Assembly (NCBI GenBank): GCA_014762755.1
Contig: JABURI010000258.1
Span: 1 to 50,255, forward strand
Source: Marinobacter sp.
Lineage (GTDB): Bacteria > Pseudomonadota > Gammaproteobacteria > Pseudomonadales > Oleiphilaceae
Length of the DNA: 50,255 nt
Direction: 5' to 3'
The translations under genes and the position numbers were made by a program. Position 1 is the stretch's first letter. Every line of letters starts with the position of its first letter. Positions 1 to 50,255 of the stretch are shown here, one piece after another. The notes beneath the pieces were generated by a model, which worked only from the letters and a program-made list of their open reading frames with translations, was not told the DNA's origin and did not search any database.

Positions 1-54
1 TTAAAATCTCTCGGCCGCAAGGCCGTGCCGGTTCGATTCCGGCTCCGGGCACCA
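1..54 (+). tRNA. tRNA-Leu(UAA), 3' part only (5' end outside window)
   Basis: ttaaaatctctcggccgcaaggccgtgccGGTTCGATTCCggctccgggcACCA: anticodon-loop remnant TTAAAATC, long variable arm, T-loop GGTTCGATTCC and 3' CCA, closely resembling known tRNA-Leu(UAA). Confidence 0.88.
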
Positions 55-66
55 TAACCCTGTCGC

Positions 67-939
67 TTAAACTACCCGCGCTTTTCGATACCGTTTCACC
101 TCGATCCAACCGTGTACAGCCAGCGCGGAAAAGACGATCACTCCGCCAATCAGGCTGAGCTTCGGCGGCACTTCATCCAGGAACAGCCAGACCAGAAAAG
201 ACCCCAACACCGTCTCCAGCAACAGCATCAGGCTCACTTCCGCCGCAGGTATGTACCGGGGGCCGATCTGGATCAGGATGCAGGCCATGGGCAGAAAGAC
301 CAGGCACAGCAGGCCAATGAAAAAGGCGTCTCTTGCTGAGAGAAGCTCCGCGCCGCCCATGAATGCCGCGACAATGGCCAATGCCAATGCCCCAAACATC
401 AGCATCACGCTCATGTCGCAGTCAGGCCGCGAGCGGGCGACGTTTAGGTTAGAGGCGAGGGCAGTGGCGGCTATGCCGGCCATGATCAGCCCGAGAGGGT
501 CGCCCTTGCCCAGTTCGCCGACCGCCATGAAGGTGGCGCCTGTCACGCACACCAGAATCACAATCCAGGTTCTCCAGGGCAGGGTTTCTTTCCATATCAG
601 CCAGGCGATCAGTGCGGCGATGACCGGGGCGGTGTTGAGGATAACCAGCACATTGCCGGCGGCCGTGTTCTTCATGCCCACGACAAAGCCCAGGGTACTG
701 ACCGCGAAGGCTCCGGCGCAGAAAAGGCCTTTCCAGCCGCAGCGCCTGATTTCTGTTGTCAGCCGGTCGCGGTATCTCAGCCAGCTGATCAGCCAGAAGC
801 TGAAGGCCAGCAGAAGTCCCCGCCAGAATAGGAATACGATCGGTGGTACGGAGCTAATTTTTACCAGCAGCGCGTCCGGGACAATGAACAGTACGCCCAG
901 GGCGGCAATGGTCAGGCCTTTGATGCGGGTGGTCTGCAA
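67..939 (-). CDS. EamA/DMT family permease
   Basis: 290 aa, about 10 hydrophobic segments, DMT-like repeat (NTAAGNVLVILNTAPVIAALIAWLIWKETLPWRTW). Confidence 0.85.
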   Translation of the reverse strand: MQTTRIKGLTIAALGVLFIVPDALLVKISSVPPIVFLFWRGLLLAFSFWLISWLRYRDRLTTEIRRCGWKGLFCAGAFAVSTLGFVVGMKNTAAGNVLVILNTAPVIAALIAWLIWKETLPWRTWIVILVCVTGATFMAVGELGKGDPLGLIMAGIAATALASNLNVARSRPDCDMSVMLMFGALALAIVAAFMGGAELLSARDAFFIGLLCLVFLPMACILIQIGPRYIPAAEVSLMLLLETVLGSFLVWLFLDEVPPKLSLIGGVIVFSALAVHGWIEVKRYRKARVV

Positions 940-972
940 GAGGCGACTCCCTTCTGCCCTTCGGTATGGTCG

Positions 973-1533
973 TTAACCACCGACAGGGGATTTCCCTGCA
1001 AGTGCGCGGGCGCATTTCTCAAAGAGTCCCGCTTCAAAGAACTCCAGCTCAGAGCCGTACTCGGCAACAAAAAGCTGCCCGCCGGACTCGACGATGCCAC
1101 ACTCGATCATCAGGTTATCCGCCAGATCAAAATCTTCAATGGCGTGGCCCAGATCGTCATGGCTCCGATTACCCGCCCTGTGACGATAGGTCAGGGGGCT
1201 GAGGCTGTAGCCAATGGCCTGTTTGCCCTGGCCAATCATATAACCGACCTCGAAGACGGTGCCGGGATCGGCGCTGATGCCGCGGAAGGGGGTCAGATTA
1301 GCGATGATGGCACCACAGCTGTCCATCAGCTCGCGGTTGGCCCGGTATATCCGGAATCCGTGTTGTTGCGACGATTCTGTATCCCCGAAGTCGAGCGCGG
1401 TATCGAGAGGATCCACGCCTTCCCAGCCGTGCTCCCGGAGAATCCGTTTTTTCTCGGCAACGATGGTCTGGTGTTCCGCTGCCGGAAAAAAGACCTCCGG
1501 GCCGGCCAGGTAGACGCGCTTGGGTTGGGTCAT
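973..1533 (-). CDS. nucleoside 2-deoxyribosyltransferase family protein
   Basis: N-terminal VYLAGPEVFFP and ANLTPFRGISADPGTVFEVGYM motifs typical of the family. Confidence 0.85.
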   Translation of the reverse strand: MTQPKRVYLAGPEVFFPAAEHQTIVAEKKRILREHGWEGVDPLDTALDFGDTESSQQHGFRIYRANRELMDSCGAIIANLTPFRGISADPGTVFEVGYMIGQGKQAIGYSLSPLTYRHRAGNRSHDDLGHAIEDFDLADNLMIECGIVESGGQLFVAEYGSELEFFEAGLFEKCARALAGKSPVGG

Positions 1534-1673
1534 GGATTGTCCTGTTCTGGCAGTGGCTGAATGCTGTTGATGTCGCCTGTGGGCGTTTGCGGCTCGTCTT
1601 TGATGACAACTAAGATGCCGCCGCCGATGATGGCGATGGCCACGATGATCCTGAGGATAAGCGATTTGGACAT
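1530..1673 (-). CDS. small single-TM hypothetical protein
   Basis: Internal ATG of ORF 1530..1784: MSKSLILRIIVAIAIIGGGILVVIKDEPQTPTGDINSIQPLPEQDNP; start/stop overlap with the downstream gene. Confidence 0.6.
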   Translation of the reverse strand: MSKSLILRIIVAIAIIGGGILVVIKDEPQTPTGDINSIQPLPEQDNP

Positions 1674-1859
1674 CGGGGTCTCCTCACTGGTTGTTGAATA
1701 AGTCCTGTTATAGACGTGCGGACGTATGGCGCAATTGCAACCGCCCTTGATGCCTGGGGTGAGCATTGACCTGAATCCGACCAAAGTCCCTTCGACAGAG
1801 CTCCACTCCTGGCTGATACTGAATCAAAAGAATGACAACACGTTCAGGAGGTTAATGTC

Positions 1860-2651
1860 ATGACGGATAATAGCGATGCGCTGGTCACGCACTACGCGGA
1901 AAACGGAATCACCACGCTGACGCTGAACCAACCGGAGCGCCGCAACAGCCTGTCGGTAGCCATGCTGGAAGCACTTTCGGAGGAGCTTGAGCGGGTAGCG
2001 GATGATCCGGAAACACGGGTCGTGGTGCTGGCTGCACGGGGTAACGTGTTCTGCGCGGGTCACGATCTCAAGGAAATCCGGGATCAGTTCGACAGTCATG
2101 ACTTCCAGCTGGGCCTGTTCAACCTGTGCAGCAAGGTGATGCAGCAGATCGTGAACCTGCCCAAGCCGGTGATTGCCCGTGTCGCAGGTGTTGCGACGGC
2201 GGCTGGTTGCCAGCTGGTGGCATCCTGTGATCTGGCGGTGGCCGCGGATACGGCGCGTTTTGCCACGCCTGGCGTGAATATCGGGCTGTTCTGTTCCACC
2301 CCGATGGTGGCGCTCTCCCGTAATGTCTCCCGCAAGCATGCCATGGAGATGCTGCTGACCGGCGAGCTGGTCAGTGCACCCAGGGCTGAGCAGATGGGGC
2401 TGGTCAATCGTGTGGTGGACGAGCAGGTTCTGGATGAGACGGTCTACCGGATGGCGCGCACCATCGCGGAGAAATCCGGCCACACCCTGAAAATCGGCAA
2501 GAGCGCGTTCTACCAGCAGCTGGAAATGCCTTTGGCAGAGGCTTACGAATACACCTCAAAGGTGATGGCGGAGAATATGCAGGCCAACGACGCCCAGGAA
2601 GGTATCTGCGCGTTCCTGGAGAAGCGCAAACCCGAGTGGCAGGACAGCTAG
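1860..2651 (+). CDS. enoyl-CoA hydratase/isomerase family protein
   Basis: Crotonase motifs: LTLNQPERRNSLS, FCAGHDLKEI, KPVIARVAGVATAAGCQLVASCDLAVA. Confidence 0.92.
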   Translation: MTDNSDALVTHYAENGITTLTLNQPERRNSLSVAMLEALSEELERVADDPETRVVVLAARGNVFCAGHDLKEIRDQFDSHDFQLGLFNLCSKVMQQIVNLPKPVIARVAGVATAAGCQLVASCDLAVAADTARFATPGVNIGLFCSTPMVALSRNVSRKHAMEMLLTGELVSAPRAEQMGLVNRVVDEQVLDETVYRMARTIAEKSGHTLKIGKSAFYQQLEMPLAEAYEYTSKVMAENMQANDAQEGICAFLEKRKPEWQDS

Positions 2652-3148
2652 TCTTCCGTCGGGCACTTCTCCCCGTTGAAAATCAGCCGGTCGCCCGCCT
2701 CGATGCCATTGGCGAGGTAGAACCCGGCGTTCATTTCCACCGCGGACCAGTAATGCACGCCGGCCGGGTAGATCGGGCAGTTCCGGCCCTGTGAGGCCGA
2801 GCAGGGCACCATGGCTCGGATATTGCCAATGGTCCCTTTCTGGTCCAGAAAGGCAATATCCAGGGGGATCAGGGTCCGGTACATCCAGAAACCGTTCCTC
2901 GGTTCCCTCTCTTCCTCGTACTGGAAGAGCATACCGTGATCTGGCGGCAGCTCAGTCCTTCCCATGAGTCCTACCTGCCTTTGCTCCGGCGTGCTGGCCA
3001 CTTCCAGGACAACCGGAACAGAGCCTGAATCGGTCATAAAGCACGCGTTGGTCACGGGCAGGCCGGACTGGGCCGGGGTGGCGCTGACGCCGCACCCGGT
3101 AATCAGGGCGAGCGTCACCCAGAGGCAGGCTGTTCTGAACGCCGCCAT
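2648..3148 (-). CDS. DUF192 domain lipoprotein/secreted protein
   Basis: VEVASTPEQRQVGLMGRTELPPDHGMLF...FWMYRTLIPLDIAFLD is the DUF192 signature; start placed at [20 protein letters not shown] (lipobox-like). Confidence 0.85.
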   Translation of the reverse strand: MAAFRTACLWVTLALITGCGVSATPAQSGLPVTNACFMTDSGSVPVVLEVASTPEQRQVGLMGRTELPPDHGMLFQYEEEREPRNGFWMYRTLIPLDIAFLDQKGTIGNIRAMVPCSASQGRNCPIYPAGVHYWSAVEMNAGFYLANGIEAGDRLIFNGEKCPTED

Positions 3149-3909
3149 CACGAACGCAGCCGGTAGCCGGTCTTGAAGATCCACCAGACGGCGGTCATGC
3201 ACAGCGCGAGGAACACCATGGTCATGCCCACACTGATCGCTATATGTACATCCGACACCCCGTAGAACGCCCAGCGGAAGCCGCTGATCAGGTAGACCAC
3301 CGGGTTGAACAGGCTGATGGTCTGCCAGATCTCCGGCAGCATGTCGATGGAATAGAAAGTACCCCCGAGGAAGACCAGCGGCGTGACGATCATCATGGGT
3401 ACGATCTGCAGTTTCTCGAAGCCATCGGCCCAGATGCCGATGATGAAGCCGAACAGGCTGAAGGTGATGGAGGTGAGCACCAGGAACGAGAGCATCCAGA
3501 AGGGATGCAGTACGTCATAGTCGACGAACAGTTTGGCGGTGGCCAGGATGATCAGACCGAGGATCACCGACTTGCTCGCGGCGGCGCCGACATAGCCGAT
3601 CACCACCTCCACGTAGGAAACGGGCGCGGACAGCACCTCGTAGATGGTGCCCGAGAACTTGGGCATGTAGATGCCGAAAGATGCGTTGGAAATGCTCTGC
3701 ATCAGCAGGGAAAGCATCACTAGGCCCGGGATGATGTAGGCGCCGTAGCTAATGTTGTCGATATCGCCCATGCGCGAGCCGATGGCGGAGCCAAAGACGA
3801 CGAAGTATAGGCAGGTGGAAATTACCGGTGACAGCACGCTCTGCATCACCGTGCGCTTCATCCGGGCCATTTCGAATTTGTAGATTGCGCGGATACCGTA
3901 AAGGTTCAT
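3148..3909 (-). CDS. ABC-2 type transporter permease
   Basis: 6-TM ABC-2 membrane protein with [18 protein letters not shown] and [17 protein letters not shown]; adjacent ATPase. Confidence 0.9.
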
Positions 3910-3930
3910 TCGATTCTCCGTCAGGTCGGT

Positions 3931-4851
<921 letters not shown>

Positions 4852-4986
4852 GGGCGTGTCCTGTGTCAGAGGTTGGGTTCATAAGTTAGGAGGCGCAGTA
4901 TTTTCTCACGACTGGCGTCAGTTTAGAAACCTTTGCCTCGGCAGGGGAAATCCCCATAATGCGCCTTTGGCAAAAAGAGGTGGGTA

Positions 4987-5445
4987 ATGATACGGGCGAT
5001 TGCAGTTACAGGTTTGATTATCGGGTTGGTGGCACTGTTGGTGTTCGGACCCCGTTACCTGAGTTCTCCCGGGCCCGACGAGGTGTCAGGCTCTGATCAG
5101 CCCCGGTGTGATCTGCTGGAACGGGATTGCCAGTGGGAAGGGGCAGAAGGTACCTGGTTGGTCGAACTGGAGCCCATGGGCGAAGGGGACCAGGGCACCG
5201 AGTTCCAGATCACTGTGAAAGCCCCCGAGGCCCCGGACCGTTTCCTGGCGGTGTTGCGGGGTGAATCCATGTACATGGGTGAATACCCGATTCCCCTGCA
5301 GCACCAGGAAGGTGAGACCTGGACCGCGCGCTTTACCGCGCCGTTCTGCACCACCGGTTCGGAAATGGAATGGCGGATTGATCTTCAGAGCGCGGAAGAA
5401 CCGGTGGGTGGCAACCCGATGAAGCTCACGTTCCGGGCCCGCTAA
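4987..5445 (+). CDS. hypothetical secreted/membrane-anchored protein
   Basis: N-terminal TM segment then a 120-aa domain; upstream agaggtgggta RBS-like. Confidence 0.65.
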   Translation: MIRAIAVTGLIIGLVALLVFGPRYLSSPGPDEVSGSDQPRCDLLERDCQWEGAEGTWLVELEPMGEGDQGTEFQITVKAPEAPDRFLAVLRGESMYMGEYPIPLQHQEGETWTARFTAPFCTTGSEMEWRIDLQSAEEPVGGNPMKLTFRAR

Positions 5446-5455
5446 GACTCATCAC

Positions 5456-6019
5456 CTAGATGAACGTGTGGCCCGCCACTAATTCGCACAGTCCGGATTG
5501 ATTGGGCACGTAATTGTGTTCGCGCCAGTGCCTGGCGCCTTCAAGGCCACCTCGGAAGCAGGCAAGGTAGATGCCGCTGGCCGTCAGTTCCTCGATGACG
5601 GAGAGGGCGTCCGCGCGGGAGATTCCGATCTTACGGTTGATGATGTGTGCAACCAGACCCGCGAGAGTTCCGGAGTGCCGGTCGGATTGGCTGCACAGGG
5701 CACAACCGGCACCATAGAGCCAGGCCGTCGCGCAGGAGCCTACGATGGCTGCCATTTCCGGCCCGTTCAATCCTTTTTTCCGGCACTCCCGCTCCTGCAG
5801 GGCAGCCAGGATGTGAAGCTGGGTAAAAAGTTCGGTGTGGTATCGGCTGTTCGAAGCCTTGGCCGCTCCGGGGGCGTTGTTTGCAGGAGACCCGGTTAGT
5901 TCATCACCGGCACCCTCGACCAGAAAACCTTCCCGTGACACCCGGAACATTTGAACCCCGAGCAAGAGCAAAAGCGCAAACAAACCCGCCTGCGTGAACG
6001 GCACCAGCCAATACGACAT
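5456..6019 (-). CDS. hypothetical membrane-associated protein
   Basis: Likely start MSYWLVPFTQAGLFALLLLLGVQMF within ORF 5456..6091; no family recognised. Confidence 0.55.
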   Translation of the reverse strand: MSYWLVPFTQAGLFALLLLLGVQMFRVSREGFLVEGAGDELTGSPANNAPGAAKASNSRYHTELFTQLHILAALQERECRKKGLNGPEMAAIVGSCATAWLYGAGCALCSQSDRHSGTLAGLVAHIINRKIGISRADALSVIEELTASGIYLACFRGGLEGARHWREHNYVPNQSGLCELVAGHTFI

Positions 6020-6158
6020 ATTCTCGACCACCCTGATTGATCTCCCTGAACGAAACGATTGTAACAATCTGTAACGACCGAGAACTGCCAACGGTTCAGC
6101 AATTTATCGCGGGAAGGACCACCGGGTTACCAACTTGTGACGCTGGTCTCAGGCGGCG

Positions 6159-7625
6159 TCAGCAGGTGGGCATGGTCTGGAGGGCAAGCTTGCGGCGGAT
6201 ATAACGCCCGAGGGCATCGACCCCGATGTTGAGCAGTGCCGTAATCAGGATAAGCACCATGGCGCGGTCGAACCGGATGTTCTGGATGGCACTGTCCACG
6301 TAGAAGCCAAGGGTGTAGATACCGAGGATACCCAGGATGGCGGTTTCCCGCATGATGATTTCCCAGCGGTAGAACAGGAAGGCCAGGAACGAACGGTACA
6401 CCCGGGGAACCAGTTCCCAGGTGTAGCGATTGAAACCGGTGGTTGCGTCCGGGCGCAGCCGCAGGGTGTTGGTCTGACGGCCGATCAGGTGACCGATGAT
6501 GCCGCCGTTGTGCAGCGCCAGGGCGACCACCGCCGGCAGCATTGAGGGGCCCCAGAGCTGCAGCAGTATGTACGCCAGAATGTATTCCGGGGTTGAACGG
6601 GCAATCACCAGAAACACGTGGCCGCTGGTTCGGCGCACCGGTCCGCCGAAATGATTGGAAATCAACGGGAACGCCAGCAATGCCAGGATCCCGGTGGCCA
6701 CCAGGGCAATCTGTGTGAGCAGGACCGTGTTCCAGATCCCCGGTAGGGCTTCGTTTACCATCAGGTCATTGAGCCAGGGCACCAGCCCTGCGATACCCTC
6801 GCCACTGCGAAGAGGTTCAGGGACTATGTCTTCAGTGAAGAAGCGCTCTACGTTGCCCCAGACAATTGGCAGGCCCTCACCCAGAAAGAACGGTGCCGCC
6901 AGGATGTAGACAGGGAGCAGTTTCGGGCGGACCCATAGCGGAATCGTAGCGATAAGGACATAGAACAGGATCAGCATCGCCCCGGCGTCGGAGTACAGCC
7001 CCTGGGAAAAGGAAGACTCCAGGTAGAAACCCAGGGTGGGCAGGCCGACGAAGCCAAGGATGGCGCTGGAGCGCAGGCCACACTCCAGGCGATAGGCGGT
7101 ATAGGTCCGCAGCTGCTCCCAGCAATCCGGTATTCGGGCGTAAAGGAACGCCGCAACCATGCCAGTGCCCGGCGGTAGCAGGCGTCTTGGCTCAGGGTCG
7201 GCTTCTTCCAGGATCTCCGAGTAGACCTTGGCAAAAATACCGGAATAGGGAATGGCGATAGCCAGAACCCCGGTCAGCGGGTGAAACCCGAAGAACTGCA
7301 AAAAGATCAGTGCCCAGAACAGCTCATGGATGGCCCGGATAAAGGCGCAGAAAACGCGCACCGGGAGGAATCGGTAGACCAGCGCCAGCAGGAAACCAAA
7401 GAAACTGCCCAGTGCCACCCCCACGAAGGCAAACGCTACGGTACGCAGCAGGGCGGTCAGCAATCCCTCGGAGCTGAAGAAGTTGGGCGTGACCACGCCC
7501 AGGAAGAAATTACCCAGATCCCGCCAGGGATTGGAGGCGGTGATGGCGATATCCGCAAACAGCAGTCCGAGGGTCGCGACAGCGACAAATATCAGGCTTG
7601 CTCTGACCGTTGGATAGGAAAACAT
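6159..7625 (-). CDS. PhnE-like ABC permease with two tandem permease domains (putative selenium oxyanion/phosphonate-type transporter)
   Basis: Two binding-protein-dependent permease modules: ...AIHELFWALIFLQFFGFHPLTGVLAIAIPYSGIFAKVYSEILEE... and ...IARSTPEYILAYILLQLWGPSMLPAVVALALHNGGIIGHLIGR...; start set to MFSYPTVRASL. Confidence 0.85.
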   Translation of the reverse strand: MFSYPTVRASLIFVAVATLGLLFADIAITASNPWRDLGNFFLGVVTPNFFSSEGLLTALLRTVAFAFVGVALGSFFGFLLALVYRFLPVRVFCAFIRAIHELFWALIFLQFFGFHPLTGVLAIAIPYSGIFAKVYSEILEEADPEPRRLLPPGTGMVAAFLYARIPDCWEQLRTYTAYRLECGLRSSAILGFVGLPTLGFYLESSFSQGLYSDAGAMLILFYVLIATIPLWVRPKLLPVYILAAPFFLGEGLPIVWGNVERFFTEDIVPEPLRSGEGIAGLVPWLNDLMVNEALPGIWNTVLLTQIALVATGILALLAFPLISNHFGGPVRRTSGHVFLVIARSTPEYILAYILLQLWGPSMLPAVVALALHNGGIIGHLIGRQTNTLRLRPDATTGFNRYTWELVPRVYRSFLAFLFYRWEIIMRETAILGILGIYTLGFYVDSAIQNIRFDRAMVLILITALLNIGVDALGRYIRRKLALQTMPTC

Positions 7626-7641
7626 GGATCCGCCGAAAACC

Positions 7642-8292
7642 TCAGTACAGGGACATGATGTCGGAGGGGGCCAGGCGGTCGCTGGGTTCGTCCAGTTCCA
7701 CCAGGCCATCCTGGATGCCGACAATCCGGTTGCAGTACTGCAGTGCCAGTTCTACATCGTGCAGCGCAATCACGCTGGTGGCAAACCGGTCCCTGAGCAG
7801 CGCCATGACCTGATGCGCCCGGGGCCCGTCCAGTGCCGACACGGGTTCGTCTGCCAGCAGCAGGCTCTCGTTCCGGTAGATCGCCCGTGCAATGGCAACC
7901 CGTTGGCGTTGGCCGCCGGACAGGGACGCCGTAGGAATCCAGAGCTTCTCGGCCATGCCCAGATCGTTGAGCAGGCTTTTCACCGCCGCCCGATCAGCGG
8001 CGAACGGCCGGATCAGCGTGAGGGTGTTATACCAGGTGGGATGTTTGTCCAACTGGCCCATGAATACGTTATGGAAAACGGGCAGGGCGTTGACCAGGCC
8101 CAGTTCCTGGGGAACCAGCGAGGAATTGCGGCCCACCTGTTCATGGATCAGACGAATCAGCGTGGATTTGCCCGCGCCACTCTTACCGACGAGAGCAACC
8201 TTTTCGCCTTCCCGGACACGAAGGGAGAGCGGCCCAAGGACGCGCTCTCCCCCGAATGAGGCCTTGAGGCCCGAGAGATCAAATCCGGACAT
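7642..8292 (-). CDS. PhnC-like ABC transporter ATP-binding protein
   Basis: Walker A GKSGAGKST, LSGGQRQRVAIARA, LLADEPVSALDG. Confidence 0.92.
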   Translation of the reverse strand: MSGFDLSGLKASFGGERVLGPLSLRVREGEKVALVGKSGAGKSTLIRLIHEQVGRNSSLVPQELGLVNALPVFHNVFMGQLDKHPTWYNTLTLIRPFAADRAAVKSLLNDLGMAEKLWIPTASLSGGQRQRVAIARAIYRNESLLLADEPVSALDGPRAHQVMALLRDRFATSVIALHDVELALQYCNRIVGIQDGLVELDEPSDRLAPSDIMSLY

Positions 8293-9167
8293 TAATCAAG
8301 GATTCCGATCTCTTCAGCGGTCTTTTGAATAGGCTCATAGTCTTCGTTGGAAGCAGGAATGAAGCCGGAACGGGGGAAGCTTTCCAGCAGTTCCTTGTCA
8401 TCCAGGGCGAGCAGGGCTTCTTTGACCCTGGCCTTGAAGCCATCGCCGAAGCGCTCATTCACGTCGCCGCGAATGGTCCACTGGTAGTCTGGATAGGCTG
8501 GGGTTTCCCAGATCACCTGAACTGCGTTGGTATCGATGTTGCCGTTCTCCAGTTCTTTTTCCCACACCTGGAAGTTCAGGGCGCCCACTTCATAGGTACC
8601 GGCCTCAACCAGGCGCAGGGTGCGGGTGTGGTTGCCACTGAATCCGACCCGGCCGAAAAAATCTTCGGGGGCCTGATTGAACGTCTCGCGGATATGGAAT
8701 TCCGGCATCAGACGACCGGAGGTGGAGCCTTTGGAGCCAAAGGTGAAGGTCTTCCCCCGGAGCTGTTCTTCCAACTCGGCCAGTTCCTCGACAGGCTCGA
8801 TTCCGGTGCTGGTGTTGGCGATGAAGTAGGTCTGGAAGGCCTCGTCCTCAACGCCCTGGGCAATCGCCTCGGAGCCGGGTACCAGACGACGGGCCTGAAC
8901 GCCGGACAAACCACCGAACCAGGCCAGCTGAACCTGATTATTGCGGAAGGCGGAGACCGCCGCTGCGTAGGATTTTACCGGGATGTAGCGGACTTCAACA
9001 TCCAGTTGCTCCGAGAGGTAGTCGGCTACACCACGGAACCGCTCTACCAGCTTGGTCTCATCCTCATCGGGGATTGCCGTGAATACAAACGTCTCCGCGC
9101 TTACCGAGGCTGCCGTCATGAAAAGAAGGCTGGAAGCCACAAATTTCCGTATCAGATTCAAAGCCAT
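8292..9167 (-). CDS. PhnD/PtxB-family periplasmic binding protein (candidate putative selenate ABC transporter SBP branch)
   Basis: Signal peptide; FVFTAIPDEDETKLVERFRGVADYLSEQLDVEVRYIPVKSYAAAVSAFRNNQVQLAWFGGLSGVQAR; context with selD and a SenB-like gene. Confidence 0.85.
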   Translation of the reverse strand: MALNLIRKFVASSLLFMTAASVSAETFVFTAIPDEDETKLVERFRGVADYLSEQLDVEVRYIPVKSYAAAVSAFRNNQVQLAWFGGLSGVQARRLVPGSEAIAQGVEDEAFQTYFIANTSTGIEPVEELAELEEQLRGKTFTFGSKGSTSGRLMPEFHIRETFNQAPEDFFGRVGFSGNHTRTLRLVEAGTYEVGALNFQVWEKELENGNIDTNAVQVIWETPAYPDYQWTIRGDVNERFGDGFKARVKEALLALDDKELLESFPRSGFIPASNEDYEPIQKTAEEIGILD

Positions 9168-9310
9168 TTGAAATCCCTGTTTCGGTTGGTTTGGAGAGGT
9201 GCTCAGGATACCTTGATTTACGTTAACTCTGAACAGCTATACGATTGGCAGGTTTTATTGGCTCAGCCAAAAATTTCTTTCTTTCAGGTGATTATCAGCA
9301 ATTGCGACCG

Positions 9311-10291
9311 ATGAAAATAATAATGATTACTCCCGCTGCTCCCGGTTCACGGGCGGGCAATCGAGCCACAGCTGAACGCTGGCAAAGATTACTTGAAAAT
9401 GCCGGCCACCGGGTCGATGTGGTCACGGACTATCAGGGGGAGGCCTGCGATCTCTTTATCGCGTTGCATGCCTGGCGCAGCCACGATGCGGTAATGCGCT
9501 TCCGGGGCCTCTGGCCAGCTACACCGGTGATCGTGGTGCTGACCGGTACCGATATCTATCGCCACCAGGTCGAATTCCCCGAGCCAACTCTTGCCACCAT
9601 GGACGCCGCCGATGCCCTCATTGGCCTGCACGACCGGGTGGCTGGGGATATTCCCGGTCGATTTCGGGACAGGCTGATCACTCTCTACCAGTCCGCTGTG
9701 GCACCACAGCCTGTAACGGAGCAGCCGGGCGATACTTTCCGGGTTTGCGTGATCGGCCATCTGCGGGAGGAGAAGGATTCCCTGCGCGCGGCCCGGGCGG
9801 TGAGGCTTCTGCCTGACAAATCCCGTATCCAGGTGATTGCTGCCGGCAAGGCCCATAACGCCGAATGGCAGCGAATGGTCGAAGAAGAGGCCGTCGATAA
9901 TCCCCGTTTCCAGTGGCTCGGGCAACTGGACGAGCAGGGCACTCGGCAATTACTCACCGGCAGCCGGCTGATGGTCATCAGTTCCGTGATGGAAGGTGGT
10001 GCCAATGTGGTGTCCGAAGCCTGCCGCGCCGGCATTCCGATACTCGCCAGCGATATACCCGGCAATCGGGGCCTGCTGGGCGATGACTATCCGGGCTATT
10101 TCCCGGCGCGCAACGAACGGGCGCTGGCCGATCTGCTCCACAAAGCGGAAACCGACCCCGGGTTCCTGCAGGACCTCAAATCCCGGGTGAACCAACTCGC
10201 CGTACGATTTACGCCCGAACGGGAGCAGGCGAGCCTGGAACAGGCGCTGGCACTTGCCTGCCAACGCTGTTCCGAACGGAAGACGAGTTAG
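9311..10291 (+). CDS. SenB/TIGR04348-like glycosyltransferase (putative selenosugar synthase)
   Basis: MKIIMITPAAPGSRAGNRATAERWQRLLENAGHRVDV..., GT-B-like C-terminus SSVMEGGANVVSEACRAGIPILASDIPGNRGLLGDDYPGYFP; convergent with selD. Confidence 0.75.
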   Translation: MKIIMITPAAPGSRAGNRATAERWQRLLENAGHRVDVVTDYQGEACDLFIALHAWRSHDAVMRFRGLWPATPVIVVLTGTDIYRHQVEFPEPTLATMDAADALIGLHDRVAGDIPGRFRDRLITLYQSAVAPQPVTEQPGDTFRVCVIGHLREEKDSLRAARAVRLLPDKSRIQVIAAGKAHNAEWQRMVEEEAVDNPRFQWLGQLDEQGTRQLLTGSRLMVISSVMEGGANVVSEACRAGIPILASDIPGNRGLLGDDYPGYFPARNERALADLLHKAETDPGFLQDLKSRVNQLAVRFTPEREQASLEQALALACQRCSERKTS

Positions 10292-12564
10292 TCCCGGAGA
10301 CTGATCGGTTCGATGGGCCCGGATTCGTCCTGGGGCAGAACCCGGCCAATAATCGCGGTGTGCGGATAGCCAAGCGCCTTCAACTCCCGGACACAGGCTT
10401 CCGCCTGGTCAGCGGCAACGCTGGCAAGTAATCCGCCGGCGGTCTGGGGGTCGAAGATCAGCGGGTAGCGGGGATGATTCACCCATTTCTCCTGGTCCCG
10501 GATGCCACGCCGCAAACGAATGTTGGCCGGCTGAAGGGAGCTAAGAATGCCCGCGGCCGCGGTCTCTTCCGCACCCGGCAGTACCGGAATGGCTGCAAGG
10601 TCCAGCTCCGCGTCCACGCCGGAGGGGCGGGTCATTTCCACCAGATGGCCCAGCAAACCGAAACCGGTGACATCCGTGCAGGCCCGTGACCCGTGGCGCC
10701 GCAAACACTCGGCACCGAGCTTGTTGGAATGGATCATGGAGGCGAGGGCGGAATCGATCCAGCGACCCTTGGCGGCAAGCCGGGCATGGGCGGCAAACAG
10801 GGTGCCGGTGCCGATCGGCTTGGTCAGGATCAGCACATCGCCGGCCTTGAGGCCGCCTTTGCTCATGACCTCCTCGGGATCAATCAGGCCATTGACCGCG
10901 AACCCAAGGGCGAGCTCCTTGCCTTCCCCGGTATGGCCCCCGACCAGCGCGCAGCCGGCTTCATTCAGGACCTCCACGGCACCGGACATCATCTGGTAGA
11001 CAACGTCCTCCACCTTGGACTCGATGCCGTAGGGCACGGTTGCCACGGCTGTCGCACTCTGGGCTTCTGCCCCCATGGCAAATACATCGCCCAGGCTGTG
11101 GTTGGCCGCGACCTTTCCGAACACATAGGGGTCGTCGATAAACGCCCGGAAGAAGTCGACGGTATGGACTACGGCTTTGCCCGGCGGTACCCGCAAAACG
11201 GCGGCATCATCCGGGGCGTGCAGGCCGATGATGATATCGTCCCGCTCGATAGGCTTGAGTTCATTCAGGGCGCGGGAGAGAACCGTGCTGCCCACCTTGG
11301 CACCGCAACCACCACAGCGCATGGCCACCGCGGAAATGGCCTGGGAGGCCTCCTCGGCGCTCTGGGCCGCTGCGGTATCCGGCAGTTTTGCGGATTCCTC
11401 CATGGCCGGCAGATCGCTGAACTTACGCATGAAGCGCCGGTCGATCCAGTCTTTCCAGCGCCACACCAGGCGGCCGTGGAATTCCACATCTCCCCGAGAG
11501 GCGACGGCGTACTTGTCGCCGGTGCTGATCAGGGCGAGCCATTTCTTCTGGGGATAGAAGTTGCGGGTCTCTTTGCCTGTGGCCAGGCGTTTTAGGTTGT
11601 CTGCCAGAGGCGGGCCCTGGCGCACCGCAAACACGCCCGCCTTTTCCCGCGGATGGTTGACCACGTTGGCGATATCGCCGGCGGCAAAAATGCTGTAGTC
11701 GTTCTCGGTTTGCAGGGTATCGCGTACCCGGATAAACCGCCCCTCATCGAGAGCCAGGCCGGTATCCTCCAGCCAGGCCGGGCCGCCGGCCCGGGTTACC
11801 CAGAGCACTTCATCCACTTGCAGGGTTTCGCCCGAATCCGAGGTCAGCAGTCCGGACTCGACCCGGGACACCGGTGACCCAAGGTGGACCTTCACTCCGC
11901 GTTCCGCCAGCTTTCGTTCAAACACCGAGCGAACTTTGGGGTTGTGGGTGGGAAGAATCCGGTCGGCGGCATCGAAAAGATGGAAATGCAGCTGATCCGG
12001 ATCCTTGCCGCGCTGGGTCAGTTCCTTCTTCAGCCGGAATTGCATGGCCAGGGTCAGTTCCACACCACCGGCTCCCGCTCCCACCACCGCCAGGGTCAAC
12101 GGACCCTCGTGGTTTTCGATGCGGGTAAGCAATGATAGCCAGCGCTGGTTGAAGCCATTGATTGGCTTGACCGGCACGGCGTGTTCCTCGGCACCCTCGA
12201 CTTCGCTCACCCTGGGGGAGGAGCCGATATTGATGGAGAGAATGTCGTAGGGCACGTTCGGCCGGTTGCGGCACCGGATACGCTTGTTGGTGCGGTCGAT
12301 ACCGATGGCTTCGTCACGGTAGAAGCGAGCCCCGGCGTATTCCGCCAGCCGGCTCAGATCGATATGAACGTCATCGTAGCTGTAATGGCCGGCCACATAG
12401 CCAGGCAACATTCCGGAGTAGGGGGTGTGGGTATCGCGGCAGATGAGGGTCAGGCGCACGCCGGGGACCGGGTTCATTGCGAACTGCTTGAGGACCCCGA
12501 CGTGGCTGTGCCCGCCGCCAACCAGGACTATGTCCCGTAAAACAGGCTGGTCAGGCGTTTGCAT
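10288..12564 (-). CDS. selD: fused pyridine nucleotide-disulfide oxidoreductase / selenide, water dikinase
   Basis: N-terminal FAD-binding domain (DIVLVGGGHSHVGVLKQF) and C-terminal SelD (MRCGGCGAKVGSTVL; DDAAVLRVPPGKAVVHTVDFF; VGGHTGEGKELALGF). Confidence 0.93.
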   Translation of the reverse strand: MQTPDQPVLRDIVLVGGGHSHVGVLKQFAMNPVPGVRLTLICRDTHTPYSGMLPGYVAGHYSYDDVHIDLSRLAEYAGARFYRDEAIGIDRTNKRIRCRNRPNVPYDILSINIGSSPRVSEVEGAEEHAVPVKPINGFNQRWLSLLTRIENHEGPLTLAVVGAGAGGVELTLAMQFRLKKELTQRGKDPDQLHFHLFDAADRILPTHNPKVRSVFERKLAERGVKVHLGSPVSRVESGLLTSDSGETLQVDEVLWVTRAGGPAWLEDTGLALDEGRFIRVRDTLQTENDYSIFAAGDIANVVNHPREKAGVFAVRQGPPLADNLKRLATGKETRNFYPQKKWLALISTGDKYAVASRGDVEFHGRLVWRWKDWIDRRFMRKFSDLPAMEESAKLPDTAAAQSAEEASQAISAVAMRCGGCGAKVGSTVLSRALNELKPIERDDIIIGLHAPDDAAVLRVPPGKAVVHTVDFFRAFIDDPYVFGKVAANHSLGDVFAMGAEAQSATAVATVPYGIESKVEDVVYQMMSGAVEVLNEAGCALVGGHTGEGKELALGFAVNGLIDPEEVMSKGGLKAGDVLILTKPIGTGTLFAAHARLAAKGRWIDSALASMIHSNKLGAECLRRHGSRACTDVTGFGLLGHLVEMTRPSGVDAELDLAAIPVLPGAEETAAAGILSSLQPANIRLRRGIRDQEKWVNHPRYPLIFDPQTAGGLLASVAADQAEACVRELKALGYPHTAIIGRVLPQDESGPIEPISLRD

Positions 12565-13211
12565 CAGATAACTTTCTTGGCTTCGGCGGTCAGTTGGTCA
12601 AATCCCTTGAGGCTCTTGAAGGCTTTCAGTTTCTCGCTGTCAGCCGCAGACGGTTTGGCAATCTGGTCGATGGAGGTGATCCCGGCGTCCTTCATCTTTT
12701 TCGCGGTTGCCGGGCCGATGCCCTTCACCAGGGTCAGATCGCTCTTGTCCACCGGCTTGGCAGCCTTTTTAGCCGAAGACTTGGCCGGGGCCTTCTTCGC
12801 AGCGGTCTTGGGCTTGGCTTTGGTAGTGCTTTTCTTGGCAGCCGCCTTCTTGGGTGCGGCTTTTTTGGCGGCGGCCTGGGCTTCCTTGTTGACTTCGTCA
12901 GTCAGTTGCTTGACGTCAGTGCCAGCTTCTTTGGCGGCTACGCCCAGGCGCTCCAGAATGTTGCTCTGGAGCTCGTGGAATTCAGCCAGGCGGCGTTCGA
13001 ATTCCTCGTTGAAACGTTTCATTTCCCGTTCCCGGAGCTCGTTCACTTCCTTGAGCAGTTTACGAACCGGTTCTTCGATCTGGGTCTGCAGGCTGTCGAA
13101 CTGCTTGAGGGCGTCGTTGATGAGCCCTTCAATCTGGGATGAGGTTTTCTCGAACTCCTTGTTGACCTTCTTTACGATCTTGTCGACGCTCGGTTTGGCT
13201 TTCTTCGCCAT
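12564..13211 (-). CDS. coiled-coil + Lys/Ala-rich histone H1-like + helix-hairpin-helix protein
   Basis: AAAKKAAPKKAAAKKSTTKAKPKTAAKKAPAKSSAKKAAKP tail followed by LTLVKGIGPATAKKMKDAGITSIDQIA. Confidence 0.85.
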   Translation of the reverse strand: MAKKAKPSVDKIVKKVNKEFEKTSSQIEGLINDALKQFDSLQTQIEEPVRKLLKEVNELREREMKRFNEEFERRLAEFHELQSNILERLGVAAKEAGTDVKQLTDEVNKEAQAAAKKAAPKKAAAKKSTTKAKPKTAAKKAPAKSSAKKAAKPVDKSDLTLVKGIGPATAKKMKDAGITSIDQIAKPSAADSEKLKAFKSLKGFDQLTAEAKKVI

Positions 13212-13252
13212 GAAATGTCTCCTTACGGATGGGTTGGAACGGACAGTAACGA

Positions 13253-13648
13253 TCAGGCCATTTGCCGGAAGCCGGAGATGGACCCTGAGGATGTACGGCG
13301 GGATTTCAGAGACAGTTTTCTGGACAGCACCTCGCGAATCCGCTTGAGCTTGTCGCCATTGGGCGATCCAGGTTCAAACTCCGAAAAATCAATAGAATAG
13401 AAGAAATTGCTACAGTGCTTTCTACGTTCCGTCACCAGGCCGGAAACGCTTTCAGCACAGATTTCTTCAAAGGGCATATCCATGACCAGATCCAGGGTCA
13501 GGCTGTCGCCGGGCTCAAAGACCTTGTCGGTTTTCATCACACAGCCATAGCTGTCGAGTTCAAAGACAGAGGCTTCCACCAGCTCCTTGCGGAAGAGGCC
13601 CTGCTTGATCCTGAAACGGGCAATGAGATCCGGTAGTGCTTCGTTCAT
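13253..13648 (-). CDS. PilZ-like domain protein (non-canonical)
   Basis: RKELVEASVFELDSYGCVMKTD...GDSLTLDLVMD fold-like pattern; c-di-GMP motif appears degenerate. Confidence 0.6.
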   Translation of the reverse strand: MNEALPDLIARFRIKQGLFRKELVEASVFELDSYGCVMKTDKVFEPGDSLTLDLVMDMPFEEICAESVSGLVTERRKHCSNFFYSIDFSEFEPGSPNGDKLKRIREVLSRKLSLKSRRTSSGSISGFRQMA

Positions 13649-13814
13649 GAATCCTGTTCTCTGCTAAGATCCCTATCCACTGCGACCTGCCCACAGATCG
13701 GACAGGCTGGATAATGATTAAACAATAGACACTGTTTTTGGTATTGGCAATTCCATCAGTGCCCTACGGTCACCCTCTCAGGCACTTCCTCAATAGTGAG
13801 AGGGTCGGTGTTTA

Positions 13815-15344
13815 TCAGTCCGACGATTTCACCCGCACCTCGTACATATCTTCCCGGCGGTCCTTCAGGTTGTTTACCGACCCTTCATTACGAACCAGTG
13901 TCAGCTTTTCCAGGTCCATGTCCGAGAACATGATCATCTCGGTGTTGGGCGTGGTTTCGGCCATCACCGCATCGTGCGGGAAGGCAAAATCCGACGGTGA
14001 GAACACCGACGACTGAGCGTACTGGACGTCCAGGTTTTCCACCTTCGGCAGGTTGCCGACACTCCCGGTGATTACGACGTAGCATTCGTTTTCGATTGCC
14101 CGGGCCTGGGCACAGTGACGAACCCGGAGGTAGCCGTTCTTGGTGTCGGTCCAGAAGGGGACGCAGATGATGTCAACGTCCTGGGCGGCTGCAATCCGGC
14201 CCAGTTCCGGGAATTCGATGTCATAGCAGATCAGGATGGCCACCCGACCGGCATCGGTTTCGAACACCTGGAAGGTATCGCCCCCTTCGATCACCCAGTC
14301 GCGACGCTCGTGCGGGGTGATATGGATTTTGCGCTGCTCATCGACCCGACCGTCACGGTGGCACAGATAGGAAACGTTGAACAGGCGGTCGTTTTCCAGC
14401 AGGGGCATGGAGCCGGTGATGATATTGATGTTGTAGCTGACCGCCATTTCCGACATCTCATCCCGGAACTGTTCGGTAAAACCGGCCAGGAAGCGGATGG
14501 CCCGGGTCTGGTCCATCTGGTCGGTCAGACCCATCAGGGGCGCGTTGAAGAACTCCGGGAACAGGGCGAAGTCGCTCTTGTAGTCGGAGAGGGCGTCCAC
14601 GAAGTATTCCACCTGCTTGAGCACTTCATCCACGGAGGTGAATTCCCGCATCTGCCATTGGACTGCCCCCAGACGGACCTGGGTCTTGCGCACATTCAGC
14701 ACCGGCGAGGGCGGCGTATAGAGAATGTTCCGCCATTCCAGAAGGGTGGCATAGCCCATGGATTTCTCGTCTTCCGGCAGGTACTTGTGCATCAGCCGGG
14801 TGACCTGGAAATCGTTGGAGAGCTGGAAGCTCAGGATCGGATCGTAGATTTCCTTGCGATCCACGCGCTGGATATATTCAGCAGGGGTGTACTGGTCCTT
14901 GTACTTGTAGTAGCTCGGGATGCGGCCGCCGGCCAGGATGGCCCGCAGATTCATGGAGCGGCACAACTCCTTGCGCGCCTCATACAGGCGCCGGCCCAGG
15001 CGATAGCCGCGGTATTCCGGGTGGATGAACACATCCAGGCCATACAGGGAATCACCGTTGGCATTGTGCCAGATCTTCTCGTTACGCAGGATCAGGTCGT
15101 CGTAGGTATGCGGGTTGCTGAAGCGTTCGTACTTCACGCAAACCGTCAGCGCCACGGCAACCAGCTGGCCGTTGTCCTCAATACAGATCTGCCCGTCGGG
15201 GAACTGTTCCACCAATGCCTTGATTGTCTCTTTGGGCCAGGCTCCGCCAATGTCGTCGTAGACCAGGTCCATCAGTTCCTGAAGCTGTTCGTAGTCGTCC
15301 AGCGTCAGGTTGCGGAGATTGAGATGCAGCTCATCATGGGGCAT
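13815..15344 (-). CDS. bifunctional GNAT acetyltransferase / carbon-nitrogen hydrolase
   Basis: N-terminal GNAT (LDVFIHPEYRGYRLGRRLYEARKEL) and C-terminal nitrilase (FALFPEFFNAPLMG; GRVAILICYDIEFPELGR). Confidence 0.92.
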   Translation of the reverse strand: MPHDELHLNLRNLTLDDYEQLQELMDLVYDDIGGAWPKETIKALVEQFPDGQICIEDNGQLVAVALTVCVKYERFSNPHTYDDLILRNEKIWHNANGDSLYGLDVFIHPEYRGYRLGRRLYEARKELCRSMNLRAILAGGRIPSYYKYKDQYTPAEYIQRVDRKEIYDPILSFQLSNDFQVTRLMHKYLPEDEKSMGYATLLEWRNILYTPPSPVLNVRKTQVRLGAVQWQMREFTSVDEVLKQVEYFVDALSDYKSDFALFPEFFNAPLMGLTDQMDQTRAIRFLAGFTEQFRDEMSEMAVSYNINIITGSMPLLENDRLFNVSYLCHRDGRVDEQRKIHITPHERRDWVIEGGDTFQVFETDAGRVAILICYDIEFPELGRIAAAQDVDIICVPFWTDTKNGYLRVRHCAQARAIENECYVVITGSVGNLPKVENLDVQYAQSSVFSPSDFAFPHDAVMAETTPNTEMIMFSDMDLEKLTLVRNEGSVNNLKDRREDMYEVRVKSSD

Positions 15345-15530
15345 TCAGAGAGGCTCCCGTCGTCGGAAAAGAATGGGTTTTGGCTCAGGCCAGAAGGCTT
15401 TCTGAGGAGTTTAACAGAAGGTGTGACAGACGTCGCAGATCACTGCCCCATTGCTGGAAAACTCCACCGGGGCTTGCGGTTCCGCCGGGCGATTGCAATG
15501 ATCCGCTCAACCGAATCACAGGATACCGTT

Positions 15531-16091
15531 ATGGCATTAATCGACAACATCATCGGCGCAACCGGTCAGTGGGTGGCATCGACCGACCCCAAAGCCACGC
15601 TCGCGCACCCGCTGGAATGGCTCAAGAAAACCGGCGGCTATGCGGCGGTCAACCGGATCATCGGCCTGTCCATTCCGTTTGCGCCCCGTAATGGCTTTCG
15701 GGTGGAAGAGGTGCGGCCGGGCTATGTCCGTGCCAGGATCCGGCTGAAGGGCAACAAGAATCACTTCGGCAGCCTGTATGCCGGCGCCTATTTCCTGGTG
15801 GCCGAGATTCCCGGTGGCGTACTGACCTTGTTTGACCTTGGCCCGTCCTACACGCCCATTCTCAAGGAAATGACACTGCAGTTCCTGCAGCCCGCCAACT
15901 CGGATGTCACAGTGGAGTTCTCCCTGGGTCCGGAACAGGTGGCGGCTATCCGCGCCGATGCCGACGCGACCGGCCGGGCCAAATTCATGCTTGAGGGCAT
16001 ACTGACGGATCAGGAAGGCAACCACGTGGCAACCTCGATCGCCCATTACCGGGTCCGTAAGAAGGGTTTCCAGGCCGAAGAACCGGCCTAA
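15531..16091 (+). CDS. DUF4442 hotdog-fold thioesterase-like protein
   Basis: [25 protein letters not shown], hotdog-type; start [14 protein letters not shown]. Confidence 0.8.
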
Positions 16092-17956
16092 AGAGTGTCC
16101 AGTTCGGCGATGGCCTTCAGGAAGGTCTCGCCGTACTTTTCCAGTTTGGCGGCACCGACACCGCTGATCTCACCGAGTTCCCCGATGGTGCGCGGCCGGC
16201 GCTCCATCATTTCGAACAGGGTCGTATCATGGAAGATCACATAGGGCGGCACGCCCTGCTGGTCAGCCAGCCCCTTGCGGCAGGCACGAAGGTGATCCCA
16301 GGCGGCCGGGTCGACGATCTGGTCCGCGGTGAAGCTTTTGCGGCCTGAGCCGCTGCGCCCGGACGGTGTCTTTTTCTGTACCGGGTCCTTGCGCAACCAG
16401 ACGGTCTTTTCACCCTTCAGCAGCGGGCGGCATCGTTCGGTCAGTTGCAGGGCGCCGTAGCCTTCTGGATCGGCCCTGAGATAACCGTTGGCCACCAGTT
16501 GCCGGAACACCGATTTCCACTCATTGGCGCTCAGGTCGGTACCGATACCGTAGGTGGATACCCGGTCGTGGCCTGCCTGCAGGATGCGTTCGTTCCCGGA
16601 CCCGCGCAGGACATCGATGAGGTAGGTCACGCCAAAGCGCTGGCCGGTGCGGTAAACGCAGGAAAGGGCTTTCTGGACCGCCACGGTGCCGTCCCAGGTT
16701 TCCGGCGGGTTCAGACAGGTATCGCAGTTACCGCAGGCTTCCTCGAGGTTGTCACCAAAATAACGCAGCAGCACCTGGCGACGACAGCTGGTGACCTCGC
16801 ACAGGCCCAGCATGGCATCGAGCTTCTGGCGCTCGACACGCTTGAAGTGGTCATTGCCCTGGGAGGTTTCGAGCATCTGTCGCAGTTTGATGACGTCCTG
16901 CAGGCCATACACCATCCAGGCGGTGGAGGGCTTGCCATCGCGACCGGCCCGGCCGGTTTCCTGGTAATAGGCTTCGAGACTTTTGGGCAGATCAAGGTGC
17001 GCCACAAAGCGGACGTCGGGTTTGTCGATGCCCATACCGAAGGCAATGGTAGCGACGATGATGACACCGTCTTCGCGCAGGAACCGTTCCTGATGCCTGG
17101 CCCGCTCCTCGGCACTCAGGCCCGCGTGGTAGGGCAGTGCGGTGAAGCCCTTGCCGGCGAGCATGCGTGCAGTGGAATCGACCTTATTGCGGGACAGGCA
17201 GTAGACGATGCCGCACTCGCCGTCGTGTTCCGCCTTAATGAAGTCCAGCAGCTGCTTGTTGGCATTGGTTTTGGGAGCGATCCGGTACTGGATGTTCGGG
17301 CGGTCAAAACCGCTGACAAAATGCCGGGCCTCGGTCAGTGACAGCCGTTCGGCAATCTCCTTGCGGGTACGTTCGTCGGCGGTGGCCGTCAGCGCAATGC
17401 GGGGGATGCCGGGAAACTCCCCGGCCAGCATGCTCAGCTGCAGGTAGTCCGAACGAAAATCATGGCCCCACTGGGAGACACAATGTGCCTCGTCGATGGC
17501 GAACAGGGAAATGGACGCGTTATGAAGCAACTCGATCGTCCTGGGCTGGATCAGCCGCTCCGGAGCGCAGTAGAGCAGGTCGAGTTCACCGGTCATCAGG
17601 GCATATTCGGTGGCGCGGGCCTGCTCCATATCCATGGTCGAATTCAGGAAGGCCGCTTTTACGCCAAGCTCCCGCAACGCCGCAACCTGATCCTGCATCA
17701 GGGCGATGAGCGGGGAGACGACGATTGCCGTACCCGGCCGCACCAGGGCCGGCACCTGGTAACACAGGGATTTACCGCCACCGGTGGGCATCAGAACCAG
17801 GGCGTCCCCGCCATTGACCACTTCCCGAACTATATCACCCTGCAGTGGCCGGAATGACTCGTAACCGAAAACCTCGTGCAGAACCTGCTCGGGGTTTCTC
17901 CGGGTCGCGGTGGGGCGTTCTGTGGCGAGTTGTTCGAAATCCTGGTCAAGTTCCAT
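16088..17956 (-). CDS. recQ: ATP-dependent DNA helicase RecQ
   Basis: [18 protein letters not shown] ([17 protein letters not shown]), Zn site C..CGNCDTC, C-terminal HRDC; start [10 protein letters not shown] chosen over the longer ORF. Confidence 0.93.
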
Positions 17957-18173
17957 AGCAGAGCCGTGTGTGCCGTCCGTGATAGGTAGGAGATTGCTGA
18001 GAAGCTGTCGCCAAATCCCTGGCGCGAGGGCGATGATACCAGAATAATCCGGGCGGTTGGTCAAGGCGCCTTTCGGGTGAGGCAAACCTGCCTCAGAAAC
18101 GCTACAATACCGCGGTTTTTGAACCAGACATTTCCCGGCGTAATCCGTTAGATACGATAACAACAGGGTTTCA

Positions 18174-19352
18174 ATGCACGAATTTGATGCCATCCGTCCG
18201 TATTCGGACGAAGAAACCGGTCCGGCCATCCAGCGCCTGGTCAATGACCGGGAGTTTCTCGACATGGTCGGGCGTTTCAAGTCGCCCACACTGGAGCGCT
18301 GGGCGCCTGCGGTGCTGCGGTTTTTCCTTCGTCGCTGGCTGATCAGTAACTTCGGACACTTCACTCGTGTGGATGACTTGCAAGCCAGGCTGTCCACCTA
18401 TGTCGGTGAGCTGGTCGAGGGCACCACCACCCGGGTCACCACCAGTGGCCTGGAAAATCTGGACAAGCACAGCGCCCACCTGTTCATTTCCAACCACCGG
18501 GACATCGTATTCGATCCCATGGTGGTGAATTACCTGCTGTTCCAGAACGGGTTTTACACCACGCGCATCGCCATTGGCGACAATCTGCTCCAGAACCGGG
18601 TGTTCGCCGAGATGATGCGGCTCAACAAGAGTTTTGTGGTGCGCAGGAACATGACCAGCCCGCGGGAGATGCGGGATGCGTACATGACCCTTTCCGCGTT
18701 CATCAGTCACAGTATCGACACCAACCACAGCATCTGGATTGCCCAGCGGGAAGGCCGTGCCAAGGATGGTCTGGACTACACCGATCCGGCCATCATCAAG
18801 ATGTTCTACATGAGCCGGAAGAAGAGCGGCCTGAGCTTCGGCGAGGCCATGAACCGCCTTCACATTGTGCCGGTCTCCATTTCCTACGAGTACGATCCCT
18901 GCGACGTGGACAAGGCCAGAGAGCTGGAGACACGGGCGCGGACCGGAAGCTACACCAAGACCGAGGGTGAGGACAGCGAGCAGATCGTGAAGGGCCTGAC
19001 CGGTTTCAAGGGCCACGTCCATGTGCACTTCGGTGCACCCATCGCGGACGCCCCTGAAAACCCGAAGGAGCTGGCCAGCCGCATCGATCGGGAGATGCAC
19101 GCCAATTACCACCTGCATGCCTCAAACCTGGTGGCCTACCAGCAGCGTGGACTGCATCCGGACGCCCATGCCACTCCGGAAACGGTCACCGAATCGGTGG
19201 TGACTGCGGAAACCTGGTCACCCGCGGACATTGCCGCGGCTGAGGCGGAAATGGAGCGGCGTCTGGAGGCCTGTGACCCGGCGATCCGGCCCTACCTGCT
19301 GGATATGTACGCCAATCCGGTGGTCACAGCACTTCAGGCCAATTCCCGTTAG
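18174..19352 (+). CDS. 1-acyl-sn-glycerol-3-phosphate acyltransferase family protein
   Basis: [16 protein letters not shown] acyltransferase motif (NHxxxxD). Confidence 0.82.
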
Positions 19353-21901
19353 ACCCAGAGCATCGCACCCATCTCCAGCAGGTGGGTCAGCGCCGGGTGA
19401 TAGGGATACATGCGCAGCCGGAGCGTCTGCAAGCCGGGATAGGGCGGTGGAACCTGTGTCGCAAACACGGTTTTGCCGTCCTTTTCGGTTTCCATCGTCA
19501 ACAGGAAGCGGTCCGTTCCGGGCGCGTCATGACTGCCGGTACATTCCGGTGTGACGACACATTCCACCCGCACATCCGCCGCTGTCAGGCCATTGAGCAC
19601 CGCCTCGACCCGTAACTCGACCGTTTCATCATAGGCACAGCGGCACTCCACGCACCCGACCACTGACAGTGACACACCGGGCCAGGCCTTTCGAACCTTC
19701 GCCTTCCATTCCGCCAGTTCACGGGCCGCCCGGGATCCATCGGCAAGTAGCCTCTGCCCCTGGGCTGAAGCCGGCTCGTAGTAGCGCTCCACATAGTCCA
19801 TCACCATGCGCTGGCTGTTGAACCGCGGTGTGATGGTCTTCATGGAGGCTTTCGAGCGGGTGACCCAGCCCTTTGAGTAGCCCTGGGAGGCACGATCGTA
19901 GTAAAGCGGGACAATCTCGAACTCCAAGAGATCCAGCAGGTCCCGGGCCTCCTCTTCGTTACGGAATTCGGGATCCAGGCCCGTGTCCCTGGGGGTGATG
20001 GCCCAGCCGTTGGTACCGTCATAACCTTCGCCCCACCAACCGTCCAGAACGCTGAGATTCAGGGCGCCGTTGAGGGCGGCTTTCTCGCCGGAGGTTCCGC
20101 TTGCTTCCTTGGGATATTCCGGATTGTTGAGCCAGACATCGACACCGGCGAGCAGGTAACGGGCCATTGCCTGGTCATAATCCTCCAACAGGATGATGTG
20201 ACCCATCAGGGACGGTCGCATGGACAGGTCGTGAATGACCTTGATCAGTTGCTGACCCGGTTTGTCCTTCGGGTGTGCCTTACCGGCAAAAATCAACACC
20301 ACCGGGTGCTCGGGATTGGTCAGCAGGCGTTCGAGCCGCTCCAGATCCGAGAAAATCAGGGTAGCGCGCTTGTAAGTGGCGAACCGCCGCGCAAAGCCGA
20401 TAACCAGGGTGTCTTTTTCCGGCGAAACCAGCTGCCGCGTCATCCGTTCTGTTACCGAGTGACCGGTGCCGTTGCGTTCGTGTTGTCGCGCCAGCTGCTC
20501 CACTACGAATTCACCCATTTGCTGTTTCAGGGCCTTGTGCACGCTCCAGTAGTGATAGTCGGGAATGTGGTCGACGAAATTCCAGAACTCGCGGTTGCGC
20601 AGTTCGCTCTTCCAGGTGGGTGCCTGGATATCGAACAGGCTTGCCCACTCGGGCGCCAGGAAAGTGGGCACGTGAACGCCGTTGGTGATATAGCCTATCG
20701 GATTTTCGGTGGGTGGTACCTGGGGCCAGACATACCCTTCCATCTCCGAAGCCACGCCACCATGGATGCGGCTGACGCCGTTGTGGAAACGTGAGCCCCG
20801 CAGCCCGAGAGTGGTCATATTGAAGCTGTCTCCACCATCGCGGGTGCCGAGCGCCAGGACCTTGTTCCTGTCCAGCCCGGACTCTTCCAGGTAGGCGCCG
20901 AGGGCGTGGTGCACCAGTTCCCGGGAGAAGATGTCATGGCCGGCCGGTACCGGTGTGTGGGTAGTGAACAGGGTTGAGGCAGCAACAGCTTCCAATGCGC
21001 CGTCAAATTCGAGGCCCTGCTGTATCAGCTGGCTGCATCTCTCCAGAATCTGGAAGGCGGCGTGGCCCTCGTTGATGTGCCATGCCGTGGGTTTCAGACC
21101 GAGGGCCTCCAGGACCCTGGTGCCACCGATGCCGAGGAGCATTTCCTGGCTGATCCGGGTTGACTCGTCGCCGCCGTAGAGCTGGAGCGTGAGGTTCTGG
21201 TCCTCAGCGCTGTTCTCCCCGGTGTTGCTGTCCAGAAGGTAGAGGTGGATATGGCCAATCCGGGCCTGCCACACTCTGGCGGTAACGATCCGGCCAGGGA
21301 AGGGCACGCTGACTTTGAGCGGTGTTCCGTCTATCTCCACCGGGGCGATGGGAAGTTCGTCGCTGGAATGGGTTTTGTAACGGGCGATCTGGTGACCCTG
21401 GGCGTCGATGGTCTGGATAAAGTAGCCTTGCTGGTACAACAGGCCGACCGCCACAAAGGGCAGGCCCAGATCGCTCGCCGCCTTGCAATGGTCGCCGGCG
21501 AGAATACCGAGACCGCCGGAGTAGATCGGGAAGCTCTCGTGGAAACCGAACTCGGCACAGAAATAGGCCACCAGATCCCGTTCCGGATCCAGCAGTTCGG
21601 TCACTTCCGGCCCTGGTTCAGACTCCACGTAGACATCGTAACTGCTCAGAACCTGGCGATACTCTGCAAGGAAAGCCCGGTCCTGTGCGGCTTCGTCCAG
21701 GCGCTCCTGGGAGACCCTGCGAAGGAAAAGCTTCGGATTGTGCTCGACCCGCTGCCAGAGTACCGGGTCAATGCGGGCGAACAGGTTTCGGACACCGTGA
21801 TCCCAACTGTAGAACAGGTCATTGGCCAGCTCTTCCAGTCGCTCAAGACCTTCCGGAACCCTGGGGCGTGCCTCAAGCCGGAACTCTGTGACCTTGCTCA
21901 T
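19349..21901 (-). CDS. glgP: alpha-glucan (glycogen) phosphorylase, copy 1
   Basis: YSGGLGILAGDHCKAASDLGLPFVAVGLLYQQGYF; HINEGHAAF; KASGTSGEKAALNGALNLSVLDGWWGEGYDG. Confidence 0.95.
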   Translation of the reverse strand: MSKVTEFRLEARPRVPEGLERLEELANDLFYSWDHGVRNLFARIDPVLWQRVEHNPKLFLRRVSQERLDEAAQDRAFLAEYRQVLSSYDVYVESEPGPEVTELLDPERDLVAYFCAEFGFHESFPIYSGGLGILAGDHCKAASDLGLPFVAVGLLYQQGYFIQTIDAQGHQIARYKTHSSDELPIAPVEIDGTPLKVSVPFPGRIVTARVWQARIGHIHLYLLDSNTGENSAEDQNLTLQLYGGDESTRISQEMLLGIGGTRVLEALGLKPTAWHINEGHAAFQILERCSQLIQQGLEFDGALEAVAASTLFTTHTPVPAGHDIFSRELVHHALGAYLEESGLDRNKVLALGTRDGGDSFNMTTLGLRGSRFHNGVSRIHGGVASEMEGYVWPQVPPTENPIGYITNGVHVPTFLAPEWASLFDIQAPTWKSELRNREFWNFVDHIPDYHYWSVHKALKQQMGEFVVEQLARQHERNGTGHSVTERMTRQLVSPEKDTLVIGFARRFATYKRATLIFSDLERLERLLTNPEHPVVLIFAGKAHPKDKPGQQLIKVIHDLSMRPSLMGHIILLEDYDQAMARYLLAGVDVWLNNPEYPKEASGTSGEKAALNGALNLSVLDGWWGEGYDGTNGWAITPRDTGLDPEFRNEEEARDLLDLLEFEIVPLYYDRASQGYSKGWVTRSKASMKTITPRFNSQRMVMDYVERYYEPASAQGQRLLADGSRAARELAEWKAKVRKAWPGVSLSVVGCVECRCAYDETVELRVEAVLNGLTAADVRVECVVTPECTGSHDAPGTDRFLLTMETEKDGKTVFATQVPPPYPGLQTLRLRMYPYHPALTHLLEMGAMLWV

Positions 21902-21937
21902 GATTGTCCTCCTGTAAAGGAACCTGCTGCCTTGGCG

Positions 21938-23395
21938 TCAGTTTCGTTTGCATTGCTCGGTCAGAATCGACTGGTACAGGGCCAGATATTCCCGGGCCCG
22001 GTACTTCCAGGAATAATCACCCGCCATACCATTGCGCTGCAGGTGCCTCCATTGCCTACGGTTATGGTAGTACTCCAGTGCCCGGTCGATGGCGTGCCGG
22101 AAGGCATCGGCGTTGGCTCGCTCGAAACAGAAACCGGTGGCCCGGCTGCCAGCCGCCTGGCCAGGATCCACAACGGTATCCTTGAGGCCGCCGACCGCAT
22201 GCACGACAGGGATGGTGCCGTAGCGCAGACTGAACATCTGGTTAAGACCACAGGGCTCGAAACGGGAGGGCATCAGGAACATGTCCGCCCCGGCAGTGAT
22301 CCTGTGGGCCAGTGGTTCGTCATAACCCACGGTCAGGGACACCTGTTCCGGATGCTCCCGTGCCAGGGTCCGGAGGGGGTCGGTGTAGCGCGGCTCACCG
22401 GAGCCGAGAATGGCAAACTGACAGCCTTTCTCGAGCAAGGGGGGGATGACAGCCAGCAGCCAATCGATGCCTTTCTGTTCCACCAGCCGACCGATGGATC
22501 CGAACAGGGGCGCGCCGTTTACCTCCAGGCCCAGCTGTTGCTGGAGCCTGGCCTTGCATTGCCCCTTGTTACCGAGGTTGTCCGGCCCGTAGTGAAAATC
22601 GAGGTACCGGTCATCCGAGGGATTCCAGATCCGGGTATCGATCCCGTTCAGGATGCCCGAAAGCCGGTCAGAACGGTATCGGAGCAGGCCATCCAGGCCG
22701 TAGCCGAACTCCGGGGTCTGGATTTCGCGGGCATAGGTCGGACTGACCGTGGTGATCCTGTCCGCATACGCCAGGCCGCCTTTGATAAAGGACAGCTGAT
22801 CGTGGAATTCCAGGCGATCAAAACGCCAGAGTGAATCCGGTAATCCCATTGCCCGGAAGGTCTCATGGGAAAACAGCCCCTGGTACGCCAGGTTATGGAT
22901 CGTGAACACGGTGCCCGGGCGGTTGGGCAGATGATCCAGGAACACCGGAACCAGAGCGGATTGCCAGTCGTTGCAGTGCACAACGTCCGGCGTCCAGCCA
23001 AGTCCCAGCTGACCACCGGCCATCATGGCGGCTACCCGACAGAACAGTTGGTAACGATGGGCATTGTCCCACCAGTCCTGGCCCTCTTCGTTCTGGTAAG
23101 GGTTACCAGGGCGGTCGAAGAGCGCGGGGCAATCCACCAGCCAGAGGCTGACAGCAGTCCCGGGCAGTCGCGTGCGCCAGAGGGTAACGTGGTACTGTCC
23201 GATGCTCAGTCTTGCCTTGCGTCGGCTACCGGCAGTCCGGGCGGCTTCCAGAGCGGCGGGGTAGCCGGGCAGCAGGATCTGGACATCACAGTCCTGCCGG
23301 CTCAGCGCTTCGGGCAGACTGGCCGAGACATCGGCGAGTCCCCCGGTCTTGATCACCGGATAGACTTCACTGGTGACAAACAGTACCCGTTTCAT
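21938..23395 (-). CDS. glgA: glycogen synthase
   Basis: [64 protein letters not shown]. Confidence 0.96.
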
Positions 23396-25278
23396 GATTC
23401 AGGCCTGAGCACAACGGCTGCCAGGGGCGGCAGCGTGAGTTCGAGGGAGCAGGGGCGATCCATCCAGGGGGCCTCACGGGCATCGAGGCCGTAGGGATTG
23501 CCGACGTTGCTCCCTCCATAGTATTCGGAGTCCGAGTTCAGCACCTCCACCCAACGCCCGCCATACGGAACGCCGATCCGGTAATCGTAACGGGGTACCG
23601 GGGTGAAATTGATGACGATTACAGCAACTTCGTCGCCATTACGGCGCAGGTAGCTGATGACCGACTGGGGTGAGTCGTGGCAGTCGATCCATTCGAATCC
23701 GTCGCCAAAGTAGTCGCGGGCGTGAAGGGATGACTCCCGACGATACAGGCCGTTCAGGTCCTGGACCAGCTTCTGCAGGCCCCGGTGCTCGGGGTATTGC
23801 AGGAGGTACCAGTCCAGCTCCCGGGATTCGCTCCATTCCCTACGCTGTCCGAATTCTCCGCCCATGAACAGCAATTTGGAGCCGGGGTAGGTGAACTGAA
23901 AGCTGAAGAGCAGACGGAGATTGGCCCGCTGCTGCCAGTCGTCACCGGGCATCTTGTTCAGCAGGCTGGATTTGCCATGGACGACCTCGTCATGGGAGAG
24001 GGGCAGCATGAAATTTTCGGAGAACGCATATAACAGGCCGAACGTCAGTTTGTCGTGGTGGTACTGGCGGTAGACCGGATCCTGCTTCAGGTATTCCAGG
24101 GAATCGTGCATCCAGCCCATGTTCCATTTCAGGTTGAATCCCAGCCCTCCGATTTCCGGCGGACGGGTAACCCTGGGCCAGGAGGTGGACTCCTCGGCGA
24201 TCACCAGTGTACCCGGGAAGCGGCTTTGGCAGGTCTGGTTCAGGCTTTTCAGGAATTCGATGGCCTCCAGGTTTTCATGACCGCCATGGACGTTGGGTAG
24301 CCATTCGCCGGGGTTGCGGGAATAGTTGAGGTAAAGCATGGAAGCCACGGCATCCACTCTCAGGCCATCGATGTGGAAGGTGTCCAGCCAGTACAGGGCA
24401 CTGCCAATGAGAAAATTACGGACTTCGTGGCGACCATAGTTGTAGATCAGGGTGCCCCAGTCCTTGTGCTGGCCCCGACGCGGGTCCTCGTGTTCGTAGA
24501 GAGCCGTACCGTCGAATTTTGCCAGGGCATGTTCGTCTTCGGGGAAATGGCCGGGCACCCAATCCAGGATGACCCCGATATCGTTACGGTGACACTGGTC
24601 GATCAGATAACGAAGATCATCCGGCGTGCCGAAGCGACTGGTCGGGGCGTAGTAGCCAGTAGTCTGATAACCCCAGGATTCATCCAGCGGGTGTTCGGTC
24701 ACCGGCAGCAGTTCGATATGGCTGAAGCCCTGTTCGCGAACATAGGGAATCAGCTGCTCTGCCAGCTCCCGGTAGGTCAGCCAGCGGCCCGAACCATGGT
24801 GTCGCCAGGATGCGGCATGTACCTCGTAGACAGAGACCGGAGACTCCTGCCAGGCCCATTTGCTGCGCCGGGCCAGCCAGTCGCCATCACCCCAGCTGTA
24901 ACTTCCGCGCTGGACCACCACGGCGGCGTTGGACGGCCGGAGCTCGAAACACTGTCCGTAGGGATCGGTCTTGAAAAGCTGTTTGCCGGACCGGGTGGTA
25001 ATGGCGAACTTGTACTGGGCACCGGCACCAATACCCGGCACGAAAACAGACCAGACTCCGGAGGCCCCGTGGGTGGTCAGGGGGTGGTGCCCGGGCGTCC
25101 AGTCGTTAAAGTCTCCGACCACGCTGACGGCCGTGGCATTGGGCGCCCAGACAGCAAACCGGACACCCTCGGTACCCTTACGGGTCTGAATATGCGCCCC
25201 TAGCACGTTATAGATGTGCCAGTGACGGCCCTCGCCGAAGAGGTATAAGTCAAAGTCGCTCAGGGTGGGGCTTTCCAT
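23392..25278 (-). CDS. glgB: 1,4-alpha-glucan branching enzyme
   Basis: GH13 motifs [47 protein letters not shown]. Confidence 0.95.
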
Positions 25279-25472
25279 AGTCCACGCATCTTCCTTACCG
25301 GGTTCCCGGGTATTGAACGCCTGCATGCGCGTTCAAAAAATGACCTGTAACAATTCTACGTCATAATCCCGTGATATTGTTCTAATATTATTACGGCGGT
25401 AAGAAGGCTGTCGATGCACCGCAAGAGGCTCGGCAGCAAGCATCAAACCATCTGGTTTGCAGGGAAGGATTC

Positions 25473-26738
25473 ATGCATACGGCCAAGCGTTTTGTCAGTC
25501 GTCTCACTCGCCAGACGCTCGCTCTGGTACTGGCCGGAGGGCGCGGCTCCCGGCTTCACGATCTCACAAAATGGCGTGCGAAGCCCGCCGTACCTTTCGG
25601 CGGAAAATTCCGGATCATCGATTTTCCACTGTCCAACTGCATCAATTCAGGGATCGGGCAGGTGGGGGTCATTACCCAGTACAAATCCCATTCGCTCATT
25701 CGCCATATTCAGCGCGGATGGGGGTTCTTACGGGGAGAGCTCGATGAATTCGTGGAATTGTTGCCGGCACAGCAACGGATCGAGACCTCCTGGTATGAGG
25801 GCACCGCAGATGCTGTGCTCCAGAACCTGGATATCATCCGCAGCCATCATCCTGAATATGTCCTGATCCTCGCTGGCGACCACATCTACAAGATGGACTA
25901 TGGCACCATGCTGGCCGCCCACGTGGAAAGTGAGGCGGACATTACCGTGGGCTGTATCGAAGTACCGATCGAGGACGCCTCCGCCTTCGGCGTGATGGAC
26001 GTGGATGACGAGATGAGAATCCGGGAGTTCGAGGAGAAACCCGAGCACCCCCGGCCCATGCCTGATAATCCCGGCAAGGCACTCGCTTCCATGGGGATTT
26101 ACGTGTTCAGCACCCGGATCCTGTTCGAGGAACTCATCCGGGATCACCAGTTGCAGGGCACATCCTCCCACGATTTCGGCAAGGACATTATCCCCTCCGT
26201 GATCCGCCGCTTGCGGGTCATGGCGTTCCCGTTCCGGGATCCGATGCAGAAGGGACCGGCGTACTGGCGTGACGTGGGCACCATTGATTCCCTGTGGCAG
26301 GCCAATCTGGAGCTCATCGGCGTCAGTCCAGAACTGAACCTGTACGATTCCAATTGGCCGATCTGGACATACCAGGAGCAATTGCCCCCGGCCAAGTTTG
26401 TCTTTGACGATGAAAACCGCCGGGGTACCGCGGTGGACTCCATGGTTGCCGGCGGTTGTATCGTCTCCGGTGCCATGGTGCGGCACTCGTTGCTGTTCTC
26501 ACAGGTCAGGGTGCACTCGTTCAGTGAAGTCAGCGATTCGGTCATTTACCCGGACGTCGAAATCGGTCGTCACTGCAAGATCCAGCGGGCTCTCATCGAT
26601 CGGGGTTGCAACATCCCCGAGGGCACCCACATCGGCTTTGACGAGGCCGAGGACCGCAAGCGTTTCCACGTTTCCCCCAAAGGTGTTGTTCTTGTGACGC
26701 CCGAGATGCTCGGGCAGGACTATCCCCATGGCCTCTGA
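25473..26738 (+). CDS. glgC: glucose-1-phosphate adenylyltransferase
   Basis: [45 protein letters not shown]. Confidence 0.97.
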
Positions 26739-28458
26739 CGCAAAAACACCGGTGGTGCTGTGCTGGCACATGCACCAGCCGGGATACCAGGATCTGAACA
26801 CCGGCCAGTTCCTGTTTCCATGGGTGTATCTTCACGCCATCAAGGACTACAGCGATATGGCGGCACACCTGGAGGCGCATCCCAGGGCCCGGGCCGTGGT
26901 GAACTTTGCGCCCGTGCTGTTGGAGCAGATCGAAACCTATCTGGTGCAGATCGAGCGTTGGCGGCACGGGGCCGGAACCATCGGCGATCCGCTCCTGGCG
27001 GCGCTGGTTTCCGAATCCCTGCCTGAAAGCGGAAGCCCGGCGTTCCTGGACCTGATGAACAAGGCGCTCAGGGCCAATCCGGACCGGATTATCAAGCGTT
27101 TTCCTGCCTTTGCGCGCCTGGCAGACCTGGCCGAGTTCTACCGATCCAAACCGGATATCCAGCGTTACATCTCGCAAAACTTCCTGACCGACTTGCTGGT
27201 CTGGTACCACCTGGGCTGGATGGGCGAGACGGTGCGACGGCGCAATGCCTGCGTCCAGAGCCTCCAGGAAAAGGCGGCCGGGTTTACGCTGGATGACCGG
27301 GTTGCGCTTCTGGATGTGATATTCGAGGTGTTGGCCGGGATCGGCCCCCGCTACCGGCACCTGGCGAAGAAAGGTCAGGTGGAGCTCTCCGTCAGCCCCT
27401 ATACCCACCCGATCCTGCCTCTGTTGCTGGAGCTGGAGTCGGCCCGTGAGTCCATGCCGGATATTGCCTTGCCGTCCCATACCCGGTATCCGGGCGGGGA
27501 TTTGCGGGCGAGCTGGCAGTTGCAGCAGGCCCGGGAAACGTTCAAACGGTTTTTCGAGATTGAGCCGAGAGGGTGCTGGGCATCCGAGGGTGGCCTGAGC
27601 CAGGCAACCCTGGCCCAGCTCGGAAAGCACGGGTTCCAATGGACGGCCAGCGGGGATTCGGTCATCCACAACAGCATGAACCTGGCCCGGGAAAACGGGC
27701 AACTGCCCCAGGAGGCCGGCATTCATCAGCCTTTTCGATTTGGCGACAACGCCGTCACCGTCTTTTTCCGCGACGACGGGCTGTCCGACCTGATCGGGTT
27801 TACCTATGCCGACTGGCACGCAGAGGATGCGGTCGGCGACCTCGTGCATCATATGGAGAACATCGCCAGGCACGCCAAAGGCAAGGCCAGACCGGTGATA
27901 TCCGTGATTCTGGACGGCGAGAATGCCTGGGAGTATTACCCGGAAAATGGCATCCATTTCCTGGACCAGCTCTACGCGGTTCTTGAGGATCATCAGCAAC
28001 TGAGGTTGGCGACCTACGGGGAACTGCTTGACCAGCCGGTCGCTGAACCGCTGCAGCTCCCGCACCTGGTTGCAGGAAGCTGGATCTACGGCACCTTTTC
28101 AACCTGGATCGGGGATCCTGACAAGAACCGTGCCTGGGACCTTTTGTGCGAGGCGAAAACCCATTATGACAGGGTGATGGATAACGGCAGCCTGAACTCC
28201 GAGGAGAAGAAAGCTGCACAGCACCAACTGGCCCTGTGTGAGGGTTCTGACTGGTTCTGGTGGTTTGGAGACTATAACCCGGCCCAGATCGTCCAGGACT
28301 TCGAACGCCTGTATCGGCGGCACCTGGTCAATCTGTATGAACGGATTGGTTATCCGGCGCCTCCGTCGGTGTTCCAGCAACTGAGCCAGGGTGGTGGCGA
28401 ACCGGCCCGAGGGGGTGCCATGCGCCCCGGCCACGATAAAGATGCTGAGGCGTCATGA
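26728..28458 (+). CDS. glycoside hydrolase family 57 protein
   Basis: [59 protein letters not shown]. Confidence 0.92.
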
Positions 28459-29936
28459 GTACAGAGGAAATATCGCACCGACTGTTCGAAGCACGGCGAG
28501 CCGGGATTCTGCTGCACCCCACGGCACTCAGAGGCGAATACGGTATTCTTGGGGCCAATGCCCGCCGGTTTGTGGATTTTCTGGCGAAGAGCGGGCTGAG
28601 TGTCTGGCAGACCTTGCCGGTGGGGCCGACACACAGCGATCTGTCTCCTTACCAGTCGCTCTCTGCCCATGCTGGCAATCCCGATTTCATCGATCTGTCA
28701 GAGCTGGTCACCCTTGGTCTGTTGCGGCGAGAAGAACTCACTCCCTCCGCAGACCATAGTCGGCAGGCTCTGTTGAAGCTGGCTGCCAGACGTTTTTTCA
28801 ACGGGGAGGGGCAATTACGCCACGTGGATTTCGAACGCTTCTGCGAGGAGCATGGGGACTGGCTCGAGGACTTCGCCATCTTCTGTAGTATCCGGGAAAC
28901 ACTGCCGGGGACGAGCTGGCCCGACTGGCCGGCGCCATTGCGTGACCGGCATCCAGAGGCTGTCGCCCGATTTGTCCGGGAAAATCCGGAATCTGTACAG
29001 GCCCTCCGCTTCGAGCAATTCCTGTTCCAGCACCAGTGGCATTCCTTGAGGGACTATGCTGCCGGACAAGGCATTCTGCTCTTCGGCGATATCCCGATTT
29101 TTGTGGCCCACGACAGCGCCGATGTGTGGGCCAATCGTCATTTGTTCAAACTGGACGTTGACGGTAATCCCACCGTGGTGGCCGGCGTGCCACCGGATTA
29201 TTTTTCACCAGACGGCCAGCACTGGGGCAATCCGCTCTACGACTGGGCCGCAATGGCCCGGGATGGATACCAGTGGTGGCTGCAACGGCTGGAAAGCCAG
29301 CGCCAGCTTTTTGATCTGATCCGGATTGATCACTTTCGCGGCCTTGAGTCTTTCTGGGAGATTCCTGCCGCAACCCCGGAGCCCAGGTTCGGCTACTGGG
29401 TCGCGGGGCCGGGCAGAGAGTTTCTTGAAGCGTGTTTTGAACGATTTCCGGGGTTGCCACTGGTGGCGGAAAACCTCGGCATCATCAGCAACGAGGTGGA
29501 ACAGCTGCGCCGGGAATTCCGGCTGCCCGGCATGACCGTGATCCAGTTCGGATTCGATGGCAGCCCGGACAACCCGCATCTGCTTCATCGGCACGAACCT
29601 GTGGACCTGGTGTATACCGGCACCCATGACAACGATACCAGCCTTGGCTGGTACCAAAGCCTCGATGAACATACCCGAGCCTATGTGAACCAATACCTCG
29701 GTACCGATGGTGCCGGCATGCCCTGGCCAATCGTGGATGCGGCCCTGCGGTCGGTATGTTGGCTGGCGATGGTACCGCTGCAGGATTTTCTGGGGCTCGG
29801 CTCGGAGGCGCGCTTCAATACACCGGGCACAGTGCAGGGTAACTGGGTCTGGCAAGCGGATCTGTCGCAGTGCACGGATGATCTGGCAGAAACGATCCGG
29901 AAAGCCGTTTCCCGGCATGAACGAATTCCGGTTTGA
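28455..29936 (+). CDS. malQ: 4-alpha-glucanotransferase
   Basis: GILLHPTALRGEYGILG, FGDIPIFVAHDSADVWANRHLF, RIDHFRGLESFWEIPA, VAENLGIISNEVEQLRREF, TGTHDNDTSLGWY. Confidence 0.95.
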   Translation: MSTEEISHRLFEARRAGILLHPTALRGEYGILGANARRFVDFLAKSGLSVWQTLPVGPTHSDLSPYQSLSAHAGNPDFIDLSELVTLGLLRREELTPSADHSRQALLKLAARRFFNGEGQLRHVDFERFCEEHGDWLEDFAIFCSIRETLPGTSWPDWPAPLRDRHPEAVARFVRENPESVQALRFEQFLFQHQWHSLRDYAAGQGILLFGDIPIFVAHDSADVWANRHLFKLDVDGNPTVVAGVPPDYFSPDGQHWGNPLYDWAAMARDGYQWWLQRLESQRQLFDLIRIDHFRGLESFWEIPAATPEPRFGYWVAGPGREFLEACFERFPGLPLVAENLGIISNEVEQLRREFRLPGMTVIQFGFDGSPDNPHLLHRHEPVDLVYTGTHDNDTSLGWYQSLDEHTRAYVNQYLGTDGAGMPWPIVDAALRSVCWLAMVPLQDFLGLGSEARFNTPGTVQGNWVWQADLSQCTDDLAETIRKAVSRHERIPV

Positions 29937-30034
29937 CTGGTCATATGTTGACCAGCATCAACATGACCGCAGAAATGTTGGTGTATAAAAAACAGACAGC
30001 TTGATCGACGCAACACTTGTTCAGGGAGGATCTA

Positions 30035-30397
30035 ATGGAACACAGGCTCAGCAAACGCGTCCCAGGTAAACTTTCGATTCTGGTTTATAAGCGTGGAATG
30101 CCCGTCGCCACCGGGCAGGTCCGCAATGCCTCACGCAGGGGCGTTTTCGTCTCAACGGATTATGATGATGTGAATCTGAATCAGACCCTCGAACTCGAGC
30201 TCTGTTATCCCGAGAAAACCGAAAAGTCGCTACGGAGGCTCAAGGCCCACGTTGTCAGGAAATCGACCAAAGGGCTGGGGCTGGATTTTGACGGTGTCGA
30301 TAACGATGCTTTGGGTATCTCCAAGCTTCTCAGTTGGCTGGCCAGCCACCACGCAACCATGAGCTATGATTCTTCTCCGAAATATCGCGCCTACTGA
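30035..30397 (+). CDS. PilZ domain protein (candidate c-di-GMP binder)
   Basis: RLSKR (RxxxR) followed by NASRRG (D/NxSxxG); preceded by a strong RBS aggagg. Confidence 0.8.
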   Translation: MEHRLSKRVPGKLSILVYKRGMPVATGQVRNASRRGVFVSTDYDDVNLNQTLELELCYPEKTEKSLRRLKAHVVRKSTKGLGLDFDGVDNDALGISKLLSWLASHHATMSYDSSPKYRAY

Positions 30398-30417
30398 TCG
30401 ATTCCCCGGGAGTTGTT

Positions 30418-31188
30418 ATGGACAGACTGAAAGGAAAGGTCGCTGTTATCACGGGCGGTTCACACGGAATCGGCGCTGCAGCGGTAGCGAGAATGGCAGA
30501 AGAGGGCGCGTCCGTGGCGATTCTGGATTGCCTGGACGATGAGGGTAATGCCCTCGCCAAAAAGCTCTCCGGTGCAGGTCACCAGGTTGCCTACTGGCAT
30601 TGCGATGTGGGGGATGAGGACAGCGTGAAAGCGGCCATTAACGGGGCTGCGGACAAGTTTGGTCACATTGACGTACTGGTGAACAACGCAGGGATCGCTG
30701 GCCCCAACAAACCGACTCACGAACTGACCGAAGAGGAATGGGATCTGGTCCAGAAGGTGAACGTGAAAGGCGTTTTCTTCTGTACCAAACACGTGATTCC
30801 CCACATGAAAAAGGCCGGGCGCGGCAGCATCATCAATCTTTCCTCGATCTATGGCCTGGTCAGTGCGCCGGACGTTCCCCCTTACCATGCGTCAAAAGGC
30901 GCTGTGCGGCTGATGACCAAGACCGATGCCATGCTCTACGCACCGGACAATATCCGGGCAAATTCCATCCACCCCGGCTTTATCTGGACTCCGATGGTGG
31001 AGGGGCATCTGAAAACCACCGGGGAGGACCTCGAGGCAGCCAAGGAAGCCACGGCAGCGCTGCATCCGTTGGGGCACATGGGCGAGCCGGATGATATTGC
31101 CTGGGGAATCGTGTTCCTCGCCTCTGAGGAGTCCAAGTTCGTCACCGGCAGTGAATTGGTGATAGACGGCGGTTACACAGCGCATTGA
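30418..31188 (+). CDS. SDR family oxidoreductase (glucose 1-dehydrogenase-like)
   Basis: TGGSHGIG, NNAGIAG, NLSSIYGLVSAPDVPPYHASKGAV (SxnYxxxK). Confidence 0.92.
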   Translation: MDRLKGKVAVITGGSHGIGAAAVARMAEEGASVAILDCLDDEGNALAKKLSGAGHQVAYWHCDVGDEDSVKAAINGAADKFGHIDVLVNNAGIAGPNKPTHELTEEEWDLVQKVNVKGVFFCTKHVIPHMKKAGRGSIINLSSIYGLVSAPDVPPYHASKGAVRLMTKTDAMLYAPDNIRANSIHPGFIWTPMVEGHLKTTGEDLEAAKEATAALHPLGHMGEPDDIAWGIVFLASEESKFVTGSELVIDGGYTAH

Positions 31189-31225
31189 CCACTCAGCGAA
31201 CCGTGATAAAGGGTTTTGAACATCG

Positions 31226-33751
31226 ATGACATTAGCGGCCTACCGGCCAAGGCAGTTGCCTGAGGCCCTGAATGGTTTGTTCACCCTCGCCCTTGACCTG
31301 AGATGGAGCTGGCATCATGGCAGTGATGTGCTCTGGCGCACGCTGGATCCGGAAACCTGGGACAGCACGCGGAATGCCTGGCTGGTACTCAACAGTGTCT
31401 CTGGTGACCACCTCGAATACCTCAGCCGGGATCCTGAGTTTCTGGTCAGGTATCGGGAACAGATGGATGCACACGAGCGGTTCGTGCGTGCCAGAACCTG
31501 GTATTCCGAGCAGTGCCGGGATGAGCTGGATCGGGGAATCGCTTTCTTCTGCATGGAGTATGGCCTGAGCGAGTCACTGCCGTTGTACAGTGGAGGGCTT
31601 GGGGTACTCGCCGGGGATTACCTGAAAGCGGCCAGTGACCTTGGTGTTCCGGTCACGGCCGTGGGTTTGCTTTACCAGCAGGGCTACTTCCGTCAGGCCA
31701 TCAGTACCGACGGCGAACAGCTCGAGTTCTATCCGTACAATGATCCCACCATGCTGCCGTTATCGCCGCTGCGGGATCAGGATGATCAGTGGTTGCGGGT
31801 AATCGTGCCGTTGCCGGGCCGGGATCTGCGCCTGAGAGCCTGGGTTGGACAGGTGGGGCATTGCGAACTGTTGCTTCTGGACAGCAACGACCCCCGCAAC
31901 GAACCCGGCGACCGCGGTATCACCAGCGAGTTGTACACCGGCGATCCGGAAAAGCGCCTGCAGCAGGAGATGGTGCTTGGCATTGGCGGTTGGCGCCTGC
32001 TGCGAGCCCTGGGGCGCGATCCCGTGGCGTGCCATCTCAACGAGGGCCATTGCGCCCTGGCATTGATTGAACGGGCTTTCGGGTGGGCTCATGATAACGA
32101 GCGGGATTTTGACACTGCCCGCATGGCGACCCGGGCGACCAACCTGTTCACCACCCATACCTCTGTGGCCGCTGGCTTCGACCGTTTTCCCAGACGGCTG
32201 ATCCAGCTCTACCTTGGTCCCTGGCTGGCCGGGCATGATCTGACTGTCGACCAGTTGATGGACCTCGGTACCCACAATTCGGACCAGGACACCACCGGAG
32301 ACCCGTTGCTGAATATGGCCTGGCTTGCCCTGAACATGAGCGGACGAGTCAATGGCGTCAGCAGGATTCACAAAAAGGTTTCGCAGACCATCCTGCAGGA
32401 TTTCTTTCCCCGGTGGCCCACGGAGGACATTCCCGTGGAATATGTCACCAATGGGATTCACACGCCCAGCTGGGATTCCGAAGAATCCGACGAACTCTGG
32501 ACCCGGGCCTGTGGCAAGGATCGTTGGCGCCGCCCGATGGAAGCCAGTTGCCCGATGAGCGACATCACTGATCAGGATCTTTGGGATATGCGCCTCGCCC
32601 AGCGCAAGCGCCTGATCCATTACCTGCGCCAGCGGCTTGCAAGTCAGCATTGCGATCACAATCCGGGCAAGGATTCCGCTGCGGCCTGCGGCCTTCTTCT
32701 GGACAACGAAACCCTGACTCTGGGGTTCGCCAGGAGATTCACTGACTACAAGCGCCCGAATCTGCTATTGAATGATCCCGATCGACTTCTGGCACTGCTC
32801 AATCATCGGGACAGGCCCGTCCAGATCGTCCTGGCGGGCAAGGCTCACCCTTATGACAAATCGGGCAAGGCCCTTATCCGACGCTGGAAGCAGTTCTCGA
32901 GACTGCCGCAAGCCGAAGGCAAGGTCGTTTTCATTGAAGACTACGACCTCGGCGTCGCAAACCAGCTGGTTCAGGGCGTGGATGTCTGGCTCAATACGCC
33001 GCGCCACCCCTGGGAGGCCTGCGGTACCAGCGGGATGAAAGTGCTCGTAAACGGCGGACTGAATCTGTCCCAGTTTGACGGTTGGTGGGTAGAAGCCTGG
33101 AATCCGGATGTGGGCTGGGCCATCCGGTCCGGTGCCACCTTCGAGGAACTCAGTCACACCGATGATCACGACGAATCCGATGCCCTGGAACTGTTCGACC
33201 TGCTGGAAAACCAGGTGGTTCCTGCATTTTACCGGGTTGATCAGGAAGGGCGGCCAAAGGACTGGATCAAGATGATCCGGGCCAGTATGGATCAGCTGAC
33301 GCCACACTATTCCGCCAACCGTATGGTTCGGGAATACGTGGAGGATTTCTATCGGCCCATGGTGGCGCTGGCCAAACAGCGGGATCCCGATACGGCACAT
33401 GCCCTGGTTGAGGAGTCGCGGGCGATCAACTCTCACTGGTCCCGGCTTCGGTTCACCTCCATTGACGTCGAAGAACAGGACGGGAATCAAACCTTCACGG
33501 TGGACGTCTATCTGGACGGGGTGCCGGCGGAGCATATCGGCGTTGAATTGGTGGCGGAGGCGTCTGAATACGGCCCGAGGCAGGTGCAGGCCATGGAGCG
33601 CAAACAGGCCGTGGAGGGATCATTCCGTGGCTGGATCTACCAGTGCACCGTTCCGGCACGTCCGGAAGGTCACTACACGCCCCGAATCCGGGTGAGGGAC
33701 GATCGTCTGAATCTGCCCCTGGAAAACTCCTCAGTGCTCTGGCTGCGGTAG
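31226..33751 (+). CDS. alpha-glucan (glycogen) phosphorylase, copy 2
   Basis: YSGGLGVLAGDYLKAASDLGVPVTAVGLLYQQGYF; HLNEGHCAL; EACGTSGMKVLVNGGLNLSQFDGWWVEAW; same subfamily as copy 1. Confidence 0.94.
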   Translation: MTLAAYRPRQLPEALNGLFTLALDLRWSWHHGSDVLWRTLDPETWDSTRNAWLVLNSVSGDHLEYLSRDPEFLVRYREQMDAHERFVRARTWYSEQCRDELDRGIAFFCMEYGLSESLPLYSGGLGVLAGDYLKAASDLGVPVTAVGLLYQQGYFRQAISTDGEQLEFYPYNDPTMLPLSPLRDQDDQWLRVIVPLPGRDLRLRAWVGQVGHCELLLLDSNDPRNEPGDRGITSELYTGDPEKRLQQEMVLGIGGWRLLRALGRDPVACHLNEGHCALALIERAFGWAHDNERDFDTARMATRATNLFTTHTSVAAGFDRFPRRLIQLYLGPWLAGHDLTVDQLMDLGTHNSDQDTTGDPLLNMAWLALNMSGRVNGVSRIHKKVSQTILQDFFPRWPTEDIPVEYVTNGIHTPSWDSEESDELWTRACGKDRWRRPMEASCPMSDITDQDLWDMRLAQRKRLIHYLRQRLASQHCDHNPGKDSAAACGLLLDNETLTLGFARRFTDYKRPNLLLNDPDRLLALLNHRDRPVQIVLAGKAHPYDKSGKALIRRWKQFSRLPQAEGKVVFIEDYDLGVANQLVQGVDVWLNTPRHPWEACGTSGMKVLVNGGLNLSQFDGWWVEAWNPDVGWAIRSGATFEELSHTDDHDESDALELFDLLENQVVPAFYRVDQEGRPKDWIKMIRASMDQLTPHYSANRMVREYVEDFYRPMVALAKQRDPDTAHALVEESRAINSHWSRLRFTSIDVEEQDGNQTFTVDVYLDGVPAEHIGVELVAEASEYGPRQVQAMERKQAVEGSFRGWIYQCTVPARPEGHYTPRIRVRDDRLNLPLENSSVLWLR

Positions 33752-33755
33752 GCGC

Positions 33756-35207
33756 TCAGCCTCGCCAGAATGCCGGCGAGAGCACAATAATAACACTCAG
33801 GATTTCCAGCCGGCCCATCAGCATCCCGACGGACAGAACCCACTTGGCGGCATCCGGCAACGGGCCGAAATTCCCCGCCGGCCCGATGATTTCACCCAGA
33901 CCCGGGCCGACATTGGTCAGGGACGTGAGCGCACCTGACAAGGCCGTGACGAAATCCAGTTGCATGGCTGCCAGCGCGACCGTAATCAGAAGCAGGCACA
34001 ACAGGAAAATGAAAGTGTAGGCGATCATCGAAGAGATGATCTCGTCACTGACCGAACGGCCGTTGTAGTTGCGGGTCAGCACCGCCCGGGGGTGCAGCAG
34101 GCGCATTAATTGTTCCCGCAGGATGATCAGGGACAACTGGAATCGGAAAATCTTCATACCGCCGGCGGTTGAGCCGGAGCATCCGCCCACGAACATCAGG
34201 AAGAAGAACAGCACGAATGCCAGCGGCCCCCAGGCGGTGTAGTCCTCGGAGGCATACCCCGTCGTGGTGACGACGGATGTGACATTGAACAGCGTGGAAG
34301 CGTAGTTGTGTATCGGGTCGAATGGTACCGGAGATACCCACCAGCGATACAGTGTCAGCAGTGCCGGAACGATCAACAGGATCGCCAGGAACATGCGCAC
34401 CTGCTGGTCCCGGAACAACACGCCATGCTGGCCGTGCATTTCCCGAACGAACAGGAAAAAGGGCAGGCTGCCGATGATCATAAAGAGCGTGGCCTCCATG
34501 AGGATCAGATCGTTGAACTTGCCCATGGACAGATCGGAAGTGGAGAAGCCCCCGGTTGCGATGCTGGTAAGGCCATGGTTGAAGGCATCGAACAGGGTCA
34601 TGCCGGAAACCCAGTAGGTCAGTACCGCGACAATCGAAAAAGTAACGTAGACGAATAGCAGCCCTCGGCTCAGTGTTTTCATCCGGGGCAGCGCCTTGTC
34701 GGTCCATTCCGAGGATTCGGTGGCAAACAGGCGCATGCCGCCGACCCTCAGGAACGGCAATACCGCAACGAACATACCGATAATCCCGATCCCGCCAATC
34801 CACTGCAGAATCGAGCGCCAGAGCAGCAGATCCCGATCCATGTCGTCCAGGCCGCTCAGGACCGTTGCGCCTGTAGTGGTTATGCCGGAGGTACCCTCGA
34901 AAAACGCATCCGCCGCGGACAGATGCAGGTCACTCAGGTAAAAGGGCAGGGATGAGAAGAGGGCAATGATGAACCAGCTGGAGACGGTGAGTACAAACAT
35001 GAAGCGGGGCTTCAGGTCCCTTGGCTGATTGTAGGTAGTGACAATACCAAGTACGCCCAGCCCGCAGACAATGGCTGCGGATTCCGCAAACGCCATGGCG
35101 TTGGGCGCTTCGGACCCGGCAAGAAAAATCACCGGTAACGTCATGAATATGCTGAGAAGCACAAACATCACGCTGACAATGAAGATGACAGGGCTCAGGT
35201 TTCTCAA
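33756..35207 (-). CDS. TrkH family potassium uptake protein
   Basis: EGTSGITTTGATVL, GLTSIATGGFSTSD, TTTGYASEDY, VGGCSGSTAGGMK selectivity-filter repeats. Confidence 0.94.
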   Translation of the reverse strand: MRNLSPVIFIVSVMFVLLSIFMTLPVIFLAGSEAPNAMAFAESAAIVCGLGVLGIVTTYNQPRDLKPRFMFVLTVSSWFIIALFSSLPFYLSDLHLSAADAFFEGTSGITTTGATVLSGLDDMDRDLLLWRSILQWIGGIGIIGMFVAVLPFLRVGGMRLFATESSEWTDKALPRMKTLSRGLLFVYVTFSIVAVLTYWVSGMTLFDAFNHGLTSIATGGFSTSDLSMGKFNDLILMEATLFMIIGSLPFFLFVREMHGQHGVLFRDQQVRMFLAILLIVPALLTLYRWWVSPVPFDPIHNYASTLFNVTSVVTTTGYASEDYTAWGPLAFVLFFFLMFVGGCSGSTAGGMKIFRFQLSLIILREQLMRLLHPRAVLTRNYNGRSVSDEIISSMIAYTFIFLLCLLLITVALAAMQLDFVTALSGALTSLTNVGPGLGEIIGPAGNFGPLPDAAKWVLSVGMLMGRLEILSVIIVLSPAFWRG

Positions 35208-35419
35208 AAGGATGCTCTAGCCAGCTGGACCGGAAGACCGCGCCAGAATACCTGCAGGCCCTGTCATTCGCAAGGCAGTCAAGGCCTTAGCGTGCAATGA
35301 AGCGCAAATTAAATTGGCGTAAATAACAGGTAAATTCGGATCTTTACTATGGCAAACAACGTGGAGTTGGTGCATTTTCAGTGATGAACACCGAAAGAAT
35401 CGGTTAAGGAGAACAAGTC

Positions 35420-35959
35420 ATGACACGTACAAAATCTCTCGCACTGGCGCTGGCAACCCTTTCAGGCGGCCTCCTGGCAACGGGTGCGGCCCAGGCTCAG
35501 GACATGTACAAATCCGGTGTTGGCGGGCTGTATGCCGGCTTTAACTATACCTTTATGAATACCGAGTTGGGTCCTTACGACGCCGATGTCGGCACCCTCT
35601 CCGGTAAGGTCGGGGTGATGGCAACACCATTCCTTGGTGTTGAGGCCCGTGCCGGCTTTGGCGTTGACGATGACACGATCAACGGTGTCGATGTCTCCGT
35701 GGACAATTTCTACGGCGGCTATGCCACCTTCAACCTGGCCAACGAATCCCCGGTAACACCTTACGCGGTCCTGGGTTTCACCCGGGTTGAGGCTGAAGTC
35801 GGTTCCGTTGAGGACGATGACTCCGATGTCTCCTACGGTATCGGGGCCAACATGGAGTTCGCTCCGAACCTGTCGGGTAACTTGGAATACATGCGTTACT
35901 ACGACGACGACAATGTTGAGCTCGACGGCCTCGGCGTAGGCATCCAGCTCAACTTCTGA
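35420..35959 (+). CDS. outer membrane beta-barrel protein
   Basis: Signal peptide then alternating amphipathic strands, ending ...LDGLGVGIQLNF (terminal Phe). Confidence 0.85.
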   Translation: MTRTKSLALALATLSGGLLATGAAQAQDMYKSGVGGLYAGFNYTFMNTELGPYDADVGTLSGKVGVMATPFLGVEARAGFGVDDDTINGVDVSVDNFYGGYATFNLANESPVTPYAVLGFTRVEAEVGSVEDDDSDVSYGIGANMEFAPNLSGNLEYMRYYDDDNVELDGLGVGIQLNF

Positions 35960-35993
35960 TCGTTCTCTCTGGTTTAACGCATAGGGAGTCGAT

Positions 35994-36566
35994 TTGAACC
36001 ATCTTGCCCACGTTTTCCTCGCACCGGATTCCCCGGAAGCCCGCGTGGGCAGCATCCTCGGTGACTTCACCCGGGGCGTCGAACTTTCGGCGCTGCCGGG
36101 GGAAGTCCACCGTGGGGTCCGGCACCATTTCTCGGTAGACACCTTTACCGACCGTCATCCGGAGGTTCTGGCTTCCAAACGGCTTTTCTCATCACAGCGC
36201 AGGCGGTTTGCCGGCGTCGCACTGGACATACTCTATGATCACTTTTTGCTGAAACATTGGCACAGGTTCAGTGATCATGATTGCGACCGGTTTATCGACC
36301 GCACCTATCGGGAACTGATTGAAAACCGCCACCTGATGCCACCACAAATGGCCCGGGTAACGGCGAGGATGGTCGATTATGACTGGTTTGGAGCCTATCA
36401 GGACCTGGATAACATAGGGCAGGCCCTCGACCGGGTTGCTTCCCGAATCCGCTTTTCCAACCGGTTTGAAGGGATGATTGAGGAAATTCACGATCATCAA
36501 TCGGAACTTGAAAGCCGGTTTCTTGAATTTTTCCCTGATCTTCAATCTATTGCGAAGGAGTTTTGA
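35994..36566 (+). CDS. acyl carrier protein phosphodiesterase (AcpH family)
   Basis: MNHLAHVFLAPDSPEARVGSILGDF...GVRHHFSVDTFTDRHPEV; TTG start with an agggag RBS. Confidence 0.88.
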   Translation: MNHLAHVFLAPDSPEARVGSILGDFTRGVELSALPGEVHRGVRHHFSVDTFTDRHPEVLASKRLFSSQRRRFAGVALDILYDHFLLKHWHRFSDHDCDRFIDRTYRELIENRHLMPPQMARVTARMVDYDWFGAYQDLDNIGQALDRVASRIRFSNRFEGMIEEIHDHQSELESRFLEFFPDLQSIAKEF

Positions 36567-37171
36567 TGCGAATTCTGGCTACTTTCCTAGTGATCCTCGC
36601 GTTGGCAGCCAATTCAGTACTGGCTGAAGAACAGAAAGGCAATGGCAACGCAGATCGCGTCCCGGAGACACTTGGTTTCGTAGAATGGGTCGTAATGAAA
36701 GACACCCGCCTGAGACTCAAGGCCAGGCTCGACACCGGCGCAAAGACGTCATCCCTGCATGCCGTAAATGTTGAGGAATTTACCCGTAACGATGAGCGAT
36801 GGGTCAGCTTCGAGATTCCCCTGGGAGATCATGAAGACCAGCCCGCCGAGGGCGAGTTCAGCCATGACGATGTGGTGATGGTACTTGAACGCCCTGTGCG
36901 CAGGACTGTACTGATCAAGCGAAAGGGGGCTCCGTCGCAGCGCCGGTATGTAGTCGATCTGGAGTTCTGTATCGCAGGCACAATGCACACTACCCAGTTT
37001 TCGCTGACAGATCGCGGCAAGTTCTCCTACCCGGTGCTCCTTGGCCGGCGCTTTATGCGGGACGACAACATCCTGGTCGACTCAGCCGACAGCTTCATCG
37101 CCAGCAAGGAATGCGAATACAGCAGCCTCGAGGAACTCGCAAAGGAACAAGAGGCCAAGGTGGATCGCTGA
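36563..37171 (+). CDS. ATP-dependent zinc protease-like / retropepsin-like protein
   Basis: LRLKARLDTGAKTSSLHA...LGRRFMRDDNILVD. Confidence 0.85.
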   Translation: MMRILATFLVILALAANSVLAEEQKGNGNADRVPETLGFVEWVVMKDTRLRLKARLDTGAKTSSLHAVNVEEFTRNDERWVSFEIPLGDHEDQPAEGEFSHDDVVMVLERPVRRTVLIKRKGAPSQRRYVVDLEFCIAGTMHTTQFSLTDRGKFSYPVLLGRRFMRDDNILVDSADSFIASKECEYSSLEELAKEQEAKVDR

Positions 37172-37178
37172 TTCCGCT

Positions 37179-38174
37179 TTAGCTTCCACCCAGGGCTGCC
37201 TTCTCCATTTCAAGATAGACTCGATAGGCATTTGCCTTGTTGGATGCCTCGAATGCCGGTAGCCCTTCGTAACGGGTCCAGTCGGTCTGTTCGTAGGCGT
37301 CCTCGAACTGGACCCAGTTCTCAACCGCAGCTCCCATTTGCTCCCGGACATACGCCAGGTAGTCGTAGGTAAAGTTGAGGGCAGCCATGGCATTTTCCGA
37401 CGCTTTGCCATGGCCGGGTATCAGGATCTTCGGGTTCAGCTTCCTGACCTGTTCGATGGCCTTCATCCAGTTGGCAGTGTCGACCTCCGAACTGGCGAGA
37501 AAGGGCACCCGGCCGTTCTGGATGATATCCCCCGAAAACAGCACGCCGGCGGGCTGGACCATCATCAGGCTGTCATCTGTTGAATGGGCCGGGCCGGCGT
37601 GGACGATGCTGAAGCGGTAACTACCCGATTCAATAGACATTTCATCCTCAAAGGTCACATCCGGAGCGATAACTCTGGTGTTGTCATCAACCCAGGGTGA
37701 CAGCGCCTGTTTGCGCTGCGCCAGTCGCTGCCCTGCATCCGGGCTGTTGAGATAGATACTTGAGCTCTCCTGGGCGATCACCTGCGCATCGGTCAGATCC
37801 TTGAAAGCCTGAAGCCCGTATACGTGGTCTGCATGATAGTGACTGATCACCACATGGGAGATAGGCAATTCTGTCTTTTCGCGTACTTTATCGACCATCG
37901 CAGCGCCAAGGCTGGGCGTCCCCAGGGCATCAAATACCACCACACCATCCTCGGTGATGACAAACCCCGCATTGGCAGTAAAGCCCTCATTCTGCTTATC
38001 CGGAACGCCGGACTGACCGGCAAAATAATAGACGTTGCCCACCCCCACGGGCTCGGCCTCGAACGGGATCGAGAGTGGCGTATAGGGCCCGGCCGCCATT
38101 GCCCCTGAGGTTATAAAAATGGCACCGGAAATAACGGCACTTCGCATACTGATTATAAAAATTTTTGCCTGCAT
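37179..38174 (-). CDS. MBL-fold metallohydrolase (canonical HxHxDH)
   Basis: VVISHYHADHVYGLQAF, HAGPAHSTDDSLM, LFSGDIIQ, LIPGHGKAS; signal-like N-terminus. Confidence 0.88.
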   Translation of the reverse strand: MQAKIFIISMRSAVISGAIFITSGAMAAGPYTPLSIPFEAEPVGVGNVYYFAGQSGVPDKQNEGFTANAGFVITEDGVVVFDALGTPSLGAAMVDKVREKTELPISHVVISHYHADHVYGLQAFKDLTDAQVIAQESSSIYLNSPDAGQRLAQRKQALSPWVDDNTRVIAPDVTFEDEMSIESGSYRFSIVHAGPAHSTDDSLMMVQPAGVLFSGDIIQNGRVPFLASSEVDTANWMKAIEQVRKLNPKILIPGHGKASENAMAALNFTYDYLAYVREQMGAAVENWVQFEDAYEQTDWTRYEGLPAFEASNKANAYRVYLEMEKAALGGS

Positions 38175-38435
38175 TCCGGTCTCTCCCTTTTGTTTTTGCC
38201 TGCCATGTAAGTGCTTGTATTGGCATTGATTTGCGTCAATTTTCTGGGCTCTTCAGCACGGCTTTTGCGACGAACGTCCTATGAACCCGGATTCAAAAAG
38301 CACTTGTAACCTGAAAACGAGGAGTTTATAACTAAATTATATCCTTATAACAGAAACAACAAGACCGTCCCTCAGTTCCGTACTGACTGTCGGCCGACTG
38401 CCCCCCAGCAGGCATCGAAGGAGGAGAAAAACAAT

Positions 38436-39767
38436 ATGCTCGGCAAACTCCGCCGACTCAATCAGGATGTATCCAAAACAGCCCTGGAAGAGTCAGAACG
38501 CTTACCCTCAGAAGAACGCAGACGCTTTCTCAGAAGCGGCCTGTTCACCGCCGGTGGTGCCATGGTTGGAGGTGCTCTTGCAGGCATCGCCCCCAAGGCT
38601 CTGGCAGCGACACAGTATCCGCCCGAGATCCCGCCGTGGACCCGCTCTCTCGGTGCAGGGGTGGTCACCGATCCCTACGGTGTTCCATCTCCGTTCGAGA
38701 AAGATGTCATACGCCGGAACGTACCCTGGCTAACGGCAGATAAAGTTTCTTCCATCAGCTTTACCCCGCTTCAGCACCTGAAGGGCATCATTACTCCAAA
38801 CGGTCTTTTCTTCGAACGCCACCATGCCGGTCGGCCGGAGATTGACCCGCAGCAGCACCGCCTGATGATTCATGGTCTTGTGGACCGCCCGATCATTCTT
38901 TCCATGGAAGATCTGCAACGATTCCCCAGCGTTTCCCAGATCAACTTCATCGAATGCCCGGCAAACGGTGGCATGGAATGGCGTGGTGCTCAGCTCAATT
39001 CCCTCCAGTTCCTTCACGGCATGGTGAGCTGTGCCGAGTGGACCGGGGTTCGCCTCTCCACTCTGCTCCAGGAAGTGGGCATCAAACCGGAAGGTAAATG
39101 GTTGCTGGCTGAAGGCGCTGACGGTGCTGCCATGACCCGGAGTATTCCCCTGGAGAAGGCCCTCGATGACGTTATTGTCGCCTATGCCCAGAACGGCGAG
39201 GCATTGCGTCGGGAACAGGGCTATCCGATCCGCCTGGTAGTTCCGGGCTGGGAGGGCAACACCCACGTGAAATGGCTGCGCCGGCTTGAAGTGGGTGACA
39301 AGCCGTGGATGCAGCGTGAAGAAACATCCAAGTACACCGACCTGATGCCGGACGGCACCGCCCATGGCTTCACCTGGGTGATGGAAGCCAAGTCTGTCAT
39401 AACCTCGCCATGTCCGGAGATGCCCCTGAAGAATAAGGGTATCTGCCAGATCGAAGGGCTCGCCTGGAGCGGTCGGGGCAAAGTGAAAGCAGTCGATGTG
39501 TCAGTCGACGGTGGCCAGAGTTGGCAGCAGGCGCAACTGCGCGAGCCGGTCATGTCGAAATCCCTGACCCGGTTCTCCCTGGAGTGGAAGTGGGATGGTA
39601 ATCCCGCACTGCTGCAGTCCCGGGTTATCGACGAGACCGGTTATGTTCAGCCGACCCTGGCTCAGCTCAAACAGGCTCGCGGCACCAACTCGATCTATCA
39701 CAAGAACGCGATCCAGACCTGGAAAGTCAACGCAGACGGGAGTGTGGTCAATGTTCAGCTTTCATAA
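38436..39767 (+). CDS. soxC: sulfite/sulfane dehydrogenase molybdopterin subunit SoxC
   Basis: Tat signal RRRFLRSGLF; HRLMIHGLVDRPIILSMEDLQRFPSV...FIECPANGG; followed by the soxD-like cytochrome. Confidence 0.93.
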   Translation: MLGKLRRLNQDVSKTALEESERLPSEERRRFLRSGLFTAGGAMVGGALAGIAPKALAATQYPPEIPPWTRSLGAGVVTDPYGVPSPFEKDVIRRNVPWLTADKVSSISFTPLQHLKGIITPNGLFFERHHAGRPEIDPQQHRLMIHGLVDRPIILSMEDLQRFPSVSQINFIECPANGGMEWRGAQLNSLQFLHGMVSCAEWTGVRLSTLLQEVGIKPEGKWLLAEGADGAAMTRSIPLEKALDDVIVAYAQNGEALRREQGYPIRLVVPGWEGNTHVKWLRRLEVGDKPWMQREETSKYTDLMPDGTAHGFTWVMEAKSVITSPCPEMPLKNKGICQIEGLAWSGRGKVKAVDVSVDGGQSWQQAQLREPVMSKSLTRFSLEWKWDGNPALLQSRVIDETGYVQPTLAQLKQARGTNSIYHKNAIQTWKVNADGSVVNVQLS

Positions 39768-40428
39768 AAAACCACGCCTGTTCGCCAGCACCTGTTGTGG
39801 CGTGATCCTGGCCTCCATACCCATCCTCGGTGCAGCCGAGCAGGCTGGCCATTACGGGTACGGGGAGCCCGCGACCGAGGAACAGATTGCCGCCTGGGAT
39901 ATCGATGTACGCCCGGATGGTAAAGGCCTGCCCGAGGGCAGTGGCACGGTCGATGAGGGCATGGCCGTCTACGAGACGTATTGCTCGTCCTGCCACGGCG
40001 CCTTCGGCGAAGGCATGGGGCGTTACCCGAAACTAGCAGGCGGGGAGGGCAGCCTGACCGAAGATCGTCCGGAAAAGACAGTCGGAAGTTACTGGCCTTA
40101 TGCCTCAACACTCTGGGATTACATTCATCGGGCGATGCCGTTCTTCGCACCCCAGTCGCTGACCGATGACCAGGTGTATGCGTTGACCGCTTATGTCCTC
40201 AACCTCAATTACATCGTGGACGGGGACTTCGTGGCCAACAAGGAGACGCTGCCACAGGTCCAGATGCCCAATCACGATGGTTTCATCTGGGAAGACCCGC
40301 GCCCCGTGGTAAACAACGAGCGTTGCATGGAGGACTGCAAAGAGGAGGTCACTGTATCCGACTCTGCTGCGGGCAAAAACCTGACACCAAGCACAACCGG
40401 CCCCCTCGACGAGGGGATTACAGAATAA
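39751..40428 (+). CDS. soxD: c-type cytochrome SoxD
   Basis: Signal peptide, CSSCHGAFGEGMGRYPKLAGG; overlaps the soxC 3' end. Confidence 0.88.
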   Translation: MFSFHKKPRLFASTCCGVILASIPILGAAEQAGHYGYGEPATEEQIAAWDIDVRPDGKGLPEGSGTVDEGMAVYETYCSSCHGAFGEGMGRYPKLAGGEGSLTEDRPEKTVGSYWPYASTLWDYIHRAMPFFAPQSLTDDQVYALTAYVLNLNYIVDGDFVANKETLPQVQMPNHDGFIWEDPRPVVNNERCMEDCKEEVTVSDSAAGKNLTPSTTGPLDEGITE

Positions 40429-40476
40429 GAAGGCTGAACCGGAGCAACAGCTCCAAAGAGTGCCGAGGAGGAATGC

Positions 40477-40833
40477 GTGATGCGAAAAGGGTTAATTTCC
40501 GTGTGCTTGACCACACTCGCACTGAGCGCCACAGCGCCGGTGTTCGCCGAACCGACCCAGGCTGATATCGACCGTGGCAAAGAACTCGCATACAGCCGGA
40601 AGGACGGCAACTGCCTGGCCTGCCACAAAATGGATGACGGCAAACTGACCGGCAATATAGGACCTGAACTTGCCGACATGAAAGCTCGTTTCCCCGACCG
40701 GGAACTGCTGTTCAAACGCATCTGGGACGAAACCCAGTTCAACCCGATGACGGTGATGCCGCCATTCGGACGACACATGATCCTGAGCAAACAAGAAATC
40801 AACCGGATCATCGATTACCTGTACACGCTTTAA
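40477..40833 (+). CDS. soxX: sulfur-oxidising cytochrome SoxX
   Basis: NCLACHKMDDGKLTGNIGPELADMKARFPD...FNPMTVMPPFGRHMILSKQEINRIIDYL. Confidence 0.94.
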   Translation: MMRKGLISVCLTTLALSATAPVFAEPTQADIDRGKELAYSRKDGNCLACHKMDDGKLTGNIGPELADMKARFPDRELLFKRIWDETQFNPMTVMPPFGRHMILSKQEINRIIDYLYTL

Positions 40834-40852
40834 ATGCGGAGGAGAAGTTACC

Positions 40853-41341
40853 GTGACTGACCAAAGGCGAAGAGGCTTTTTGAAGGGAATGCTGGGTGTG
40901 AGCGTTGCCGGCTTTGCACTGGGTTCCGGCATTGTGCCACTGCGAGTAGAGGCCGCGACCGCCCCGGATGCATCTGATTGGCCGGAGAAGGCGTTCAAGA
41001 CCCCCGGCGTGGATGAAACCATTGCTGAACTCTACGGGATGGAGGCGACGGAATCTGACCAGATCACCATGGATCTGCCAACCATTGCGCAGAACGGTGC
41101 CGTGGTACCGGTAAGCGTTGAGACCTCGCTCCCGAATGTGACGGGTATCGCGCTGCTGGTAGCCAAGAACCCGAACGCCCTGGCGGCCTATTTTGACATC
41201 CCTGAGGGCACCCTGCCGTTTGTATCAAATCGCCTGAAAATGGCGGAGACGACAGACGTGGTAGCCGTCGTGATTTCTGATGGCAAAGCCTACAAGGCCA
41301 CCCAGAACGTGAAAGTCACCGTTGGCGGCTGCGGCGGCTAA
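40853..41341 (+). CDS. soxY: thiosulfate oxidation carrier protein SoxY
   Basis: Tat signal RRRGFLKGM and terminal VTVGGCGG. Confidence 0.96.
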   Translation: MTDQRRRGFLKGMLGVSVAGFALGSGIVPLRVEAATAPDASDWPEKAFKTPGVDETIAELYGMEATESDQITMDLPTIAQNGAVVPVSVETSLPNVTGIALLVAKNPNALAAYFDIPEGTLPFVSNRLKMAETTDVVAVVISDGKAYKATQNVKVTVGGCGG

Positions 41342-41365
41342 CAGTAAACGGACAGGAGAACAACA

Positions 41366-41677
41366 ATGGCGTCCAGTATCAGAGTACGTGCAGTAGAAAA
41401 TAACGGTGTGACATCACTGAAAGCCCTGGTTCGACACCCCATGGATTCAGGCTTTGTGAAGGATTCCGCAGGCAATGTCATTCCTGCCCACTTCATCAAG
41501 GTTCTGACCATTTCCCATAACGGCAAGAACGTGTTTGTGGCCAACTGGGGCCCGGCGGTATCCAAGGATCCGTTCCTGGAGTGTCGATTCAAAGGAGCCA
41601 AGAAGGGTGACGAGCTCACCATCAGCTGGATCGATAACGAGGGCGCAAGCGATTCAACCACCGCAACGATCGCCTGA
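41366..41677 (+). CDS. soxZ: thiosulfate oxidation carrier complex protein SoxZ
   Basis: ALVRHPMDSGFVKDSAGNVIPAHFIKVLT...WGPAVSKDPFLECRFKGAKKGDELTISW. Confidence 0.95.
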   Translation: MASSIRVRAVENNGVTSLKALVRHPMDSGFVKDSAGNVIPAHFIKVLTISHNGKNVFVANWGPAVSKDPFLECRFKGAKKGDELTISWIDNEGASDSTTATIA

Positions 41678-41728
41678 AGATGGTCGGCGGACAGGATCAT
41701 CCTGAGCCGCCGAAAAGGAGGATTGGAC

Positions 41729-42568
41729 ATGCTTAAAGCGAAAGTCATTCTGGTCGCTCTCGGGGCGGCGCTTGCAGTGCCTCAAGCATTGGCGGGAGCG
41801 ACACCCGAAGAGGACCGGAAAGAAACGGTTGAATACTTCAAGCAGATGTTCCCGGATGTGCCTTTCGAGGAGTTCGTGAACGGCCAGTACGCACTGAACG
41901 AAGACCGCCGCAAACAGTGGGAATCCATGCAGGATTTTCCTCCCTACGAGTTTGCGGTAGCCGAAGGTCAGGAGATGTTTGAAACGCCGTTTGCCAATGG
42001 CAAGACCTACGCCAGCTGTTTTGAAAACGGTGGCATCGGGATTCGACAGAACTATCCCTATTTCGACACGGAAAAGAATGAGGTGATCACCCTTGAACTC
42101 GCCATAAACCGCTGCCGTGAGGCCAATGGTGAGGAGCCTCTGAAATGGAAGAAGGGGGCCATCGCGTCAATATCCGCTTATATGGCATCCACCTCCCAGG
42201 GCAAACCCATCAATATCAAGGTGCCGGACGACCCTGATGCACTGGCTGCCTACCAGGATGGCAAGGAGTTCTACTACAGCCGGCGGGGGCAACTGAATTT
42301 CTCCTGCGCAAGCTGTCATGTGCAGAACCCCGGCAAATGGATCCGGGCGGACTTCCTGTCACCAGCCCTGGGACAACCGGCAAACTTCCCGGTACATCGG
42401 TCCAAATGGGGTGAGCTGGGCACGCTGCATCGCCGCTTCGCGGGATGTAACAACAACGTTCGCGCGGAACCGTTGCCGGCACAGAGTGAGGAATACCGTA
42501 ATCTCGAATATTTCCTGACCTACATGAGCAATGGACTTCCAGTCGTCGGCCCGGCGACACGGCCATAG
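41729..42568 (+). CDS. soxA: sulfur oxidation c-type cytochrome SoxA (single CxxCH)
   Basis: LNFSCASCHVQNPGKWIRADFLSPALGQPANFPVHRSKWGELGTLHRRFAGCNNNV. Confidence 0.94.
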   Translation: MLKAKVILVALGAALAVPQALAGATPEEDRKETVEYFKQMFPDVPFEEFVNGQYALNEDRRKQWESMQDFPPYEFAVAEGQEMFETPFANGKTYASCFENGGIGIRQNYPYFDTEKNEVITLELAINRCREANGEEPLKWKKGAIASISAYMASTSQGKPINIKVPDDPDALAAYQDGKEFYYSRRGQLNFSCASCHVQNPGKWIRADFLSPALGQPANFPVHRSKWGELGTLHRRFAGCNNNVRAEPLPAQSEEYRNLEYFLTYMSNGLPVVGPATRP

Positions 42569-42593
42569 TCAGGAACGGAGAGGGAGAAACGCA

Positions 42594-42899
42594 ATGAAAA
42601 AGCCTTTACTCGCAATCGGTATCTCGCTTGCACTGTCCGTTCCGCTGGTCGCCCAGGCAGGCCCGAAAGAGGACTTCCAGGAAGTCTACTCCAAGGCCGA
42701 AAGCACCCATCAGGATGCCGGGACCTTCCAGTGGACGATTACCAGTGACCGCCTCAAGAGCGCTAAATCGGCGGCTGACAGTGGCGATTATGAAAAAGCG
42801 GTAGCCATGGCTAACGAGGCTCTGAAGCTCGCCGAAGAGTCCGTTGCCCAACGTAAACAGCAAAAGGAGGCATGGCGCCAGGTCGCCATAGGTAACTGA
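42594..42899 (+). CDS. soxK: SoxXA-binding protein SoxK-like
   Basis: Small secreted helical protein between soxA and soxB; TITSDRLKSAKSAADSGDYEKAVAMANEALKLAEESVAQRKQQKEAW. Confidence 0.8.
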   Translation: MKKPLLAIGISLALSVPLVAQAGPKEDFQEVYSKAESTHQDAGTFQWTITSDRLKSAKSAADSGDYEKAVAMANEALKLAEESVAQRKQQKEAWRQVAIGN

Positions 42900-42983
42900 T
42901 CCCGCTTGCCGGACCTGATCGGCTTCCCGTTAATCGAACCGGGAAGCCGGTCCCTCCAATAACTACAAAGAAAGGAGAGTGCA

Positions 42984-44741
42984 GTGACCATTTCCCGTAG
43001 AGACTTCCTTATGGCGATGCAGGCGGCAGCCGTAGCCGGTCTTGCCCCGAAACTTGCTTTGGCCAAAGGTGGCGAGGGACTGTACGACGCACCCAAGTTC
43101 GGCAATGTCCGACTGCTTCATCTCACCGACATCCATGCCCAGTTATCCCCGGTACATTTCCGTGAACCGAACGTGAACCTTGGCATTGGTCCCAGCAAGG
43201 GCAGGGTGCCTCACCTGGTGGGACAGCATTTCCTGGACCATTTCGGCATTCCGATGGATAGCCGCCGGTCCCATGCGTTTACCTATCTTGATTACACAGA
43301 AGCGGCCCAGGAATACGGCAAGCTGGGCGGCTTCGCACATCTGAAAACCCTGATTGACCAGCTTCGGGAACAGGCCGGTGACGGCAACTCCCTGTTGCTC
43401 GACGGCGGCGATCTCTGGCAGGGATCCGGCACAGCGGTCTGGACCAACGGCGAGGATATGGTCGAGGCCAGCAACCGCCTTGGCATTGATATCATGACCG
43501 CACACTGGGAGTTCACCTACCCCGAGGAGCAGATCCGCAAGAATGTCGGCGCTTTCAAGGGCGAGTTTCTGGCCCAGAATGTTTTCCTTTCCGACGAAGC
43601 CATGTTCATGGGCGCAGAGGCCTACGATGAGGTCAGCGGCCGGGTCTTCAAGCCCTATACAATCCGCGAACTAGGCGGCAAGCGCGTTGCGATCATCGGC
43701 CAGGCCTTCCCCTATACGCCGATTGCCAACCCATCCTATTTCATTCCGGACTGGCGCATGGGCATCCGTGAAAACGAGATGCAGGCACTGGTCAACGAAA
43801 TCCGTGAGAACGAGAAGGTCAATGCGGTCGTGGTGCTCTCCCACAACGGCATGGACGTGGACCTCAAGATGGCCAGCCGTGTTACCGGCATCGATGCCAT
43901 TCTGGGCGGCCATACCCACGATGCGGTGCCGCAGCCGACTGAAGTCACCAACCCGGGCGGCAAGACTCTCGTGAGCAATGCCGGCACCAACGGCAAATAC
44001 GTTGCTGTGCTGGATCTGGATATCGGTAATAACGGGGTCCGCGGTTACGAATACAAACTGCTGCCCGTGTTCTCCGATCTGATCGAGGCGGATCCGGCCA
44101 TGACCAGCTTCATCCAGGAAGTCCGCGCCCCCTACATGGACAAGCTCGGTGAGAAGCTGGCCGTGGCAGATGAGCTGTTGTACCGACGAGGTAATTTCAA
44201 CGGCACCATGGACCAGGTGATCTGCGATGCACAGCGCAAGGTGCTTGATGCCCAGATCTCACTGTCGCCAGGCTTCCGCTGGGGCACAACAGTGTTGCCG
44301 GGTGAACACATCACCATGGACGACGTCATGAATGCCACCGCGATTACCTATCCCGAAACCTATGTTCGTGAGATGTCCGGGGCGGACCTGAAACTGATCA
44401 TGGAAGACGTGGCAGACAATCTGTTCAACAAGGATCCGTATCGTCAGCAGGGTGGCGACATGGTCCGGGTAGGGGGCATGGATTATACCTGTGATCCAAC
44501 CGGCTCCATGAATGGCCGGATCTCGGACATGCGACTGGATAACGGCGAGGCCATTGAAGCCAACAAGATGTACAAAGTTGCTGGCTGGGCCACTGTGAAT
44601 TCGCGGGCACCCGGTCGCCCGATCTGGGATGTGGTTGCCGATTATCTGAGGTCGGAGAAGACGGTCAAGATCAGTAAGTTCAACACGCCGAAGCTCAAGA
44701 ACGTGGCAGGGAATCCGGGGATTGCTGATTACGCGGGGTGA
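42984..44741 (+). CDS. soxB: thiosulfohydrolase SoxB
   Basis: Tat signal SRRDFL; LLHLTDIHAQLSPVHFREP; LLLDGGDLWQGSGT; VVLSHNGMDVDLKMA; GHTHDAVPQP. Confidence 0.96.
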   Translation: MTISRRDFLMAMQAAAVAGLAPKLALAKGGEGLYDAPKFGNVRLLHLTDIHAQLSPVHFREPNVNLGIGPSKGRVPHLVGQHFLDHFGIPMDSRRSHAFTYLDYTEAAQEYGKLGGFAHLKTLIDQLREQAGDGNSLLLDGGDLWQGSGTAVWTNGEDMVEASNRLGIDIMTAHWEFTYPEEQIRKNVGAFKGEFLAQNVFLSDEAMFMGAEAYDEVSGRVFKPYTIRELGGKRVAIIGQAFPYTPIANPSYFIPDWRMGIRENEMQALVNEIRENEKVNAVVVLSHNGMDVDLKMASRVTGIDAILGGHTHDAVPQPTEVTNPGGKTLVSNAGTNGKYVAVLDLDIGNNGVRGYEYKLLPVFSDLIEADPAMTSFIQEVRAPYMDKLGEKLAVADELLYRRGNFNGTMDQVICDAQRKVLDAQISLSPGFRWGTTVLPGEHITMDDVMNATAITYPETYVREMSGADLKLIMEDVADNLFNKDPYRQQGGDMVRVGGMDYTCDPTGSMNGRISDMRLDNGEAIEANKMYKVAGWATVNSRAPGRPIWDVVADYLRSEKTVKISKFNTPKLKNVAGNPGIADYAG

Positions 44742-44744
44742 ACT

Positions 44745-45206
44745 ATGGGCAGGAATTTGCTTCCGAAGTATCTGACCTTGGGGCTGGCGATCGCGTTACT
44801 GGCGGTCACCACCGCTCTGAGGGCGGAACCGGTCAGTGAGAACAAGCCGTTCGCGGAGAAATTCCTGCTTCTTCAGCTAAGTGACGACGAGCCGGCAAAG
44901 CAGGACAAAGTCCTTAGTATTGCGGCCAACCTTCTCGAACATTACGGGCCGGACCTGATTGATATCGAAATCACCACGTTCGGCCCGGGCGTCAGGCTGA
45001 TGTACACAGACAATAGTCGCGTAAAGCGTATCCACAGCCTTATGGCCCAGGGCGTGCGGTTCACCGTCTGTATGAACACCATTGATACCATAGAGCGCAA
45101 TACCGGAACCCGACCGGCTATCCATCCGGAAAGTGTTCCGGTGGATGTAGGCGTCGCCAACATTCTCGAAAAGGTCGAAGAGGGCTACGTGCTCGTGCGC
45201 CCATGA
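44745..45206 (+). CDS. secreted DsrE-family protein
   Basis: Signal peptide, DsrE-like pattern ITTFGPGVRLMYTDN...LMAQGVRFTVCMNTID; follows soxB. Confidence 0.8.
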   Translation: MGRNLLPKYLTLGLAIALLAVTTALRAEPVSENKPFAEKFLLLQLSDDEPAKQDKVLSIAANLLEHYGPDLIDIEITTFGPGVRLMYTDNSRVKRIHSLMAQGVRFTVCMNTIDTIERNTGTRPAIHPESVPVDVGVANILEKVEEGYVLVRP

Positions 45207-45234
45207 TCGTCCCTCTATATAAAGGAAGCATGTC

Positions 45235-45750
45235 ATGAAGACCAAGCTGTCAAAATCCCTGATGTTTGTCTCAGCCCTCGCCGCCAGTGGACTGGCCGGC
45301 GCCCAGGGCAGCGACCAGCCGGTCATGGTCGAGATCAAGAAACTGTCCATGGATACCGCCCTGACCATCGCCAAAACAGCCATTGACGCATGCCGGGAGG
45401 AGGGCGTTCAGGTTTCGGTAACGGTCGTTGACCGTGGCGGACATCCCCAGGTGGTGTTGCGGGATGTGCTGGCCATGGATCTGTCCCTCGAGGTCAGTTA
45501 TCGCAAGGCCTACACCGCCATGACCTTCACCAGCCCGACGTCAGCCCTGGAAGATCGTTTCACCGGCCCGTTTTCTGTCGGCAAGGTGGAAAACGTATTG
45601 CTCTCGGCGGGGGGAGTTCCTATCCAGGCAAGCGGTGAAACCGTCGGCGGTGTCGGCGTGAGTGGGGCGCCTTCCGGGGAGACCGATGAAATGTGCGCCC
45701 AGGCCGGTGTCGCGGCCGTGGAAATGGACCTGGAAATGGCCTCCTTCTAA
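45235..45750 (+). CDS. GlcG/HbpS-like heme-binding protein
   Basis: VEIKKLSMDTALTIAKTAIDACREEGVQVSVTVVDRGGHPQVVLRDVLA...SYRKAYTAMTF...GGVPIQASGETVGGVGVSGAPSGETDEMCAQAGV. Confidence 0.88.
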   Translation: MKTKLSKSLMFVSALAASGLAGAQGSDQPVMVEIKKLSMDTALTIAKTAIDACREEGVQVSVTVVDRGGHPQVVLRDVLAMDLSLEVSYRKAYTAMTFTSPTSALEDRFTGPFSVGKVENVLLSAGGVPIQASGETVGGVGVSGAPSGETDEMCAQAGVAAVEMDLEMASF

Positions 45751-45783
45751 TCGCTCACCTGTTAAAATACCAGGGGAATCATA

Positions 45784-46545
45784 ATGCTACGAAGTATTTT
45801 GAAAGTTGTTTCCCCATTACTTCTGTTGCCCTCATTAGCGCTTTCGGCCAGTTACCCGGATGCCGTGCAGGTTCTGGTGGATGAGGGTCTGAAGGTGGAA
45901 GCCAGTTTTGAAGCCCCGGGGGGGCTGAAAGGCTTTGTGGGCCGCCGGAACGGGCATCCTGTATCCCTCTACCTCATGCCGGACGGCGAGCACGTGGTCA
46001 TCGGCAAGATGGTGGACGGTTTTGGTCAGGACCTGAGCGCAGACCACCTCCGGAACTGGCTGCCCAAACCGGATCTGACCGGCGCCTGGCAAACCCTGGC
46101 GGACGCCGCCTGGGTGTCGGAGGGGCCGAGTGATGCCAGGCGCATCGTGTATGTCTTTTCCGACCCCAACTGCGGGTATTGCGTCGTGTTCCGGGAGAAG
46201 GCCCAGCCTTACCTGGAACGTGGCATTGAATTGCGCCACATCATGGTGGGTATCATCCAGCCTTCCAGTCTGGCCAAGGCAGCCAGCGTTCTCGGCGCGG
46301 AGAACCCGGTGCAGAAACTTGAATTTCATGACAGCCAGTTTCCCAGGGACTGGCTCGAATCCGATGACAATGTGCCGCAAGACCTGAGGGAGAAGGTGGA
46401 GAGCAACAATCGATTGATGGAGAGCCTGTCGGTGGCTGCCACGCCATCGGTTTTCTATAAGGACCCGGATGGACAAATCCATAAGATTGTCGGCCTTCCT
46501 GATGATTCGGCGTTAGCTGAAGCGGTATTCAGGCATCCGGAATAG
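45784..46545 (+). CDS. DsbC/DsbG-like thiol:disulfide protein
   Basis: Signal peptide; VFSDPNCGYCVVFREKAQPYL (CGYC), AATPSVFYKDPDGQIHKIVG. Confidence 0.9.
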   Translation: MLRSILKVVSPLLLLPSLALSASYPDAVQVLVDEGLKVEASFEAPGGLKGFVGRRNGHPVSLYLMPDGEHVVIGKMVDGFGQDLSADHLRNWLPKPDLTGAWQTLADAAWVSEGPSDARRIVYVFSDPNCGYCVVFREKAQPYLERGIELRHIMVGIIQPSSLAKAASVLGAENPVQKLEFHDSQFPRDWLESDDNVPQDLREKVESNNRLMESLSVAATPSVFYKDPDGQIHKIVGLPDDSALAEAVFRHPE

Positions 46546-46587
46546 CGCGGTGGTTGGTTCCGGGGTGTTTACATAAGGAGAATAACA

Positions 46588-47523
46588 ATGGGTTTTCGAG
46601 GACTGTTTCTGGCTTTTCTGATCATTCCGGGGATTGTCACTGCAAGCAATGACATGCCGGAGCAACTGGAGCTCACCAAGGTCACCGACCGGGTCTACTC
46701 GGCGATAGGTGCAACGGCGCCGGGTACCTATGAGAACCACGGCCACAACAACAACCTGAGCTTTATCATTACCGAAAAGGGTGTTGTGGTATTCAACGGT
46801 GGTGACAATTACCTTCTGGCGAAATCATTCCACAATTCCATTCGCAGCATCACTGACAAGGACGTCAAATACGTGGTGAATGAGAATGCCCAGGGCCACT
46901 CCATGCTGGGCAACAGTTATTGGCGGGACCAGGGCGTTCCGATCATCGCCCAGAACGAAGCCATTGCGGAATTCGAGCATCAGGGCGAAGCCAAGCTGGC
47001 CTCCATGCAGCGCCGGATGAAGGACAAGGCTGAGGGAACCTACGTTGCCGTGCCCGATATCGGGTTTGATAAGCGTTACGACCTGGAGATGGGGGACGTA
47101 ACTATCGAACTGCACTATTTCGGCCCGGGCCACGCGCCGGGAGACATTGCTCTGTGGTTGCCCGAGGAAAAACTGGTGATCACCGGCGACCTGGGTTTCC
47201 ATCAACGCCTGCTGGCTGTGTTTGAGGATACCGAGACCGGCGCCTGGATCGAATCATTCGACAAGATGACCGAACAACTGGACCCGGAGATCGTGATTCC
47301 GGGGCATGGCGAGCCGACCACCATTGATGTGGTGACGAAGGAAACCCGGGGCTATCTCGTCTTTCTGCGCAACGCCGTGACCGAAATCCTGGAGCAGGGC
47401 GGTGGACTGGACGATGCCTATAACATCGACCAGTCCCAGTGGTCCTACCTCGATACGTTCGAGGAGCTGGCCGGCAAAAATGCCGGGCGGGTTTTCCAGG
47501 ATCTGGAGTTTGAGTACTTCTGA
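46588..47523 (+). CDS. MBL-fold protein, SoxH/quinoprotein-relay-like, with variant metal motif
   Basis: VVNENAQGHSMLGNSYW, YFGPGHAPGDIALWLPEEKLVITGDLGFH, VIPGHGEPT. Confidence 0.85.
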   Translation: MGFRGLFLAFLIIPGIVTASNDMPEQLELTKVTDRVYSAIGATAPGTYENHGHNNNLSFIITEKGVVVFNGGDNYLLAKSFHNSIRSITDKDVKYVVNENAQGHSMLGNSYWRDQGVPIIAQNEAIAEFEHQGEAKLASMQRRMKDKAEGTYVAVPDIGFDKRYDLEMGDVTIELHYFGPGHAPGDIALWLPEEKLVITGDLGFHQRLLAVFEDTETGAWIESFDKMTEQLDPEIVIPGHGEPTTIDVVTKETRGYLVFLRNAVTEILEQGGGLDDAYNIDQSQWSYLDTFEELAGKNAGRVFQDLEFEYF

Positions 47524-47526
47524 CCC

Positions 47527-48306
47527 TCAGTCAAATCGCTGCAAATCCTGGAGCCCAATGGTGTACTCGTCTTTCGCGCTGTCAAAAGCAATCCGGTAGG
47601 TCGCGGGGTACCAGGCCGGATAACTATAGCGCTGCGGTCTACTGACCGGTGTGGTCGAGTCCTTAAGGGACTGCAAAAAGTCGAGCGATACCATCGGCTC
47701 CACAAACATCAACTCACCCCTGTAATAGCCATAAATGAAGTTGTGGCTGAAAGGCTGCCCGTGGAATTCGACGCCCGCAGGATCGAGGCCATGCATCCCC
47801 ATCCTGTCCACAGCAGCATCCGGTGGGATCACGTAGCCCGCGGGAACGAGCTGTTCATCAGGCGCCACCATGGCAAGGACACGATCCTCGCCATGGAAAG
47901 TAATCGCTTCGCGTTCCTCGTTCTTGATCAGATAGAAATGCACATCAAAATGAGGGACCGAGTACACGCCCTCGGGAAGGTGGCCTGCCGGATTCCAGTC
48001 AAGGAGGACATGATCATAGCCGGTTCGCGGGCCAGCCTCCGGAATTGGGATTGCAAATTCCCAGGCAGGCTTGTTGGCATCGTATGCCGGCAGCCCCTGT
48101 AAAGCATCTCTGGTCATCACCACTGATACGGACTCCGGCTCGTTCCTGGTATTGGTCGTAACCATTACCCAGGCCGACCCATTGCCGACCGCCACAGGCG
48201 TACCGATAAAAGCGTTTGGTTCGTCCCCAAAAACAGCTCCGGCAAAAGCCCCAAGAACCAACACCCGAATCCAGCGAGACGGGCAAGAGGTCAGAAGAGA
48301 TTTCAT
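47527..48306 (-). CDS. DUF5602/TTHB210-like secreted protein
   Basis: Signal peptide; HFDVHFYLI...MGMHGLDP...EFHGQPFSHNFIYGYYRGELMFVEPMVS; family name from memory. Confidence 0.65.
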   Translation of the reverse strand: MKSLLTSCPSRWIRVLVLGAFAGAVFGDEPNAFIGTPVAVGNGSAWVMVTTNTRNEPESVSVVMTRDALQGLPAYDANKPAWEFAIPIPEAGPRTGYDHVLLDWNPAGHLPEGVYSVPHFDVHFYLIKNEEREAITFHGEDRVLAMVAPDEQLVPAGYVIPPDAAVDRMGMHGLDPAGVEFHGQPFSHNFIYGYYRGELMFVEPMVSLDFLQSLKDSTTPVSRPQRYSYPAWYPATYRIAFDSAKDEYTIGLQDLQRFD

Positions 48307-48708
48307 GGGTTTGCTCCTCCATGACAGGGCGCCACAAGGGCACCTTCAACAGCCGTAATGGCCACTGAGCCATTGCCCTTCGGCTTATTCAGAGGAGATC
48401 ACAAGTGGCAGGGGGGCTGACTGCAGGGAACACATTCCATCCGCGCGCTTGTCCTGACAACTACCACCAGAATGGGATTTGGCTGGACCTGTTCAATATA
48501 TCACCAGAGCTGGCCAGGCGGGAGAACTTTTTTCTGCAGCGCGTGCGTACTGTTTCATACGTAAAATGCGCTACTTCGCGGACGTTGAGACCAGGAAGTA
48601 GTGGTTTCTAAGCATTTGTTTAGCAAGAGGTAAGCAGTAGCATAGTTCCCTAACGACTACCAAGGCACGATTTGTTTGCCGGCAACTCCGACAGGATGAT
48701 TAGAGACT

Positions 48709-48861
48709 ATGAAAACAGCTGCTACCTGGTTTAAGGGTTGGCGTATGAAGCGCAACTTTGTACGCCTCGTAGAGAATACCGAACCCCGTCTTCTTCTGGA
48801 TGCCGGGTTTTCACCGGAAGTTGTCGAAGCACGACTTCGCACACCTTTCTGGAAGTTCTGA
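48709..48861 (+). CDS. DUF1127/YjiS-like small protein
   Basis: ATG..TGA reads MKTAATWFKGWRMKRNFVRLVENTEPRLLLDAGFSPEVVEARLRTPFWKF, similar to the ...LLxDIGLTRADVExEARKPFWR pattern of DUF1127; below the ORF track length cutoff. Confidence 0.6.
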   Translation: MKTAATWFKGWRMKRNFVRLVENTEPRLLLDAGFSPEVVEARLRTPFWKF

Positions 48862-48888
48862 TCGGCCCTCCGGGCTCGGCAGAAAGAA

Positions 48889-48916
48889 GGCCGGTGCAAT
48901 TGATTTGCATCCGGCC
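48889..48916 (-). terminator. hairpin, possible terminator for the minus-strand cytochrome gene
   Basis: GGCCGGTGCAA-ttgat-TTGCATCCGGCC with a 1-nt bulge; minus-strand continuation is TTCTTTCT. Confidence 0.5.
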
Positions 48917-48943
48917 TGACGGATTTGTTCAATTCCGCGGTCT

Positions 48944-49300
48944 TCACATCTTTTCCGCGCGCATATCCAGAATCCAATTCACTAATTTTCTTGCCTCTTT
49001 CTCACTGACTTCTGCACGGTCATCCATTTCCGGCATTTCCGCGGAGCCCCAGTGATCCTCTCCGCCCGTGAGAACGACCTGTACCAGTCGATCTGCATCA
49101 TCCTTGGTATATTTCTGGGCAATGCTCTGGAAGGAGGGCGCCCGGGGAACCTCTTCACTGGTCGTATGGCAAGCCATACATTGCTTTTCCTCGGCCAGTT
49201 GCATCGTGCCTTTTCCGTGGGAGTCAGCCAGCACCGTCACTGAGCCAAGAGAAAGGCAAATACAGCCTGCCAGGGTGATTGGTAGGTTGGTCCGTTTCAT
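48944..49300 (-). CDS. small class I c-type cytochrome
   Basis: Signal peptide, CMACHTTSEEVPRAPSFQSIAQKY...WILDM. Confidence 0.88.
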   Translation of the reverse strand: MKRTNLPITLAGCICLSLGSVTVLADSHGKGTMQLAEEKQCMACHTTSEEVPRAPSFQSIAQKYTKDDADRLVQVVLTGGEDHWGSAEMPEMDDRAEVSEKEARKLVNWILDMRAEKM

Positions 49301-49646
49301 ATCTGCTTCCTTTCGTTCAATCCTGGTTTAATCGTCCGAGATTACCACCAATGGTATTCACCAAGACTGCGACCTCTTGATTAAAACTAGATCATGAGTT
49401 CCCAGGACGCCACTCACTGCCGTGTTGAGAGCATTTAGCGTATCTAACTTAGGCGCGGTGCAGCTGTTCATTCATCTGAATACACACGGCGGCGGCGCCA
49501 GCGCGGTATTACGGACTAAAACCGGTGATCTAGAGTGATAAGTATGTTGTGGCACCACCTCTTGCTGGATGGGAAAAGAAACCATGAAAACAACAGTGCT
49601 TAAAGGCGCGTTGGAAATCTGGTTAGCGAAAGGAACGCCGTACCGT

Positions 49647-49674
49647 ATTTAACATAATATACATTATGCGCAGT
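49647..49674 (-). other. dif: candidate chromosomal dif site (XerC/XerD recombination site)
   Basis: Reverse complement ACTGCGCATAATGTATATTATGTTAAAT compared with recalled E. coli dif GGTGCGCATAATGTATATTATGTTAAAT: 26/28 identical, differing only in the first two bases. Confidence 0.92.
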
Positions 49675-49846
49675 ATTGCATGGGTGCTGTCTGGAAATCA
49701 GGGTACAGCACCTCCTCAACACTACGGATAAAAGGTCAGCTCCTGCCACGCACACCAGGGGTTATTCTCCTCATTATGATGAGTAAGACATTCCACCAAC
49801 GCTTCTCTCAAATTCGGCGGCTCGCAATAACCCAGCGTCGGACTCA

Positions 49847-49876
49847 GGGGTCTGATGAAAACTTTCATCTGACCCC
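49847..49876. repeat. REP-like palindrome 1
   Basis: GGGGTCTGATGAAAACTTTCATCTGACCCC, near-perfect 30-bp inverted repeat. Confidence 0.85.
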
Positions 49877-49920
49877 ATCTTATGTGTCGGAGACGAGTTT
49901 CATCCCGGTGCTCCAACTCC

Positions 49921-49950
49921 GGGGTCAGATGAACGACTTCATCTGACCCC
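49921..49950. repeat. REP-like palindrome 2
   Basis: GGGGTCAGATGAACGACTTCATCTGACCCC, 30-bp inverted repeat sharing its arms with repeat 1, 44 bp away. Confidence 0.88.
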
Positions 49951-50106
49951 TTATTAGAGAAAAGCCCCAATAACCGTCATACCTGGCCACAAAAATCATC
50001 GGAAGACTCATTCCTCTGAGCAAGGAGGCACAGATCGCCAAAATTACCAGACAAGTTACAAGGTGAAGTCATTAGGGTAACATGCTGATTTTAAGAGGAT
50101 ATACAT

Positions 50107-50136
50107 AATGTCCAATATTTAGGAGTATTGGACATT
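50107..50136. promoter_or_regulatory. perfect 11-bp inverted repeat, candidate operator
   Basis: AATGTCCAATA-TTTAGGAG-TATTGGACATT, 44 bp upstream of an ATG at 50180. Confidence 0.5.
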
Positions 50137-50179
50137 CCAGGTATTCCCCGGCAGAACTCACCATTAAAAGACGCCTCAC

Positions 50180-50255
50180 ATGAACTCCAGAGCCAGATTC
50201 CCCGGTTTTCCCTTGTTCGATACCGCCGAACTCATCCACGAACAGGCCGATCTCG
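50180..50255 (+). CDS. possible start of a CDS truncated by the window edge
   Basis: ATG opens MNSRARFPGFPLFDTAELIHEQADL with no stop before the window edge; no clear RBS. Confidence 0.35.
   Translation, partial: MNSRARFPGFPLFDTAELIHEQADL

Follow-up and report, generated by a model that had tools for sequence, protein, structure and literature searches.

A locus in a Marinobacter genome (G000) brings together a PhnCDE-like transporter, a selenosugar synthase (SenB) and a selenophosphate synthetase (SelD). No SenA-like gene was found within the window, by which is meant the whole stretch of 50,255 nucleotides analysed, one whole contig (C99) of that genome; its absence had already been remarked in the initial annotation. 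The questions raised are in which pathway such a lone selenosugar synthase would work and what the transporter beside it would carry. In our reading, to which a probability of about 87% is given, the window would hold the selenium-supply and selenosugar half of the ovoselenol pathway, with the remaining enzymes, OvsA and a methyltransferase, encoded elsewhere in the genome. Ovoselenol is a known compound, reportedly described in 2024 by Kayrouz et al. The pathway is known, and Marinobacter is a member with scattered genes. The analysis places it in most Marinobacter genomes searched; it is missed when gene clusters alone are read.

Gene content and order at the senB locus

Profile models and gene order confirmed the annotated set of PhnCDE-like transporter, SenB-like gene and SelD at 6159-12564. 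The five genes are real and stand in the order given initially (Table 1), with SelD as an oxidoreductase/SelD fusion. As annotated, senB converges on the selD fusion, the two ends overlapping by 4 bases, and lies beside the gene of a PhnD/PtxB-like substrate-binding protein (SBP), from which it diverges across 143 bases. A promoter scan of this intergenic region was no better than shuffles. The transporter operon reads leftwards as SBP, ATPase and permease; the permease start was set at the Met common to the 488-aa orthologues, while the longest ORF extends to 7724. Another 21 Marinobacter contigs carry orthologues in the same order (7 of the 21 without the selD fusion, 1 without a scoring SBP), and since the order recurs in this way, the five-gene arrangement is not due to chance.

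Table 1. Features of the senB locus in the window and the methyltransferase gene on another contig of the same genome
Feature	Position	Strand	Evidence
ABC transporter permease, 488 aa	6159..7625	-	two PhnE-like stretches in one chain; TIGR01097 203 bits (cut-off 217)
ABC transporter ATPase, PhnC-like, 216 aa	7642..8292	-	PF00005; nearest NCBIfam model TIGR02315 (PhnC) 159 bits, below cut-off 266
Periplasmic substrate-binding protein (SBP), TIGR04553 family	8292..9167	-	426 bits (cut-off 250)
Divergent intergenic region, transporter operon / senB	9168..9310	.	143 bases between both start codons
senB, selenosugar synthase	9311..10291	+	TIGR04348 402 bits (cut-off 300)
Oxidoreductase-SelD fusion (selenophosphate synthetase)	10288..12564	-	TIGR03169 514 bits (cut-off 310); TIGR00476 302 bits (cut-off 125)
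OvsM/OvoM-type methyltransferase, free-standing, relative of the OvoA C-terminal methyltransferase	G000:C208:16715-17473		TIGR04345 328 bits (cut-off 170)

Two further genes flank the locus. Immediately after the permease gene, in the same orientation, lies a gene for a small protein without Pfam or NCBIfam match (5456-6091); ORFs of about 205 aa occupy the equivalent place in G005 (L148) and G020 (L146), a match of position only and not of homology. Near selD, a GNAT-nitrilase fusion (PF00583 and PF00795) was found at 13815-15344, with the same kind of ORF in the same place in G005, G012 and G020.

The TIGR04348 profile, suggested initially as a check on the glycosyltransferase, assigned it to the SenB family of selenosugar synthases, and the protein scores 158 bits against the solved Variovorax SenB. 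The genus was read from the nearest SenB orthologues: one from a Marinobacter sp. assembly is 92% identical, and those of M. pelagius share 83-85%. In the alignment, the catalytic K158 and the sugar-binding N20, T23 and E231 are retained, together with E239, Q131 and R155; N20, T23, K158, E231 and E239 are important in Variovorax SenB (PMC10891094). From its family and key residues, the enzyme looks active. The motif EGGAHV is replaced by EGGANV (H235 to N), likewise in nearly all relatives. This change was considered as a mark of pairing with OvsA and was rejected: nearly every relative, including those beside SenA, carries N, so the residue is uninformative on the product. SenB-like genes were also observed in Planctomycetota, Thiobacillus and Akkermansiaceae, with no SenA, SelD or SBP matches in the flanks examined (L090, L092, L093, L096, L098, L099, L113, L125, L135-L138 and L140).

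The SelD part of the fusion has C420 and K423 where the solved SelD 3u0o has C17 and K20, and by family and catalytic residues this part also looks active. The model TIGR04369 (fusion_not_SelD) was rejected for the fusion, with 470 bits against a cut-off of 700. A second selD, free-standing and of the E. coli type, is present in G000 (G000:C257:3794-4855, L142). In G005 and G013 only the free-standing kind was found, the fusion being absent beside SenB in G005.

Selenophosphate probably also feeds SelU, yielding tRNA selenouridine. The initial annotation saw no SelU, which holds for the window but not for the genome, where selU/mnmH was found outside it (368 bits, cut-off 220); each of the 25 Marinobacter genomes in the first draw has SelU, SenB-less ones included. 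SelB had not been seen either, in agreement with the genus search, where all matches fell below the cut-off. The only SelB matches over it came from G027 and G037, members of other families, and selenocysteine use was rejected.

OvsA and the methyltransferase outside the window

A genome search for senA, proposed in the initial annotation, did return a candidate: the SenA model NF041186 gave one strong match in G000 (G000:C95:2240-3562, L035; 433 bits, cut-off 420), within a gene at G000:C95:2225-3568, on a contig other than the window. Taken by the name of the NCBI model, this distant SenA-family protein would use hercynine and the pathway would lead to selenoneine, a reading also favoured by the same kind of transporter and SenB accompanying a real SenA in G025 and other genera. 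However, compared with solved structures, the C95 protein scores 662 bits against OvsA (8u41), 172 against SenA and 189 against EgtB (4x8b). A tree built from 52 EgtB-family proteins groups the ten Marinobacter copies with 8u41 (support 100/100) and keeps them separate from the G025 SenA as well as from those EgtB copies that neighbour EgtD. The M/Q/A triad of OvsA 8u41 was found in 10/10 Marinobacter copies tested, whereas the solved SenA carries Y/N/F, the commonest triad among SenA-linked copies; over the aligned stretch, the differences between 8u41 and 8ux5 are M, Q and A in the former against Y, N and F in the latter. The three iron-binding histidines are kept in all OvsA and SenA copies compared. 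Judged by score, tree and residues, the C95 protein is an OvsA orthologue and not a SenA, and since it was the sole match over the cut-off, no true SenA was found in G000. NF041186 scores OvsA orthologues barely over its cut-off (430 bits for another one, L153:6741-8084), and OvsA in public genomes is therefore likely annotated as selenoneine synthase, one of two annotation traps met at this locus.

EgtD makes hercynine, the substrate of SenA. It was not found in G000, but as this assembly is 82% complete, absences there are weak and the argument is carried by the congeners. EgtD is absent from 17 of the 22 SenB-positive genus members, G000 included, and nearly all of the other 16 are assemblies of 99-100% completeness; where present, in five members, EgtD adjoins a different EgtB paralogue. 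Score, tree, residues and the missing EgtD together led to the rejection of selenoneine, which is considered highly improbable as the product. The initial suspicion that the product might not be selenoneine is in line with the OvsA orthologue and the missing EgtD.

The selenoneine (sen) cluster of Variovorax consists of senA-senB-senC (PMC10702425). Marinobacter shares with it SenB and SelD, the first two steps, but differs in that a true SenA and EgtD were not found in the genome and OvsA takes the place of SenA; a SenA-SenB-EgtD-SelD cluster with this type of transporter inside it was seen in G025 and Litchfieldella.

The methyltransferase on contig C208 (Table 1) is about equally close to the solved OvoM (249 bits) and OvsM (239 bits), while the one encoded directly after ovsA in G007 has OvsM as its best match (275 bits). 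In a passage of a 2026 review, OvsA is said to belong to ovoselenol (PMC13188914, citing Kayrouz et al. 2024). Structures are available for OvsA (PDB 8u41, 8u42 and 8ux5) and OvsM (PDB 9bxh, 9bxj and 9bxk), the PDB molecule names being 'selenoxide synthase OvsA' for 8u41 and '5-selenohistidine N-methyltransferase' for OvsM. In the 2024 work of Kayrouz and colleagues, OvsA reportedly acts on histidine, the selenium of the selenosugar being joined to the imidazole and the selenoxide breaking down to 5-selenohistidine. Histidine is taken as the OvsA substrate on this ground and from the PDB name of the partner OvsM.

Joint occurrence of SenB and OvsA

The Marinobacter genes for OvsA and the methyltransferase lie unlinked to senB, and no partner synthase for SenB was found in the contig or within 10 kb at the 21 other Marinobacter loci. 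Such isolation could be expected if the selenosugar made by SenB were the final product and served to store or detoxify selenium. In that case SenB should persist without OvsA, but the two were present or absent together in 34/34 Marinobacter genomes from two draws, with both in 30 and neither in four (G004, G012, G020 and G170). For genomes of the first draw with an unaligned copy, the presence of OvsA was taken from the score on the SenA model (about 419-443 bits). Exact agreement with four absences placed at random has a chance of about 2e-5, a figure made too optimistic by the relatedness of the genomes. In the SBP tree, the three placeable SenB-less genomes do not form one group, and the starred branches force at least two changes. 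On this joint presence and absence, the selenosugar as end product was rejected, and it is given very little probability.

Among 394 genomes of the order, 16/16 with OvsA also have SenB; one of them, G380, from another family, has OvsA, the methyltransferase and the SelD fusion in a row, with SenB and the same transporter about 15 kb further on. A methyltransferase of the family was found in all 30 Marinobacter genomes with SenB and OvsA; 29 have a free-standing copy, and in G272 the sole copy is part of an OvoA fusion. Among the SenB-less genomes, G012, G020 and G170 are without it and G004 has the OvoA fusion only. Two of these genomes, G012 and G020, lack SenB between the genes for the SelD fusion and the SBP, which follow one another in tandem at a distance of about 120 bases.

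From gene identities, residues and co-occurrence, all of them computed, we infer an order of steps with ovoselenol as the likely product. The PhnCDE-like transporter would import a small oxyanion, perhaps selenite, which would then be reduced to selenide. By family and catalytic residues, the SelD fusion would make selenophosphate, from which SenB, by family and residues, would move the selenium to a UDP-sugar, giving the selenosugar. OvsA, encoded on C95, would couple the selenosugar selenium to the imidazole of histidine, with the resulting selenoxide passing to 5-selenohistidine, as expected from orthology and from the chemistry given above. Finally, the methyltransferase encoded on C208 would, by its family, N-methylate 5-selenohistidine to ovoselenol. 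A selenosugar other than selenoneine, which had been put forward initially as a possible product, is not upheld; the OvsA orthologue and the OvsM/OvoM-type methyltransferase point to ovoselenol instead. With the known ovoselenol pathway the genome shares an OvsA orthologue, SenB, SelD and a member of the OvsM/OvoM/OvoA-C methyltransferase family. Marinobacter differs in having the genes over two or three loci, which explains why no partner enzyme is visible in the window, as well as in the PhnCDE-like transporter at senB and in a SelD that is an oxidoreductase fusion.

Cargo of the transporter

The initial annotation likened the transporter to the putative selenate branch, and the SBP does pass the 'putative selenate' model TIGR04553 well above its cut-off (Table 1), but the label itself is weak. 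Among solved SBPs the nearest is the phosphate-bound PhnD1 of Synechococcus (PDB 7s6g), which passes the same model with 334 bits against a cut-off of 250. TIGR04553 thus fails to separate selenium from phosphorus binders, the second annotation trap. The phosphate-contact residues of PhnD1 are Y44, S124, T125, S126, H156, D203 and Y204 (PMC10284923). All seven are retained in the window SBP, whose pocket is of the phosphate/phosphite kind, with N at D203 in some congeners. The transporter could accordingly import phosphate, phosphite or methylphosphonate, its place beside the selenium genes being incidental; with the closest solved relative, the seven kept contacts and the score of PhnD1 on its side, this is quite possible, although short of probable.

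The gene neighbours are set against it. In 25/26 first-draw genomes with an SBP gene over the cut-off, SenB or SelD is found no more than a few kb away from it, and transporters of the TIGR04553 type accompany SenA/SenB clusters in Pseudomonadota, Gemmatimonadota, Chloroflexota and Actinomycetota. In G035, a relative below the cut-off (201 bits) is adjacent to selU, the model matches being 104 bases apart. Moreover, G000 has a separate PhnCDE-like transporter beside a PtxD-like phosphite dehydrogenase (L155:5558-9124, G000:C272), the latter scoring 465 bits against the solved phosphite/phosphonate dehydrogenase. Since this PtxD-linked transporter is present, phosphite uptake is probably served elsewhere, and phosphite as the main role of the window transporter is less likely. 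Overall, the gene neighbours favour a selenium cargo, while the pocket residues do not decide.

The pyramidal XO3 shape of selenite resembles that of phosphite. A protonated oxyanion fits an acidic hydrogen-bond acceptor well, and at neutral pH selenite is protonated and selenate is not; selenite is for this reason the ligand guessed. From the gene neighbours we infer, tentatively and at somewhat under even odds, that the TIGR04553 transporter may be a dedicated importer of a selenium oxyanion, likeliest selenite; it would supply pathways that depend on SelD across four or more phyla, and the phnD1C1E1 transporter of marine picocyanobacteria would belong to the same kind. None of the papers searched names TIGR04553, and the 2026 review states that in prokaryotes a specific high-affinity system for selenium transport is yet to be identified (PMC13188914). 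Whether a PhnCDE-like transporter beside selenium genes is a dedicated selenium importer is thus raised as a testable question. It extends to the picocyanobacteria because Prochlorococcus and Synechococcus carry an oxidoreductase-extended SelD (PMC1273633) and selenium goes unmentioned in the main text of the PhnD1 study (PMC10284923). The picocyanobacterial PhnD1CE system shares with that of Marinobacter the SBP likeness, the contact residues and the TIGR04553 match described above, but it lies beside tesA and has been assigned to phosphate uptake (PMC10284923), whereas the Marinobacter transporter lies beside senB and selD.
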